In this document: positions 1 to 64,000 of the stretch, piece by piece | How positions within the stretch are numbered: the first letter of the stretch is position 1 | Layout: each line of letters begins with the position of its first letter | Assembly: GCA_015709695.1 (NCBI GenBank) | Contig: CP054183.1 | Location: 1,178,001 to 1,242,000 of the forward strand | Reading direction: 5' to 3' | Source: Gammaproteobacteria bacterium | GTDB taxonomy: Bacteria; Pseudomonadota; Gammaproteobacteria; Steroidobacterales; GCA-2729495 | DNA: 64,000 nucleotides | The notes under the pieces: generated by a model | Database searches by the model: none | Seen by the model: only the letters and a program-made list of their open reading frames with translations | Told to the model about the DNA's origin: nothing | Made by a program: the position numbers and the translations under genes

Positions 1-851
1 TCTTCGCCGGTGACGCCAACTGGCAGAAGGTGCCGACTCCTTCCGGGGACCTTTACGCATGGGACGCCGGGTCGACCTACGTGCAGCACCCTCCGTACTT
101 TACCGACATGTCACGCAAGCCACAGGCCGTGGGTGACATCAGGGGCGCGCGAGCACTTGCCGTGCTGGGAGACTCGGTGACGACCGACCACATCTCGCCG
201 GCAGGCTCGATCGCCGTCGACAGCCCGGCCGGGCGATACCTGGTGGAACACGGCGTCAGGCCCACGGACTTCAATTCCTACGGCGCCCGGCGGGGCAACC
301 ACGAGGTCATGATGCGTGGCACATTCGCCAACATCCGCCTGCGAAACATGCTGGTGCCGGGCGTGGAAGGCGGTGTCACCCTGCACCTCCCCGACAATGC
401 GCAAATGAGCATCTACGATGCGTCCATGCGCTACCAGGGCGAGGGAGTGCCGCTGGTGATCCTGGCGGGCAAGGAGTACGGCAGCGGCTCCTCCCGTGAC
501 TGGGCCGCCAAGGGCACGATGCTGCTTGGCGTGAAGGCAGTGATCGCCGAGAGCTACGAGCGCATTCATCGCTCTAACCTGATCGGCATGGGCATCCTGC
601 CGCTGCAGTTCGTCAACGGGCAGAACGCACAGGCACTCGGACTCAGCGGCCGCGAGCGCTTCGACATCGAAGGCCTGGACGGCGGTACGGCCCAGGACGT
701 CACCGTGACCGCAACCGGTGACGACGGCAAGGTCACGCGCTTCAAGGCACAGGTGCGCATCGACACGCCGAAGGAGCGTGCCTACTATGCCCATGGCGGC
801 ATCCTGCACTACGTGCTGCGGCAGATCGCGGATTCCACGCCTGCAGCGTGA
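1..851 (+). CDS. acnA: Aconitate hydratase AcnA, C-terminal part (5' end outside window)
   Basis: The reading frame is open from base 3 and gives about 282 residues of the C-terminal part of an AcnA/IRP-type aconitase, which interconverts citrate and isocitrate in the TCA cycle using a [4Fe-4S] cluster. The end of the third domain ([14 protein letters not shown]) is followed by the swivelling domain 4 with [16 protein letters not shown], whose Ser/Arg residues bind substrate in this family. The cluster cysteines would lie upstream, outside the window. The stop overlaps the GTG start of the sirtuin gene by 4 bases (GTGA), so the two are probably translationally coupled. The AcnA rather than AcnB assignment rests on the domain order and on the block around [18 protein letters not shown]. 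Confidence 0.95.
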
Positions 852-1591
852 GTGGCCCAAGCCCGGAAGTCGCGGTCCTGGCGGAAGCGCTGCGTACCTC
901 AGCGCATACCGTCGTGCTGACCGGCGCTGGTGTCTCCGCCGAAAGTGGCATCCCGACCTTCCGTGACCCGTTGGGTGGCCACTGGTCACGCTACCGGGCC
1001 GAGGACCTGGCAACGCCCGAGGCATTCACGCGTGACCCGCAACTGGTCTGGCAATGGTATCAATGGCGCCGCGAGGCGATCCTCGCCTCGCGGCCGAACG
1101 TGGCGCACCAGGCCATTGCCGCATTCGATCGACTGCTACCCCGGCTGACCCTCATCACCCAGAACGTCGATGGCCTGCATCAGCAGGCCGGCAGCCGGGC
1201 TGTCCTTGAACTGCATGGGAATATCCACCGCAACCGCTGCAGCCGCGAGGATCGTACCGCCGACATCGATACCAGGGGAACCACCAAGCCTCCCCGCTGC
1301 CCCTCCTGCGGAGCGCATATCCGGCCCGATGTGGTCTGGTTCGGGGAGCCGCTGCCGGCACGGGTGCTGGCCGCCAGCCAGGCGGCAGCGGCTACCTGCG
1401 ACCTGCTGATCGCCATTGGCACATCTTCGGTGGTGCTGCCTGCCGCGGACCTGATAGCGCTGGCCCGTTCTGCCGGTGCCCGGTTTGCCGAGATCAACCC
1501 GCAGGACACCGTGGTTTCACGCCAGGCCGATATTACCCTGCGCATGACGGCGGGACAGGCATTGCCGGCAGTCATGGCGGAGCTGGGCTGA
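848..1591 (+). CDS. Sir2-family NAD-dependent protein deacylase
   Basis: A 247-residue sirtuin that would remove acyl groups from protein lysines while consuming NAD. Seen in order: the NAD-binding [15 protein letters not shown] near residues 27-41, the TQNVDGLH loop, the ELHG segment carrying the catalytic His, a zinc-ribbon region, VVWFGE, and the late Rossmann motif IGTSSVV. The ribbon has CxxC at its second half (CPSC), but its first half reads C-S-R-E, so only three of the usual four zinc cysteines are present. The GTG start overlaps the acnA stop; there is no clear Shine-Dalgarno, as expected for a coupled gene. Closest named relative is CobB/NpdA. Acyl preference cannot be read from the sequence. 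Confidence 0.88.
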
Positions 1592-1604
1592 AGCCGCCTG
1601 CGCC

Positions 1605-2426
1605 ATGACGGGCCTCATCGATATCGGTGCCAACCTGACCCACGATGCGTTCGATCACGACCGGGGCGAGGTCCTTGCCCGGGCCGCCGCCGCCGGTGTG
1701 CCCCGCATGATCATCACCGGCAGCACAGCCGGATGCAGCCGCCAGGCACTCTCCCTGGCCCGCAGTTCGCCTGGCCGCCTGTTCGCCACGGCAGGCGTCC
1801 ATCCGCACCATGCCGTGGAGTTCGGACCGGACACGGCAACCGAGCTCGTCGAAATCGCCACGCATCCGGAAGTGGTGGCCGTGGGTGAATGCGGCCTGGA
1901 TTACTTCCGCGATCTCTCGCCACGCGCAGCCCAGCAGCATGCATTCGCCAGGCAGCTTGGACTGGCAGCCGCCATCGGCAAGCCGGTCTTCCTACACCAG
2001 CGCGATGCCCATGGCGACTTCCTCGCCATCCTGAGGGAGCACATCGACGACCTGCCGGGCGGAGTGGCCCATTGCTTTACCGGCACACGTGAGCAGATGG
2101 AGGCCTATCTGGATCTCGGTCTTTACATCGGCATTACCGGCTGGATCTGCGACGACAGCCGCGGGGAAAGCCTGCGGCATACGGTGGCAGCACTGCCCAT
2201 GGACCGGGTGATGATCGAAACCGATGCGCCTTACCTGCTGCCCCGTTCGCTGGCGAAGGGCTCGCGCAACCGCCGCAACGAGCCTGCCAACCTGCCGGTG
2301 GTGCTGGCCGCGGCAGCGCGGTGCATGGGTGTCGATCCGGAATCCCTGGCAGCGGCCACAACCCGGAATACCGAGTGCCTCTTCCGCCTGCCGCCGCTGT
2401 CAGGCGGACTCAGCGTGATGAGCTGA
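1605..2426 (+). CDS. tatD: TatD-type metal-dependent deoxyribonuclease
   Basis: A 273-residue TIM-barrel hydrolase of the TatD family, which acts as a 3'-5' exonuclease and DNase. It begins MTGLIDIGANLT, the N-terminus typical of true TatD (the YcfH/YjjV paralogues have an HxH there). Metal and active-site blocks follow: AGVHPHH, VGECGLDYFRD, VFLHQRDAH, HCFTGT and IETDAPYLLPR. Length matches the E. coli protein (about 260). It lies 13 bases after the sirtuin gene, probably in the same transcript, and its 3' end overlaps the convergent NERD-like gene by 17 bases. Confidence 0.93.
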   Translation: MTGLIDIGANLTHDAFDHDRGEVLARAAAAGVPRMIITGSTAGCSRQALSLARSSPGRLFATAGVHPHHAVEFGPDTATELVEIATHPEVVAVGECGLDYFRDLSPRAAQQHAFARQLGLAAAIGKPVFLHQRDAHGDFLAILREHIDDLPGGVAHCFTGTREQMEAYLDLGLYIGITGWICDDSRGESLRHTVAALPMDRVMIETDAPYLLPRSLAKGSRNRRNEPANLPVVLAAAARCMGVDPESLAAATTRNTECLFRLPPLSGGLSVMS

Positions 2427-2997
2427 CCGCTTCCCGGCGCAGCCGGCGCCACGCTTCAGCAAGGACATCGGCTGCAGGCGCACCAGCCGCATCGGTGGCG
2501 CCGCCCAGTTCAGCCAGCAAGCCGTCCAGCAGCGCCACATTGGGCGGAAAGCCCTTGCTGAAAATGGCGCCAGGCTTGAAAACGACCACACCGCGCACCG
2601 GCACGTCCGGCAACAGGCGCCGGACTGCAGCCATCCGGTCGTAGAGCGCCGGAAGGGGATTCGCAAAGGTGTAGCGCTGGTTGCGCGCCAGCACCGTCCA
2701 CTCGTGCATGCTTTCGCTGCCGAAAACATGACCTGCGGCCTCGCGCAAGTCCACAACCACGATCCCCTGCCGGGTCAGCACGATATGCTCCAGGTGGATC
2801 TGTCCGCCTTCCACATGGGGGATCAGTACTCCAGACAGCAGGTCTTCGCCCACCCGTCGCAACCGTGCTGGAATACTGCCGCTGCGCTGGCGTCGCGCAT
2901 ACCACCATGCCACGGCAGCGACGCCGGCGACGCCAAACACCGCAACTCCGGCTAGCAGTGGCCACCGGCCGGCGACGCTTGGTCCGCTCTCAGGCAC
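2410..2997 (-). CDS. Membrane-anchored NERD-like (nuclease-related domain) protein
   Basis: A 195-residue protein from a GTG start that overlaps the thrC stop by 8 bases; the open frame continues upstream only as an antisense-like extension inside thrC. Residues about 12-30 form one hydrophobic membrane segment (LLAGVAVFGVAGVAAVAWW), followed by a basic RRQR stretch and then a domain resembling NERD: RVGEDLL, LEHIVLTRQGIVVVDLREAAGHVFG and a conserved NP. Typical NERD proteins read IDH...ETK at the predicted catalytic positions; here these are LEH and DLR, so nuclease activity is doubtful. The overlap implies co-transcription with thrA-thrC, though no threonine role is apparent. Family call is from pattern only. 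Confidence 0.6.
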   Translation of the reverse strand: MPESGPSVAGRWPLLAGVAVFGVAGVAAVAWWYARRQRSGSIPARLRRVGEDLLSGVLIPHVEGGQIHLEHIVLTRQGIVVVDLREAAGHVFGSESMHEWTVLARNQRYTFANPLPALYDRMAAVRRLLPDVPVRGVVVFKPGAIFSKGFPPNVALLDGLLAELGGATDAAGAPAADVLAEAWRRLRREAVSSSR

Positions 2998-4306
2998 GTG
3001 CCGCCCTGTTCTCCAGCCTGGCTGCAAGCTCTCCCAGATCGGGCCGGATCGTCTCGAAGCGCGACGGCAGGCGAAGCAGCCTCGCCAACTCCGCCGGGGG
3101 CTCGATCGTGATGCCAAGCAGCGGTTCGACGATGGTGTCGAACTTGGCCGGATGCGCGGTTGCGACCACGACCCAGTGCCGATGGGCGCGCTCGCTTGCC
3201 GGCAGGTGGCGATATGCAAAGAGGCCGGTAGCGGTATGGGGGCAGAAAATCGAGCCATTGCGACGGTACTCATCACGGATCGTCGCGCGGATCTCGTCAT
3301 CGGATACCGCAACGGCACTCACCTCGTCGCGAACACGGGCGGGGTCATCACCGCACAGGTTCCTGAGCCTTTCCATATTGCTCGGGTTGCCGACATCCAT
3401 GGCCGAAGCAAGCGTCGCCACCGTTGGTCGCGGCAGCCACTGGCCGGTCGCGAGGTAGTCCTCGACAGTCGTATTGGCATTGGTCGCCAGCACGATTCGA
3501 TCGATTGGCAGCCCGGCATGCCGGGCCCACACGCAGGCAAAGGCATTGCCAAGGTTGCCTGTCGGAATCACGAAACTGGTACGTTCGCCCGTCTGCCGGT
3601 AGTGATCCAGGCTTGTCCTGGCGTAGTAGGCTGCCTGCGGCAGGAGCCTGCCGACGTTGATGCTGTTGGCCGAGCACAGGCTGTGCGCTGACGCCAGCAC
3701 CGGATCTGAAAATGCCGCCTTGACGAGCTGCTGGCAATCGTCGAACTCGCCCCTGACCGCCAGCGATGTGACGTTGTCGCCCCAGCAGGTCAGCTGGTGC
3801 TGCTGTCGCGGTGAGACACGGCCATCCGGGAACAGCACGACGACCTGCAGCCCCGGCCTGCCGTGGAATGCAGCAGCCACTGCGCCACCCGTGTCCCCGG
3901 ATGTGGCCACCAGGATGGTGACCGGCGGCCGCGCGTAACGGGCGTCTGCCAGGATGCGGGCCATGGCGACAGCGAGAAATCGGGCCCCCACGTCCTTGAA
4001 GGCGGCCGTTGGCCCATGAAAAAGCTCCAGCACTGCCAGCCCGGATTCCACCGGACGCACCGGAACCGGGAAATCCAGCGCTTCGCGGCAGATGGCCGCC
4101 AGGGGCTCCTCCAGGCTCGAGGAAGCGACGAACGGCCGGAGGAAACGCGCGGCCATCCCGGCAAACGTATCGCATCCGGCAAAATCTGCAGGCGCCAGCG
4201 CCGGCAACGAGCACGGCATATAGAGGCCACCGTCGGCCGCGGTACCGCTCATGATGGCCTGCTCGATCGGCACGGCCGGCCCGCCGCGTGTGCTCCGGTA
4301 CTCCAT
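2990..4306 (-). CDS. thrC: Threonine synthase
   Basis: A 438-residue PLP enzyme that converts O-phosphohomoserine to threonine, the last step of the pathway. The N-terminus MEYRSTRG and GLYMP belong to the bacterial ThrC group; the PLP-binding lysine lies in HGPTAAFKDVGA, the phosphate-binding glycine region in ATSGDTGGAVA, and the C-terminal domain contains NLGNAFA and the PTVATLASAMDVGNPSN segment. It starts 11 bases after the fused thrA gene. In E. coli thrB (homoserine kinase, which makes the substrate) sits between thrA and thrC; here it is absent from the operon. Confidence 0.96.
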   Translation of the reverse strand: MEYRSTRGGPAVPIEQAIMSGTAADGGLYMPCSLPALAPADFAGCDTFAGMAARFLRPFVASSSLEEPLAAICREALDFPVPVRPVESGLAVLELFHGPTAAFKDVGARFLAVAMARILADARYARPPVTILVATSGDTGGAVAAAFHGRPGLQVVVLFPDGRVSPRQQHQLTCWGDNVTSLAVRGEFDDCQQLVKAAFSDPVLASAHSLCSANSINVGRLLPQAAYYARTSLDHYRQTGERTSFVIPTGNLGNAFACVWARHAGLPIDRIVLATNANTTVEDYLATGQWLPRPTVATLASAMDVGNPSNMERLRNLCGDDPARVRDEVSAVAVSDDEIRATIRDEYRRNGSIFCPHTATGLFAYRHLPASERAHRHWVVVATAHPAKFDTIVEPLLGITIEPPAELARLLRLPSRFETIRPDLGELAARLENRAARA

Positions 4307-4317
4307 GATGCGAGCCG

Positions 4318-6810
4318 CTAGCGTGCCGGCCCGAGGTACGACGCCAGGCGGAGCAGGTCGGCGAAGACGCCGGCGGCGGTCACGGCCGGCCCTGCCCCGG
4401 GACCCTGGACAACGAGAGGATTGGCGCTGTAGCGACGCGATTCATAGCGGACGATATTGTCGGTCAGGTTCATGTGCGCAAACGGGTGGTCGGCTGCCAG
4501 GGCCTCGAGCCGTACTGTAGCGCCGTCCTTGCGGCTCAGGCGCCCGACATAACGCAGCACCTTGCCCTCACCCCGTGCCTCCTGCAGCCGTGCCAGCATT
4601 CTGGCGTCGTGCTGCGGCAGCGCATCCAGGAACTGCTCGATTGTCAGGCCCGACAAGCCCGTCGGCACCAGGGTCTCCACGGCGATGTCCTTCATCTCCA
4701 GCCGCAAGCCCATCTCGCGGCCGAGGATGATCAGCTTGCGGGCAAAATCCATTCCGGACAGGTCATCGCGCGGATCCGGTTCCGTATAGCCCTTGTCGCG
4801 AGCCTCCCGCACGATCGACGAGAACGGCCGCTGCCCGTCGAAGACATTGAAAAGGTATGCCAGCGTTCCGGACAGGATTCCCTCGATGCTGAGGATCTCG
4901 TCTCCGGTTTGCTTCAGGTCGCGAAGGGTGCCGATGACCGGCAACGCAGCGCCAACGGTTGTCTCGTAGAGAAAGTGCGTCTTGTGCCGGCGGCACTCGT
5001 GCTGAAGGGCATCGTAACTGGCGAGGGTGCCGCTGTGGGCCTTCTTGTTGGGGGTGGCCACATGGATTCCCGCCCGGAACCAGTCCAGGTAGCGGTTGGC
5101 CACTTCCTGGCTGGCGCTGCAATCCACCATTGCCGCATGGGGAATGTGATCTGCCTGCACATGCCGCACGAACCGCCCCCAATCTAGCGGCTCGGTGCCA
5201 CGCTCCAGCACCTCGCGCCAGTGCCTGAGGTCGATGGCGCGGTCAGCAAGCAGCATGCTGCCAGACGTGGCGATGGCGCGTACCCGCAGGTCGAGGCCGA
5301 ATTCCCGGCGCAGTTGCTCGCCCTGCTCGGCCATCTGGTCCAGCAGGGTCGCACCGACATTGCCCGGCCCGATCAGGCCAATGGAAATGGTCTTGGCCGA
5401 CAGGTAGAAGCCCGAGTGGGTCGCCCGCAAGGCACGCGTCGCATCGCGCTTGTCGATGACCGCCGAAATATTGCGCTCCGACGAGCCCTGGGCGATGGCA
5501 CGAACACTTATCCCGGCATCGCCGAGCGTACCAAAGAACTTGGCGGCAATGCCTGGCAAGCCCGCCATGCCGTCACCGACCACGGCAATGATGCTGCAAT
5601 CCGTCTTCACGTCGACGCTCTGGATCTGCCCCTGCTGGATCTCCAGGGTGAATGCCTGTCGTACGACTTCTGCCACCCGTACGGCATGCCTGGAGGGCAC
5701 GGCAAAGCAGATCGAATGCTCGGAGCTGGCCTGGGAAATCAGGATGACGGAGATGCCGGCGCTGCGCAGGGCGCCAAATAGCCGGTCAGCGGTACCGGGC
5801 ACACCGATCATCCCAGTCCCTTCCAGATTGACCAGTGCAACATCGTCCACGGACGTGACGCCCTTGATCTGTTCCTGGTGCTGGCCAGTCGTCGGCCCGA
5901 TACGGGACCCGGGAGCTCCGGGATTGAAGGTGTTCTTGATGAAGATCGGAATCGAACGCTGGACCGCCGGCGCCATGGTCTGCGGGTGTATCACCTTGGC
6001 GCCGAAATACGCGAGCTCCATTGCCTCACTGTAGGAAAGGTCACGGATGATGGCCGCCTCCGGCACCCGGTTCGGATCCGCGCTCATCACGCCGTCGACA
6101 TCGGTCCAGATGATGATCTCGCGGGCTTCCACCAGCGCGCCGATGATCGAAGCCGAAAAGTCGCTGCCATTTCGGCCGAGAGTCGTATAGAGGCCGGACT
6201 TGTCCGAAGCGATAAAGCCCGTCACCACAGCGATACCTTCCGACATCTCGCCCAGCCACCGACGAGCCCTCTGCCGCGACTCCTCCCACTGCACTGCGGG
6301 CCCAAGGTCTCCATGCTCGATCACGATGACCTGCCGGGCGTCGACCCAGCGGACCGGGCGGTTGGCTCCGGACTGGCGGCAGCGTTCGCTCAGGTATGCA
6401 GCCAGCAGCCGGGATGACCAGAGTTCCCCAAAGCCCGCGATCAGGTCCCGGCTGCGCTCGGCAGCCGACCGCACCAGTGATATCGCATGCAGGACATCCC
6501 GGGCATCCGCCAGATCCGCTTCGAAGCTGCCGAGCAGTGGTGCTTGCAGGGACTGCGGCAACAGGGCATGGACAGCGCCACGGTAACGCGTTGCCAGCGC
6601 ATCCAGACCGGGCGCAATGGTGTCCGGGGACTTCTCGGCTCCGGCCACCAGCGACAGCAGGGCGTCGGTCATCTTTGCCATGGCGGAGACGACCACCGCC
6701 TGGCGCGGTGCCTTCTCCGCCAGCAGGATGTCAGCAACGCGGCGAAAGCATTCGGCATCAGCCACGCTGCTGCCGCCAAACTTGTGTACCAGCCACCTGT
6801 TGTCAGCCAT
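4318..6810 (-). CDS. thrA: Bifunctional aspartokinase / homoserine dehydrogenase I
   Basis: An 830-residue fusion (E. coli ThrA 820) catalysing the first and third steps from aspartate to threonine. The N-terminal kinase shows KFGGSSV, the FGELWSSRLLAAYL helix region, VTGFIAS and GRNGSDFSA. Two ACT regulatory modules follow around residues 310-470, where threonine normally inhibits. The homoserine dehydrogenase part starts with the Rossmann GPGNVGATLLDQM and contains ATPNKKA, ETTVGAALPVIG and GILSGTLAYLFN. Start chosen at the ATG giving MADNRWLVHKFGG; an in-frame ATG 9 bases upstream is possible. The longer open frame upstream is non-homologous. A possible -10 TATGAT lies at 6880-6885 without a good -35. 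No leader peptide rich in Thr/Ile codons was recognised. Confidence 0.96.
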   Translation of the reverse strand: MADNRWLVHKFGGSSVADAECFRRVADILLAEKAPRQAVVVSAMAKMTDALLSLVAGAEKSPDTIAPGLDALATRYRGAVHALLPQSLQAPLLGSFEADLADARDVLHAISLVRSAAERSRDLIAGFGELWSSRLLAAYLSERCRQSGANRPVRWVDARQVIVIEHGDLGPAVQWEESRQRARRWLGEMSEGIAVVTGFIASDKSGLYTTLGRNGSDFSASIIGALVEAREIIIWTDVDGVMSADPNRVPEAAIIRDLSYSEAMELAYFGAKVIHPQTMAPAVQRSIPIFIKNTFNPGAPGSRIGPTTGQHQEQIKGVTSVDDVALVNLEGTGMIGVPGTADRLFGALRSAGISVILISQASSEHSICFAVPSRHAVRVAEVVRQAFTLEIQQGQIQSVDVKTDCSIIAVVGDGMAGLPGIAAKFFGTLGDAGISVRAIAQGSSERNISAVIDKRDATRALRATHSGFYLSAKTISIGLIGPGNVGATLLDQMAEQGEQLRREFGLDLRVRAIATSGSMLLADRAIDLRHWREVLERGTEPLDWGRFVRHVQADHIPHAAMVDCSASQEVANRYLDWFRAGIHVATPNKKAHSGTLASYDALQHECRRHKTHFLYETTVGAALPVIGTLRDLKQTGDEILSIEGILSGTLAYLFNVFDGQRPFSSIVREARDKGYTEPDPRDDLSGMDFARKLIILGREMGLRLEMKDIAVETLVPTGLSGLTIEQFLDALPQHDARMLARLQEARGEGKVLRYVGRLSRKDGATVRLEALAADHPFAHMNLTDNIVRYESRRYSANPLVVQGPGAGPAVTAAGVFADLLRLASYLGPAR

Positions 6811-6984
6811 GTCGATCATCCCGGGTGCATTCCGGCCAGCTGCCGGCAGACCCGCCCGCGGGTCCGCGCAAAGCGCGTAATCATAACCGGTTCGCACCGG
6901 CGGGAACACGCGCAAGGCGTTGCAAACCCGTCATTTCCTGCCAGACTAGCTCGCGGGTACCCGGCGGCAGAACCAGTCTTCAAA

Positions 6985-7992
6985 ATGCCCAGGATCTTCG
7001 TGGCAGGGGGCGACAGCCCGCAGGATCGCAACGACGTCGAGAAGTCGGTGGTCCATCCGGTCGACCGGCAGACCGTCATCCGTAATTTCAGCGACTCCAC
7101 TTATCCGGAGTTGATCGAAATCGAGCGGCACGGGCATGGTTTCTTCGCCTGGGGTCTGCCACCCCGGGAGAACCACGTCGAGAACTGGTTCCTCATGGGC
7201 AAGGGCGATTTCGTACTCATGGGACACAAGGGAGCCTTCCGGCATTACTCCAAGGTGCTCGGTCGATACCACAACGAGCGGGCAGCCCGGGCCATCTGGG
7301 GCGAGGATGTGTCTGCCGAAAACTTGCGACAGTACCTCTTCTTCATCAGCGAGCCCATTCCGCTGGGGCAACCCTACACCGCTCTTGCCGACTACCTGCC
7401 GCAGGCATTCGGCGAGTTCGAGCGGATCGAGGATGCGGTGGTCCAGCGCATGGAGGCGGATTTTGGCTCGGTTGAACGGTTCGTCCGGCAGCGATTGCTG
7501 ACGAGCAGTGCAGGCGGGCCCATGCTCGATATAAGCGGAATGATCCAGCTGTCCGAACGGGAACTGGCGCGTCTGCAGGCGTTCGACCCGGACAACGGCA
7601 AGACAGGCCGCAATCAGGTCATCGAGAACATCCTCCGCCGCCGCGGCCATCCAGCATTCCGTCAGCAGTTGCTGGCAGCCTACGAGTATCGCTGTGCCAT
7701 CACGAACTCCAACGCGCTGGACACGCTGGAGGCAACCTATATCCTCCCTTACCGCGGCAAGTTCACCCATGACCCGTCGAATGGCCTGCTGCTGCGATCC
7801 GATCTGCACACGTTGTTCGACCTCGGCAAGCTGGCTGTGGATACACGCACCATGACTGCCGTGATGGCCGATAACCTGCTGGATAGCAACTACCGCGTGC
7901 TCGCCGGTCGGCCTTTGCGATTCCCGTCCAGCGCGGAATTGCGGCCGAGCACGGAAGCCCTGGATCTTCATCGCCGCCTGGCCGGGCTCTAG
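6985..7992 (+). CDS. HNH-endonuclease-like protein with altered catalytic His and an unassigned N-terminal domain
   Basis: A 335-residue protein; start at the ATG giving MPRIFVAGG, since upstream codons of the frame only mirror thrA. The last 120 residues match the HNH_2 class often found in restriction-like proteins: YRCAITNSNALDTLE, PSNGLLLRSDLHTLFDLGKLAVD. Where the family has A-A-H-I, this protein has A-T-Y-I, so the first (general-base) His is Tyr252, while the Asn and last His remain. Residues about 15-140 form a separate domain rich in aromatic residues (GHGFFAWGLP, WFLMGKGDFVLM, IWGED) that could be a PUA/EVE-like reader; this is inference. It is divergent from thrA, about 175 bases away. 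Confidence 0.72.
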   Translation: MPRIFVAGGDSPQDRNDVEKSVVHPVDRQTVIRNFSDSTYPELIEIERHGHGFFAWGLPPRENHVENWFLMGKGDFVLMGHKGAFRHYSKVLGRYHNERAARAIWGEDVSAENLRQYLFFISEPIPLGQPYTALADYLPQAFGEFERIEDAVVQRMEADFGSVERFVRQRLLTSSAGGPMLDISGMIQLSERELARLQAFDPDNGKTGRNQVIENILRRRGHPAFRQQLLAAYEYRCAITNSNALDTLEATYILPYRGKFTHDPSNGLLLRSDLHTLFDLGKLAVDTRTMTAVMADNLLDSNYRVLAGRPLRFPSSAELRPSTEALDLHRRLAGL

Positions 7993-8120
7993 GGTCAGAC
8001 ATAAACAAATTCATGAAAATAGATAACTATTCTATTGTTTTATCGATATTTCTTATATCCTGCACAATTGGTTGAAATGTTGCCTGTCGTCACGCCACCC
8101 GCCGAAGAGCCAGACCCGCA
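7993..8120. other. AT-rich intergenic spacer between the HNH-like and P-loop genes
   Basis: A short stretch much richer in A/T than its neighbours. It contains a 6-bp inverted repeat AATAGA/TCTATT (8018-8023 and 8031-8036, 7-base loop) followed by TTGTTTTAT, which could act as a weak terminator for the upstream gene or as an operator. No convincing paired -35/-10 was found. The sudden drop in GC is a possible insertion junction. Confidence 0.4.
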
Positions 8121-8975
8121 ATGCAGATGACCCGCGAACAATTCCTGGCGTGGCCACGCAAGGCCATCACCCTGCTCGGCATGTCCGGCGTGGGCAAGAC
8201 CACGCTGGCCAACAAGCTGCCCAAGAGCCATTGGTTCCACTACTCCGGCGATTACCGGATCGGCACCAAGTACCTCGAGGAGCACATTCTCGACAACATC
8301 AAGCAGCAGGCGATGCAGGTCGGTTTCCTGCGCAAACTGCTGCGCAGCGACTCCATCTATATCGCCAGCAATATCTCGGTACACAACCTCGAGCCTATTT
8401 CGACCTTCCTCGGCAAGGTGGGCAAGGCCGAAGCCGAAGGACTGTCACTAGGGGAGTTTCGCCGTCGCCAGAACCTCCATCGCGATGCCGAGCGCGAGGC
8501 AATGAACGATGTCGCCAGGTTCATCCAGAAGGCTCACGACATCTACGGTTACGACCATTTCCTCAATGATGCGGGCGGCAGCATCTGCGAGATTGACGAT
8601 GCCGGCATGTGGAACACGCTGGCGGACCATACGCTGATTTTGTACCTGCGCGCTGGCGAGGAGATGGAGCAGGAGCTCATCCGGCGTGCTCTGGCAAACC
8701 CGAAGCCCCTCTACTACAGCAAGGACTTTTTCGAGCGCCGCCTCGTCGAGTATCTGCAAAGGCACGGCCTGTCCGGGCCCGAACAGATTGAACCTGATCG
8801 TTTCGTGCAATGGATCTTTCCCGAGCTCGTCAAGCATCGCCGGCCGCTCTACCAGCGTTATGCGGACCGCTACGGCTACACGGTGGATGCACAGGACCTG
8901 GGGCGGGTAACCGATGAAATCGGTTTTCTCGAGCTGGTTGCAGGCGCCATTGACCGGAAAGGGCGCGGGTCATGA
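8121..8975 (+). CDS. Orphan P-loop ATPase/kinase-like protein
   Basis: A 284-residue soluble protein of unknown role. The Walker A motif GMSGVGKTT is at residues 20-28, right after a short beta strand (AITLLG), the layout of small nucleotide or shikimate-type kinases. Other visible features: an aromatic HWFHYSGDYRIGTKYL block after the P-loop, NDAGGSICEIDD (a likely Walker B/substrate region near 152-163), and a strand TLILYLRAGEE. The C-terminal half is rich in aromatic and basic residues. ATG at 8121 or the second ATG two codons later are both possible starts. It follows the HNH-like gene on the same strand after an AT-rich gap. Substrate is not predictable from the sequence. Confidence 0.75.
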   Translation: MQMTREQFLAWPRKAITLLGMSGVGKTTLANKLPKSHWFHYSGDYRIGTKYLEEHILDNIKQQAMQVGFLRKLLRSDSIYIASNISVHNLEPISTFLGKVGKAEAEGLSLGEFRRRQNLHRDAEREAMNDVARFIQKAHDIYGYDHFLNDAGGSICEIDDAGMWNTLADHTLILYLRAGEEMEQELIRRALANPKPLYYSKDFFERRLVEYLQRHGLSGPEQIEPDRFVQWIFPELVKHRRPLYQRYADRYGYTVDAQDLGRVTDEIGFLELVAGAIDRKGRGS

Positions 8976-8978
8976 GCT

Positions 8979-9013
8979 CTGACGCAGCAGCGTCAGGCCG
9001 CTACCGGTAGCGG
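8979..9013. repeat. Two adjacent palindromes between ATPase and methyltransferase genes
   Basis: Bases 8979-8996 form a 7-bp stem CTGACGC/GCGTCAG with loop AGCA, and 8998-9013 is a perfect 16-bp palindrome CCGCTACCGGTAGCGG. There is no U-run, so a Rho-independent terminator is unlikely. A protein-binding site or mRNA-stabilising hairpin is possible. Confidence 0.4.
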
Positions 9014-9049
9014 ACGCACCGGGCCTGAGCCGGTACGGACTGGAGACAC

Positions 9050-9661
9050 ATGGGCCTGTACCAGAACCGCGTCCTGCCCTGGCTGATAGACCGCGGCATG
9101 CGCAACCGGATCATGGCCAGCTACCGTCCCCGGGCTCCGGGCCGGGCGGCGGGGCGCGTGCTGGAGCTGGGCATCGGTGCCGGACTCAATCTGCCCTTCT
9201 ACACACCAGCTGTAACCCATCTGTTCGCGCTGGAGCCATCGGACAGCTTGCGCGACAAGGCAGCCACCCTGGCTCCGCTGGCGCCATTTCCCGTGTCCCT
9301 GATCGGCGCTGGGGCCGAAGCGATCCCGCTGGAGAACGCATCGGTCGACACGGTCGTCACCACGTGGACGTTGTGTTCGATCCCGGATCTCGCCGCCGGC
9401 CTGGCCGAAGCCCGGCGCGTGCTCAAGCCGGACGGACGGCTGCTGTTCCTCGAACATGGACGATCCCCGGACGCCGGTGTCGCGCAGCGCCAGGACCGGC
9501 TGGCACCAGTGCTGCACCTGCTGGCCGGCTGCCATCCCAATCGCCGCATCGATCAGGCCATAGAAGCCGCGGGCTTCCGGTTTACCGCCATCGAAAGAAC
9601 CTACATCGAGGGCCCCCGGTTCCTCGCCTACCATTTCATGGGCGAGGCTTGCCTGGCCTGA
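9050..9661 (+). CDS. Class I SAM-dependent methyltransferase
   Basis: A 203-residue Rossmann-fold methyltransferase. Motif I is LELGIGAGLNLPFY (about residues 42-55), followed by an acidic strand end at ALEPSD, the post-motif region ENASVDTVVTTWTLCSI, ARRVLKPDGRLLFLEHG (motif III area) and a variable C-terminal segment. The LCSIPD and LEHGRS signatures resemble UbiE/phospholipid-type methyltransferases, but the substrate cannot be set. A GGAG ribosome site lies 7 bases before the ATG (actGGAGacac). Confidence 0.85.
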   Translation: MGLYQNRVLPWLIDRGMRNRIMASYRPRAPGRAAGRVLELGIGAGLNLPFYTPAVTHLFALEPSDSLRDKAATLAPLAPFPVSLIGAGAEAIPLENASVDTVVTTWTLCSIPDLAAGLAEARRVLKPDGRLLFLEHGRSPDAGVAQRQDRLAPVLHLLAGCHPNRRIDQAIEAAGFRFTAIERTYIEGPRFLAYHFMGEACLA

Positions 9662-9719
9662 CCTGGACAGCGTCGATGGGCTTGGGCTGGCGGGGCGTGT
9701 CCGCTAGACTGCCGCAGCC

Positions 9720-10928
9720 ATGAGCGACAGCAAGACCAAGCGCCCGCTGGAGGGCTTCCGCGTACTGGAGCTGGGGCAGCTGCTGGCTGGTCCCTTTACC
9801 ACCAGCATCCTCGGCTATTTCGGCGCAGAGGTCATCAAGATCGAGCCGCCAGGCACCGGGGATCCGATCCGCACCTGGCGCGTCATGAGGGACGGCGTGT
9901 CTCTCTGGTGGCACAGCCTCGGCCGCAACAAGAAGTGCATCACCGTGAACCTGCGCTCCGACAAGGGCCGCGACATCGTCCGGCAGCTCGCTGCAAGGTC
10001 GGACATACTGGTGGAGAACTTCCGTCCGGGCACCATGGAGAAGTGGGGCCTCGGTCCCGATAATCTGCGCAAGAGCCATCCGGAACTGATCTACGCGAGG
10101 ATCTCCGGCTACGGCCAGACCGGACCCTATGCTTCCCGGACCGGTTTTGCATCGGTCTGCGAGGGCGTCGGTGGCTTCCGCTATGTCAATGGCTTTCCGG
10201 GTCAGGCTCCGGTACGGCCGAACCTCAGCCTGGGCGATACCCTGGCCGCCGTACACAGTGTCATCGGCATTCTGCTGGCCTGCGTCCATCGACTCAAGGA
10301 CGGCGGACATCAGGGTCAGGTCATCGACACCGCCATTTACGAAGCCGTCTTCAACATGATGGAAGGCATCGTGCCGGAGTACTCGGGGGCAGGTGTGGTC
10401 CGCGAACCTTCGGGATCCACCCTGACCGGCATCGTGCCAACCAACACCTACCGATGCAGGGATGAACGGTTCGTCATCATCGGCGGCAATGGCGACTCGA
10501 TCTACAAGCGTCTGATGAACGCCATGGGGCGCGCTGACCTGGCCAATGATCCTCGCATGACCGACAATGCTGGCCGGGTCCGGCACGAGAAGGAACTCGA
10601 TGCCGCCATCTCTGCATGGACCAGTACCCTGACTTCGGTCGAGGTGCTGGCGATACTCGATCGGGTCGACGTACCTGCCGGGCCTATATACAGCGTCGTC
10701 GACATGATGAACGACGAGCACTTCAAGGCAAGGGGCCTGTTCGAAACAGTGGAAGTCCGGGGTGAGCCGATGACCATCCCGGCGATGGTGCCACTGCTCA
10801 GCGATACGCCTGGACGGACGGAATGGCCGGGACCCGAAATCGGCGCCCACAACCATGAAATCCTTGGCAACCTCCTGGGCTACGGCCCCGATGCCATCGA
10901 GGCACTCCGTCGCGACGGAGTCATCTGA
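9720..10928 (+). CDS. CaiB/BaiF-type class III CoA-transferase
   Basis: A 402-residue CoA-transferase of family III, which moves CoA between carboxylic acids through an aspartyl-CoA thioester. Landmarks: LEGFRVLELGQLLAGP at the start, FGAEVIKIEPP, GRNKKCITVNLRSDKG, LVENFRPG, RISGYGQTGPY, the catalytic Asp in SLGDTLAAVHSVIG, and the C-terminal DVPAGPIYSVVDM and NHEILG. Length and motif order are complete. It is 59 bases after the methyltransferase gene and ends convergently with an 8-base overlap with the Rieske gene. The acid substrate is unknown. Confidence 0.92.
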   Translation: MSDSKTKRPLEGFRVLELGQLLAGPFTTSILGYFGAEVIKIEPPGTGDPIRTWRVMRDGVSLWWHSLGRNKKCITVNLRSDKGRDIVRQLAARSDILVENFRPGTMEKWGLGPDNLRKSHPELIYARISGYGQTGPYASRTGFASVCEGVGGFRYVNGFPGQAPVRPNLSLGDTLAAVHSVIGILLACVHRLKDGGHQGQVIDTAIYEAVFNMMEGIVPEYSGAGVVREPSGSTLTGIVPTNTYRCRDERFVIIGGNGDSIYKRLMNAMGRADLANDPRMTDNAGRVRHEKELDAAISAWTSTLTSVEVLAILDRVDVPAGPIYSVVDMMNDEHFKARGLFETVEVRGEPMTIPAMVPLLSDTPGRTEWPGPEIGAHNHEILGNLLGYGPDAIEALRRDGVI

Positions 10929-11301
10929 GGCTTACGAAGACCTGTCCATCGACCTCTTCCACCGGCACCACCGTCAACGGTGCCGGCGGCTTCCCCATCG
11001 CGATGGCCTTGTGCGTCCACTTCGGCATGGACATGCCAAGAAATGCGCTGGCCCAGTCCATGTTGCTGCCGGTACAGAAGTCGAACCGTGAGTTGTGCCA
11101 CGGGCAGATCAGCACTCCCTCCGTCACCGTGCCTCTGGCCATGGACATTCCCATGTGCGGGCAGCGGTCGATCACGGCAACGGCACGGCCCTTGACCCTC
11201 GAAAGGAGCAGCTTCTGGCCCTTGGCCTGCACCGACAGCAGGCGGCCCTCCTGCACCTCCGCTGCCGACGCTACGTGGATCCTTTCCATCGCCACAGTCA
11301 C
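10921..11301 (-). CDS. Small Rieske [2Fe-2S] protein
   Basis: A 126-residue stand-alone Rieske domain. The cluster ligands are visible as C-P-H (RCPHMGMSMARG) and C-P-W-H (LICPWHNSRFD), the C-x-H...C-x2-H pattern of ferredoxin components of dioxygenases and of standalone Rieske proteins. No signal peptide or membrane segment is present, so it should be a cytoplasmic electron carrier. Its start overlaps the stop of the upstream 104-residue gene by 4 bases (ATGA). No oxygenase subunit is adjacent, so its partner is unknown. Confidence 0.88.
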   Translation of the reverse strand: MTVAMERIHVASAAEVQEGRLLSVQAKGQKLLLSRVKGRAVAVIDRCPHMGMSMARGTVTEGVLICPWHNSRFDFCTGSNMDWASAFLGMSMPKWTHKAIAMGKPPAPLTVVPVEEVDGQVFVSLR

Positions 11302-11612
11302 TCCCTCCTCCCTGCGGGCTGCGTCACAGCTGCCTTGATCAGGCTACGAATCCGTATCGCGGCACTGGCGAGCCCAAGCAGGCCGGATACGCGACGCCCT
11401 CCACGCCTGCGGGCGACGAGCCACACCAAGGCGGCACCTGCACCAAGCAGCGCCGGGTCACCGAGCCAGCGGTGCATCTTCATCAGCCCGGCATCGAAGC
11501 CGCTGGTGCTGGCGACGATCCTGCCGAATGCCAGCGTTGCTGCTTCCCTCTCACTGTTGCTACGGGCCAGGATCGCGGCATGCCTGCTCTCCAGATCTGC
11601 CACCGTTGGCAT
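11298..11612 (-). CDS. YqjK-like small membrane-associated protein
   Basis: A 104-residue protein with a charged, helical N-terminal half and one hydrophobic segment near residues 54-66 (PALLGAGAALVWLVA), followed by a strongly basic RRRGGRR. Size, topology and position directly after a YqjE-type gene match the YqjK family, of unknown function. It overlaps the preceding gene by one base and the Rieske gene by four, so all are likely one transcript. Confidence 0.6.
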   Translation of the reverse strand: MPTVADLESRHAAILARSNSEREAATLAFGRIVASTSGFDAGLMKMHRWLGDPALLGAGAALVWLVARRRGGRRVSGLLGLASAAIRIRSLIKAAVTQPAGRRE

Positions 11613-12004
11613 CAGGAACTCCTGTCCAGTCGTTCGCTGTCCCGAGCCAGCTCAGCCAGAGTGCCATGGAGCATGGGCGGCTTCCGCCGGAGCTTTGCCC
11701 GCAGAATGATCACGGCGGCCAGCGCGGTTGCAAAATACACGGCTGCCACCAGGAACGCGGCCAGCTCCCGATTGTCATCCCAGAATGTGACGATGATGGC
11801 GACACCAGCCATGACAAACGCCACCGAGGCCGCACAGACAGCAATGAACGCCCAGAGCGCGAGTTCGGCAAGCCGGCGTACCTCGAGCTGCAGCTCGACA
11901 GTGAACAGCTCCAGCCTGGTGCGGCCAATCGTGAGGATCGTGGCCAGGAATGCGCTGACTGAGCCGATGAAGCGCGCGATCGGTCCTCTCGCCTGTTCGT
12001 CCAT
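11612..12004 (-). CDS. yqjE: YqjE-type phage-holin-superfamily membrane protein
   Basis: A 130-residue inner-membrane protein with an amphipathic N-terminal helix (ARFIGSVSAFLATILTIGRTRLELFTVELQLE) and two transmembrane helices around residues 47-73 and 80-100, joined by a short DDNREL turn. This arrangement and the neighbouring ElaB/YqjD-type gene fit YqjE of the stationary-phase yqjCDEK cluster of enterobacteria. Function there is poorly defined. It starts 31 bases after the ElaB/YqjD-type gene. Confidence 0.75.
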   Translation of the reverse strand: MDEQARGPIARFIGSVSAFLATILTIGRTRLELFTVELQLEVRRLAELALWAFIAVCAASVAFVMAGVAIIVTFWDDNRELAAFLVAAVYFATALAAVIILRAKLRRKPPMLHGTLAELARDSERLDRSS

Positions 12005-12035
12005 GCACCCGCCTGGCCCGGTTTCCTGACCGCGA

Positions 12036-12341
12036 TCAGCGGCGACTGATGAGCAGGCCGATCAGCAAGCCTGCACCGGCAGCCATACCTACGGCCTGCC
12101 ACGGGTGATCACGTACGTATTCGTCGGTCGACGCCGCTGCCGCCCTGACCTCCCGGACCACATCGGTCTGGGCTGCCTCCAGCCGCTGGCGTGCCTGGCG
12201 CAGTGATTCTGCTGCCTTTGCGCGGGCACCTTCGACCTTCTCCCCGGTCTGGGAGGCTGTTGCCTGCAGCAATGCCTCGGCGTCGCGCACTACGACCTGG
12301 AGGTCCTCCAGCAGCTTGTCGGTAGTAACACTAGTCGTCAT
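12036..12341 (-). CDS. DUF883 (ElaB/YqjD) family protein
   Basis: A 101-residue protein with a long amphipathic helix (about residues 7-75: LLEDLQVVVRDAEALLQATA, KAAESLRQARQRLEAAQ) and a C-terminal tail anchor containing VGMAAGAGLLIGLLIS, ending in RR. This is the DUF883 layout. In E. coli, ElaB and YqjD are stationary-phase, tail-anchored proteins that bind ribosomes; the same role here is inferred. First gene of the small membrane set, with a GGAG site before the ATG (taagGAGCAgacc on the minus strand). Confidence 0.85.
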   Translation of the reverse strand: MTTSVTTDKLLEDLQVVVRDAEALLQATASQTGEKVEGARAKAAESLRQARQRLEAAQTDVVREVRAAAASTDEYVRDHPWQAVGMAAGAGLLIGLLISRR

Positions 12342-12416
12342 GGTCTGCTCCTTACCAGCACCTGCTCATCCTATCCCAGAAGCGCCTCGCCAGCGACGGC
12401 CGCTCTCCTGCGCCTG

Positions 12417-14210
12417 TCAATCGTCCTCACGCGTGCGCCCGCAGCGTTCGAGTGCCTGCACGCCCGTTCCCTCGAGAACGGAGCCAGTCACTGGATTGGG
12501 CCGAAAGACGGTGCAGCCTTTGAGGCCGTGCCGGAAAGCCGTCCCGTAGAGTTCGCGAAACTCGTCGAAGGGAATATTCTCGGCCACATTGATCGTCTTG
12601 GAAATGGCATTGTCCACCCATGGCTGCAATGCTGCCTGCATGGCCAACTGATCCGCCCCAGCAGTGTCCTGCGCGCCCAGCAACGCATCCGGCCTCGGCT
12701 GCCCTGGATGGCACGTGCGCCACAGGCGCCAGGCAAAATCGTCAACCTCGTGGATGGCATGCGAGCCGTCTGCTTCACGCACGCGACGGCGTGCCTGGAG
12801 TGCATATATCGGTTCGATACCGCTGGAAACATTGCCTGCCAGGAGACTGATCGTCCCGGCTGGGGCAATTGCCAGAAGGTGGCTGTTGCGGATGCCCGTT
12901 CGGCCGATCCTCGCTCGCAGCGAACCGGGTAGCCTCCCGACAAACCGGGATTCGAGAAAACGAGCAGGCTCGAAGGCCGGGAACGCTCCACGCTCACCGG
13001 CCAGCTCAACCGATGCCTCGTAAGCGGCTAGGCAGACGCGTCGCAAGATATCCCCAGCGACACCGCGTGCCGTCCAGCCATCGTAGCGCTGGCCCAGCAT
13101 GGCCAGCGCGTCCGCTAGCCCGGTGATACCAAGGCCGATGCGGCGGGTGGCGAATGCTGCCTCCGCCTGCCGGGCAAGTGGAAATGCCGACACATCGATA
13201 ACATTATCGAGAAAGCGTACAGCCAGCCGCGCCGCACCCTCCAGGGCATTCATGTCGAGGCGGGCGCCCGGTGCGAATGGGTCGATAACGAAGGCCGTCA
13301 GATTGAGAGAGCCCAGGTTGCAGGAGCCATAGGGTGGCAAGGGTACTTCCCCGCAGGGATTGGTGCTGGTCAGGAACTCCGTCGCATGCAGGTTATTCTC
13401 ACGGTTGATCTGGTCCACAAACAATACGCCCGGCTCGGCGCAGTCGTATGCGGCTTGCAGCAGTCCTTCCCAAAGCTCCCGTGCCGGGACTGTGTTGACG
13501 ACGGCACAGTCCACCAAGCCGTCGCTGCCTGTCCAGCGACGGCGCAGGATCGCCGCTCCGCCCGTGTGGAAATGCGCCGCAGGAAATACCAGCGGCCAGG
13601 ACGAACCGGCCGCAACAGCCTCCATGAATGCATCGCTTACCTGCACCGACAGGTTGAACTGGCGCAGTGAATGCCGCTCGTGCTTGGCTCTGATGAACTG
13701 TGCGATGTCAGGGTGATCGCAGCGCAGGGTCGCCATCATCGCGCCACGTCGTACACCGGCAGGCAGCACATTGGCGCACATCGCATCCCATAGCCGCATG
13801 AAAGCAACCGGGCCAGGAGCAATGGAACCCGTCATCCGGTCTTCGGCACCCGCCGGCAGCAGCGTGGAAAAGTCAAAGCCCACACCACCACCCCGCTGCA
13901 ACGTCAGTGCGCCTTCCTTCAGTGAATCAAAAGCACCCTCCAGGCTGGCTGGTATGACGCCCATGACAAAGCAGTTGAACAGCGTAGCATCGCGACCCGT
14001 GCCTGCACCGGCCAGGATCCTGCCGCCGGGGAGAAAGCGAAATTCGTCAAGCAAATGCCGGAAACGCCCGGCCCATGCATCTCTGTGCACCCCCTCACGG
14101 CCTGCCACTGCGCGAGCAACCCGATGCCAGCTATCCACTATCGAGGCTTCGCGGCCCCAGCGATATCTCGTTTGCCAGATGTAACGTGACAGCTCCGGCC
14201 AGTGCTTCAT
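12417..14210 (-). CDS. nrdJ: Adenosylcobalamin-dependent (class II) ribonucleotide reductase
   Basis: A 597-residue class II RNR that makes deoxyribonucleotides using a B12-derived radical, independent of oxygen. Visible: FLPGGRILAGAG, the first active-site cysteine in LFNCFVMGV, the glycine-rich GGGVGFDFS, the radical-site NPCGEV with Cys286 and Glu288, GSCNLGSLNL, and the phosphate-binding PAGTISLLAGNVSSGIEP. It is shorter than many NrdJ proteins: the tail after GCTVFRPNPVTG has only one further cysteine (ERCG), so the usual C-terminal redox pair is not obvious. No cobalamin riboswitch was recognised upstream; a -10-like TACAAT lies at 14280-14285 on the minus strand. Confidence 0.93.
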   Translation of the reverse strand: MKHWPELSRYIWQTRYRWGREASIVDSWHRVARAVAGREGVHRDAWAGRFRHLLDEFRFLPGGRILAGAGTGRDATLFNCFVMGVIPASLEGAFDSLKEGALTLQRGGGVGFDFSTLLPAGAEDRMTGSIAPGPVAFMRLWDAMCANVLPAGVRRGAMMATLRCDHPDIAQFIRAKHERHSLRQFNLSVQVSDAFMEAVAAGSSWPLVFPAAHFHTGGAAILRRRWTGSDGLVDCAVVNTVPARELWEGLLQAAYDCAEPGVLFVDQINRENNLHATEFLTSTNPCGEVPLPPYGSCNLGSLNLTAFVIDPFAPGARLDMNALEGAARLAVRFLDNVIDVSAFPLARQAEAAFATRRIGLGITGLADALAMLGQRYDGWTARGVAGDILRRVCLAAYEASVELAGERGAFPAFEPARFLESRFVGRLPGSLRARIGRTGIRNSHLLAIAPAGTISLLAGNVSSGIEPIYALQARRRVREADGSHAIHEVDDFAWRLWRTCHPGQPRPDALLGAQDTAGADQLAMQAALQPWVDNAISKTINVAENIPFDEFRELYGTAFRHGLKGCTVFRPNPVTGSVLEGTGVQALERCGRTREDD

Positions 14211-14369
14211 GCCGTGTCACCCAAAGAAATCATGGGTCCCCCGACAGATCGGAAGTCACCTGCAGATCGGTTCTCATTGATTGTACGACTTCGCCCCGCA
14301 TGGTGATCCAAGGGGCGGCACCCGGAGGCGACACTCGCCTCATCGGGCATGCGCGCAGGCGGTCTGGCA

Positions 14370-14398
14370 TTGTGTAGCACAAAGCACCAGATTAGCAT
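14370..14398 (+). promoter_or_regulatory. Possible sigma70 promoter for the SDR gene
   Basis: TTGTGT (14370-14375), a 17-base spacer and TAGCAT (14393-14398) sit 45 bases before the GTG start. The -35 overlaps an inverted repeat TTGTG-N3-CACAA (14370-14382 region) that could be an operator. Read by eye only. Confidence 0.35.
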
Positions 14399-14442
14399 CT
14401 GCAGCCAAACTGGCACCTGCTCGAAAAGGTGGCAACCTTACC

Positions 14443-15153
14443 GTGCCGACCGTTCTGATCACCGGTACAAGCCAAGGCCTCGGACTGGAGTTTGTCCGGC
14501 AATACGCTGCCGAGGGCTGGCAGGTCATCGCCTGCTGCCGCGACCCGACGTATTCGCCCTCCTTGCAAGCTCTGGCCACATCAGGGTCAAGGATTCGCAT
14601 TGAGCCGCTCGACATTACCGTCGGCACCCAGGTCCATCATCTCGCCAGGAGGCTGGCGGGAACCCCCATTGACGTACTGATCAACAACGCAGGCATCATG
14701 GGCGCTCTGCCGTTTGCAGAAAACCTGGAACGGCAGCATTTTGGCTCGGTGGACTACGAACTCTGGAATGAGGTCTTTCGCACCAATACACTCGGGACGG
14801 TAAGGGTGACAGAGGCCTTCATCGATCTGGTAGCGGCAAGTGCCCAGAAAAAGGTGATCAGCCTGTCCAGTACCACGGGGTCTATCGGTGAAAGCCGCCG
14901 GCAAGCCCTCGCCTACACCACGAGCAAGGCCGCCCTCAACAAGGCCATGACGCTCATTGCAGAACAGGTGCGGCAGCAAGGCATCACGGTGACGCTGGTC
15001 TGCCCTGGCTACGTCAAGACGCGCATGAACGTCGGCGGTGCAACCATCGAGGCCCCCAAGAGTGTTGCGGCGATCCGGGCGCTGATAGACCGCCTGACCC
15101 TTGCGGATTCCGGACGATTCCTGCGATACAACGGCGAGACCATCGCCTGGTAG
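14443..15153 (+). CDS. Short-chain dehydrogenase/reductase
   Basis: A 236-residue classical SDR. Start taken at GTG 14443, preceded by AAGGTGG and immediately followed by the beta strand TVLITG; the longer open frame upstream is not SDR-like. Features: TGTSQGLGLEF (cofactor TGxxxGxG), NNAGIMG, and the catalytic Ser in SLSSTTGS with YTTSK. There is no clear basic residue after the first glycine motif to settle NADP versus NAD. The substrate is unknown. The hydrolase-like gene starts 11 bases downstream and is likely co-transcribed. Confidence 0.85.
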   Translation: MPTVLITGTSQGLGLEFVRQYAAEGWQVIACCRDPTYSPSLQALATSGSRIRIEPLDITVGTQVHHLARRLAGTPIDVLINNAGIMGALPFAENLERQHFGSVDYELWNEVFRTNTLGTVRVTEAFIDLVAASAQKKVISLSSTTGSIGESRRQALAYTTSKAALNKAMTLIAEQVRQQGITVTLVCPGYVKTRMNVGGATIEAPKSVAAIRALIDRLTLADSGRFLRYNGETIAW

Positions 15154-15164
15154 CGCAGGTTGGC

Positions 15165-15959
15165 ATGCCGCCGCTGATGAGCGCCTGCGCCACCGCTGGA
15201 CGAGTCTTGCTCCGTGGCCTGCGGCAAACCTTGCTTATCGCTCTGGGCGCTGCCCTGCTTGGCACAATCGGGCTTGTCGCCTGGGCGCGGGTTGTCGCTC
15301 CCGCCGACCCTGCTGCCTCGATGGCCATGGATTCCGACGACAACGTCATTGTTGCGCGAGAAGACTGGATCAGCTTCCGCCCGCGCGATAGCGAGTCCCA
15401 AATCGGTGTCATCTTCTACCCAGATGAGAAAACCGAGCCAGCGGCGTACGGACCAGTTCTGCACCGCCTCGCTGCGGATGGTTACCTCGTGGTCCTGGCA
15501 CTCATGCCGCTGAATCTTGCCTCCCTCGCCCCGAACACTGCTCGGCAGGTCATGAAGCAGTATCCGGAGGTTGGAAAATGGGTTGTTGCCGGCCATGGCC
15601 GGGGAGGCATGGCTGCGAGCAAATTCGCCGAACGAAATCCGGAAAGCATCGTCGCCCTGATCTTGTGGGGCACCTACCCGCCAAGGTTCACTGATCTCTC
15701 GGATGCACCATGGCCAGTGCTGTCGATCACGGGTACAGCTGACCAAGTCGCGACTCCCGCAAAGGTTACTGCCGCGAAGGCTCGCCTGCCCCAGGCTACG
15801 CGTCAGCTGGAAATTGTCGGTGCAGACCACTGGGGCTTTGCCGACTTCGACCCCGCCCTGTCCACAGCGACCATCCCACGAGAGCAACAGCAACTGGATG
15901 CCATCCAGGCCACCAAGGCGCTGCTCGCTGAAATCGAAGGCGATCAAGGCAGCGGCTGA
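15165..15959 (+). CDS. Membrane-anchored alpha/beta-hydrolase-fold protein lacking the nucleophile serine
   Basis: A 264-residue protein with an N-terminal membrane segment (about residues 20-41, LLIALGAALLGTIGLVAW) and a periplasmic-type domain resembling alpha/beta-hydrolase fold 5 proteins: IGVIFYPDE, LAADGYLVVLALMPLNLA, VVAGHGRGGMAA, ALILWGTYPP, SITGTADQV and GADHWGFADF. The nucleophile elbow, normally G-x-S-x-G, reads G-H-G-R-G, so Gly145 replaces Ser. The acid (TADQ) and His (DHWG) positions are still recognisable. It may be a non-hydrolytic binding protein. Follows the SDR gene by 11 bases. Confidence 0.75.
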   Translation: MPPLMSACATAGRVLLRGLRQTLLIALGAALLGTIGLVAWARVVAPADPAASMAMDSDDNVIVAREDWISFRPRDSESQIGVIFYPDEKTEPAAYGPVLHRLAADGYLVVLALMPLNLASLAPNTARQVMKQYPEVGKWVVAGHGRGGMAASKFAERNPESIVALILWGTYPPRFTDLSDAPWPVLSITGTADQVATPAKVTAAKARLPQATRQLEIVGADHWGFADFDPALSTATIPREQQQLDAIQATKALLAEIEGDQGSG

Positions 15960-16172
15960 CGCGCGGCTGACGAGTCCGGACACATCTCCCATGCGAATCG
16001 AGGCAGAGATCGCACCCTCTGTACTTGACATAAAACCAGGTCTGAATTTGACATTCATCGACATCTGATTACGTTTATTTAACAATATGTTGATAGTGAT
16101 TTCTAAATTTCTTCCTATGAATCAGCTGCTAAGTGATGCGGATAAGCCGTGGTTTCTGCTTACGTAATCAGC

Positions 16173-16201
16173 TTGACGGACCGGAAGTTTGGGAATATTT
16201 T
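16173..16201 (+). promoter_or_regulatory. Sigma70-type promoter of the first DUF6502 gene
   Basis: TTGACG (16173-16178), exactly 17 bases, then TATTTT (16196-16201). The predicted start site is near 16208, giving a leader of only about 18 bases with no clear Shine-Dalgarno. It lies in a 266-base AT-rich gap (15960-16225) that also holds two further TTGACA boxes at 16025-16030 and 16048-16053, 23 bases apart. Confidence 0.55.
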
Positions 16202-16225
16202 CCTTAACCAAAGAATTTATGTTTA

Positions 16226-17062
16226 ATGCCTTCCGTTGACCTGAAGCCATCGATTCTGGCTGCTTACAAGCGGCTCCTAAAGCCACTGATAAGGATCCTG
16301 ATCAGAAACAACGTCTCGTACGCGGAGTTCAGCGAGGTCGCCAAAGATGTCTTCGTGGAGGTCGCAGAACACGACTTTCAGTCACCCGAAAAGAACATGA
16401 CCCAGGACCGCATCGCGATCCTGACTGGTCTAACAAAGAGTGAAGTGCAGCGATTGGTTGTGGAGAGGGGGAAAACACACCGAGGTGATTCCTCGAACAT
16501 CAAACGAATCGCCCATCTCTTGTCCGGTTGGCACACCGACCCACAGTTCACGGGGCCATATGGGTTGCCGCTTGATATTCCGTACACCGGAGACGATGAA
16601 AAGACTTTCGCAAAGCTTGTAAGCCGCTATACGGGGGATGTGTCGGCTCAATCCATGCTTGCTGAGCTGCTCAGATTTGAACTCGTAAGGGAGACGGATG
16701 AAGGACGTATCAAGGTATTGACACGAACCTTTCTCCCGCAAGCGAACGCACCCGAGAGCCTTGACAGGCTTGGCCATGCCGTTCGCAACTTTGTGGACAC
16801 CATAGATCACAACCGTAAGGAGCCGATTCCCGAGAAACGCCTGTTGGAGCGAACAGTGACTGCAGATAGCGGTGTCTATCTGTCGGATCTACAAGAGCTA
16901 CAAACCTACGTGCGCGAACGCGGACAGCTTCTTCTTGAAGAAATTGATGACTGGCTGAGCAAACACGAACCGACAGGAAGTTCTAGCTCTGAGCCGGTTG
17001 TTCACACAGGTGTTGGAATCTACCACTTTATTCAACGAAATGATGATTACGGAGCAGCTTAG
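16226..17062 (+). CDS. DUF6502-type HTH protein, copy A
   Basis: A 278-residue protein of unknown function. The N-terminal 80 residues are helical (AAYKRLLKPLIRILIRNNVSY, EFSEVAKDVFVEVAE) and contain an HTH-like segment at about 59-80 (TQDRIAILTGLTKSEVQRLV), so DNA binding is likely. The middle has a conserved GWHTDPQF, FAKLVSRYTGDVS and ELLRFELVRE; the C-terminus ends VVHTGVGIYHF. Copy B at 18138-18962 shares all these landmarks in the same order. GC content is clearly lower than in the flanks. The next gene starts 42 bases downstream. DUF6502 is recalled as the family; an alignment is needed to confirm. Confidence 0.8.
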   Translation: MPSVDLKPSILAAYKRLLKPLIRILIRNNVSYAEFSEVAKDVFVEVAEHDFQSPEKNMTQDRIAILTGLTKSEVQRLVVERGKTHRGDSSNIKRIAHLLSGWHTDPQFTGPYGLPLDIPYTGDDEKTFAKLVSRYTGDVSAQSMLAELLRFELVRETDEGRIKVLTRTFLPQANAPESLDRLGHAVRNFVDTIDHNRKEPIPEKRLLERTVTADSGVYLSDLQELQTYVRERGQLLLEEIDDWLSKHEPTGSSSSEPVVHTGVGIYHFIQRNDDYGAA

Positions 17063-17104
17063 TCCCTCCGAAGAGACTGGGAACAGCGTGCAAGAGGAGC
17101 ATTC

Positions 17105-18061
17105 ATGCAGATTCACCTAGGAAGGTCAGGTCGCGGCACAGCAATCACTGCTGCGTTCTCTTTTGGTTATCTGGTCGCCTTCTGGACTCCTCACGTAAAT
17201 GCAGAAGCAGTCGAGACAGTGTCCGGGTCGATTGCCCATGAGTTGGTGGACCAACTGCAAGAAGGTTACGACCAATCCGATGGAAATCTCCTCTTTGTTG
17301 GCCCTGGACTTGTTACTTCCGACGAAACTCAAACGATGGTGACCGTGCTAGGCCAAACAGCCGTAGTTGGTTTCGAGACCAACTTCCCCAGGGGCCTAGT
17401 CACACCAGGTGAATACGTAGCGGTATTCGGTCATCTTGATCCGCAAGGGCACGCCGAGGCCGCATCAATCATTCGCCTAGGAGGGAACTACTCCACGGGA
17501 AGCTCTGTAATCTACCTCCAAGGAATCGTTTTGAGCCTAACCGACACAGGCATCGCACAAGTTGGCGAAGCCCGGGTTGATCTTGCGCAGGCCTACGGCG
17601 GCGATGGGATGTCAGTTCTAAAGCAGGATGATATCGTGGAGATCATGGGTTTCGAGGTGACTCGCCCAGATGCATCATCACTTCTTGTCGCTACCAGCGC
17701 AAGAAATGCGGGCGATGGCAGTGGCGTCCGCGGCATCACGGGCAGCGGCGTCCGCGGTATCACCGGCAGCGGCGTCCGCGGCATCACCGGCAGTGGCGTC
17801 CGCGGCATCACCGGCAGCGGCGTCCGCGGCATCACCGGCAGCGGCGTCCGCGGCATCACCGGCAGCGGTGTCCGCGGCATCACCGGCAGCGGCGTCCGCG
17901 GCATCACCGGCAGCGGTGTCCGCGGCATCACCGGCAGCGGTGTCCGCGGCATCACGGGCAGCGGCGTCCGCGGCATCACCGGCAGCGGCGTCCGCGGCAT
18001 CACGGGCAGTGGCGTCCGTGGCGTCAGCGACAGCGACAGCGACAGCGACAGCGAAGGCTAG
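17105..18061 (+). CDS. Exported octapeptide-repeat protein (GSGVRGIT x13, acidic tail), DUF5666-like N-terminal part
   Basis: A 318-residue protein with a GAGGAG ribosome site. Residues 1 to about 33 are a signal peptide (basic start, ITAAFSFGYLVAFWT core, cleavage likely after VNA). A beta-rich globular part follows (roughly 34-200) with VTVLGQTAVV, PGEYVAVFGHLDPQGHAEAASI and DDIVEIMGFEV, resembling the short OB-like units of DUF5666. From residue 205 come 13 copies of the octapeptide GSGVRGIT (last copy GSGVRGVS), then an acidic DSDSDSDSEG. Each unit carries one Arg, so the repeat is positively charged and the tail negative. Function unknown; a surface or periplasmic scaffold is possible. 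Confidence 0.85.
   Translation: MQIHLGRSGRGTAITAAFSFGYLVAFWTPHVNAEAVETVSGSIAHELVDQLQEGYDQSDGNLLFVGPGLVTSDETQTMVTVLGQTAVVGFETNFPRGLVTPGEYVAVFGHLDPQGHAEAASIIRLGGNYSTGSSVIYLQGIVLSLTDTGIAQVGEARVDLAQAYGGDGMSVLKQDDIVEIMGFEVTRPDASSLLVATSARNAGDGSGVRGITGSGVRGITGSGVRGITGSGVRGITGSGVRGITGSGVRGITGSGVRGITGSGVRGITGSGVRGITGSGVRGITGSGVRGITGSGVRGITGSGVRGVSDSDSDSDSEG
17717..18028 (+). repeat. 13 tandem 24-bp repeats encoding GSGVRGIT
   Basis: Thirteen in-frame 24-base units start at 17717 and recur exactly every 24 bases. Units differ only at synonymous positions (AGT/AGC, GGC/GGT, ACC/ACG) until unit 13, which is degenerate (GSGVRGVS). A 6-base repeat GACAGC follows to about 18052. Gain or loss of units would keep the frame. 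Confidence 0.97.
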
Positions 18062-18121
18062 AAGGAACTCAGCTACCCTTAATGGGTCGTTGCTATTTTC
18101 GCCTGGGCAGTTAGTACATTA

Positions 18122-18149
18122 GCTAACTTGTGCTTCGTTAGCCTTTTTC
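18122..18149 (+). terminator. Rho-independent terminator after the repeat-protein gene
   Basis: A 6-bp stem GCTAAC/GTTAGC (18122-18127, 18137-18142) with a 9-base loop is followed by CTTTTTCTTC. It overlaps the last codons of the convergent DUF6502 copy B. An alternative stem with GTTAG at 18110-18114 exists. Confidence 0.55.
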
Positions 18150-18962
18150 TTCGTTCTCGAAGTAGTAGAGACCAACGCCTACATGATAATAGGGCCCCGC
18201 TTTTCGCTGTTTGCGGCCTGACCGCCACTGAAAACTAGTCAGATAGTCGTCAATCTGTCGACCAAATCCAGCCACAATTGCTGAAATGCTGTCCTTTACT
18301 AGTTTTACGTCGGAAGCTGCGATGCCACCCGTGTGTACGATCCTTTGAATGTGCGGTGACTTGATATTCTGCGGGTCTGCATTGAAGCAGATGGTTTCTG
18401 TGAGCCGCCGCAATCCGAATTGCAACCCTTCGATAAGTTTGCTGCTAGCTGAATCGGGTACGTATTCTCGTACGGCAGGAAGAAGCTTCCGTCCAAGCAC
18501 AAAACGCAAAGCACCAGATCGACTAAGTTCGCGTTCGATCGTACGAGCGGGAATATCACCCGTGACAGATTTCACCAAAGTCACAAACGATTTAGGACCC
18601 GCAAATGCGAGCGCCTTTGGATACCCATTCGTATCTAAGTACGTAGTATCGGTATGCCAGCGATGTAGAACCTCTGCGGGAATATTGCGGTACGTTAGAG
18701 CGGATAACGAATTCTTCTTCAACTCAACACGAATACGGCTCACCTCCTTCCTTGACAGTCCCGTCATCACCGCCACGCGCGCAATGTTTGTTGGACGGTT
18801 TCGCACCCCGTAGTCTGCCGAGGCGGCCTCGACGAAAGCGCGCTTGGAAAGCCTGGCGAATTCGGTGTAACTGACACCACAGCGCAATAAGGTCCGGGCG
18901 AGTGGTAGCAGCACGCCCATCAGGACATTGCGAATCCGCTCCTGGGTTACATCTGCCTTCAT
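18138..18962 (-). CDS. DUF6502-type HTH protein, copy B
   Basis: A 274-residue relative of copy A. Shared landmarks in the same order: LLPLARTLLRCGVSYTEF, an HTH-like segment at about 57-78 (NIARVAVMTGLSRKEVSRI), HRWHTDTTY, FVTLVKSVTGDIP, ERELSRSGALRF, and a C-terminus YYHVGVGLYYF. The two are clearly divergent, not a recent duplication. The ATG lies one base after the ligA stop and has AGGGTGA upstream, so it probably rides on the smc-zipA-ligA transcript. Codon use is more AT-rich than in ligA. Likely a DNA-binding regulator; targets unknown. Confidence 0.8.
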   Translation of the reverse strand: MKADVTQERIRNVLMGVLLPLARTLLRCGVSYTEFARLSKRAFVEAASADYGVRNRPTNIARVAVMTGLSRKEVSRIRVELKKNSLSALTYRNIPAEVLHRWHTDTTYLDTNGYPKALAFAGPKSFVTLVKSVTGDIPARTIERELSRSGALRFVLGRKLLPAVREYVPDSASSKLIEGLQFGLRRLTETICFNADPQNIKSPHIQRIVHTGGIAASDVKLVKDSISAIVAGFGRQIDDYLTSFQWRSGRKQRKAGPYYHVGVGLYYFENEEKG

Positions 18963-18963
18963 T

Positions 18964-21006
<2,043 letters not shown>

Positions 21007-21660
21007 TCAGGATGCGTGCAGCTTGTGCTGCAACTGGATGACCTCCTCTCGCATGAACCGCTCGCGCTGGATGCTGAGGCGACTACCATGCTCGTCGAGC
21101 AGCTCACCTTCCAACGTGGTAGCTAGAGCGTGTGCGGTGGACAGCATGTCGTCAAATGCGGCCAGGACATCCTTCGGGCCCGGTATCGTCAGGAAAATAC
21201 TGACCCCGTGATAGCGTGCGGCCGGCATGCTGGCCAGATCGAAGGAACCCGGCTCCGCCAGACTGGCTACACTAAATAGGCTCCGCCGCTCATCGGTGGA
21301 GTCATGACGATGAAATATCCCATACTGGCCATGCTGCAGGCCCGCCCCCATGAGCGCCAGAAGCAGTGCTTCGCCTCCAAATGGAGCCGATCCGCGCCCC
21401 GTAAGGCGCACGGTCAGGATTTTCTCAGGCACCTTGATCTCGCGGCCCGGTGGCTTCTCCATCTCCTGAAGTGGACCCTGGGCTTCTGTACCGACAACTT
21501 CTGCATCCTTGCTGTCAGCCGCAAGCTGGGGGATACGGCGACGCAGCAGGTCGGTCGCATTGAGTGCCTGCCCTCCGGCTGATTCCCTTCTCGATAGCCA
21601 GAAAACCAGCAGGAGAATCAGAACGCCGCCGACAGCGAGAAGCCAGCGAATCTCCGACAC
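21007..21660 (-). CDS. zipA: Cell division protein ZipA
   Basis: A 217-residue protein with the ZipA layout: a single N-terminal membrane anchor (residues about 5-22, LLAVGGVLILLLVFWLS), a short linker, and a C-terminal domain that binds the FtsZ tail (ILTVRLTGRGSAPFGGEALLLALMGAGLQ, GIFHRH, SLAEPGSFDL, GVSIFLTIPG). The E. coli protein is about 330 residues because of a long Pro/Gln linker, which is mostly absent here. It stabilises the Z ring at the inner membrane. The smc-zipA-ligA order is typical of gammaproteobacteria. Confidence 0.92.
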   Translation of the reverse strand: MSEIRWLLAVGGVLILLLVFWLSRRESAGGQALNATDLLRRRIPQLAADSKDAEVVGTEAQGPLQEMEKPPGREIKVPEKILTVRLTGRGSAPFGGEALLLALMGAGLQHGQYGIFHRHDSTDERRSLFSVASLAEPGSFDLASMPAARYHGVSIFLTIPGPKDVLAAFDDMLSTAHALATTLEGELLDEHGSRLSIQRERFMREEVIQLQHKLHAS

Positions 21661-21672
21661 GAATCCTCCGGT

Positions 21673-24600
21673 CTAACTCGCAGCCAACTGAACCGCCGAA
21701 TCAAGATCCACAGACACGAGGCGTGACACTCCAGGTTCATTCATTGTCACGCCGATCAACTGGTTCGCCATTTCCATCGTGGTCTTGTTGTGAGTGATCA
21801 CGACAAACTGCACTCTCTGCGACATCTCCCGGACGATGTCACAGAAGCGCCCGACATTGGCTTCATCCAGGGGCGCATCTACCTCGTCCAGGAGGCAGAA
21901 CGGCGCCGGATTCAACTCGAAGATTGAGAAAATCAACGCCACCGCGGTCAAGGCCTTCTCGCCACCCGATAGCAGATGAATATTGCTGTTGCGCTTGCCC
22001 GGCGGGCGCGCCATGACGGTCACTCCCGACGCCAGAATGTCCTCCCCCTCCAGACTGAGGTAGGCATGACCACCGCCAAACAGACGGGGAAATATCCGCT
22101 TCAGGCCCTGATTGATGCAATCAAAGGTCTCCTGAAACCGCGAGCGGGTCTCACGATCAATCTTCCGAATTGCCTGCTCCAGGGTTTCCAGTGCCGCCGT
22201 CAGGTCGTCATTCTGGGCATCCAAGTACGTCTTCCGCTCCGCCTGCTCTGTGTACTGCTCGATCGCAGCAAGGTTGATCGGTCCCAGGCGATCGATCCGG
22301 CGACGGACATCATCCAGGTCCTGTTGCCAGCGGCCACATTCGGCATCCACGGGTATTTCCTGCCGGACGACCGAGACGTCCGCGCCGGTCGCCGCAAAAT
22401 CCTCCATTACCGATTCATGCCGAACTTCGGCCTCACGAACCTGGATTCGCAGGCTCTCTACGGCTTCACGTATGCGCTCAACCTCCTTTTCGGCCAGACC
22501 ACGCCGGGATTCACCGTTCCTTACCGCAAACTCAACTTGCTCGAGCTCCTCGCGTCGTGCCACCAGTTCCCGATCAACGCCGAGCTGCTCTTCCAGGCAG
22601 ATCCCAAGATCGCCCTGCAGTTTTGCAAGGTTCGGACCTGCCTGATCAATTTGTGCTGCAAGCCCAGCGATTCGCTCCTGAAGGTGATTCCTGTGTGCAT
22701 TCACGCGATCCAGAGATGCGGAAATCGAGTCCCGTGATATGCGACGGCGCTCCATTTCGACGGCTTTGAGGGCCGCCTCGGAGCGCGTCCTCTCGGCAAT
22801 GCCTTGGCATCCTGTGTATTGGCCCAGCAGCCTATCCTGCTCCAACTGAAACAGCGGGCGACGTTCTGCGAGCTCTTCGAGGCGGGACGTTGCTTCGCGG
22901 CCACGAGCCCGTGACGCCTCGAGCTGCATACCGAGACGGGCAATCTCGCTGTCCGTCAGATCAATGGTCCTTGCCAGGACTTCGCGGCGTTCGCGAACAC
23001 GGTCCAGGTCTTGGCGCAGGTTCTCCAGGATTGCCAGTGCTTCGGCGTGATCCCGATTGGCTGCATTGAACTCCTGGGTCAGCTGGGCCCGGCTACCGGC
23101 AACCTCCGCCAGCCTGGCTCGGGCTGCTTCACGCCGGCCTTCAAGTTCCCGTATGTACCCCTGGCCGCTACTGACCATCGCCGTGAGATCACGGATCTGG
23201 TTTTCACGGGTCAGCACGCCTGCCTCGCCGCGCTGGCCGCGGCTCACGCGCACCCAGCCGTGCCCCAGCCAGATTCCATCAGGTGTAATCACTGATTGAT
23301 GTGGTTCCGCCTGTCTCAGTGCATCAATCGCCTGATCGATTCCCTCGACTGCCAGCACATTGCGCAAGAGCGTGGATGCTTGTCCAGGATTCTGTACTCG
23401 TGTCAACAGAGTACCGGAACCGGCTCCGCCGTCGTCATTCCCCCGCTCTACCAGTAATACTTGCGTGTCCGGCAGGTGCCCGACATACGCCGCAAAGTCC
23501 TCGACGCATACAGCCTGGAGGAAGTCGCCAAGAACCGTCTCTACCGCTGGCATCCATTTCGGCTCGACCCGCAATTGCTGCGCAAGCCGCGACGCGCCCA
23601 TCAGACCTTCTCTCGATAACCATGTCGACAGCAATGCGTCGTCATTGCGCAAGGCGGCATCCTGAACTGCCTTGAGTGCGCTCATCTGGCCAAGAGAAGA
23701 AGCAAGTTCGGATGTCGAGCGCTCGAGGTCGCGGCTAAGGCTCTGTTCGATACGGCGCAGCTCCTCCGTCTCAGTTTCAGCCTGGCGAATGCGCTCCTCG
23801 AGGTCCCGCGCACGCACATCGGACAGGTGCTCGGTATCAGCCTGCCCCTCCAGACGGGCATCCAGGTCCTCAAGAGCAAGACTCGCCAGCTCCTCTCGCT
23901 GCACATCCTGCTGTCGTCGTAACTGGTCCAGTTGCGCAGCCAGGTGCTCACATCGGGTTTGCTCAACCTGCGCCGCTTGCTGGACCTCCTTGACGTCAAG
24001 ATTGAATTCCTGCCACTGGTCCTTCCACTGGTCGAGCGCCTGCTCTGCCTCCAAGAGTGAGGCTGATCCAGCGGATTCCGCCTGCTTCAAGAGGCCCAGC
24101 TCCGGCTCGAGCTGGCTGAGTATCGCGTCCAGTGAGGTCAGCTGAGCCCTATCACGACTGATCTCCTCTTCGATCTCGGCAACCTGCTGACTTGCCTGAG
24201 CCAGGTCTGACGCTTGACGGTCACGGATCTCCCGAACATGAGCCATGTTCTGCTCAAGACGTGATATTTCGCTCTGGATGCCGTAGTGGCGCGCTTGCGC
24301 CGAGCCATGATGCTCAGTCGCAACGGAATGCTGCTCACGCAGCTTCGCAATCTCGGCTTCGATATGCCTCTGTTCGGCGATTGCGGCTTCCAGCTCGGTC
24401 TGGCGACGTAGCAGTTCAGCTCGCGCGCCATCCAGCGCTCGCTCCAGTTCCGTAAGACGGAGCACAAGCAGCTCCGCTGAAAGGCGTCGCTCCTGGCCCT
24501 TCAGGTCCTTGTACCGCTCCGCAGCCTTCGCCTGGCGCTGGAGGTATTCAATCTGCTTCGTGATCTCTTCACGCAGGTCGCTTAGCCGAGCCAAGTTGTC

Positions 24601-25164
24601 ACGCGTATGCTGGATTCGCGTCTCTGTTTCGCGACGTCGCTCCTTGTACTTGGATATCCCCGCCGCTTCCTCGATATAAGCTCGCATCTCTTCGGGCTTT
24701 GCATCAATCAGCCGCGAGACCATGCCTTGCTCGATTATCGCGTAGCTTCTCGATCCAAGCCCGGTACCGAGAAAGAGGTCGGTAATGTCCTTTCGACGGC
24801 AACGAGCGCCGTTTAGGAAGTAACTGGATGTCCCATCTCTGGATAGTGTCCGGCGCAGCGCAATTTCGCCGTACTGCGCATACTGCCCGCCAATTGAGCC
24901 ATCCGAGTTGTCGAAGAAAAGTTCGATACTGGCAGTACCAACAGGCTTTCGTGACGATGACCCATTGAAGATAACGTCAGCCATCGAGTCGCCGCGCAAG
25001 TGCTTTGCGGACATTTCGCCCATGACCCAGCGGACAGCATCGATGACGTTTGACTTACCGCAGCCATTGGGACCCACGATGCCGACAAGATTTGTCGGCA
25101 ACTGGAAAGCTGTTGGATCGACGAAGGACTTGAAGCCGGAGAGTTTGATCCTGCTCAGCCGCAT
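21673..25164 (-). CDS. smc: Chromosome partition protein SMC
   Basis: A 1163-residue SMC ATPase that, with ScpA/ScpB, compacts and segregates the chromosome. Walker A is GPNGCGKSNVIDAVRWVMGE near residue 32; two long coiled coils flank a hinge around residues 500-650 (glycine-rich FLQAVCVEDFAAYVGHLPD region); the C-terminal head has LSGGEKALTAVALIFSIF and the Walker B LLDEVDAPLDE. Start at the ATG giving MRLSRIKLSGFKSF, which has AGGAG nine bases upstream; an in-frame ATG ten codons earlier is less likely. Divergent from queF with about 215 bases between. The genome carries SMC rather than, or besides, MukB. Confidence 0.96.
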   Translation of the reverse strand: MRLSRIKLSGFKSFVDPTAFQLPTNLVGIVGPNGCGKSNVIDAVRWVMGEMSAKHLRGDSMADVIFNGSSSRKPVGTASIELFFDNSDGSIGGQYAQYGEIALRRTLSRDGTSSYFLNGARCRRKDITDLFLGTGLGSRSYAIIEQGMVSRLIDAKPEEMRAYIEEAAGISKYKERRRETETRIQHTRDNLARLSDLREEITKQIEYLQRQAKAAERYKDLKGQERRLSAELLVLRLTELERALDGARAELLRRQTELEAAIAEQRHIEAEIAKLREQHSVATEHHGSAQARHYGIQSEISRLEQNMAHVREIRDRQASDLAQASQQVAEIEEEISRDRAQLTSLDAILSQLEPELGLLKQAESAGSASLLEAEQALDQWKDQWQEFNLDVKEVQQAAQVEQTRCEHLAAQLDQLRRQQDVQREELASLALEDLDARLEGQADTEHLSDVRARDLEERIRQAETETEELRRIEQSLSRDLERSTSELASSLGQMSALKAVQDAALRNDDALLSTWLSREGLMGASRLAQQLRVEPKWMPAVETVLGDFLQAVCVEDFAAYVGHLPDTQVLLVERGNDDGGAGSGTLLTRVQNPGQASTLLRNVLAVEGIDQAIDALRQAEPHQSVITPDGIWLGHGWVRVSRGQRGEAGVLTRENQIRDLTAMVSSGQGYIRELEGRREAARARLAEVAGSRAQLTQEFNAANRDHAEALAILENLRQDLDRVRERREVLARTIDLTDSEIARLGMQLEASRARGREATSRLEELAERRPLFQLEQDRLLGQYTGCQGIAERTRSEAALKAVEMERRRISRDSISASLDRVNAHRNHLQERIAGLAAQIDQAGPNLAKLQGDLGICLEEQLGVDRELVARREELEQVEFAVRNGESRRGLAEKEVERIREAVESLRIQVREAEVRHESVMEDFAATGADVSVVRQEIPVDAECGRWQQDLDDVRRRIDRLGPINLAAIEQYTEQAERKTYLDAQNDDLTAALETLEQAIRKIDRETRSRFQETFDCINQGLKRIFPRLFGGGHAYLSLEGEDILASGVTVMARPPGKRNSNIHLLSGGEKALTAVALIFSIFELNPAPFCLLDEVDAPLDEANVGRFCDIVREMSQRVQFVVITHNKTTMEMANQLIGVTMNEPGVSRLVSVDLDSAVQLAAS

Positions 25165-25378
25165 CTGTGACGACTCCTGTTCGTCAAACGACACTCAGCC
25201 GAGCCGCGCGCAATTGCAGGCGCTCTGTTTGGACCTCGCACTGGACACCTCCGCCATGCCAAACCTGTAACCCATGCCTCTGAAGGACACGTGGCCAGCT
25301 TCCCCGAGCCATGGTTCGCGCAGGGCCGTAGTGTAAGGTAAAATTTGCTCGGCACACCAGCGCCACACAGGTTCCGGC

Positions 25379-25795
25379 ATGATGAGCTCGCATCAGACGA
25401 CAACCACACCGTCGCCAGCGTTGCTGGAAACCTTCAGCAACCCCAACGGCGAGCGCGATTATATCATCCGCATTCGCATACCCGAGTTCACCTGCTTGTG
25501 TCCGAAGACCGGGCAACCCGATTTCGCTGTCCTGACTCTGGACTATGTACCTGATCGCTACTGCGTCGAACTGAAGGCGCTGAAGCTCTACGTTTGGTCA
25601 TTCCGGGACCAGGGTACATTCCATGAGGCGGTAACCAACCGGATTCTGGACGACCTGGTAACCGTCTTGGTCCCGCGCTACATGCGCCTGACTGCCGCGT
25701 TCAACGTCCGGGGTGGCATCTATACCACCATCGTGGCCGAACATCGGCAGCCCGGCTGGGTCGGGCCTGCCCCGGACCCATCCCTAGGTGCCTGA
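25379..25795 (+). CDS. queF: NADPH-dependent 7-cyano-7-deazaguanine reductase (QueF, short type)
   Basis: A 138-residue unimodular QueF that reduces preQ0 to preQ1 in queuosine biosynthesis. The active-site cysteine is in [14 protein letters not shown], and the QueF signature follows as [13 protein letters not shown] with FHEAVTNRI. Length fits the short YkvM-like class rather than the 280-residue fused E. coli form. No preQ1 riboswitch was recognised in the 5' region; a -10-like TAAAAT lies near 25335-25340 but lacks a good -35. Confidence 0.93.
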
Positions 25796-25861
25796 ATTTC
25801 GCCCGGTTCCGCAGCCATGGCAAGGGCCCAAGGGCGGTATTCCACCACGTGGAGTCGTATG

Positions 25862-25867
25862 TATAAT
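25862..25867 (+). promoter_or_regulatory. Consensus -10 box before the DksA-type gene
   Basis: A perfect TATAAT 33 bases before the ATG; the region 16-18 bases upstream has only a poor -35 (TTCCAC), so an activator or unusual -35 would be needed. Start site expected near 25874. Confidence 0.45.
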
Positions 25868-25899
25868 TCCGCGTTTCCTGAGAACCGGACGCATCGCGT

Positions 25900-26649
25900 A
25901 TGGCCGCAAAGAAAAAGCGCTCCACCAGCACGAAAAGGGCGAAGACTACGGCTCGCAAGGGTGGCGTTGAGGGCAGGAAATCTGCTGCATCTGCCGCCAA
26001 GCGAGCAGGAGACAAGGCGTCTGCAAGTGTCAGGGCCAAGGACAGGCTCTCGAATCCGAAGGTAGGCCAAGCCGCTGCAAAGAAGGCCCTCGGCAAGCCC
26101 TCTGCTGGCCGCAAGGCAGCCGCTCAAACCAGTGTGCGACAGCCAGCCGCCAAGACTTCACAGAAGCGCACCGCGCCCCTCGTCCGCAAGCCTGATACAG
26201 GTCCTGTTCCCGGCAGCGTTGGGTTGATTCATGGCATTCCGCCTTATCAGCCCCGGGCTGGCGAAGCCTATATGAATGATCGCCAGCGGGAGCATTTCCG
26301 AAATATCCTTGCCGCCTGGAAGCGCGAATTGATGGAAGGCGTTGACCGGACCGTCCACCACATGCAGGACGAAGCCAGCAATTTCCCTGACCCCAACGAT
26401 CGAGCAACCCAGGAGTCAGAGTTCGGACTGGAACTGCGCACGCGTGATCGGGAGCGCAAGCTTCTCAAGAAGATCGAAGCGGCCCTGGGGCGCATCGAGG
26501 ATGGCACCTACGGGTATTGTGAGGAGACGGGAGAGGAAATCGGCCTGAGGCGCCTGGAGGCTCGTCCTGTCGCCACTCTGTCAGTCGAGGCACAGGAACG
26601 GCGTGAGGTGGCCGAGCGCCAGTATCGGGACCGTGAGGATGGCTTCTAG
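25900..26649 (+). CDS. dksA: DksA/TraR-type RNA polymerase regulator with a lysine/alanine-rich N-terminal extension
   Basis: A 249-residue protein. The last 140 residues are DksA-like: a coiled coil (REHFRNILAAWKRELMEGVDRTVHHMQDE), an acidic tip NFPDPNDRATQE, and the zinc-finger region GTYGYCEETGEEIGLRRLEARP. Classical DksA has four cysteines there; this has only Cys207, as in zinc-independent DksA variants known from alphaproteobacteria. The first 90 residues are Lys/Ala/Arg-rich, resembling a histone-H1-like tail, and may bind DNA or RNA. DksA acts in the secondary channel of RNA polymerase with ppGpp during the stringent response. The symbol is by family; this could be a second paralogue. 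Confidence 0.87.
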   Translation: MAAKKKRSTSTKRAKTTARKGGVEGRKSAASAAKRAGDKASASVRAKDRLSNPKVGQAAAKKALGKPSAGRKAAAQTSVRQPAAKTSQKRTAPLVRKPDTGPVPGSVGLIHGIPPYQPRAGEAYMNDRQREHFRNILAAWKRELMEGVDRTVHHMQDEASNFPDPNDRATQESEFGLELRTRDRERKLLKKIEAALGRIEDGTYGYCEETGEEIGLRRLEARPVATLSVEAQERREVAERQYRDREDGF

Positions 26650-26715
26650 CCGCCTCCCCGAATGCGGCCCGAAGTCGCCAGATGCTGCTCCCAGAACGTG
26701 CGGTCAAGACTGATC

Positions 26716-26753
26716 TTCACTAAGAAGATAGCGTAAGCTATTGTTTATACGCT
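26716..26753 (+). promoter_or_regulatory. Putative promoter with nested inverted repeats upstream of phaR
   Basis: TTCACT (26716-26721), 17 bases, TATTGT (26739-26744). The spacer and downstream edge hold ATAGC-GTAA-GCTAT (26728-26741) and AGCGTA...TACGCT (26730-26735 and 26748-26753). The overlap with the promoter suggests an operator, perhaps for self-repression. The leader to the phaR start is about 140 bases. Confidence 0.35.
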
Positions 26754-26892
26754 AATTACGATTAGCCTTCTCCAGAAGGCACTACGCAGCGAACTATCTG
26801 CCCTCCAGCTTTGTCCAAAGCTCCAGTTTGGCTGGCCGGATACCACCGGCAGTCTGGAAGAAGTGGACTCCAACGTCCAGAAGGGCAGCGAA

Positions 26893-27252
26893 ATGAACGA
26901 ATCCAGGCTTATCAGGAAGTACGTCAACCGTCGGCTTTACGACACAGCTGAAAGCCGCTATGTCAACCTAGAGGATCTCCGCCGCGTCATCAATGCTGGC
27001 AGTGATATCAAGGTCATAGATCAAGGCAGCGGCACGGACATTACCACCGCCGTATTACTCCAGATCATCGGCGAGGCCGAGCGGTCCGGAGCCCCGCTGT
27101 TGACAGCAGAGTTTCTCGCAGCGCTGATTCGTCTGTCCGGCAGGGAACGCGACCCTGGACTAGGCGCACGTCTACAGACAGCCCTGCGTGCTGCCCTGAC
27201 AGACAACCGCGGGACGCGATTCCCTGCCGAGGCAGATGTCAGCCTGCTCTAG
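26893..27252 (+). CDS. phaR: PhaR-type polyhydroxyalkanoate accumulation regulator
   Basis: A 119-residue protein that starts MNESRLIRKYVNRRLYDT, the signature of the PHB/PHA accumulation regulator DNA-binding domain, continuing YVNLEDLRRVI and DITTAVLLQII. AAGGG precedes the chosen ATG; an in-frame ATG ten codons upstream is less likely. PhaR usually binds PHA and represses phasin genes. It is at the short end of the family, with a truncated C-terminal part, and no other PHA gene is in the window. Convergent with pnp. Confidence 0.85.
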   Translation: MNESRLIRKYVNRRLYDTAESRYVNLEDLRRVINAGSDIKVIDQGSGTDITTAVLLQIIGEAERSGAPLLTAEFLAALIRLSGRERDPGLGARLQTALRAALTDNRGTRFPAEADVSLL

Positions 27253-27283
27253 TAACGTTGTGGCTGCGCTGCGCAGCGTTCCG

Positions 27284-29383
27284 CTACGCCGCGTCAAGGT
27301 TGCGCATACTGAGGCGTATGCGGCCTTGACGGTCGACCTCGAGCACCTTGACGCGGACCACATCTCCTTCCTGCAGTCGATCGCTTACTCGCTCGACACG
27401 TTCGTCGGAAATTTGTGATATGTGCACCAAGCCGTCCCGACCCGGGAGAATCGTGACAAAGGCACCGAAATCCATGAGGCGGGCTACCCGCCCCTCGTAA
27501 ATCTGGCCTACCTCGACATCAGCCGTAATCAACTCGACACGGCGCTGCGCTTCGCGACCAGATACTGCATCGACGGATGCAATCTTTACGGTCCCGTCGT
27601 TATCAATATCAATTGTCGTACCGGTTTCCTCTGTGATCGCCCGAATCACTGAACCGCCCTTGCCGATAACATCACGAATCTTTTCGGGGTCGATCTTGAT
27701 GGTGATGATCGTCGGCGCCCATTCGGACATCTTCTGCCTTGGCGTATCCAGCACCTGACTCATCTGCGCAAGAATATGCAGACGCGCCTCGCGAGCCTGC
27801 TTCAGGGCGTCGCGCATGATGTCGGCGGTGATGCCGTCGATCTTGATATCCATCTGCAAAGCAGTGACACCCTTTGTGGTCCCTGCCACCTTGAAATCCA
27901 TGTCTCCCAGGTGGTCTTCGTCGCCAAGGATGTCGGTTAGCACCTGATAGCGGTCACCCTCCTTCACGAGACCCATGGCTACGCCAGCCACCGGGGCGGA
28001 GGTTGGTACACCCGCATCCATCAGGGCCAAGCTGGCTCCACAAACTGAGGCCATCGAGCTGGACCCATTGGACTCCGTGACTTCAGATACCACGCGGACA
28101 ACGTAGGGAAATTTGGCCATATCAGGCAGCACGGCAGAGATTGCCCGCCGCGCCAGGCGGCCATGGCCGATCTCGCGCCGCTTCGGCGAGGACATAAACG
28201 AAATCTCGCCTGTCGCATACGGCGGGAAATTGTAGTGGAGCATGAAACGGTCCCGATGTTCGCCGCTGAGCGCATCGATGATCTGAGCGTCGCGATCCGT
28301 GCCAAGCGTCGTAACTACAAGTGCCTGGGTCTCACCGCGGGTAAACAATGCCGACCCATGCGTGCGCGGCAGCACCCCTGTTCGAATGGTAATCGGCCGC
28401 ACGGTGGTGTAATCCCGGCCATCAATGCGCGCCTCGCCCTTGATCACGCGTTCCCGCACGATCCGGCTCTCCAGCGCGGAAAACTCGTCGCCAACCTGTT
28501 CGGCACTCCACGTGGGCTTCTCACCCGCAGCCAGCAGCGCAACCGCCTGCGCCTTCAACTCGGCAACGCGATTGGAGCGCTTCTGCTTCTCCCGAATCTT
28601 GTACGCCTCGTCCAACTCCTTGCTCGACGATTCCTCCACAGCCTTGCGTAGCGCATGATCAATCTGGGGTGGCTTCCAGTCCCATGCAGGCTTCCCGCAC
28701 TGCTTGACGAGATCCCTGATCGCGTCGATGGCGACCCGCAGGCGGTCATGTCCGAACATCACACCGTCGAGGACAACTTCCTCCGACAGGCACTTGATCT
28801 CGGATTCAACCATGAGGACCGCAGACGAAGTTCCGGCAACGACCAGGTCCATCTGTGACTTTTCCATCTGGCTCCTGGCGGGATTCAGCACATAGCGTCC
28901 ATCGATGTATCCGACGCGGGCGCCGGCAATCGGGCCGCCAAACGGCACGCCAGCAAGCGCAAGGGCTGCCGATGCGCCGATCATCGCCGGAATATCCGGA
29001 TCGACTTCAGGATTGATGGACACCACGGTAGCAATGACCTGGACCTCGTTGTAGAAGCCCTCAGGGAACAGTGGCCGTATCGGCCTGTCAATCAGTCGAG
29101 AAGTCAGGGTTTCCTTTTCACCAGGGCGACCTTCCCGCTTGAAGAAGCCGCCGGGTATGCGGCCGGCAGCGTAGGTTTTCTCCTGGTAATTGACAGTGAG
29201 CGGAAAGAAGTCGCGGTTCTCACTCGCGGACTTTTCCGCAACCGCGGTCACCAGCACCACTGTCTCCGCCATGCTAACCAGAACCGCACCGTCCGCCTGC
29301 CGGGCGATTTCACCGGTTTCCAGGGTGACCTCATGCTCCCCGTAGGGGAACGAAACTTTTTTTGCCGACAGCACTGTGTCCAC
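27284..29383 (-). CDS. pnp: Polyribonucleotide nucleotidyltransferase (PNPase)
   Basis: A 699-residue phosphorolytic 3'-5' exoribonuclease and degradosome component. Two RNase PH domains (first: [13 protein letters not shown]; second: [33 protein letters not shown]), a KH domain ([20 protein letters not shown]) and an S1 domain ([18 protein letters not shown]). The GTG at 29383 is very close to its AAGG; the next GTG at 29374, with AGGTGG placed better, may be the real start. Follows rpsO, as in E. coli. Confidence 0.96.
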
Positions 29384-29461
29384 CTGCCTTCAAGTAATCT
29401 GAAAAGGTACCGTCATCGCGCTTCGCGAAGCCGGCGTCGTCGGGATGAAAACTGACGAATC

Positions 29462-29482
29462 AGCGATCGGGACCCGATCGCT
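29462..29482 (-). promoter_or_regulatory. Perfect palindromic hairpin between rpsO and pnp
   Basis: AGCGATCGGG, one base, CCCGATCGCT: arms of 10 bases around a single T, directly after the rpsO stop. Only a weak TTTT follows, so it may be an inefficient terminator or an RNase processing stem. In E. coli the rpsO-pnp gap also holds a terminator and an RNase III stem used in pnp autoregulation. Confidence 0.5.
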
Positions 29483-29751
29483 CAGCGGCGCAAGCCCAGC
29501 TTGTCGATCAGGATCTTGTACCGATCGCCATCGGTGTCCTTCAGATAGTCCAGCAACTTCCGCCGCTGGTTGACCATCTTCAAGAGCCCACGCCTGGAGT
29601 GATGATCCTTCTTGTGCTTTGCAAAATGGTCGGTCAGTTCGTTGATACGGGCCGACAGCAAAGCAACCTGTACCTCGGGTGACCCGGTATCTGCAGCACC
29701 GCGGCGGTTTTCTGAAATGACTTTGGACTTCTGCTCTGCCGACAGGGACAT
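29482..29751 (-). CDS. rpsO: 30S ribosomal protein S15
   Basis: An 89-residue S15, the family length, which binds 16S rRNA early in small-subunit assembly. Recognised by [41 protein letters not shown] and the C-terminal [13 protein letters not shown] strong AAGGAG site precedes the ATG. A TACAAT -10 box at 29811-29816 (minus strand) suggests its own promoter after truB, as in E. coli. Confidence 0.98.
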
Positions 29752-29810
29752 CAGCTACTGCTCCTTGAGAACTCTCGATTTTCTGATCTTGCCTGCTTAA
29801 AACCGGCCAT

Positions 29811-29816
29811 ATTGTA
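29811..29816 (-). promoter_or_regulatory. -10 box of a possible rpsO promoter
   Basis: TACAAT on the minus strand, just after the truB stop, with a poor -35 (TGTAAC-like) 17 bases upstream. The position matches the internal rpsO promoter known from E. coli. Confidence 0.4.
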
Positions 29817-29830
29817 CCCTTGGTCCGCCA

Positions 29831-30799
29831 TCAGTTACAGCCTGCGGAGGGCCGAGGGGAGCTAATCGAGGCACGGACCAACCGGCGCGGCAGGATCCTG
29901 CCCTGCGAGTCTCGCTCGCCAACCCCCAAGAACTGGCTGCCCGGACCGTACAAGCGAACCAGGCTGTCTTTAGCGGGCCCGGGCGCATCAACCTCGTCCA
30001 CGGCCTGACCTTGCCTGAGCCGTCCAGTCTCGGCAGGCCCCAAATGAACCTCCGGCAGGGCACCCAGCGCTGCGTCCATGGGCAGCAACAGTCGGTCCAG
30101 ATCCCCTGGAGATTCCACCGCAACCCGCTCAAGGTGCTCAAGATCAATCATTGCCTGGCCAGAGAATGGCCAAATGCATATCCTGCGCAGCTCGGCCACA
30201 TGGGCCACGGTTCCTGCCTTGCGCGCAATGTCCTCCACCAGGGTGCGAATGTAGGTGCCTTTACTGCATCGAACCCTGAGCACCGGCACATGGGGGTCGT
30301 ATTCTTCGATAGCCAGGTCCCGTATGGTGATCTGGCGTGGCGCACGATCAACCGTGTGACCTGTTCTGGCCAGCCGATACAGGGGCCGCCCATTGAGCTT
30401 CAACGCGGAATGCATGGGCGGAATCTGCAGGCTGGTCCCGAGAAACAACCGAAGCACCACTTCGAGGCTCCTCCTTTCGACTGCCTCCACTCCCCTTGCT
30501 TGTGTCAGGCCCTCAGCGTCACCTGTTGAAGTCTCCAGGCCGAACGCCAGCTGAACCCGATACAGCTTCTCGGCGTCGAGAAGATGGCCGGCCATCTTCG
30601 TTCCATCACCCAGGCAGATCGGAAGCATTCCCGTCGCCAATGGGTCAAGGCTTCCCGTATGGCCGGCCTTGTGCGCATTGAACAGGGCCTTGACCCGCTG
30701 AAGCGCACGGTTTGACGACATGCCTGACGGCTTGTCCAGGAGAAGTATCCCGTCGACCAGCCGACGTGGCCGGTGGCGTGCCACGGTATCACTGGTCAT
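29831..30799 (-). CDS. truB: tRNA pseudouridine(55) synthase TruB
   Basis: A 322-residue TruB that makes pseudouridine 55 in the T loop of tRNAs. The N-terminal core has GILLLDKPSGMSSN and the catalytic Asp in GHTGSLDPLATGMLP; later GTYIRTLVEDI and a C-terminal PUA-like domain (RLRQGQAV, SLVRLYGPGSQFLGVGE). Start set at ATG 30799 (MTSDTVARH), overlapping rbfA by 11 bases; ATG at 30820 would overlap by 32. Confidence 0.95.
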   Translation of the reverse strand: MTSDTVARHRPRRLVDGILLLDKPSGMSSNRALQRVKALFNAHKAGHTGSLDPLATGMLPICLGDGTKMAGHLLDAEKLYRVQLAFGLETSTGDAEGLTQARGVEAVERRSLEVVLRLFLGTSLQIPPMHSALKLNGRPLYRLARTGHTVDRAPRQITIRDLAIEEYDPHVPVLRVRCSKGTYIRTLVEDIARKAGTVAHVAELRRICIWPFSGQAMIDLEHLERVAVESPGDLDRLLLPMDAALGALPEVHLGPAETGRLRQGQAVDEVDAPGPAKDSLVRLYGPGSQFLGVGERDSQGRILPRRLVRASISSPRPSAGCN

Positions 30800-31199
30800 G
30801 GTCAGCCTGATGCCCAGCATTTGACACCTGCTCGGTCTTGCCGGGTGAAGGCAGAGCCACAGCCTGCTCGATCAGCCGGTCCAGGGACTGCGCCTTGGCC
30901 AAGGCATCGTCATGCCGGAAGCGCAGCTCAGGCACTTTGCGTACGCGCAATTCCCGTGCGATTGCCGACCGCAGGAATCCATGTGCCGCGCGAAGACCGG
31001 CTTCAATTTCGTTTGGCGGCGCATCCCTGCCGAGAACCGCATAGAAGACGCGTGCCACTGACAGGTCACGTGATACCTCTACCTGGGTTATCGTGACCCC
31101 GATAAGCCTCGGATCCCTGATCCGTGCAGCCAGTGCCTCCCCCAGGATACGCTGGATTGCCTCCCCGACACGACGACTTCGCGGAAACTCTCTCGGCAT
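30789..31199 (-). CDS. rbfA: Ribosome-binding factor A
   Basis: A 136-residue KH-like protein that helps mature the 16S rRNA 5' end and is needed at low temperature in E. coli. Recognised by RVGEAIQRILGEALAARIRDPRL, VTITQVEVSRDLSVARVFY and the late RKVPELRFRHDDAL. It sits between infB (46 bases upstream) and truB (overlapping), the usual order. Confidence 0.95.
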   Translation of the reverse strand: MPREFPRSRRVGEAIQRILGEALAARIRDPRLIGVTITQVEVSRDLSVARVFYAVLGRDAPPNEIEAGLRAAHGFLRSAIARELRVRKVPELRFRHDDALAKAQSLDRLIEQAVALPSPGKTEQVSNAGHQADHDQ

Positions 31200-31245
31200 G
31201 CTCAGATTCCCGCACTGCTGCCTGTTGATTCGGGTGTCAGCATGC

Positions 31246-33765
31246 TCACAAGGTTCTGGCTACCTCGATCCGCTCGAAGCACTCGATCTGGTCGCCAACC
31301 CTGACATCATGGTAATTGCGCACGCCGATACCGCATTCCGTTCCAGCACGGACTTCCGTCACATCGTCCTTGAATCGCCGCAGTGAATCGAGCTCACCCT
31401 CGAATATCACGACATTATCGCGCAGGACGCGCACAGGATTGCTGCGCTTCACATACCCATCGACCACCAGGCACCCGGCTACGCTACCGAACTTCGGCGA
31501 CCGGAAGACATCCCGAACCTCCGCCAGCCCGACTATCTGGTCGCGTACTTCCGGAGCCAGCATGCCGGTCATTGCTGATCGCACGTCATCGATCGCCTGA
31601 TAAATAATGCTGTAGTACCGAACGTCGACGCCTGTAGCCTTGATGGCATCTCGCGCCGCGCCATCTGCCCGGACATTGAAACCGATGATCGTGGCACCGG
31701 ATGCCGCCGCCAGGTTGACATCCGATTCAGTGATGCCACCTACACTGCTGCCGATTACCTTGACCTGTACCTCGCTCGTAGCGAGTTTGGCCAGCGCATC
31801 GCGCAATGCCTCCGAGCTACCATGGACATCGGCCTTGATCAATAGCTGCACGGACTTCACGCCAGACTGCAGCTGGCTAAATACATCTTCAAGCTTGGAG
31901 GACTGCTGCTGGGCCAGTTTCGTATCCCTGGTTCGCGCCTTGCGCAAATCGGAAAGCTCGCGTGCCTGCCGCTCGTCAGGCAGAACCACGGCGTCATCTC
32001 CCGCTGCAGGAATTCCCGAGAGACCGAGCACCACAACGGGTGTTGATGCACCTGCCTCCTTGACGGGATTGGAAGCGGCATCGTACATGACACGCACGCG
32101 GCCGTACTCCTGACCCGCTAGCAGCACATCGCCCTGGCGCAGCAGTCCGCCAGTGACCAGCACCGTTGCCACGGCGCCGCGGCCCTTCTCCAGGCCAGAT
32201 TCGATCACCACTCCAGTAGCCGGACCATCTCCCGGAGCAGCAAGATCCAGCAACTCGGCTTGCAACAACAGGGATTCCAGCAACTTGTCCACTCCCTCCC
32301 CGGTGCGGGCCGATACGTTCACAAATAACGTTTCACCACCCCACTCTTCGGGCACTACTCCCCGCTGAACGAGTTCGTTGCGAACGCGCTCCGGATCGGC
32401 GTCGGACTTGTCGATCTTGTTGATAGCCACGACAATGGGAACACCGGCGGCGCGGGCATGCTGGATCGCCTCTTCGGTTTGTGGCTTCACACCATCATCT
32501 GCCGCCACTACCAGGACCACAATGTCCGTCACCTTTGCGCCGCGAGCGCGCATCGCCGTGAACGCCTCGTGGCCTGGCGTATCGAGAAACGCAATCTGGC
32601 CATTCGGGGTTTCAATTCGATAAGCGCCGATATGTTGCGTAATTCCGCCCGCCTCGCCTGCAGCAACCTTGGTGCTGCGGATGAAATCCAGTAGCGAAGT
32701 CTTGCCGTGGTCGACATGACCCATGATCGTTACAACCGGAGGTCTGGACCGTAGCTCGCCGGCAGCACCGACCCTAGCGAGGATCTCCGCCTCGAGACCG
32801 CCGCTCTGGGCTGCCCTGGGTTCATGACCCATCTCTTCAACAACCAGAGTCGCCGTATCCTGGTCTATCACCTGATTGATGGTGGCCATGATACCGAGCT
32901 TCATCAGTACCTTAATGACCTCACTGCCCTTTACGGCCATCTTCTGCGCCAACTCGGAAACCTTGATGGATTCCGGAATCTCTACCGCACGCACCACCGG
33001 AGTCGTCGGCCGCTCGAATCCGTGGCGAGCGTCCACTGTGACTGCACCTCCGCGGCGGGTCGGGCGCTTCTTTTTTCTGCGGCTGCTGATGTCGCTGGCC
33101 ACATGCAGCTCCTGCCGGCCATAGCGCGTTGACTTGTCATCAACCGGAGTACGCTCGGCTTCCCCGCCTGTCTTCGCCCAGCCGCGGGTATCTCCAGCCG
33201 CCCGCTCGCGCTCGCCAGTCTCTCGCTTCTTCGCCTCCTTCTGCCGGCGGGCTTCCTCCGCCGCCTTGGCTTCCTCCTCGGCCTTTAGGCGGGCCGCCTC
33301 CTGCTCGCGCGCCTCCCTCTCATGGCGCTCGCGCTCGACGCGCTCAAGCTCCGCACGCTCACGCCGCTCCTGCTCGAGGCGGGATTCCTCTTCCTCGCGG
33401 CGCTTTCGATCGACCTCTTCCTGCTGCTGCCGAGCCTCCTTCTCGAGTTCGTCACGCTTCACGTAGGTGCGCTTGCGTCGGATCTCGACGTTGACCGTCC
33501 GTGCCCTACCCTGATTGCTGGCCAGGCGAATCTCGCTTTGGGTGCGCCGTTTGAGCGTAATCTTCTTAGGCGCCCCGCCTGCTGCATTCTCCTCGCCATG
33601 ACCATGGCTGCGGCGGAGATGAGTCAACAGCTCCATCTTGGCATCGTCGCTGATGACAGCGTCAGCGCCGCTGACGCTGATTCCCGCTTCATCAAGCTGC
33701 ACCAGCAAGCGCTCGACGGGTACCTTCAGCACCTCGGCAAACTGGGCTACGGTCACATCCGACAT
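31246..33765 (-). CDS. infB: Translation initiation factor IF-2
   Basis: An 839-residue IF2, which brings fMet-tRNA to the 30S subunit and drives subunit joining. N-terminal IF2_N fold ([19 protein letters not shown]), a long charged Glu/Arg/Lys coiled region (residues about 100-200), a second IF2_N-like region ([20 protein letters not shown]), the G domain with [17 protein letters not shown] and NKIDK, then domains II to IV ([25 protein letters not shown]). Starts 29 bases after nusA. Confidence 0.97.
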
Positions 33766-33794
33766 GCGATTGCTCCGATCAGGATAGCCAGCCC

Positions 33795-35300
33795 TCAGGC
33801 TGGGCTCTCTTCGTTTTCGAACCAGTGGGCACGTGCCGTCATGATCAGCGAAGCTGCACGGGCCGCATCCAGTCCATCGATGTCGGCAAGATCATCGACC
33901 GCCTGCTCCGCGAGATCCTCACGGGTGATCACTCCACGACTGGCCAGCTGCCTGGCCAGGGCTACATCCATGCCTGCCAGCGCCAGAAGGTCCTCAGCCG
34001 GCTGCGCCCCGCCCGCGGTCTCCTCGGTGGCAATGGCCATCGTCAACAACACGTCGCGCGCACGGCTGCGCAGCTCATCGACGATCTGCTGATCGAATTC
34101 CTCGATTCCGAGAAGTTCCGCCGCGGGCACGTATGCGATCTCCTCGATTGTCGAGAATCCCTCCTGCACCAGAATGAGTGCCACATCCTCGTCCACATCG
34201 AGCTGCTTCATGAAGAGCTCGACAACCGTCCGGGCCTCCTGCTCGCTCTTCTCGTCCGCTGCAGCCTCGCTCATCACATTGAGTTCCCAGCCAGTCAGTT
34301 CACTGGCAAGGCGGATGTTCTGCCCTCCACGGCCGATGGCCTGGGACAGTTTGTCCTCCGCTACGGCAATGTCCATGCTGTGCGATTCTTCATCTACCAC
34401 GATGGAACTCACCTCAGCGGGAGACATCGCATTGATTACAAACTGGGCCGGATTGTCGTCCCAGGGGATGATGTCCACCCGCTCCCCCGCCAGTTCATTC
34501 GACACGGCCGTGACGCGTGAACCGCGCATACCGACGCATGCACCAACTGGATCGATACGCGAATCATTGCTCTTGACGGCAATTTTGGCTCGCAAGCCGG
34601 GATCGCGGGCAGCGCCCATGATCTCGATCAGCCCCTGACCAACTTCCGGAACTTCGATTTTGACAAGTTCCACGAGAAACTGCGGCGCCGTCCGGCTCAA
34701 AAACAGCTGCGGGCCGCGGAGCTCCGAGCGAACTTCGCGCAGCAACGCCTTCATCCGGTCCTGTGTCCGGACCGGTTCTCGCGGAATCATGTTCTCGCGC
34801 GGAATGAAGCCTTCGGCATTGCTGCCGAGATCAAGGAAGATTCCGTTCCGATCCACCCGCTTGACAACACCGCTCAACAGCTGACCAACACGACCCGCAA
34901 ACTCCTCGACAACCTTCTTTCGCTCGGCTTCGCGAACCTTCTGCACAATGACCTGTTTGGCGGTCTGCGCAGCGATTCGGCCAAAATCCACCGACTCGAT
35001 CGGGACTTCGACATAGCCACCAGGCTCGGCCGCCGCATCTATGTCGACAGCATCGATCATCCTCAATTCCTTGTCGGGAAACTCCAACTCCTTCGAGTCG
35101 TCGGCAAACACCTTCCAACGCTGAAACGTTTCGTAATCTCCGGTCTTGCGGTCAATGCTCACACGAGCGTCTATCCCGTCGCCATGTCGCTTACGCGTTG
35201 CCGACGCCAGTGCTGCTTCCAGCGCCTCGAATATGATCTCCTTCTCAACGCCCTTCTCATTGGAGACTACATCGACCACATTGAGGATTTCTTTGTTCAT
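33795..35300 (-). CDS. nusA: Transcription termination/antitermination protein NusA
   Basis: A 501-residue NusA binding RNA polymerase during elongation. N-terminal domain ([18 protein letters not shown]), S1 ([16 protein letters not shown]), two KH domains ([30 protein letters not shown]) and two C-terminal acidic repeats (about 360-430 and 435-495), the proteobacterial form. Start chosen at the ATG giving MNKEIL with GGAAG upstream. The gene follows rimP by 19 bases. NusA is a natural candidate to act on the two terminators in its own operon leader. Confidence 0.97.
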
Positions 35301-35319
35301 AAGACCAACTTCCGCGCCT

Positions 35320-35793
35320 TCAATTGCCCGCGGCCCCATGAAATTCTGGAACCAGACGAACCATTTCCACATCTGCCAGCGCTATGCGCTGTGCACCACC
35401 GTCACTCGACACTTCAATCATGTTTCCATGGCGCGCAACCAGAGTGCCACGGATCTGCCGCCGACCATCGACAAGCCTGCGGAGCTTTACCCTGACCTGC
35501 GCGCCGGCAAACCTGTCGAAATGCGCTGGCTTCACCAAGCGGCGATCCAGCCCGGGAGACGACACTTCCAGGCGGTATTGGCCACCGACCAACTCGGCAA
35601 CATCAAGTGCGCTGCTCACCTGGCGGCTCACGCGCTCGCAATCATCCACCGTCACGCCACTCTCGGAATCGATGAATAGCCGAATCAGGCCCCGTCCATG
35701 GCCAAAGTCGACCTCGAGGTCCGCCAGCTCGAAGCCCACACTCACCACCGTCGGTTCGAGCAATTCCCAAATCACCTGCCTGTTTGCCGCCAT
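35320..35793 (-). CDS. rimP: Ribosome maturation factor RimP
   Basis: A 157-residue protein assisting 30S assembly. Features: VIWELLEPTVVSVGFELADLEV, RLFIDSESGVTVDDCERVSRQVS, YRLEVSSPGLDRRL and a C-terminal Sm-like domain (GTLVARHGNMIEVS). First protein gene of the operon after tRNA-fMet and the terminator-rich leader. GAAGGTGG just before the ATG serves as the ribosome site. Confidence 0.96.
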   Translation of the reverse strand: MAANRQVIWELLEPTVVSVGFELADLEVDFGHGRGLIRLFIDSESGVTVDDCERVSRQVSSALDVAELVGGQYRLEVSSPGLDRRLVKPAHFDRFAGAQVRVKLRRLVDGRRQIRGTLVARHGNMIEVSSDGGAQRIALADVEMVRLVPEFHGAAGN

Positions 35794-35827
35794 CCACCTT
35801 CAGCCAGTTCTATTGCTCACGACCGCA

Positions 35828-35856
35828 ATAAACAAAAAATGGGCCAAAGGGCCCAT
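35828..35856 (-). terminator. Leader terminator 2, just upstream of rimP
   Basis: On the minus strand ATGGGCC, loop CTTT, GGCCCAT, then TTTTTGTTTATT: a 7-bp GC-rich stem with a U-rich tail, 35 bases before the rimP ATG. Read-through is needed for rimP-nusA-infB expression. Confidence 0.8.
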
Positions 35857-35901
35857 CGTCTGCAGCGCCCGGCTCCGTCAGTGCTGACGAAGCACGGCTG
35901 C

Positions 35902-35927
35902 AAAAAAGAAATAGCCCCGACGGGGGC
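35902..35927 (-). terminator. Leader terminator 1
   Basis: On the minus strand GCCCC, loop CGTC, GGGGC, then TATTTCTTTTTT. A 5-bp all-GC stem with a strong U tract, about 45 bases before terminator 2; the two form a tandem. Confidence 0.72.
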
Positions 35928-36004
35928 CACTTCCGCAGATCCTGATTGCGCGAAACGACCGACCCGGCGACTGCCACCAGATCGACGAGCCCAAGCGCCC
36001 TTGT

Positions 36005-36032
36005 GTCCGGCTGCCTAGCTGCCAAGCCGGAC
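36005..36032 (-). promoter_or_regulatory. Stem-loop in the rimP operon leader
   Basis: 8-bp stem GTCCGGCT/AGCCGGAC with a 12-base loop, between the second promoter and the tandem terminators. No U-run, so it is not a terminator. It may be part of a folded leader that affects read-through. Confidence 0.5.
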
Positions 36033-36050
36033 CCTATCACACCAGTGAGT

Positions 36051-36080
36051 ATTCTAGCCGTCCGGGCCCGGTACGGTAAA
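36051..36080 (-). promoter_or_regulatory. Second promoter for the rimP-nusA-infB operon
   Basis: On the minus strand TTTACC (36080-36075), 18 bases, TAGAAT (36056-36051). It lies between tRNA-fMet and the terminators, so transcripts starting here lack the tRNA but still meet both terminators. Confidence 0.5.
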
Positions 36081-36218
36081 CCCTTGGTTCGGATAGGCCT
36101 GCGGGCAGCTCTTTGCCCACGTGATCTAAACCAACTGGCTGCCAGGCGAAGCGATTCCGGCAGCCGATACGGAAGCGAATGGACACGAGAGCCGAAGGAA
36201 GCAGCCCCCAAAACCGCG

Positions 36219-36246
36219 GAAGGCCGTGCTGGTGCACGGCCTTCCA
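36219..36246 (-). terminator. 12-bp hairpin immediately after tRNA-fMet
   Basis: GGAAGGCCGTGC, loop ACCA, GCACGGCCTTCC on the minus strand, 9 bases after the tRNA CCA end, followed by GCGGTTTTGG. The stem is strong but the U-run is only four, so it may be a weak terminator or a tRNA-processing signal. Confidence 0.55.
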
Positions 36247-36255
36247 CACGGAATT

Positions 36256-36332
36256 TGGTAGCGGGGGCAGGATTTGAACCTGCGACCTTCGGGTTATGAG
36301 CCCGACGAGCTGCCAGACTGCTCCACCCCGCA
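36256..36332 (-). tRNA. metY: tRNA-fMet (initiator, anticodon CAU)
   Basis: A 77-nt tRNA with encoded CCA. The anticodon CAU is read from 36298-36296. Initiator hallmarks are present: three consecutive G:C pairs in the anticodon stem (CGGGC...ACCCG) and an unpaired first position, here U1 opposite U72, where E. coli has C1:A72. The D-arm GAGCAGUCUGGCAGCUC and T-loop GGUUCAAAUCC are canonical. It heads the rimP-nusA-infB operon as metY does in E. coli and lies 61 bases after nuoN. Confidence 0.95.
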
Positions 36333-36348
36333 CCGGTTTGCGGCCGCG

Positions 36349-36377
36349 ATACTACCCCTCCTTCGGGTGCACCGCAA
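36349..36377 (-). promoter_or_regulatory. Promoter of tRNA-fMet and the rimP operon
   Basis: On the minus strand TTGCGG (36377-36372), exactly 17 bases, TAGTAT (36354-36349), then a GC-rich CGCGGCC discriminator typical of stringently controlled stable-RNA promoters. Start site expected near 36342, about 10 bases before the tRNA. Confidence 0.65.
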
Positions 36378-36393
36378 TGGTTGCAGCAGCTGG

Positions 36394-37830
36394 TCAGCCC
36401 AGCGCGCGCGCGCAGAGCTCCAGCAGCCCCGCAGGAAACAGGCCCAGCCCGAGCAAAATCAAGGCATTGACGCTGAGCATCACCCGGAAGTCCGCGGGAG
36501 CACTTACAGCAGGCAGGCCGGCACCTTCATCGAAATACATCAGATGCACGATTCGCAGGTAGTAGAAGGCACCTATCACCGAAAAAATCACCGCAGCCGT
36601 AGCGAGCAGGGCTTGGCCCGACTCGAGCAAAGCCAGGAGTATCCACCACTTTGCGTAGAAGCCCGCGAATGGCGGAACACCGATCATGCTGAACATCACA
36701 ATCAGCATCATCAGCGCAAACCACGGGCTGCGACGGTTGAGGCCCCTGAAGTCATCCAGCAGATCGGCATCAGAACCACCGCTGGCAAGCAACAGCACGA
36801 CACCGAACGCGCCTGCGGCCATCAGGACATATATGACCGTGTAGTAGAGGGCGGCCTGCACGCCACCTCCCTGCCCGGACAGAAACCCAAGCAGGATGAA
36901 GCCGACATGCGCAATCGTCGAATACGCAAGCATGCGCTTGATATTCGTCTGCATGATGGCAACGAGATTGCCTATCCCCAGCGACAGGACCGCCAGCACG
37001 GACAGGATCAATTGCCAGTCCATGTCGATCGGGCCCAACGCATCAACCAGAATTCGCATGGTCAGGGCAAATGCCGCGACTTCCGGTGCGGTAGCGACAA
37101 ACAGCGAAACACAGGTGGGCGCGCCCTGGTATACATCGGGCACCCACATGTGAAAGGGCGCTGCACCGAACTTGAAGGCAACACCCACCATCACGAAAGC
37201 GAGCCCTACCAGGGCCCCCGTCTGCCCGGCCGCCCCAGGCTCCAGCGCAGCCGCGATGCTGCTGAACATGATGCTGCCCGTGACCCCGTAGAGAAGAGAA
37301 ATTCCATAAAGGAGGCAACCGGATGCAATGGCACCCAGCACAAAGTACTTCATGGCGGCCTCAGCACCTACTGCCGAATCCCGCTCGAACGCCACCATGG
37401 CATACAGCGCCAGTGACAGGGTTTCAAGGCCGAGGTACATCGCCAGGAAACTCGCCGAGGAAATCATGACGAGGATCCCGAGGAGCGCAAACAGGCCCAG
37501 CGCATAGAATTCCGCGGCCACGAGCTTGCGCTCGCTCAGGTAAGCACGGGAATACACGAACACAACTGCCACGACGGCGAACACGAACAACTTCAGAAAC
37601 CGTGTCATCGGATCCTGAACAAAGGCCCCGCCCGGCATCAAGATCGTGGCAGTCGGATCGCCGGACCCGGTCACCCAGGCCGCCACGACCAGGCATGCCA
37701 GGGTCAGCAGGTAGAGGAGATTGCGGCTATCCCTGGCGAAGACGCCAACCAGCAGCACCGCGCATATTCCGGCACCCACCACGATCTCGGGCAGGCATGC
37801 CCCGAGATAGCTCATGACATCGCCATTCAT
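36394..37830 (-). CDS. nuoN: NADH-quinone oxidoreductase subunit N
   Basis: A 478-residue antiporter-like membrane subunit of complex I, with about 14 hydrophobic helices. The proton-channel residues are visible in the pattern GLETLSLALYAMVAFERDS (Glu in the fifth helix), FKFGAAPFHMWVPDVYQGAP (Lys of helix 7), and NIKRMLAYSTIAHVGF (Lys of helix 8). Last gene of the nuoA-N operon; its start overlaps the nuoM stop by 4 bases (ATGA). Confidence 0.96.
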   Translation of the reverse strand: MNGDVMSYLGACLPEIVVGAGICAVLLVGVFARDSRNLLYLLTLACLVVAAWVTGSGDPTATILMPGGAFVQDPMTRFLKLFVFAVVAVVFVYSRAYLSERKLVAAEFYALGLFALLGILVMISSASFLAMYLGLETLSLALYAMVAFERDSAVGAEAAMKYFVLGAIASGCLLYGISLLYGVTGSIMFSSIAAALEPGAAGQTGALVGLAFVMVGVAFKFGAAPFHMWVPDVYQGAPTCVSLFVATAPEVAAFALTMRILVDALGPIDMDWQLILSVLAVLSLGIGNLVAIMQTNIKRMLAYSTIAHVGFILLGFLSGQGGGVQAALYYTVIYVLMAAGAFGVVLLLASGGSDADLLDDFRGLNRRSPWFALMMLIVMFSMIGVPPFAGFYAKWWILLALLESGQALLATAAVIFSVIGAFYYLRIVHLMYFDEGAGLPAVSAPADFRVMLSVNALILLGLGLFPAGLLELCARALG

Positions 37831-39341
37831 AATTTGGACTGGGTAATGTGGTTGGCAAGGTTATCCACGGAGGCCGACAGGACGTCTACCAATGGTGCTG
37901 GCCATAGACCGAGCACCATGACAGCCACCGCAACCAGCCCGAGGACCAGGAATTCCCGCGCGTTCAGATCCTGCAATGCCGCCACACCCTCATTGGCTAC
38001 CGGGCCGAACACGACGCGCTTGACCATCCAGAGCGTGTACGCCGCACCGAGGACCAGCGTGGTCGCGGCCAGGAATGCGTACCAGAAATTAGCCTGGAAA
38101 CTTGCCAATATCACCAGGAACTCACCGACGAAACCCGATGTCCCTGGCAACCCCGAATTGGCCATGGCGAAAAGCACCATGAATGCCGCAAACCGCGGCA
38201 TCGTGTTCACCACTCCACCATATGCGGCAATCTCACGGGTATGCATGCGGTCATACAGGACGCCAACGCAGAGGAACAGTGCGCCTGAAACGAATCCGTG
38301 GGAGATCATCTGCACCATGCCGCCGGTGATGCCCATGGATACACCGGGAAGTTCTCCCGTCCGGGACAGGATTCCCCATGCCAGAAATAATCCAAGGGTG
38401 ACGAACCCCATGTGTGCGACGGACGAGTAAGCGATGAGCTTCTTCAGGTCCTGCTGCACCAGCGCCACCAGGCCGATGTAGACCACGGCCACCAGCGACA
38501 ATGCGATCATCACCGGTGCCAGCAGGCCCGCGGCATCCGGGGTCACGGGGAGGCTGAAGCGAACGAAGCCGTAGCCGCCCACCTTCAAGAGAATTGCGGC
38601 CAGGATCACCGATCCACCGGTCGGCGCTTCCACATGCGCATCCGGGAGCCATGTGTGAACGGGCCACATGGGTACCTTGACTGCAAATGCGACGAGAAGG
38701 GCCAGGAATATCCAGATCTGCTCTGTGAGTGAGAGCGGCAGTGCATGGAAATCGAGGATGCTATAGCTATCGGCTTGCAGGTAGAGGTAAATGAGCGCCA
38801 CCAGCATGAGCACCGAACCAAGGAACGTATACAGGAAGAACTTTACGGTTGCGTAAATGCGTCGCTCACCTCCCCAGACACCGATGATTACAAACATCGG
38901 GATCAGCATGGCCTCCCAGAAGACATAGAAAAGAAATGCATCCAGCGCGGCAAAGACGCCGATCATCAGGCCCTCGAGGATCAGGAAGGCCGCAAAGTAT
39001 TGCGCTGGTCTGAGTTTGATTGTCTCCCAGCCAGCAATGATCACCAACGGCGTCAGGAAGGTAGTCAGTACGATCAGCGGCATCGAAAATCCATCGACGC
39101 CCAGGAAGTACTCAACTCTGAATGCCGGCACCCAGGGCAGGCGCTCGACAAACTGCATATGCCAGGTTGTCCGGTCGAAACCCGTCCACAGCAGCAGGCT
39201 GGCCGCAAATGTAGCCAGTGAGGCCAGAAGCGCGAGCCAGCGATCGGCACGGAATCCACCCGCCGCTGCGCCACGACCACTGGCCAGTACCAGCATTCCG
39301 CCACCGATAGGTAGCGCGATCAGTAAACTGAGAAGTCCCAC
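37827..39341 (-). CDS. nuoM: NADH-quinone oxidoreductase subunit M
   Basis: A 504-residue proton-pumping subunit (E. coli 509). Landmarks: FLGVDGFSMPLIVLTTFLTPL, YVFWEAMLIPMF (channel Glu), FAVKVPMWPVHTWLPDAHVEAP (channel Lys), DLKKLIAYSSVAHMGFV and NSGLPGTSGFVGEFL. The start is taken at GTG 39341, which has AGGA nine bases upstream; the longer frame from 39392 would overlap nuoL by 29 bases without a ribosome site. Confidence 0.95.
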   Translation of the reverse strand: MGLLSLLIALPIGGGMLVLASGRGAAAGGFRADRWLALLASLATFAASLLLWTGFDRTTWHMQFVERLPWVPAFRVEYFLGVDGFSMPLIVLTTFLTPLVIIAGWETIKLRPAQYFAAFLILEGLMIGVFAALDAFLFYVFWEAMLIPMFVIIGVWGGERRIYATVKFFLYTFLGSVLMLVALIYLYLQADSYSILDFHALPLSLTEQIWIFLALLVAFAVKVPMWPVHTWLPDAHVEAPTGGSVILAAILLKVGGYGFVRFSLPVTPDAAGLLAPVMIALSLVAVVYIGLVALVQQDLKKLIAYSSVAHMGFVTLGLFLAWGILSRTGELPGVSMGITGGMVQMISHGFVSGALFLCVGVLYDRMHTREIAAYGGVVNTMPRFAAFMVLFAMANSGLPGTSGFVGEFLVILASFQANFWYAFLAATTLVLGAAYTLWMVKRVVFGPVANEGVAALQDLNAREFLVLGLVAVAVMVLGLWPAPLVDVLSASVDNLANHITQSKL

Positions 39342-39363
39342 TCGAAGTGATCCTGCAAGGGCG

Positions 39364-41325
39364 TCAGCCGCCCCGGAAAATGATCCAGGCAAGGAGTACC
39401 GCCAGGCTGATGATCATGGCGAAGGCATAGTGGTACAGGTATCCGGTCTGGCCACGGCGCATGTATCCCGCAATCCAGCCAAGCGTCCTCGCGCTGCCAT
39501 TGACCACTGCACCATCGATGAGCAGCGCATCTCCAATCCGCCAGAACAGGGTGCCAACGCCACGCGCACCACGCGCGATGACCTTGTCGTTGAACTCGTC
39601 GAAGTAGTACTTGTTCACGAGCACCGCGTGGATTCCGCTCAGGCGCCGCCTGACCATCCCGGGTACCGCAGGATTTCGCAGGTATGCATACCACGCCAGG
39701 GCCACTCCAGCCATCGATAGCGGTAGCGGCCAGCCGAGCATGCCGTGCAGAACGAACTGGCCTGGCCCATGGAACTCTCGACCCAGCTCAGCGAGTACGT
39801 CATGACTACTGTTGACCACAATCGCTCCGTCGAAGAAGGTTCCGAACAAGAGCGAGCCAATGGCTGGCCAGCCGATAGCCACGGACGGAATTGCCAGGAG
39901 CATCAGCGGGACCGTGATGACCCATGGCGATTCCCGAAGGTGGTGCCGGGTTTCCTCGTCCATGCGTTCCTTGCCATGAAAGACCAGAAAGAACATCCGG
40001 AACGAATACAGGGCCGTGACAAAGACACCAATCACCAGGCAGAAATAGGCATACCCTGCGCCCGGCATTTCCGCCAAGCCAACGGCCTCGATGAGCGCAT
40101 CCTTGGAAAAGAACCCTGAGAACCCCGGAAAGCCGATCAGCGCCAGGGAGCCAACCAGGCTCGTCCAGTACGTGATCGGCATGTAGCGGCGCAGGCCACC
40201 CATCCTGCGTATGTCCTGCTCATGGTGCATGCCGACGATGACTGAGCCGGCGGCGAGAAAAAGCAGCGCCTTGAAGAACGCATGCGTCATGAGGTGGAAA
40301 ATGCCGGCGGCGTAAGCCGATGCACCCAGGGCCGTGGTCATGTAGCCCAGCTGCGACAGCGTCGAGTATGCCACCACTCGCTTGATGTCATCCTGCACGA
40401 CGCCGATGAATCCGGTCAGTAATGCGGTGGTCGCACCCACCACCAGCACGACACTCAGCGCTGTCTGCGAATGCTCGAACAGCGGTGACATTCTCGCCAG
40501 CAGGAACACGCCTGCCGTAACCATGGTCGCGGCGTGGATCAGGGCCGAAATCGGTGTCGGGCCTTCCATGGAGTCAGGCAGCCAGACGTGCAGCGGCATC
40601 TGTGCGGACTTGGCCATGGCGCCCACGAACAAGCCCAGGCAAGCCACCGTAGCGACCGACCATGGGCTGCCCGGAAAAATCTCTATTCGCTGGCCTTCGA
40701 GGGTTGCCGCCTGCGCAAATACCTCCTGATAGTCCAGACTCCCGGTAAACGCCAGGATGGTGGCGATTCCCAGCAGCATGCCGAAATCGCCCACCCTGTT
40801 CACCAGGAATGCCTTGAGGTTGGCGAAGATCGCCGCCGGCCGCTTGTACCAGAAGCCAATGAGGAGATAGGAGACGAGACCCACCGCTTCCCAGCCAAAG
40901 TACAGCTGCATGAAGTTGTTGGACATCACCAGCATGAGCATGGCGAAGGTAAACAGCGAGATATGACTGAAAAACCGTTGATACCCCGGATCGTCATGCA
41001 TGTAGCCGATTGTGTAGACATGCACCATCAGCGACACGAAGGTCACCACCGTCATCATCAGCGCTGTCAGGCGATCAACGAGGAACCCGACCTGCAAGCG
41101 CACCCCGTCCGTCACCAGCCAGGTATAAACCTCCTGGTTGAACGGTATGGCATTGGGCTCGAGCTGTTCGCGCAGGGCCATCAGCGACATGACGAATGAC
41201 GCACCGACGGCCAGAATGGTTACCGAATGCGCACCAGAACGGCCGATGAGGCGGCCAGCCAGCCCAGCCAGCAGCGCCGCAGCGAGAGGGCAAAGAATGA
41301 TGGCGAGATATACGCTGCTGCTCAC
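39364..41325 (-). CDS. nuoL: NADH-quinone oxidoreductase subunit L
   Basis: A 653-residue membrane subunit with the long lateral C-terminal helix that spans the pump module. Landmarks: YFGWEAVGLVSYLLIGFWY (channel Glu), GAMAKSAQMPLHVWLPDSMEGPTP (channel Lys), DIKRVVAYSTLSQLGYM and FGFSGFFSKDALIEA-type motif (GFPGFSGFFSKDALIEA). GTG 41325 is preferred because GAGG lies six bases upstream; a TTG at 41331 overlaps the nuoK stop but has no spacing to the GAGG. Confidence 0.95.
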   Translation of the reverse strand: MSSSVYLAIILCPLAAALLAGLAGRLIGRSGAHSVTILAVGASFVMSLMALREQLEPNAIPFNQEVYTWLVTDGVRLQVGFLVDRLTALMMTVVTFVSLMVHVYTIGYMHDDPGYQRFFSHISLFTFAMLMLVMSNNFMQLYFGWEAVGLVSYLLIGFWYKRPAAIFANLKAFLVNRVGDFGMLLGIATILAFTGSLDYQEVFAQAATLEGQRIEIFPGSPWSVATVACLGLFVGAMAKSAQMPLHVWLPDSMEGPTPISALIHAATMVTAGVFLLARMSPLFEHSQTALSVVLVVGATTALLTGFIGVVQDDIKRVVAYSTLSQLGYMTTALGASAYAAGIFHLMTHAFFKALLFLAAGSVIVGMHHEQDIRRMGGLRRYMPITYWTSLVGSLALIGFPGFSGFFSKDALIEAVGLAEMPGAGYAYFCLVIGVFVTALYSFRMFFLVFHGKERMDEETRHHLRESPWVITVPLMLLAIPSVAIGWPAIGSLLFGTFFDGAIVVNSSHDVLAELGREFHGPGQFVLHGMLGWPLPLSMAGVALAWYAYLRNPAVPGMVRRRLSGIHAVLVNKYYFDEFNDKVIARGARGVGTLFWRIGDALLIDGAVVNGSARTLGWIAGYMRRGQTGYLYHYAFAMIISLAVLLAWIIFRGG

Positions 41326-41327
41326 GG

Positions 41328-41633
41328 TCAACCTCGCAGTACATCCAGTTCCTGGACGTTGATGCTCCGTCGGGTCCTGAATATCACCACCAGGATGGCC
41401 AGGCCGATTGCCGACTCCGCCGCTGCCACCGTCAGGATGAAGAAGACGAAAACCTGGCCTGTAGCATCACCCATGAATCGGGACAACGCGATGAAGTTGA
41501 AGTTGACGGCCAGCAGCAGCAACTCAACGCACATCAACAGAATGATGACATTCTTGCGATTGATGAAAATGCCCGCCACGCTGATCGCCAGGAGCAAGGC
41601 TGACAAGGCCATGTAGTGCGTCAGCGTAATCAT
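41328..41633 (-). CDS. nuoK: NADH-quinone oxidoreductase subunit K
   Basis: A 101-residue subunit with three membrane helices, the family length. Conserved glutamates appear in [16 protein letters not shown] and [18 protein letters not shown]. These charged residues form part of the proton path near the quinone module. The start overlaps the nuoJ stop by 4 bases (ATGA). Confidence 0.96.
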
Positions 41634-42232
41634 GCGTCCCGCTCCGCCTGCACCTTGACGATTCGTACCCGATCCTCACGACGTACCTTGACCTGTGCGG
41701 AAATGTCCTGGACCTTCAGGCCTGGACGCTGGCGCTGGGTCAGCATGATGGCCGCGACTATGGCCAGCAGCAGGACGAAAGCGGCAAGCTCGAACTCGAA
41801 GACGTGTCCGCCAAACAGCGCAAGGCCTATTTCGCGGGTGTTGCTATGGTCCGGGCCCTGACTCACGAGCGGTGCAGCCAGAGGCATCCCGGACGTCTTC
41901 ATCCAGACCAGGCTGAGCACCTCGGCAACCATGATCGCCGCTACCACGCTGCCGATGGGCGCATAACGGGTGAAGCCCTCGCGCACGGCCGCCACATTCA
42001 CATCAAGCATCATAACGACAAACAGGAACAGCACCATCACCGCGCCCACGTACACCAGCACCAGTACGATTGCCAGGAACTCGGCCTCCAGCAACAGCCA
42101 CAGCACCGCACTGGTCACGAAAGCCAGGATCAGGTACATGGCCGCATAGACCGGATTCCTGGAGACAATGACGCCCATTGCCGCACCAACCAGGACCAGC
42201 GCCAGACACCAGAACATGAGCAAGGTGATCAT
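41630..42232 (-). CDS. nuoJ: NADH-quinone oxidoreductase subunit J
   Basis: A 200-residue subunit with five predicted helices: [27 protein letters not shown] split into the first two, then [28 protein letters not shown], whose glycine-containing third helix twists during turnover in known structures. The C-terminal part ends in a charged tail with [19 protein letters not shown] precedes the ATG; 19 bases from nuoI. Confidence 0.95.
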
Positions 42233-42251
42233 TCGTCGCCTTCCTGCACGC

Positions 42252-42740
42252 TCAGCGGAACCGGGCGTCCGCCAACTTGTCGGCGGCGATCATGGGTTCG
42301 TATTTGTCTCCGATCGCAAGGAGCTTGTCCTTGGTCATGATGTTCTGGCCAGGCTGCTCCATGTGGTACTCGTACAGCCGGGTCTCGACGATGGCATCCA
42401 CCGGACATGCCTCCTCGCAGAAGCCGCAGTAAATGCACTTGAAAAGATCAATGTCATACCGCGTGGTGCGCCGCGTGCCATCCATGGCCACGTCCGACTC
42501 GATGGTGATGGCCGCAGCTGGACATACGGCCTGGCAAAGCTTGCAGGCGATGCAGCGCTCCTCACCGTTTGGATAGCGGCGCAGCGCATGCAGCCCGCGG
42601 AAGCGTGGTGATTGCGGGGTCTTCTCCTCCGGGTACTGGATGGTAACCTTCTTCACGAACAGGTTCCGCAACGTCACGCGCAACCCCACAAGAAGGTCCC
42701 ACAACGAAAGGGTCTTGATTGCCGAAGTCACGGAATTCAT
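42252..42740 (-). CDS. nuoI: NADH-quinone oxidoreductase subunit I
   Basis: A 162-residue iron-sulfur subunit with two 4Fe-4S ferredoxin motifs, [12 protein letters not shown] and [12 protein letters not shown], holding clusters N6a and N6b that pass electrons toward NuoB. The N-terminal helix [18 protein letters not shown] lies along the membrane. The start is the ATG two bases after the nuoH stop with GGAG nine bases upstream; the longer frame lies inside nuoH. Confidence 0.96.
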
Positions 42741-42742
42741 CG

Positions 42743-43828
42743 TCAATCGCTCCAGGGACCGACTTGGGCCACCATCATGGCGCCCTCCAGCATGATCCAG
42801 ACGAGCGTCACCGGGATGAACACCTTCCATCCCAGGCGCATGATCTGGTCATAGCGGTAGCGCGGAAACGTGGCTCGCAGCCACAGGAAACAGAAGAGAA
42901 AGAACGCGATCTTCAGGCACAACCAGGCCAGCGACGGCTGTCGCAGAAACCCGAGTGGCGTGCCTTCCAGGCCCATGAACCACGGCCCGGCGAAGAACGA
43001 GTGCCATCCGCCAAAGAACATCACCGCAGTCAGGCCCGCAATGAGGATCATGTTGGCGTATTCGGCAAGGAAGAAGATGGCAAAAGCCACGCCGGAATAC
43101 TCGACATGGAAGCCGGCAACAATCTCGGATTCACCCTCGGCGACATCGAATGGCGCGCGATTCGTCTCAGCCACGCCGGAAATGAAATACACCAGGAAGA
43201 GCGGGAACAGTGGCAACCAGAACCAGCGCAGAAAGCCACCAGACTGTGCTTCGGTGATAACCCCGAGATTCAGGCTGCCGCCTGCCATCAGCACGCCAAC
43301 GAGCGCGAACCCCATGGCAATCTCGTACGCCACGATCTGTGCCGCAGAGCGCATGGCGCCCAGGAAGGCATACTTCGAGTTCGAAGCCCAGCCGGCGAGA
43401 ATGACGCCGTAGACCGCCAGGGATGTCAGCGCGAGGATGTACAGCAGTGCGGCATCGATCTGCGCGATCGCATAGCCCGGGAATAGTGGCATGACCGCCC
43501 AGGTGGCCAGCGCGGGTACGATCGACAGCAGTGGCGCAACGAAGAACAGGAAGCGGTTCGCCCGTGACGGCACGACCACTTCCTTCAGAAGCAGCTTGAT
43601 GACATCCGCAAAGGGCTGGAACCAGCCCCTGGGCCCGACCCTGTTCGGACCGATGCGGTTCTGCATGTAGCCGATGACCTTCCGCTCCAGGTAGGTGAGG
43701 AAGGCCACGCACAGGATAAGCACCACCACCAGCGGCACGATCTGCAGCGCAATGTAGACCACCTGGACTACGATCTCGCGCAGCCCATCAGGCAGGAACC
43801 CCAGAAGTTCGTTCAACCAGTCAATCAT
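42743..43828 (-). CDS. nuoH: NADH-quinone oxidoreductase subunit H
   Basis: A 361-residue membrane subunit forming the quinone-entry chamber (E. coli 325; the extra residues are mostly at the ends). Landmarks: [51 protein letters not shown], the acidic loop [21 protein letters not shown] and [18 protein letters not shown]. Three bases separate it from nuoG. Confidence 0.96.
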
Positions 43829-43831
43829 GAC

Positions 43832-46027
43832 TCACGCGGTACGGCGCCCCTCCGCGGCTTCCACGCCCATCAGCCCGTCGTCGGTCTGTTGCAGCGAGCT
43901 CGCCCGCCGCAGCAATGCATCCACCTGGTACATCGGCACATCCAGATCGACACCGGCAATGGCCGTCGACCTCGGGGCGGCACCTGGCGCAGCACGGGAC
44001 CGCGTCAGCTCACCCGGCAATAGCTCTCCGGCCAGTGTGCGGACCTCGGCTGCAATGGCATCGGCCGCGGCGTAATCGAAGCGTGCCACACCCAGGCGCT
44101 CGCCCAGCACTCGCAGCACTTTCCAGCCGGGTCGTGTCTCGCCAGGAGGTTGCACCGCTGCCGCAAAGGACTGCCATTGGCCCGAGAAGTTGACGAAAGT
44201 CCCGTCGGTTTCGAAATACGTGCCAATGGGCAACAACACGTCTGCCAGCGACTGCAACGAATTGCCGTGGAAAGCCGAAAACGAGACAACAAACCGGCCG
44301 TCACCAGCCGCTCGTTGCAAGGTCGCGCCCCCCGCGCAGTCGAACTCCGGCTCGATGCCATACAGGATCAGGCCCGACGGCGCTGCCTGGATGATCTTCT
44401 CGGCACTCGCGCCAGCCTGTGCCCGGAGACGGCCACCTGCTTCGCGATGGGGCAAGGCGCCGGCGAGTGCAAGTCCGACGGCATTGGCTCCTTCCGGAAT
44501 GTAGCCTAGCGCTGCGCCGGTGAACCGGGCGAGCGCTCGCGCCAGCGCATCGATCTCGGCAAACCGCGGGTGGCGCATGGCAATGTTGCCCAGGAAAATG
44601 GCGGAGCGCCCTGCTCCACGCAAACGAGCCAGCGCCTGGTGATGCCGCTCTTCCGGTGCCGGAGCCTGATCGAGCAGTCGCGCCAGGTCTGCCTGCCGCT
44701 CAGCGCCAGCAGCTGCCGCACGCACCAGGACAGCCAACTGCAACCAGAAGTCCTCCGTGCTGCCAACCATCGTGTCAGCCACGGGAAAGAGCATTGGATA
44801 CGGGGCGGGATTGATGAACCCCACCCCAGCGCCCCGGAGTGCTGCCTTGCGCAAGCGGTGGGCCAGCAGGGGCACCTCCTTGCGGATATTGCTGCCGATT
44901 ACCAGCACCTGCTCCAGACCTTCAACTTCTGCCACGGACATGCCGAGCCAGGGAATCTCGGCATCCTGCTCCTGGTCACGGAAATCCCGGCGACGCAGGC
45001 GGTAGTCGATATTGGCTGACCCCATGTGCGACAACAGCCGCTGCAGCAGGTACCCCTCCTCAATCGTGACACTTGGCGAAACCAGTGCCGCGACGCCAGC
45101 GCCCTGGACCCGCTGCAATCCCGCGGCTGTGGCGTCCAGTGCTTCAGCCCACGAGACAGGCCGCCAGCCATCAGCGCCCCGCAGCTGAGGCTGGACAAGC
45201 CGATCCGTGGCATACAGACCCTCGTAGCTGAACCGGTCGCGGTCGGAGGCCCAAGTCTCGTTGATATCTTCACAAGCCTCTGGCACCACCCGCTTGACCT
45301 TGCCGTTCATGACATGGGCGAGGATGTGAGCGCCGAGGCCATCGTGGCCCGCCACCAGCGGCCGCTGCTGCATTTCCCAGGCACGTGCCGAGAAGCGGAA
45401 CGGTTTGCTGTTCAGTGCACCTACAGGGCAAAGGTCAATGATGTTGCCCGAGAGTTCATGTTTCACGCTGCGTTCGATGTAGGGCGAAATCTCGACTCGA
45501 TCGCCACGACCGATCGTCCCGAGCTCCTGGAATCCAGCAATCTCCTGGGTAAACCGTACGCAGCGGGTGCAGTGGATGCAGCGGGTCATGTCGGTGGAGA
45601 TCAGCGGACCGATATTCTTGTCGCGCACCACCCGCTTGCGCTCCGAAAAGCGGGAAATGTCGCGCCCGAATCCAAGAGCAAGATCCTGCAACTCGCACTC
45701 CCCGCCCTGATCACAGATGGGGCAGTCGAGCGGATGGTTGATAAGCAGGAATTCCATCGTCGCCCGCTGGGCATCAATGGCTCGTCGTGATCTGGTGTGC
45801 ACCTTCATGCCAGGCGCCACAGGCGTGGCGCAGGCCGGCATCGGCTTCGGCGCGTTCTCCACTTCGACGAGACACATGCGGCAATTGGCTGCCACCGAAA
45901 GCTTCGTGTGGTAACAGAAGCGTGGCACATATGCGTCGACGGCATCGGTCACTTCGATCAGCATCTGGCCAGGTCGCGCCTCGACCTCGACGCCGTTGAC
46001 CTGGATCGTGCACTTGTCCTGGCTCAT
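43832..46027 (-). CDS. nuoG: NADH-quinone oxidoreductase subunit G
   Basis: A 731-residue peripheral-arm subunit. The N-terminal 2Fe-2S ferredoxin domain (VEVEARPGQMLIEVTDAVD, CYHTKLSVAANCRMCLVEV), then CPICDQGGECELQD and CIHCTRCVRFTQEIAG bind clusters N1b, N4 and N5; the rest is a molybdopterin-oxidoreductase-like domain. Start at the ATG giving MSQDKCTIQVNG, 22 bases after the nuoF stop; upstream codons of the frame lie in nuoF and are not homologous. Shorter than the enterobacterial NuoG (about 908). Confidence 0.95.
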   Translation of the reverse strand: MSQDKCTIQVNGVEVEARPGQMLIEVTDAVDAYVPRFCYHTKLSVAANCRMCLVEVENAPKPMPACATPVAPGMKVHTRSRRAIDAQRATMEFLLINHPLDCPICDQGGECELQDLALGFGRDISRFSERKRVVRDKNIGPLISTDMTRCIHCTRCVRFTQEIAGFQELGTIGRGDRVEISPYIERSVKHELSGNIIDLCPVGALNSKPFRFSARAWEMQQRPLVAGHDGLGAHILAHVMNGKVKRVVPEACEDINETWASDRDRFSYEGLYATDRLVQPQLRGADGWRPVSWAEALDATAAGLQRVQGAGVAALVSPSVTIEEGYLLQRLLSHMGSANIDYRLRRRDFRDQEQDAEIPWLGMSVAEVEGLEQVLVIGSNIRKEVPLLAHRLRKAALRGAGVGFINPAPYPMLFPVADTMVGSTEDFWLQLAVLVRAAAAGAERQADLARLLDQAPAPEERHHQALARLRGAGRSAIFLGNIAMRHPRFAEIDALARALARFTGAALGYIPEGANAVGLALAGALPHREAGGRLRAQAGASAEKIIQAAPSGLILYGIEPEFDCAGGATLQRAAGDGRFVVSFSAFHGNSLQSLADVLLPIGTYFETDGTFVNFSGQWQSFAAAVQPPGETRPGWKVLRVLGERLGVARFDYAAADAIAAEVRTLAGELLPGELTRSRAAPGAAPRSTAIAGVDLDVPMYQVDALLRRASSLQQTDDGLMGVEAAEGRRTA

Positions 46028-46049
46028 GACTGCATCCTGCCCGGCGGCC

Positions 46050-47360
46050 TCAAGCGGCTTCGGGTTGCACCTCGACAAGGGACCGACCAGCGTTTGCGAC
46101 CATGTACTCGAACTCGTGACGGAAATGCCTGAGGAAGCTCTGCACGGGCCATGCCGAGGCATCGCCGAAGGCGCAGATGGTGTGACCCTCGATGTGATTC
46201 GCCACATCCAGCAGCAGGTCGAGGTCCTCCTGTGTCCCCTTGCCAGCGATGATCCGCGACAGCACCCTGTGCATCCAGCCCGTACCCTCACGGCACGGCG
46301 TGCACTGCCCACAGGACTCCGCATGATAGAAGCGGCTTATCCGGCGCAGCACCGACACCATGCACGTCGTCTCATCCATGACTATGACAGCGCCCGTGCC
46401 GAGGGCAGACCCGGCAGCCTTCACGGAGCCGTAATCCATCCTGACATCCATCATCACCGCTCCAGGTACCACCGGTACGGACACTCCGCCCGGGATCACC
46501 GCTTTGAGGGCGCGGCCGTCGCGCACGCCACCAGCGATTTCCAGCAGCTCGCGAAAGCTGATGCCCAATGGCAGTTCGAAGTTGCCCGGCCGGTTCACGT
46601 GGCCGGAAACGGAGAAGATCATCGTGCCGCCGGAGTCCTTCGGGCCAAGCGCCGAAAACCACTGCGGGCCCTCTCGCAGGATCTTCGGCACGGAGGCGAA
46701 GCTCTGCGTGTTGTTGATCGTGGTGGGCATGCCGAACAGACCCTTGTTTGCCGGGAAAGGCGGCTTGAAGCGCGGACGCCCCTGCTTGCCTTCCAGCGAC
46801 TCGAGCAAGCCTGTTTCCTCACCGCAGATGTAGGCACCGGCACCGACGAAGGCGTGAAGGTCGAAATCCACCCCCGAGCCCCTGATGTTCCGGCCGAGAA
46901 GACCGGCCGCATAGGCCTCTTTGAGGGCTGCTTCGAACCGCGGTATTGGCTCGTCGAGGAACTCGCCGCGGACATAGTTGTAGCCCACAGTGGCGTTCAT
47001 GGCGTAGCCGCCAATGGCCATTCCCTCGATCACGGCATGCGGATTGAACCGCAGGATGTCGCGGTCATGACAGGTGCCGGGCTCGCTCTCGTCCGAGTTG
47101 CACACCACGAACTTCTGCATCGGCTTGTCACGCGGCATGAAGCTCCACTTCACTCCAGTGGGAAAGCCTGCGCCGCCGCGGCCACGCAGCCCTGATGCCT
47201 TCACAGTGTCGATCACCTGGTCGCGGGTGAGCTTACCCGCCAGGATCTGCTCCCAGGCGGAATAACCGCCGACCCGCCGGTACGTGTCGAGACTCCACGG
47301 AACGTCGGCTCCTAGCGTCTCGAGACAGACCAGGTTCTGCTGTGGGTGCAAGGGGCTCAC
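46050..47360 (-). CDS. nuoF: NADH-quinone oxidoreductase subunit F
   Basis: A 436-residue flavoprotein that oxidises NADH and holds FMN plus cluster N3. FMN/NADH binding: [16 protein letters not shown] and [33 protein letters not shown]; cluster ligands [15 protein letters not shown] with the later cysteine in HTICAFGDA. The GTG start overlaps the nuoE stop by 4 bases (GTGA). Confidence 0.97.
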
Positions 47361-47857
47361 TCCAGGGCGTCCAGGATCTCGTCGGCACGCGCCGGCGTGA
47401 CATTTTCGTAGAACTTGTGATCAACCATGATCATGGGCGCCCCGGTACAGGCAGCCAGGCACTCTTCCTCCTTCTTCAGGAATATCCTGCCGTCGGGCGT
47501 GCTCTCGCCAACAGCAATTCCAAGGTGCTTCTCGACGTGAGCCAGCAACTGCTCCCCACCACAGAGCATGCACGATATGTTGGTGCATACCGATACGCTG
47601 TGGCGGCCGACCGGCCTGGTCTCGAACATTGAGTAGAACGATGCCACCTCGAATACCTGGATTGCAGGCAAGCTCAGGTAAGCGGCAACAGCTTCCATCA
47701 GTTCAGTCGTGAGATAACCACCGTTTTCGTGCTGCACGGCATGCAGCGCGCCAATGACGGCCGATCGTTGGCGACCCGCGGGGAACTTGGCGACCCAGTG
47801 ATCGATTTCCTCGCGCACATGGCTTGAGAGCAGCGCTGTCTTGTCGCTGGGCTGCAT
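47357..47857 (-). CDS. nuoE: NADH-quinone oxidoreductase subunit E
   Basis: A 166-residue thioredoxin-like subunit with a 2Fe-2S cluster (N1a). Ligands are seen in [17 protein letters not shown] and [13 protein letters not shown] (C-x4-5-C...C-x3-C). The N-terminal helical part includes [20 protein letters not shown]. Start at the ATG giving [10 protein letters not shown], 7 bases after the nuoD stop; the open frame upstream runs inside nuoD. Confidence 0.96.
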
Positions 47858-47864
47858 GGCTTTC

Positions 47865-49118
47865 CTATCGATCGATCTCGCCGAAGACGATGTCCTGCGT
47901 GCCAATGACGGCAACGACATCAGGAAGCATGTGGCCGCGCACCATGTCGTCCAGTGCGGCGAGGTGCGGAAATCCCGGGGCGCGGACCTTGACGCGAAAC
48001 GGCTTGTTCGCGCCATCGGAAACAAGGTAGACGCCAAACTCGCCCTTTGGATGCTCAACTGCGGCGTAAGTCTCCCCGGCGGGAACCGTATACCCCTCCG
48101 TGAAGAGCTTGAAATGATGGATCAGGGATTCCATGTCTCCCTTCATGTCTTCGCGGGATGGTGGCACCAGCTTGTGATCGTCCACGGTCACCGGCCCGGG
48201 GTTGGCGCGCAACCAGCGGACACACTGCCGGATGAGGTGATTCGACTGCCGGAGCTCCTCCATACGCACCAGATACCGGTCGTAGCAATCGCCATTCACG
48301 CCCACAGGGATGTCGAAGTCGAGATCGGCATAGACCTCGTATGGCTGCTTCTTGCGCAAGTCCCATGCAATTCCGGAGCCGCGCAACATCGGGCCGGTGA
48401 AGCCGAGCTGCATGGCGCGCTCGGGTGTGACCACCCCGATGTTTACGGTGCGCTGCTTCCAGATCCGGTTGTCAGTCAGCAGCGCTTCATACTCGTCGAT
48501 ACAGGCCGGGAACCGGTCGGTAAACGCCTCGATGAAATCCAGCAACGTACCGTCGCGGGTCTCATTCATGCGCTTGACTTCCGCGCTGGAGCGCCAGCGG
48601 GAATCCCGGTAGCGCGGCATCGAGTCCGGGAGGTCGCGGTACACGCCGCCAGGCCGATAGTACGTGGCATGCATCCGCGTCCCGGAGACCGCTTCATAGC
48701 AATCCATGAGGTCCTCGCGCTCCCGGAAGCAGTAGAGGAAGACCGTCATGGCGCCGATATCGAGCCCGTGGCATCCCAGCCAGAGCAGGTGATTCAGGAT
48801 GCGCGTGATCTCGTCGAACATCACGCGGATGTACTGAGCACGGGGTGGCGGTGTCACCCCCAGCAACTTCTCGATTGCCAGAACGTAGCCGTGCTCATTG
48901 CACATCATGGACACGTAGTCGAGGCGGTCCATGTAGCCGATGCTCTGGTTGAACGGCTTGGTTTCAGCCAGCTTCTCCGTACCCCGATGCAGCAGGCCGA
49001 CATGCGGGTCCGCCTTCTGGATCACCTCGCCATCCATTTCCAGAACCAGGCGCAGCACGCCGTGGGCAGCGGGATGCTGCGGTCCGAAATTGAGCGTGAA
49101 CTGCTGGAACTCAGCCAC
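47865..49118 (-). CDS. nuoD: NADH-quinone oxidoreductase subunit D
   Basis: A 417-residue 49-kDa-type subunit lining the quinone site. Landmarks: [24 protein letters not shown] (the conserved His loop), [40 protein letters not shown] and the C-terminal DIVFGEIDR. Start set at GTG 49118 ([12 protein letters not shown]), overlapping nuoC by 8 bases; a start at 49160 would add 14 residues unlike the family. Not fused to NuoC, unlike E. coli. Confidence 0.95.
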
Positions 49119-49815
49119 GGGCAGGCCCGTCCTTGAGATCCGGCATGTAGCGGTTGTCATCGCGGATGGTTTTTGGAACCAAGACGCGCGGCTCGATGCT
49201 GACGGGCTGGTAGATCACCCTCTCCTTGTCAGGGTCGTAGCGCACCTCGACGTTGCCGCTGACAGGAAAGTCCTTGCGGAACGGATGGCCGATGAATCCG
49301 TAATCAGTCAGCAGGCGACGCAGGTCCGGGTGCCCCTCGAAAAGGACGCCAAAGAGGTCGAACGCCTCCCGCTCGTACCAGTCTGCAGCCTGCCAGACAC
49401 CCACCAGGGATGGCACTACCGGGGGATTGTCACTGCCAGTGAAAGTACGCAGCCGCAGGCGCCAGTTCTGGCTCACGGACAACAGGTGGTACACGACTGC
49501 AAAGCGTCTTGGGTCGAATGGCGAGCCGGGGTCCGGTACGATGACCTCGCGGACGGCGGCGCGACTGAAGCCCGTACCCGTGGCCGTCGAGGTATTCCAC
49601 TCGGCCTCGCCGTAGCCCAGATAGTCGACGCCACACAGATCCACAAGGGTCTCGAACCCGAATTCCGGTTCGTCGCGGAGCGCGCGGGCAACCTCGGGGA
49701 GCACGGCCTTGCCGATTTCATAAGTCAGCTCACCGGTTCGCGAAGGCACATGGCGCAGTTCAGCGCCGAATCGCCCTGCGATTCGCTCTGCCAGTACTGC
49801 GGATCTTGAAGTCAT
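49111..49815 (-). CDS. nuoC: NADH-quinone oxidoreductase subunit C
   Basis: A 234-residue 30-kDa-type subunit. Signature [42 protein letters not shown] is fully recognisable (seen as [12 protein letters not shown] and GHPFRKDFP). The N-terminal region with [12 protein letters not shown] is also typical. Start at the ATG giving [12 protein letters not shown], 7 bases after the nuoB stop. Confidence 0.95.
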
Positions 49816-49822
49816 CGGCGGC

Positions 49823-50314
49823 CTAACGCGCAAAGGTGCTGGTGCGGCGGATCTTGTTCTGCAACTGCAGGATCCCGTAGAGCAGGGCCTCGGCGGTCGG
49901 CGGGCAGCCCGGCACGTACACGTCCACCGGCACGATGCGATCGCAACCGCGGACAACGGAGTAGGAATAGTGATAATAGCCGCCGCCGTTGGCACATGAG
50001 CCCATGGAGATCACCCACTTCGGCTCAGGCATCTGGTCGTAGACCTTGCGCAAGGCAGGGGCCATCTTGTTGGTCAGCGTCCCGGCGACGATCATCACGT
50101 CGGACTGCCTCGGACTGGGACGGAAAATGACCCCGAAGCGGTCAAGGTCATAGCGTGCCGCGCCCGCATGCATCATTTCCACGGCACAGCAGGCCAAGCC
50201 GAACGTCATGGGCCAGAGTGACCCGGTACGCGCCCAGTTGACCAGATCATCGATCTTGGTCACGACAAAGCCGCGTTGCTGCAGCATCTCAGGCGGGCTC
50301 TGCGTCAATCCCAC
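49823..50314 (-). CDS. nuoB: NADH-quinone oxidoreductase subunit B
   Basis: A 163-residue subunit holding cluster N2, the last carrier before quinone. Ligands are seen in [14 protein letters not shown] (tandem Cys), [13 protein letters not shown] and [11 protein letters not shown]. Start at GTG 50314 with GGGGG seven bases upstream, overlapping the nuoA stop by 10 bases. The longer frame from 50335 is less likely. Confidence 0.96.
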
Positions 50315-50661
50315 TCGAGTGCCCCCTTCTTCCATTCATAGACGAACCCGACCACCAGTACGGCCAGGAAGATCCCCATGGATACCAGACCCGCAAGGCC
50401 AAGGGTGTCGAGTGCAACGGCCCAAGGAAACAGGAAGGCAATTTCCAGGTCGAACACAATGAACAGGATCGCCACGAGGTAATAGCGGACGTCGAACTTC
50501 ATCCGCGTATCCTCAAATGCCTCGAAGCCACACTCGTATGCGGAAAGCTTTTCGGCGCTCTTCTGCCCCCGCCCCAGCAAAAGCCCTGCCCCGAGGAGCA
50601 CCAGGCCAATGGCCGTGGCGATACCCAGGAAAATGAGCACCGGCAGGTAGTTCTGCAGCAA
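50305..50661 (-). CDS. nuoA: NADH-quinone oxidoreductase subunit A
   Basis: A 118-residue membrane subunit with three helices. Landmarks: [20 protein letters not shown], the loop [44 protein letters not shown] (quoted in parts: [20 protein letters not shown]). It begins with TTG, preceded by GAGG eight bases upstream; no in-frame ATG fits. First gene of the operon; tRNA-Leu ends 75 bases upstream, so transcription may come in part from secG. Confidence 0.94.
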
Positions 50662-50736
50662 GCTGGTAACCTCGAGGCCTCATGGCCTGCGCACAACGCC
50701 TGCGCACCCAGGCCGGCCTAACGTATCAGTATTCCA

Positions 50737-50821
50737 TGGTGCCGATGGTGAGACTCGAACTCACACGGCTTGCGCCACCGCCCCCTCAAGACGGCGTGTC
50801 TACCAATTCCACCACATCGGC
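50737..50821 (-). tRNA. leuU: tRNA-Leu (anticodon GAG)
   Basis: An 85-nt class II tRNA with encoded CCA. Acceptor stem GCCGATG/CATCGGC, D-arm with GGAATTGGTAGAC, anticodon loop TTGAGGG with GAG at 50787-50785, a long variable arm GGTGGCGCAAGCC, and T-arm GTGAGTTCGAGTCTCAC. It begins 11 bases after the secG stop, so it is processed from the tpiA-secG transcript, as leuU follows secG in E. coli. Confidence 0.95.
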
Positions 50822-50832
50822 ATTGCGTCAGT

Positions 50833-51213
50833 TCACGGCACGGTGCTGCCGGCGGGAGCCGGTGCATCGCCATCGGGCACCCGGGAAGTGTCCACCGGTT
50901 TCCCTTCACTTCCAGGCGCCGGCGTAATCCCCGCGGCTCCAGAGGCACCCTCGATCACGCTCTTGGCTACCGGCCGCTCGGCACCGAGGTACGCGAGCCC
51001 AAGGCTCGTCGCAAAGAAGATGGTTGCGAGGACAGCCGTTGAACGGGACAGGAAGTTTGCTGAACCCTTGGCGCCGAAAACGGTTGCTGACGCACCCGCG
51101 CCGAAGGCTGCGCCCGCCTCGGCACCCTTGCCGCGCTGGACAAGGACCAAGCCGACGATCATGACGCCTACGATCACGTGCAACACCAGCAGAAGCGTTT
51201 GAATGGTCGTCAT
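50833..51213 (-). CDS. secG: Protein-export membrane protein SecG
   Basis: A 126-residue SecG, a small translocon subunit with two membrane helices (LLLVLHVIVGVMIVGLVLVQ and AVLATIFFATSLGLAYLG) and the conserved loop GKGAEAGAAFGAGASATVFGA with NFLSR. The C-terminal 40 residues are a Pro/Gly/Ala-rich tail. The start overlaps the tpiA stop by 4 bases (ATGA). Confidence 0.94.
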   Translation of the reverse strand: MTTIQTLLLVLHVIVGVMIVGLVLVQRGKGAEAGAAFGAGASATVFGAKGSANFLSRSTAVLATIFFATSLGLAYLGAERPVAKSVIEGASGAAGITPAPGSEGKPVDTSRVPDGDAPAPAGSTVP

Positions 51214-51974
51214 GTCGTTGTTCCCGCAGCAGCGCTGCAGATCTTGAGAAAGTCGGCCGCATCCAGGGATGCGCCCCCGACCAGGCCACCGTCGATATCC
51301 GGCATGGCGAACAGCTCCCGGGCATTTGATCCCTTTACGCTGCCGCCGTACAGAATACGAAGCTCACCGCCTATTCTAGCAGACCGGGCCAGCACGGCAT
51401 GCCGGATCACGGAATGAACTTCCTGCGCCTGCTGCGGTGATGCCGTATGGCCGGTGCCGATGGCCCATACCGGCTCGTAGGCAATGATGCCGAGCGCCAG
51501 CTCCTCATCCGAAACGACATCCAGCACCGCATCCACCTGGCGCCGGACCACCACCTCTGTCGTCCCGGCCTGGCGCTGTTGCAGCGTCTCGCCGACGCAC
51601 AGGACAGGCGACATGCCGGCGGCAACGACGGCCCTGAACTTGCGGGCGACAAGCTCGTCCGCTTCGCCAAACAGGGTACGGCGCTCGGAATGCCCCACCA
51701 GGACATGACTGCAGCCGACCTCACGCAGCATGACCGCGGATACCTCTCCGGTGAACGCGCCCTGGGTCTCGGCCGCCGCATCCTGGGCCCCCAGCATCAC
51801 CGGGCTGCCCTGGAGCACAGCCGATACTTCCGCCAGGTACACGAACGGCGGGCAGACCATGACGTCGATATCCCAGCCGGAATGCAGCCCGGCGCGGATT
51901 GCACCGAGCAGGCTGGCGTTGGAAGCCCGGCTTCCGTGGAGCTTCCAGTTTCCCGCGACGAGAGGCCGCCTCAT
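51210..51974 (-). CDS. tpiA: Triosephosphate isomerase
   Basis: A 254-residue TIM barrel that interconverts DHAP and glyceraldehyde-3-phosphate. Active-site residues: Lys in VAGNWKLHG, His in VGHSERRTLFGE, Glu in IAYEPVWAIGTG, and the phosphate-binding ILYGGSVKGSNA and GGLVGGASL. Start at the ATG giving MRRPLVAGNWK with GGGA upstream; the frame ten codons longer is unsupported. Confidence 0.97.
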   Translation of the reverse strand: MRRPLVAGNWKLHGSRASNASLLGAIRAGLHSGWDIDVMVCPPFVYLAEVSAVLQGSPVMLGAQDAAAETQGAFTGEVSAVMLREVGCSHVLVGHSERRTLFGEADELVARKFRAVVAAGMSPVLCVGETLQQRQAGTTEVVVRRQVDAVLDVVSDEELALGIIAYEPVWAIGTGHTASPQQAQEVHSVIRHAVLARSARIGGELRILYGGSVKGSNARELFAMPDIDGGLVGGASLDAADFLKICSAAAGTTT

Positions 51975-52089
51975 GAGGATCCCATCAGAGAACACGCAGG
52001 GCACCGCGCGAACCGGGGCACCTTCGACGGGCGCGAAGGTTAGCCGCCCCCCACCCCGAAATCAATGGCGGCAAACCACCAGCCGGGTC

Positions 52090-53424
52090 TCAGGCGGCTT
52101 CACTCGCCACGACTCTGGCGATCTGCTCCGCCAGCTGACGAATCTCCCCTTCGTCCTCGCCTTCCACCATGACGCGCACCACCGGCTCGGTCCCGGACGG
52201 TCGCAGTACTACCCGGCCACGTTGCCCCAGGTGATACTTCACCTGATCGACGGCCGAGCGCACCGGTGCGCTGCTGCCCAGGTCGAGCCGCCGCGCCGTC
52301 CGGACATTGATGAGAACCTGGGGAAACCTGCGCATGCCACCCGCCAGCTCCGCCAGGCTGCACCCCGATTCCCTCATGATCGCAAGTACCTGCAGCGCGG
52401 TAACCAGGCCGTCGCCGGTCGTCGTCTTGTCCAGGCACAGGATGTGCCCGGATGTTTCGCCACCCAGCTTGCCACCCGTTTCACGGAGCAGCTCGAGGAC
52501 GTATCTGTCGCCCACCCTGGCCCGCCGGAATCCCGCCCCGATCTCGCCCAGGGCGAGCTCCAGGCCGAGGTTGCTCATCAACGTGCCGACCACCGGCCCT
52601 TCCAGCAACCCGCGTCGGCGCCGATCCGCCGCAAGGACATACAGGATCTGGTCGCCATCGACAAGATTGCCGAGGTGATCGACCATGACCACGCGGTCCC
52701 CATCCCCGTCGAAGGCGATGCCGATGTCGGCCCCGACACCCTTGACCATCAGGGTAAGCAGCCCAGGCTGCGTGGATCCACAGCCTTCATTGATGTTACG
52801 GCCGTTGGGCGAGCAGCCGATTGGCACGATATCGGCACCCAGCTCCGTAAGCGCGCGCGGTGCAACCTTGTATCCGGCCCCATGGGCGCAATCCACCACG
52901 ACCTTCAGGCCGTCGAGCCGCAATGGACCCGGCACGGTGCCGACACAGAACCTCTGGTACTGCTCGATGGCGGTTTCCAGCCGCTTTGCACGACCGAGCG
53001 CACCCGAATCCCGGGTGATGGCTGGCTCCACCAGGTGCGCCTCGATGGCCTCCTCGATGCTGTCGGACAGCTTGCCTCCATGGCGGTCGAAGAACTTGAT
53101 GCCGTTGTCGGAATAGGGATTGTGGGAGGCGCTGATGACCACCCCCAGATCGGCTTCGCTCGACTGGGTCATGTATGCGATACCCGGCGTCGGCAGCGGA
53201 CCGAGCAGGATCACATCCATGCCAGCGGCGACAAATCCGGCTTCCAGCGCAGATTCGAACATGTATCCGGAGACGCGCGTATCCTTGCCGATCATCACGC
53301 GCCCACCGCCCGGTGCCAGCACGCGTGCTGCGGCACTGGCGAGCCGGAGCGCAAATTCAGCCGTCATCGGGTGTTGCCCGACCTGCCCGCGAATGCCATC
53401 TGTCCCGAAGAATTGCCTACCCAT
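52090..53424 (-). CDS. glmM: Phosphoglucosamine mutase
   Basis: A 444-residue enzyme (E. coli 445) that converts glucosamine-6-phosphate to glucosamine-1-phosphate for peptidoglycan and LPS. The phosphoserine loop is VISASHNPYSDNGIKFF, the metal loop AFDGDGDRVVMVD, the sugar-binding loop GETSGHILCLD and the phosphate-binding end RPSGTEPVVRVMVEG. Its start overlaps the folP stop by 8 bases. Confidence 0.97.
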   Translation of the reverse strand: MGRQFFGTDGIRGQVGQHPMTAEFALRLASAAARVLAPGGGRVMIGKDTRVSGYMFESALEAGFVAAGMDVILLGPLPTPGIAYMTQSSEADLGVVISASHNPYSDNGIKFFDRHGGKLSDSIEEAIEAHLVEPAITRDSGALGRAKRLETAIEQYQRFCVGTVPGPLRLDGLKVVVDCAHGAGYKVAPRALTELGADIVPIGCSPNGRNINEGCGSTQPGLLTLMVKGVGADIGIAFDGDGDRVVMVDHLGNLVDGDQILYVLAADRRRRGLLEGPVVGTLMSNLGLELALGEIGAGFRRARVGDRYVLELLRETGGKLGGETSGHILCLDKTTTGDGLVTALQVLAIMRESGCSLAELAGGMRRFPQVLINVRTARRLDLGSSAPVRSAVDQVKYHLGQRGRVVLRPSGTEPVVRVMVEGEDEGEIRQLAEQIARVVASEAA

Positions 53425-54250
53425 CTACTGTCGCTCCGATCACGGCCCCAATGACACGCAAAGCATCCACGGTTGGCCCGACATCATGAACCCGGATAAC
53501 GGATACCCCCTGAAGGGCAGCATAAGCCGCCAACGCCACGCTGCCGTGCAGGCGGTCGCCAACCGGCTTCCCGGTGAGGGCCCCGATCAAGGCCTTGCGT
53601 GACAGCCCGACCAGCACCGGCAGCCCCAAGCCGGTGAATTCCCGCAAGGAACGCAGCAGCTGCAGATTATGCGACAGGTCCTTGCCGAAGCCGAACCCCG
53701 GATCAATCAGCAGGGAGGCACGTGGCATGCCGGCAGCTTCGCATGCAGCAATCCGGGTGGCGAGGAAACCCCTCACCTCGGCTACTACGTCCAGGTATGC
53801 GGGTGCCACCTGCATGGAAGCCGGCTCGCCCTGCATGTGCATCAGGCACACGGGCACCCCAAGGCCTGCTGCCGTCGCCAGGGCGTCCGGCCGCCGCAAG
53901 GCATGGACATCGTTGATCATGCCGGCTCCGGCGTCCACGGCCGCCCGCATGACGTTCGGCTTGCTGGTATCGACCGACAACAGACAGGGAATCCGCCTGG
54001 CCAGCGCCTCGATCACCGGCACCACCCTGCGCATCTCCTCCACCTCGGTCACCGGTGGTGCACCGGGTCGCGTGGACTCTCCCCCAATGTCGATGATGGC
54101 GGCTCCGGCTGCCGCCATTGCCTCGGCATGGGCCAGAGCGGCGTCCAGACGTGAAAAGCGGCCGGCATCCGAGAATGAATCCGGCGTGACATTCAGGATG
54201 CCCATGACCAGCGGTGGCCCGCCAGCCTGCAGGCAAATCCTGCCACTCAC
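53417..54250 (-). CDS. folP: Dihydropteroate synthase
   Basis: A 277-residue TIM-barrel enzyme that joins p-aminobenzoate to the pterin pyrophosphate in folate synthesis; the sulfonamide target. Signature MGILNVTPDSFSDAGR, then IDIGGESTRPGAPPV, LSVDTSKPNVM, and LLIDPGFGFGKDLSHN. It starts with GTG preceded by AGGGAAG. ftsH ends 81 bases upstream; the gap has a long-loop GC inverted repeat (54282-54288 with 54315-54321). Confidence 0.96.
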   Translation of the reverse strand: MSGRICLQAGGPPLVMGILNVTPDSFSDAGRFSRLDAALAHAEAMAAAGAAIIDIGGESTRPGAPPVTEVEEMRRVVPVIEALARRIPCLLSVDTSKPNVMRAAVDAGAGMINDVHALRRPDALATAAGLGVPVCLMHMQGEPASMQVAPAYLDVVAEVRGFLATRIAACEAAGMPRASLLIDPGFGFGKDLSHNLQLLRSLREFTGLGLPVLVGLSRKALIGALTGKPVGDRLHGSVALAAYAALQGVSVIRVHDVGPTVDALRVIGAVIGATVDG

Positions 54251-54331
54251 CTTCCCTGCCCCTGCTTGGTCAGGTGCGCCAGGCCCGGGTCCCTTGGCCG
54301 TGGCATGCAGGCTACCGGGCCTTGCCGTCGG

Positions 54332-56251
54332 TCAGTGCTGCTTGGCAGGCTCCCCAATCCCCGGCTCACCCTTGGCCGCACCCGTCGTGGGTGCTGGAGA
54401 AGGCGGCACAGGACCGGTGCTGTCCCAGCCATCCGGGGGCCGCGGTTCGCGGCCCGCCATGATGTCCTTCAGCTGTTGCTCATCGATGGTCTCGAACTTG
54501 ATCAGCGCACCTGCCATGCTGTGCAGCTTGTCCATGTTCTCGCGCAGGATTGACTCTGCACGCCGGTAATTGTCATCGATGATCTTCCGGACCTCTTCGT
54601 CGATGGCGTGGATGGTCACGTCGGACACCTGCTTGTGCTGGGTGAACGACCGGCCGAGGAACACTTCTCCGTCCTCTTCGGTGTAGGTCAGCGGCCCCAG
54701 CCGCTCGGACAGCCCCCACTTCGTGACCATGTTGCGGGCGATGTCGGTTGCGCGCTCGATGTCATTCGCGGCACCAGTCGTCACCGCTTCGCGACCGAAG
54801 ACGATCTCCTCGGCAATCCGGCCGCCAAACAAGCTGGAGATCTGGCTGTTCAGCCGGCGCTTGCTCAGGCTGTAGCGGTCCTCCTCCGGCAGGAACATGG
54901 TGACACCCAGGGCACGACCACGCGGGATGATCGATACCTTGTAGACAGGGTCATGGTCCGGCACGGACAGGCCGACTATGGCGTGGCCTGCCTCGTGATA
55001 GGCCGTCAGTTTCTTCTCTTCTTCACTCATGACCATGGAGCGCCGCTCGGCGCCCATCATGATCTTGTCCTTCGCCTTTTCGAACTCATCCATCGTGACC
55101 GTTCGGCGGTTCGAGCGGGCAGCGAATAGCGCCGCCTCGTTCACCAGGTTGGCGAGATCTGCCCCGGAGAAGCCCGGCGTGCCCCGCGCAATGACGGAGG
55201 GCCGTACATCATCGGCAAGCGGCACCTTGCGCATATGCACCCGGAGGATCTGCTCGCGGCCACGCACGTCCGGCAGCGGCACGACGACCTGGCGATCGAA
55301 CCGTCCCGGGCGCAGCAAAGCCGGGTCCAGCACGTCAGGCCGGTTGGTCGCGGCAATGACGATGACGCCCTCATTGCCCTCGAAGCCGTCCATTTCCACC
55401 AGCAGCTGGTTCAGCGTCTGCTCGCGCTCGTCGTGGCCACCACCGAGGCCGGCGCCGCGATGGCGCCCGACGGCGTCGATCTCGTCGATGAAAATGATGC
55501 AGGGGGCGTGCTTCTTCGCCTGTTCGAACATGTCGCGCACCCGGGACGCACCGACACCGACGAACATTTCGACGAAATCCGAGCCGGAAATGGTGAAAAA
55601 TGGCACCTTCGCTTCCCCGGCGATCGCCTTGGCGAGCAGGGTCTTGCCGGTACCGGGGGAGCCGACCATGAGGACGCCACGGGGAATCTTGCCGCCCAGG
55701 CGCTGGAACTTGGCCGGATCCCGCAGGAAATCGACGATTTCGCCAACTTCTTCCTTCGCTTCCTCGACGCCCGCCACGTCATTGAAGGTCACGTTGACCT
55801 GGTCCTCGCCAAGCAACCGGGCACGGCTCTTGCCGAAGGACATGGCCCCACGGCCACCGCCACCTCCCTGCATCTGCCGCATGAAATAGACCCAGACGCC
55901 AATCAGCAGCAGCACCGGAAAGGAATTGATGAACAGGCTGACCAGGATGTTCTGCCCCTTCGGGGCCGTGGCGCTGATCTGCACGTGGCTCTTTTTCAAT
56001 TCGCCGATCAGTGCCGTATTGTCGGTTTCCGGGCTGTAGGTGACGAAACCTTCGCCGGTGACGCGCTCTCCGCGGATGGTGTCACCTTCAAAGACCACCC
56101 GCTCGACCTGGCTGGCATGGACCCAGTCCAGGAAGGTCGAGTAATCGACCGCCGCAGGCTGGCGCCCGCCGGTACCGAAGCTCTGGAACACCGTCAGCAG
56201 CACGATGGCAATGACGATCCAGAGAATGATGTTTTTGGCCAGGTCGTTCAC
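54332..56251 (-). CDS. ftsH: ATP-dependent zinc metalloprotease FtsH
   Basis: A 639-residue membrane-bound AAA+ protease (E. coli 644) that degrades regulators and misassembled membrane proteins. Two membrane segments (about 6-22 and 98-116) flank a periplasmic domain; AAA module with [32 protein letters not shown] and the second region of homology [18 protein letters not shown]; zinc site [10 protein letters not shown] with a later Asp. Between rlmE and ftsH a CCATATAA resembles a heat-shock sigma32 -10, but the -35 is not clear. Confidence 0.97.
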
Positions 56252-56307
56252 TGGAAAACCTTCAGTCGCATGAGCGACTTATATGGATCCAACAAGTTTA
56301 GACGCTA

Positions 56308-56928
56308 CTATAAACGATAGTTTCCCGCCACCAAGTACATCTCACGGCTTTCCGCCCTGGACGATGCCGGCTTGCGGATGCGGACCGAGCCAAAATCCCG
56401 CCTGGCAGCCGCCACCAGGGCCTCGAATCCCTCACCCTGGAATACCTTGGCCAGCACCGCTCCGCCCGGTTCGAGGAAATGGTCGGCACTCTCGAAGACC
56501 GCCTCCACCAAAGCCAACGCCCTGGGCTGGTCCACACTCCTGTTTCCAGTGATATTGGGGGCCATGTCGGAAATCACCAGGTCCGCCCTGAGGCCACCCA
56601 GGGCGGTCAGCACCTGCTCCTGTGTGCCCGGCTCGACGAAGTCCCCCTGGATCACCACGACGCCTTCCAGCGGCTCCATAGGCAGCAGGTCGACGGCTAT
56701 GACCCGGCCGGAGAGGCCCACTCGCCCGGCGGCCACCTGCGACCATCCTCCAGGTGCCGCTCCCAGGTCCAGGACCCGCTTGCCACGACGCAGCAGCCGC
56801 TCGCGGTCATCGATTTCCATCAGCTTGAATGCGGCCCGCGATCGCCAGCCCTCGGTCCGGGCACGCCTGACATACGGATCGCTCGCCTGCCGCTGCTTCC
56901 ACCTGCCGCTGGATGACTTCCTGGCCAT
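56308..56928 (-). CDS. rlmE: 23S rRNA (uridine-2'-O)-methyltransferase RlmE (FtsJ)
   Basis: A 206-residue heat-shock methyltransferase acting on U2552 of 23S rRNA. K-D-K-E residues appear in RSRAAFKLMEID, SDMAPNITG, LAKVFQGEGF and SREMYLVAG; the SAM loop is LDLGAAPGGWSQVA. Start at the ATG giving MARKSSSGRW; the 17 residues upstream are not family-like. Divergent from yhbY (44 bases) and 56 bases ahead of ftsH, the same order as in E. coli. Confidence 0.96.
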   Translation of the reverse strand: MARKSSSGRWKQRQASDPYVRRARTEGWRSRAAFKLMEIDDRERLLRRGKRVLDLGAAPGGWSQVAAGRVGLSGRVIAVDLLPMEPLEGVVVIQGDFVEPGTQEQVLTALGGLRADLVISDMAPNITGNRSVDQPRALALVEAVFESADHFLEPGGAVLAKVFQGEGFEALVAAARRDFGSVRIRKPASSRAESREMYLVAGNYRL

Positions 56929-56958
56929 GTATGCGCAAACCGCCCCGTTCGTCGCAGC

Positions 56959-56964
56959 TATAAT
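56959..56964 (+). promoter_or_regulatory. Consensus -10 box directly before yhbY
   Basis: Perfect TATAAT ending 8 bases before the ATG at 56973. The expected start site (56971-56972) falls almost on the start codon and there is no Shine-Dalgarno. The -35 region is poor. Confidence 0.45.
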
Positions 56965-56972
56965 GCGCCGCG

Positions 56973-57281
56973 ATGACACTCACCGAAACCGAAAAGCGAC
57001 GCCTGCGAGGCCTCGCACACCACCTGAGTCCATATGTCCACGTGGGCAACGCCGGCATCACGCCAGGCGTGCTGGCGGAACTCGACGGCGCGCTTGCGCA
57101 CCATGAGCTCCTCAAGATCAAGGTTCGGGCTGATGACCGGGCGCAACGCAACGCAGTGATTGCCGAGCTGGCCTTGCGGTGCGATGCCGCCGTCGTTACC
57201 CGCATCGGCAACGTTGCGGTACTCTACCGTCCCGCCACCGACGCGCCCGGGCGGGTGATGCCGGGGACATCTGCGGCCTAG
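56973..57281 (+). CDS. yhbY: CRM-domain RNA-binding protein YhbY
   Basis: A 102-residue protein of the YhbY/CRS1 CRM family, which binds pre-50S particles. The family core is clear: [42 protein letters not shown] and [10 protein letters not shown]. Length and N-terminus agree with E. coli YhbY (97 residues), so ATG 56973 is firm. It is the only plus-strand gene in this part of the window, divergent from rlmE and overlapping the greA stop by 4 bases. Confidence 0.93.
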
Positions 57282-57754
57282 ATATACTCGACCTTGAGTA
57301 TCTCGTAGCTGCGCTCCCCGCCCGGGGCGGCAACCACGGCCACATCACCCTCATTGTGGCCAATCAGCGCCCTGGCGATGGGCGAGGTAATGGAAATGGA
57401 CCCCGCGGCGATGTCAGCTTCGTCCTCACCGACGATTCGGTAAGAAACCTCCCGACCGTCCGATTCATCGACCAGCCTGACGGTGGCACCGAATACCACT
57501 CGACCCGTGTTCGTCAACCTCGAAACCTCGATGATCTCGCAGTTGGCGAGGCGCGACTCGATTTCCTGGATCCGCCCTTCGATGAAGCCCTGCTGCTCCT
57601 TGGCCGCCTGATACTCGGCATTCTCCTTGAGATCACCGTGACCGCGGGCTTCGGCAATGGCCTGGATGACGCGGGGTCGCTCGACAGTCTTCAGACGCCG
57701 CAACTCCTCGCGCAGCAGCTCGGCACCCCGGGCGGTGATGGGCATCTTCCTCAC
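57278..57754 (-). CDS. greA: Transcription elongation factor GreA
   Basis: A 158-residue GreA, the same length as in E. coli, which rescues backtracked RNA polymerase. N-terminal coiled coil with [15 protein letters not shown], the acidic tip region [20 protein letters not shown] (quoted in part: GDLKENAEY), and a C-terminal FKBP-like domain with [11 protein letters not shown] and [15 protein letters not shown] start overlaps the carB stop (GTGA) with AAGGAG eight bases upstream; ATG at 57745 is the alternative. Confidence 0.96.
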
Positions 57755-60700
57755 TGCAACAACTCCTTGTGCAGATCCTGCAGGCGATTGACGTCGCCAT
57801 TGTCCAGGTGGTCCAGCGCCATGGTGGTGGCCACCGCCGCGGCAAGCGTGGTGTAGTAGGTCACGCGATGACGAACCGCCGCGGAACGGATCGGATGGGA
57901 TTCACGGATCGCCTGCTTGCCTTCCGTGGTGTTCACGATGAGTGACAGCTCGTCGTTCTTGATCATGTCCACCACGTGGGGCCTACCTTCCCGCACCTTG
58001 TTCACGCGACGGCAAGCCACCCCACCCTCGGCAAGCGCCACCGCGGTACCGTTGGTGGCGACGATGTCAAAGCCACGCTCCAGCAGGATGCGGCCAAGCT
58101 TGACCACGCCCGTCTTGTCCCGATCGCGCACCGACAACAGCGCGACACCACGCCGCGGCAACAACACCCCCGAAGCCAGCTGGGCCTTGGCGTAGGCCTC
58201 GGCGAACGAGCGGCCGGTTCCCATGACTTCACCGGTCGATTTCATCTCCGGTCCGAGGATGGGGTCCGCATCCGGGAACTTGTTGAACGGGAAGACCGAC
58301 TCCTTCACCGCGAAGTATGGCGGCACGCGGGCGGTGGTGATGCCCTGCTCCACCAGGCTCTGCCCCACCATGACGCGAGCAGCAATCTTGGCAAGCGGGA
58401 GTCCGATTGCCTTCGAGACAAAAGGTACCGTGCGTGATGCGCGCGGGTTGACTTCCAGGACGTAGATGATGCCGTTCTGGATGGCAAACTGCGTATTCAT
58501 CAGGCCTATGACGCCCAGCGACTGGGCCATCGCAGCCACCTGACGTGACAACTCTTCCTGTACTTCGCGGGACAGCGTGGCCGGCGGCAGGGAGCAGCCT
58601 GAATCGCCGGAGTGGATCCCTGCCTGCTCTATGTGCTCCATGATGCCGCCGATGAAGACGTCATTTCCGTCACAGATGCAGTCGACATCCACCTCTACCG
58701 CCAGGTCGAGGAACCGGTCGAGCAGCACCGGGCTGTCATGGGACACGGCCACTGCCTTGCGCATGTAGGCGCGCAGATCGTCTTCGCCATGGACAATCTC
58801 CATGGCACGCCCTCCGAGCACGTACGAGGGGCGAACCACCAGCGGGAAGCCCACCTCCTGGGCAAGCTGGACGGCATCATCCTCGTTGCCCGCGGTGCAG
58901 TTGGGCGGCTGCTTCAGGTTGAGCCGCTTGAGCAACTGCTGGAACCGTTGCCGATCCTCGGCCACGTCGATGGAATCCGGCGAGGTGCCGATGATTGACG
59001 CCCCGGCAGCTTCCAGGCTCTTTGCCAGTTTCAGCGGAGTCTGCCCGCCATACTGGACGATGACACCAGCAGGCTTCTCAAGATCCACGATTTCCATGAC
59101 GTCCTCGAACGTCAGGGACTCGAAGTACAGACGGTCCGAGATATCGAAATCGGTGGAAACCGTCTCCGGATTGCAGTTGACCATGATGGTCTCGAACCCC
59201 GACTCCTTGAGCGCCAGGGCCGCGTGGACGCAGCAGTAATCGAATTCGATCCCCTGTCCGATGCGGTTGGGACCACCGCCCAGAATCATGATCTTGCGCC
59301 GGTCGCTCGGTTCTGCCTCGCACTCCTCCTCGTATGTCGAGTACAGATAGGCCGTCGAAGTGGCGAACTCGGCGGCACAGGTATCGACGCGCTTGTACAC
59401 CGGCCGGACACCAGCCTTGTGCCGGTTCTGCCGGACCGCACTCTCTTTGGTCCCGAGGAGTCGCGCCAGCCTGCTGTCGGAGAAGCCCTTGCGCTTGAGC
59501 ATCCGCAGGCGATCAGCCTTGAGCACGCTCAGGCCATCACCACGCACGGCAGCCTCGCAGCTCACCAGATCCTCGATCTGCGCCAGGAACCAGGGGTCGA
59601 TGCGGCTCAGTTCGCCAACCTCCGCCAGTGACAGGCCATGGCGAAAGGCATCGGCCACGTAGAGCAGCCGGTCTGGCCCCGGCATGCGCAGTTCATGGCG
59701 CAGGTGGTCCATGTCCTCGGCGGAGGGTTCCTGCGGCAGCCGCTCGACCAGTCCATCGATCCCGGTTTCCATGCCACGCAGGGCCTTCTGCAGCGACTCC
59801 TGGAAGGTGCGGCCCATGGCCATCACCTCGCCCACGGACTTCATCTGCGTTGTGAGGCGGATATCGGCCCCGGGAAATTTCTCGAAGGTGAACCGCGGGA
59901 TCTTCGTGACGACATAGTCGATGGTCGGTTCAAAGGATGCCGGGGTGGCTCCGCCGGTGATCTCGTTCCGCAGCTCGTCGAGCGTATAGCCGATGGCGAG
60001 CTTCGCGGCGACGCGGGCGATCGGAAAACCGGTGGCCTTCGAGGCCAGCGCAGAGGAGCGTGAAACGCGCGGATTCATCTCGATGACCAGCACGCGGCCA
60101 TCCACGGGATTGACGGCGAACTGGACGTTGGAGCCGCCGGTATCCACGCCGATGCGGCGCAGGACCGCAATCGATGCGTCACGCAGGCGCTGGTACTCCT
60201 TGTCGGTCAGGGTCTGCGCAGGTGCCACCGTGATGGAATCGCCGGTATGTACCCCCATCGGATCGAGATTCTCGATGGAGCAGATGATGATGCAGTTGTC
60301 GCTGCGGTCCCTCACCACCTCCATCTCGAACTCTTTCCACCCCAGCACCGATTCCTCCAGCAGTACCTCGCTGGTTGGCGATGCCTCGAGCCCGCGGCTG
60401 ACGATCTCCTCGAATTCGTCGCGGTTGTAGGCAATGCCGCCGCCGCTGCCGCCCAGCGTGAACGACGGACGGATGACGATGGGGAAGCCGATGTCCGGCT
60501 GGATCCGCAGCGCATCTTCCAGGGTATGCGCTACCGTCGCACGCGGCACTTCCAGCCCAATCTCCTGCATGGCGTCACGGAACAGCTCGCGGTCCTCGGC
60601 CGTATCGATCGCCTGGCGCGATGCACCGATCAACTCGACATCGAACTTCGCCAGCACCCCTTCGCGAACCAGGTCCAGCGCGCAATTGAGCGCGGTCTGC

Positions 60701-60975
60701 CCACCCATGGTCGGCAGCAGGGCATCGGGCTTCTCGCGCTCGATGATGCGCGCCACGGTCTTCCAGGTGACCGGCTCGATGTACACGGCATCGGCGAAAT
60801 CCGGATCCGTCATGATCGTGGCCGGATTGGAATTCACGAGGATGACCCGGTAACCCTCTTCCTTGAGCGCCTGGCAGGCCTGTGTTCCGGAATAGTCGAA
60901 CTCGCAGGCCTGGCCAATGACGATGGGCCCGGCACCGATGATCAATACGCTCTGGATGTCGCTGCGCTTCGGCAT
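57751..60975 (-). CDS. carB: Carbamoyl-phosphate synthase large subunit
   Basis: A 1074-residue enzyme (E. coli 1073) that makes carbamoyl phosphate for arginine and pyrimidines. Two homologous halves, each with an ATP-grasp domain: [22 protein letters not shown] and [20 protein letters not shown] at their starts, [16 protein letters not shown] and [14 protein letters not shown] in the ATP sites. The C-terminal allosteric domain contains [14 protein letters not shown]. It follows carA by 11 bases. Confidence 0.98.
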
Positions 60976-60986
60976 GTTCGGGCGAC

Positions 60987-62162
60987 TCAGTTCCGGGAGA
61001 CGGCAGGGCGTCCGCTGGTCCCCGCGGCTGCCTGCACGCCCCTGCGCATGGCTTCCGCAAACCGCGCAAACAGCGGCTCCATGTCATGTGGCCCGGGGCT
61101 TGCCTCAGGATGGCCCTGAAAACCGAAGGCAGGACAATCAGTTCGCTCGATTCCCTGAAGCGAGTTATCAAACAGGCTGCGATGTGTGGCCCGCAGGTTT
61201 GCCGGGAGGCTTGCCTCGTCCACGGCAAAACCATGGTTCTGGCTGGTGATCATCACGCGGGCCGTGGCGATGTCGAGGACCGGGTGGTTGGCACCGCGGT
61301 GGCCAAATTTCATCTTCATGGTCTTCGCCCCGCTGGCGAGTGCCAGGAACTGGTGACCGAGGCAGATGCCGAAAACCGGAATGCCGCTTGCCAGCAGCTT
61401 GCGGACGGCTTCGATGGCATAACTGCAGGGCTCGGGATCGCCTGGGCCGTTGGAGAGGAAGACGCCATCCGGCTCCATGGCCAACACGTCTTCCGCGGTG
61501 GTCTGGGCCGGCACCACGGTGACCCGGCAGCCCTGATCCACCAGCAAACGCAGGATGTTGCGCTTCATGCCGAAGTCATACGCCACCACCAGAAAGGGCG
61601 TTGCCCGCTTGCCGGGAACGACGCCAGAGGACGCTGGCCAGTTGCGTCCCAGATTCCACTGGTAGCTCTCCCTGGTGGTGACGACACGCGCGAGATCCAT
61701 GCCCGCGAGTCCCGGGAAGCGCCGCGCATGATCCACCGCGACCTTTGGATCGACCTCCCCGGTCATGATGCAGCCGGACATCGCCCCCTTGTCCCGCAGC
61801 CGGCGTGTCAGGCGACGCGTATCGATTTCGGCAATGGCCACTACGTTGCCACGTCGCAACATGTCCCCGAGAGGCAGTTCGGAGCGGTAATTGCTGGCCA
61901 GCGCCGGCAGGTCCCGGATGACCAGGCCCGCCGCAAAGACCCGGTCGCTTTCGAGGTCGTCGGTGTTGGTGCCTGTGTTGCCGATATGCGGGTAAGTCAG
62001 GGTGACAATCTGCCGGCAGTAGGACGGGTCGGTCAGGATTTCCTGGTACCCCGTCATCGCGGTGTTGAAAACGACTTCGCCTATGGTGCGTCCCGAAGCA
62101 CCGACGGAAATGCCCCTGAAGAGGCTGCCGTCTTCCAGCGCCAGTACGGCGGGCTCATTCAC
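60987..62162 (-). CDS. carA: Carbamoyl-phosphate synthase small subunit (glutamine amidotransferase)
   Basis: A 391-residue subunit (E. coli 382) that hydrolyses glutamine and feeds ammonia to CarB. N-terminal CPSase domain [14 protein letters not shown] and [17 protein letters not shown]; class I amidotransferase domain with the nucleophile in [13 protein letters not shown] and the His/Glu pair in [14 protein letters not shown] 62162 is chosen because GAGGG lies seven bases upstream; the frame could run 17 residues longer. Confidence 0.96.
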
Positions 62163-62200
62163 CCCTGCACCCTCATGAATTTCTGACAGGCGTATACGAC

Positions 62201-62235
62201 TGGCGGGAGGCAACCACGATGGATTCCTCCCGCCA
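62201..62235 (-). promoter_or_regulatory. Stem-loop in the carAB 5' leader
   Basis: Perfect 10-bp stem TGGCGGGAGG/CCTCCCGCCA with a 15-base loop, between the predicted start site (near 62257) and the carA start. No U-run follows. It may regulate carAB or stabilise the leader. Confidence 0.5.
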
Positions 62236-62263
62236 CGGGCACCAATTGCTTGGAACCCGCGTC

Positions 62264-62269
62264 ATTCTA
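62264..62269 (-). promoter_or_regulatory. -10 box of the carAB promoter
   Basis: TAGAAT on the minus strand with TGGTGT 17 bases upstream as a weak -35. It lies in the 164-base gap between dapB and carA, about 100 bases before carA. Confidence 0.45.
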
Positions 62270-62326
62270 AACGAGCCTCCGGCGGGACACCATCGGCACA
62301 CCGGAACATCACGCCGCGGCACGGAA

Positions 62327-63139
62327 TCAGGCTTGGGGCCGCGCCAGACCGAGCACGTCCGTCATGCCATACAGCCCGGGCGTCCGCCCGGCGACCCAGC
62401 GAGCGGCGCGCAAGGCACCTCGCGCAAACGTGGACCGGTCCAGGGCGCGGTGCTCCAACCGGAGGGTTTCTTCTTCGAGGGCGAACAGCACCTCGTGATC
62501 GCCGACGATCTGGCCCGCACGGACGGATGAGAAGCCGATGCTGCCGGGGCTGCGAGGCGCGCGCTGCACGAAACGGTCCCGCGCGGTAACGTCCTCGATG
62601 CGCCGCCCGAGTACCCCGGCCACTGCTTCCCCGAGTTGCAGCGCCGTACCGGACGGCGCGTCGACCTTGTTGCGGTGATGTGCCTCGACGATCTCGATGT
62701 CCGCCTCGGATCCCAGCAGCTGCGTGGCCATGCGCGCGAGTTCGGTCAGCACCGCCACGCCCACGCTCATGTTGCGCCCATAGACGATGGGAATGCGCCG
62801 GCTGGCCTGCTCGATCAGCCCGAGATGCAGCGGCGAAAGCCCGGTGGTTCCCATTACCAGGGCGCAACGCTCGGCCAGGCAGGCATCAAGGTTGCTACCC
62901 ACCGCGGCCGCATTGCTGAAATCGATGGCGACCTCCGCCCCGGCCACCGCCGCAGTCACCGATGCCGTCACGTGCACACCCAGTACGCCGACACCCGCAG
63001 CGGCACCCGCATCCTGGCCAAGCCCGGGATGCCCCGCCTCGGCGGCGGCACCACTCAGCGCAAGATCGCCACTGCCTGCGATCAGGCGGATGACCGCCGC
63101 CCCCATGCGCCCGGTGGCCCCAAGTACCGCAATCCTCAA
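62327..63139 (-). CDS. dapB: 4-hydroxy-tetrahydrodipicolinate reductase
   Basis: A 270-residue NAD(P)H enzyme of the lysine/diaminopimelate pathway (E. coli 273). Rossmann motif LGATGRMGAAVIRLI at the start, VAIDFSNAAAV, the substrate-binding signature EAHHRNKVDAPSGTAL and the late GQIVGDHEVLFALEEETL. The ATG follows the dnaJ stop by 39 bases, so dnaJ-dapB are probably co-transcribed. Confidence 0.96.
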   Translation of the reverse strand: MRIAVLGATGRMGAAVIRLIAGSGDLALSGAAAEAGHPGLGQDAGAAAGVGVLGVHVTASVTAAVAGAEVAIDFSNAAAVGSNLDACLAERCALVMGTTGLSPLHLGLIEQASRRIPIVYGRNMSVGVAVLTELARMATQLLGSEADIEIVEAHHRNKVDAPSGTALQLGEAVAGVLGRRIEDVTARDRFVQRAPRSPGSIGFSSVRAGQIVGDHEVLFALEEETLRLEHRALDRSTFARGALRAARWVAGRTPGLYGMTDVLGLARPQA

Positions 63140-63178
63140 GTCACACCCCCCATCCGCCGCTGTGTTGCTGGCATTCTC

Positions 63179-64000
63179 TCAGGAACCCAGCTGCTCGAAA
63201 AACTTCCTGACGCCTTCCTTCCAGGAACTGCTCCGCGGCCGGTGGCGGTCCCCGCCCGCAATCAGGGAGTCATTGAACGCCTTGAGCAGCTTCTTCTGTT
63301 CCGAAGTCAGGTTTACCGGCACCTCGACGTCGATCCGGCAGTAGAGATCACCGACTCCGCCACCGCGTACGGGCTTGACACCCTTGCCCTTGAGCCTCAG
63401 GACCTTTCCGGGCTGGGTCTCCGGCGGCACCTTGAGCGTGACCTCGCCATCGAGCGTGGGTATGTCCAGGCTGCCACCCAGCGTCGCGGTGACAAAGCTG
63501 ACCGGGATGACGCAGGACAGGTCGGCGCCACGGCGCTCGAACAGCGGATGCGGCCGCATGCGGATCTCCACGTAAAGATCCCCTGGCGGTCCGCCGTTCT
63601 GGCCTGCCTCGCCTTCGCCCGTGAGCCGGATGCGGTCACCTTCGTCCACGCCAGCAGGCACCTTCACCGCCAGCGTCTTGCTTTGCTGTACCCGTCCCCT
63701 GCCATGGCAGGACGGGCAGGGTGTCTCCACCACCTGGCCGGTTCCCTGGCAGGAAGGGCAGGTCTGCTGGATGGAGAAGAATCCCTGGCTGATCCGCACC
63801 TGGCCGGCACCATCGCATCGACGGCACTGGACCTTTTTCGTGCCCGGTGCGGCTCCAGAGCCCTTGCAGGGCTCGCAGGCTACAACGCTCGGAATGGTGA
63901 TGTTGACGGTTGCGCCAAAGACAGCCTGCTCGAGGTCCAGCGCAAGCTCGTAGCGCAGGTCGGCGCCACGATAAACGCCGGATCGTCCGGCCCTCCGGCC
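63179..64000 (-). CDS. dnaJ: Chaperone protein DnaJ, C-terminal part (5' end outside window)
   Basis: The frame is open to the right edge and gives 273 residues of DnaJ without its J domain. All four CxxCxGxG zinc motifs are present: CEPCKGSG, CRRCDGAG, CPSCQGTG and CPSCHGRG, followed by the C-terminal substrate-binding domains (VKVPAGVDEGDRIRLTGEGEAG, FVTATLGGSLDIPTLDG) and the end KFFEQLGS. DnaJ stimulates DnaK ATP hydrolysis during protein folding. Confidence 0.97.
   Translation of the reverse strand, partial: GRRAGRSGVYRGADLRYELALDLEQAVFGATVNITIPSVVACEPCKGSGAAPGTKKVQCRRCDGAGQVRISQGFFSIQQTCPSCQGTGQVVETPCPSCHGRGRVQQSKTLAVKVPAGVDEGDRIRLTGEGEAGQNGGPPGDLYVEIRMRPHPLFERRGADLSCVIPVSFVTATLGGSLDIPTLDGEVTLKVPPETQPGKVLRLKGKGVKPVRGGGVGDLYCRIDVEVPVNLTSEQKKLLKAFNDSLIAGGDRHRPRSSSWKEGVRKFFEQLGS

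Follow-up and report, generated by a model that had tools for sequence, protein, structure and literature searches.

The family DUF6502, represented by two genes in the analysed stretch of 64,000 nucleotides (hereafter, the window), is most likely the regulator of its own operon, and hence of an exported DUF5666-type partner; this conclusion is drawn from the pairing of the two families, a dyad in DUF6502 promoters and an HTH-like structure model, with DNA binding and the sign of the regulation inferred. In the window, the two DUF6502 genes, A and B, flank a gene R for an exported-type repeat protein, and this trio proves to be ancient, inherited as a unit and retained in many related bacteria. 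It is probable that the operon A–R is regulated in the same manner and that R combines an OB-type domain with a solenoid rod built from an amplified motif.

Layout of the trio and structure of the R protein

The features of the trio and its neighbours are as follows.

16226..17062, plus strand: gene A, DUF6502, 278 amino acids (Pfam PF20112, A clade); predicted HTH-type autoregulator from structure model and fold comparison
17105..18061, plus strand: gene R, exported-type protein of 318 amino acids with a DUF5666-related OB-type domain and an octapeptide array
17105..17203, plus strand: signal-peptide-like segment of R, residues 1-33, VNA/EA, judged by eye from sequence
17279..17497, plus strand: region of R modelled as an OB-type barrel, residues 59-131 (profile comparison and model)
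17717..18035, plus strand: tandem array of a 24-base unit, 13.3 copies, GSGVRGIT units (repeat detection)
18021..18058, plus strand: DS-rich acidic tail of R, read from the sequence
18138..18962, minus strand: gene B, DUF6502, 274 amino acids (Pfam, B clade, synteny with ligA)
18964..20994, minus strand: ligA, kept neighbour of B (profile match and synteny)
21007..21660, minus strand: zipA, kept neighbour (profile match and synteny)

The three genes, proposed in a first-pass annotation of the window, were all recovered in the list of open reading frames. R lies 42 bases downstream of A, and B is convergent to R and starts directly behind ligA; the trio is bounded by a gene of an alpha/beta hydrolase on one side and by ligA on the other. 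The GC content is 49, 60 and 52% per kb across positions 16001-19000, versus 60-63% in the two kb before and 58-60% in the two kb after the trio, and the block is indeed AT-richer than its flanks, as that annotation had noted. Its description of R as a secreted protein with 13 GSGVRGIT repeats and an acidic tail also agrees with the signal-peptide-like N-terminus, the repeat count and the DS-rich tail, the last being absent from the other R proteins compared. Two more short tandem repeats, of about two copies each, are present in the window at 33250-33285 (18 bases) and 59494-59539 (24 bases).

No match to whole-length R was found at E<=1 in Pfam, NCBIfam and PHROGs. The first 200 residues scored 17.2 bits against DUF5666 (PF18914), under the cut-off of 27, and R is therefore named DUF5666-related and not a member. 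Profile–profile comparison (hhalign) of R with DUF5666 gave a probability of 97.4 and E 1.3e-11, and the N-terminal parts of 13 of 17 R proteins matched PF18914 at E<=0.1; the relatives' proteins L040 (37.3 bits) and L048 (31.6 bits) pass the cut-off, and the Pfam scan has no DUF5666 row for those of L035, L047, L049 and L050. Residues 59-131 may form an OB-type barrel, as suggested by the structure model and fold comparison. By profile and model, R is thus read as having a divergent DUF5666-related, OB-type domain. DUF5666 lipoproteins, to which the globular part of R is related and whose GI-x-G-T-G motif its repeat unit resembles, differ from R in several respects: five or six Pfam stretches were found in the four partners scanned versus one in the R proteins that pass, a lipobox is present in 43/54 multi-domain partners versus 3/29 R proteins, and the amplified array is a feature of R. 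The available portions of the literature naming DUF5666 give no function for it.

Among 29 R proteins, the units share a core with a hydrophobic-x-Gly pattern, and the remainder is lineage-specific, with periods of 8, 9, 10 and longer. Differences within an array are mainly synonymous, with pN/pS of 0-0.32 in 14/14 arrays tested (14 of the 29 R proteins, codons with more than one change excluded), which points to an array constrained as protein. The array is also the most confident part of the structure model (pLDDT 84-90 over residues 241-310), in which it most likely folds into a rigid beta-solenoid rod. A disordered spacer with no folded rod is a possible but less likely reading: the unit is Gly/Ser-rich and AlphaFold may be biased on repeats, but the conserved core, the constraint on the units and the high model confidence all speak for a fold.

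A triple-stranded beta-helix with a VxGxxxxx repeat is described for the C-terminus of T4 gp5 (PMC4576200, in the part of that paper available), and the window R and many relatives share with it the period of 8 and the hydrophobic-x-Gly pattern; other R proteins have longer units, and a helix of the gp5 type with an octad throughout was rejected. Gp5_trimer_C scored 25 bits against a cut-off of 30.9 in one relative. A collagen-like repeat was likewise set aside, since window R has no match to Pfam Collagen, although the R protein of L048 passes the cut-off. Five typed array strings were present in no paper of the literature collection searched.

The motif GI.G[ST]G was found in 29/80 partners of DUF6502 versus 0/519 control genes. 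It lies near the N-terminus of canonical DUF5666 partners (15/54, and 14/26 in the held-out set), starting mainly 7-16 residues past the lipobox cysteine (range 7-59) where a lipobox could be placed. One copy is present in 27 of the 29 carriers and four in two (G113 and G124), where the copies sit ahead of, or include, the canonical one, as intermediates towards an array; a Rhizobium partner has two. These comparisons support the view that the R array resembles an amplified form of the GI-x-G-S/T-G motif, single in many canonical DUF5666 lipoproteins.

Several copies of the GIGGTG type occur outside the order in DUF5666 proteins of L177 (G113), L171 (G124) and L190:5738-6799, the last being a Rhizobium protein with an apparent twin-arginine signal, judged by eye. 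Most of the 29 R proteins carry the array after their DUF5666-like part; in L035, L036, L037, L046 and L053 it comes before that part, and in L044, L045 and L061 copies lie on both sides. R runs past the contig end in L055, L058, L061, L064, L070, L076, L083, L093, L096 and L106, and an N-run lies within the array of L033, as though assemblers break on the array. The R gene of G042 (L052:8763-9856) is apparently broken, by assembly error or a frame change within the repeats: the array ORF stops at 9356, and the DUF5666-like part is in the ORF 9416-9856.

DUF6502 proteins, their partners and promoters

Both A and B belong to DUF6502 (PF20112), scoring 163.8 and 92.6 bits against a curated cut-off of 27, and the same family name is annotated in Rhizobium plasmids. 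They are identical at 72/255 aligned positions (28%, E 4e-31), in line with the homology expected in the first-pass annotation. To our knowledge, no function has been assigned to DUF6502, the family for which autoregulation is proposed here, and no paper naming it was found in the literature collection searched. In the structure model, assessed by fold comparison, segments resembling an HTH appear; the model is weak, and the part after residue 170 has no assignment. Sequence search of the PDB returned nothing useful, its sole rows having E 0.06-0.8.

The genome of the window (3.1 Mb, one contig) contains three DUF6502 genes, and at least one was found in 52/60 of its relatives. A tree of 142 DUF6502 proteins contains three order-level clades, A (32 rows), B (39) and M (39, including two unsure long branches, both from G046), with support of 93, 95 and 93, respectively; it is a quick, midpoint-rooted tree with SH-aLRT support alone. 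The tree distance of B is about 1.4 times the divergence of A between the same genomes (median, 378 pairs, 28 genomes).

DUF6502 and DUF5666 occur together. Among 94 genomes of the class, DUF6502 was found in 29 and DUF5666 in 32, with both in 26 and each alone in 3 and 6, respectively (Fisher p 2e-14); DUF6502 was found in 0/60 sampled genomes of the phylum outside the class. All five DUF5666 matches of the window genome lie in one open frame adjoining the third DUF6502 gene. Within two genes of 150 DUF6502 genes, a DUF5666 ORF was present in 81 cases, an exported tandem-repeat ORF in 47 and either in 102, whereas of 519 single control genes, taken from a distance of four genes or more, 0 are DUF5666 and 2 of the repeat kind; the count of 102/150 comes from one rule for test and control, and rules laxer for the test give 113/150. 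In the held-out set (37 loci of new genomes, six of them from genera used before, those of G079, G101, G138, G143 and G151, and two Rhizobium plasmids, each with an annotated DUF6502–DUF5666 pair), a DUF5666 ORF lay within 400 bp downstream on the same strand in 28/39, and 17 of these 28 overlap DUF6502 by exactly 4 bases. The enrichment of DUF6502 neighbourhoods in repeat-protein or DUF5666-type genes, on which the first-pass annotation had staked its proposal, is thus borne out.

Upstream of A, the following elements were noted.

16173..16201, plus strand: promoter-like TTGACG-N17-TATTTT, aligned in 8 genus members
16188..16207, plus strand: TTTGGGAATATTTTCCTTAA, a degenerate version of the proposed operator, spanning the -10 (alignment and pattern comparison)
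16196..16221, plus strand: element of 26 bases, almost invariant, reaching from the -10 in the direction of gene A (alignment of genus members)

An inverted repeat TGKG-N8/9-CMCA lies over the -10 in about one third of DUF6502 promoters. The operator pattern was found in 32/103 upstream regions of A, M and other DUF6502 genes versus 6/167 control regions, the control promoters having needed an 80-base upstream gap that was not asked of the tested ones, and in 8/39 held-out regions versus 0.47 expected from shuffles; this favours regulation of the partner operon by DUF6502, in line with the regulatory part of the earlier suggestion. The targeted pattern was found in 6/32 upstream regions of A (p 0.005) and showed no enrichment at B (3/38, p 0.22). 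When 10-base inverted repeats were sought in an untargeted scan, enrichment over controls (16/167) appeared for M (14/39) and other genes (9/32) and not for A (2/32). The candidate operator of the window has 6/8 core positions by hand count and is absent from the targeted matches. The 26-base element occurs once in the window genome, with up to 3 mismatches allowed. An ATG within this conserved element opens a short frame (16219-16239) overlapping the start of A, of a length varying among genus members. No wider regulon was found: WTTGGG-N8-CCCAAW with one mismatch has 5 genome sites, each listed on both strands and none of them the window's own, versus 2 per strand for the reversed control.

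It is unlikely that DUF6502, translated together with its partner, acts instead in the cytosol as a factor for assembly, translation or export. The 4-base overlaps, the strict pairing, the weak structure model and its unassigned part would suit such a role; the HTH-like segments and the dyad that spans the -10 in the promoters of DUF6502 genes themselves are at odds with it. A self-sensing envelope or colony-identity system, in which paired DUF6502 proteins would read the array, with its lineage-specific unit on a steady core, through the export state of R or released octapeptides, and B would tie it to zipA–ligA, appears improbable. Less probable still is peptide signalling, in which R would be a polyprotein, cleaved extracellularly into a species-specific octapeptide, with A and B as intracellular receptors. 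Many near-identical units, their variation between genera around a steady core and the two flanking paralogous regulators would suit it, but most R proteins keep an OB-type domain alongside the array, the units range in length from 8 to 10 or above, and the same type of regulator pairs with multi-domain DUF5666 lipoproteins having one motif copy or none.

Conservation and origin of the trio

The relatives were compared over 80 fetched regions and then 40 more, 35 of these from the class-wide search. Partial, contig-edge or unfetched matches were left out (G005:C165, G019:C16, G027:C53, G028:C22, G031:C160, G033:C124, G034:C109, G036:C18, G037:C33 and G051:C30 among relatives, G110:C28 and G064:C144 from the class-wide DUF6502 matches, and G306:C71 and G306:C10 of the 39 later ones). 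ORF calls came from a simple script, their start codons are uncertain, and hydropathy served to judge export.

In 32/32 genomes, each with one A-clade gene, an exported-type array protein is encoded behind this gene in the same orientation. One automatic rule finds the adjacency in 30/32, including the broken R of G042, and in 0/519 control genes, which come from the same loci; L106 and L033 were assigned by eye. The 32 genes span seven families (f1, f2, f5, f7, f9, f10 and f12). A second DUF6502 gene is present in 23/32 A loci: in 18 it is convergent with R between, in one (L046) divergent, and in four (f2, f7) the order is B–A–R on one strand. The nine others are cut short by a contig end no more than about 1.3 kb past A. 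In 31/32 fetched ligA-bearing loci of several families, ligA is immediately followed, or slightly overlapped, by a DUF6502 gene in the same orientation, a count which, because the loci were chosen as DUF6502-bearing, is silent on the share of ligA genes without B.

The trio had been taken to interrupt conserved genes, and by position it does lie between the hydrolase gene and ligA; the site of B behind ligA is, however, itself conserved. A cassette acquired as a recent insertion is not upheld, given the same site behind zipA–ligA over several families and a region with no plasmid match. For a mobile origin, with a toxin, defence or transfer purpose, speak the GC content below that of the flanks, the grouping of unknown genes between housekeeping ones, and DUF6502 relatives (<60% identity) on 72 plasmid records, 65 of Rhizobium and 42 typed conjugative. 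Searches of viral contigs with A and B and of phage records with A gave no relative, and the PADLOC search for defence systems gave no match. With A, B and M in separate clades and the variable genomic place expected of a mobile cassette contradicted by the position behind ligA, such an origin is scarcely credible.

Proposed mode of action

DUF6502 proteins would be DNA-binding autoregulators of the operon for an exported DUF5666-type protein. The order would have three old paralogues: M, associated with a multi-domain DUF5666 lipoprotein, A, heading the A–R operon, and B, tied to ligA. A, possibly with B, would bind the inverted repeat that spans the -10 in the A–R promoter and set the expression of R. 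Operons that are autorepressed through an operator spanning the -10 are a general known kind, and the DUF6502 dyad, also at the -10 and directly before the regulator gene, is similar; the present case differs in that the regulator is paired with an exported protein and that another paralogue of the regulator is retained alongside. R would be exported, with its OB-type domain bearing the array derived from the amplified motif, as the sequence supports, and the rod may serve as a spacer, fibre or binding rod, whether in the periplasm, at the surface or within the matrix. Since B closely follows zipA–ligA, it may, speculatively, modulate A–R from behind ligA and couple its expression to that gene group.

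DUF6502 and DUF5666, two families so far without an assigned function, would accordingly gain a joint, testable role, that of an autoregulator and the exported proteins under its control. The trio provides a natural series of arrays on one core motif, differing in units, lengths and positions, which may be useful for studying the origin of repeat rods and the constraints on them.
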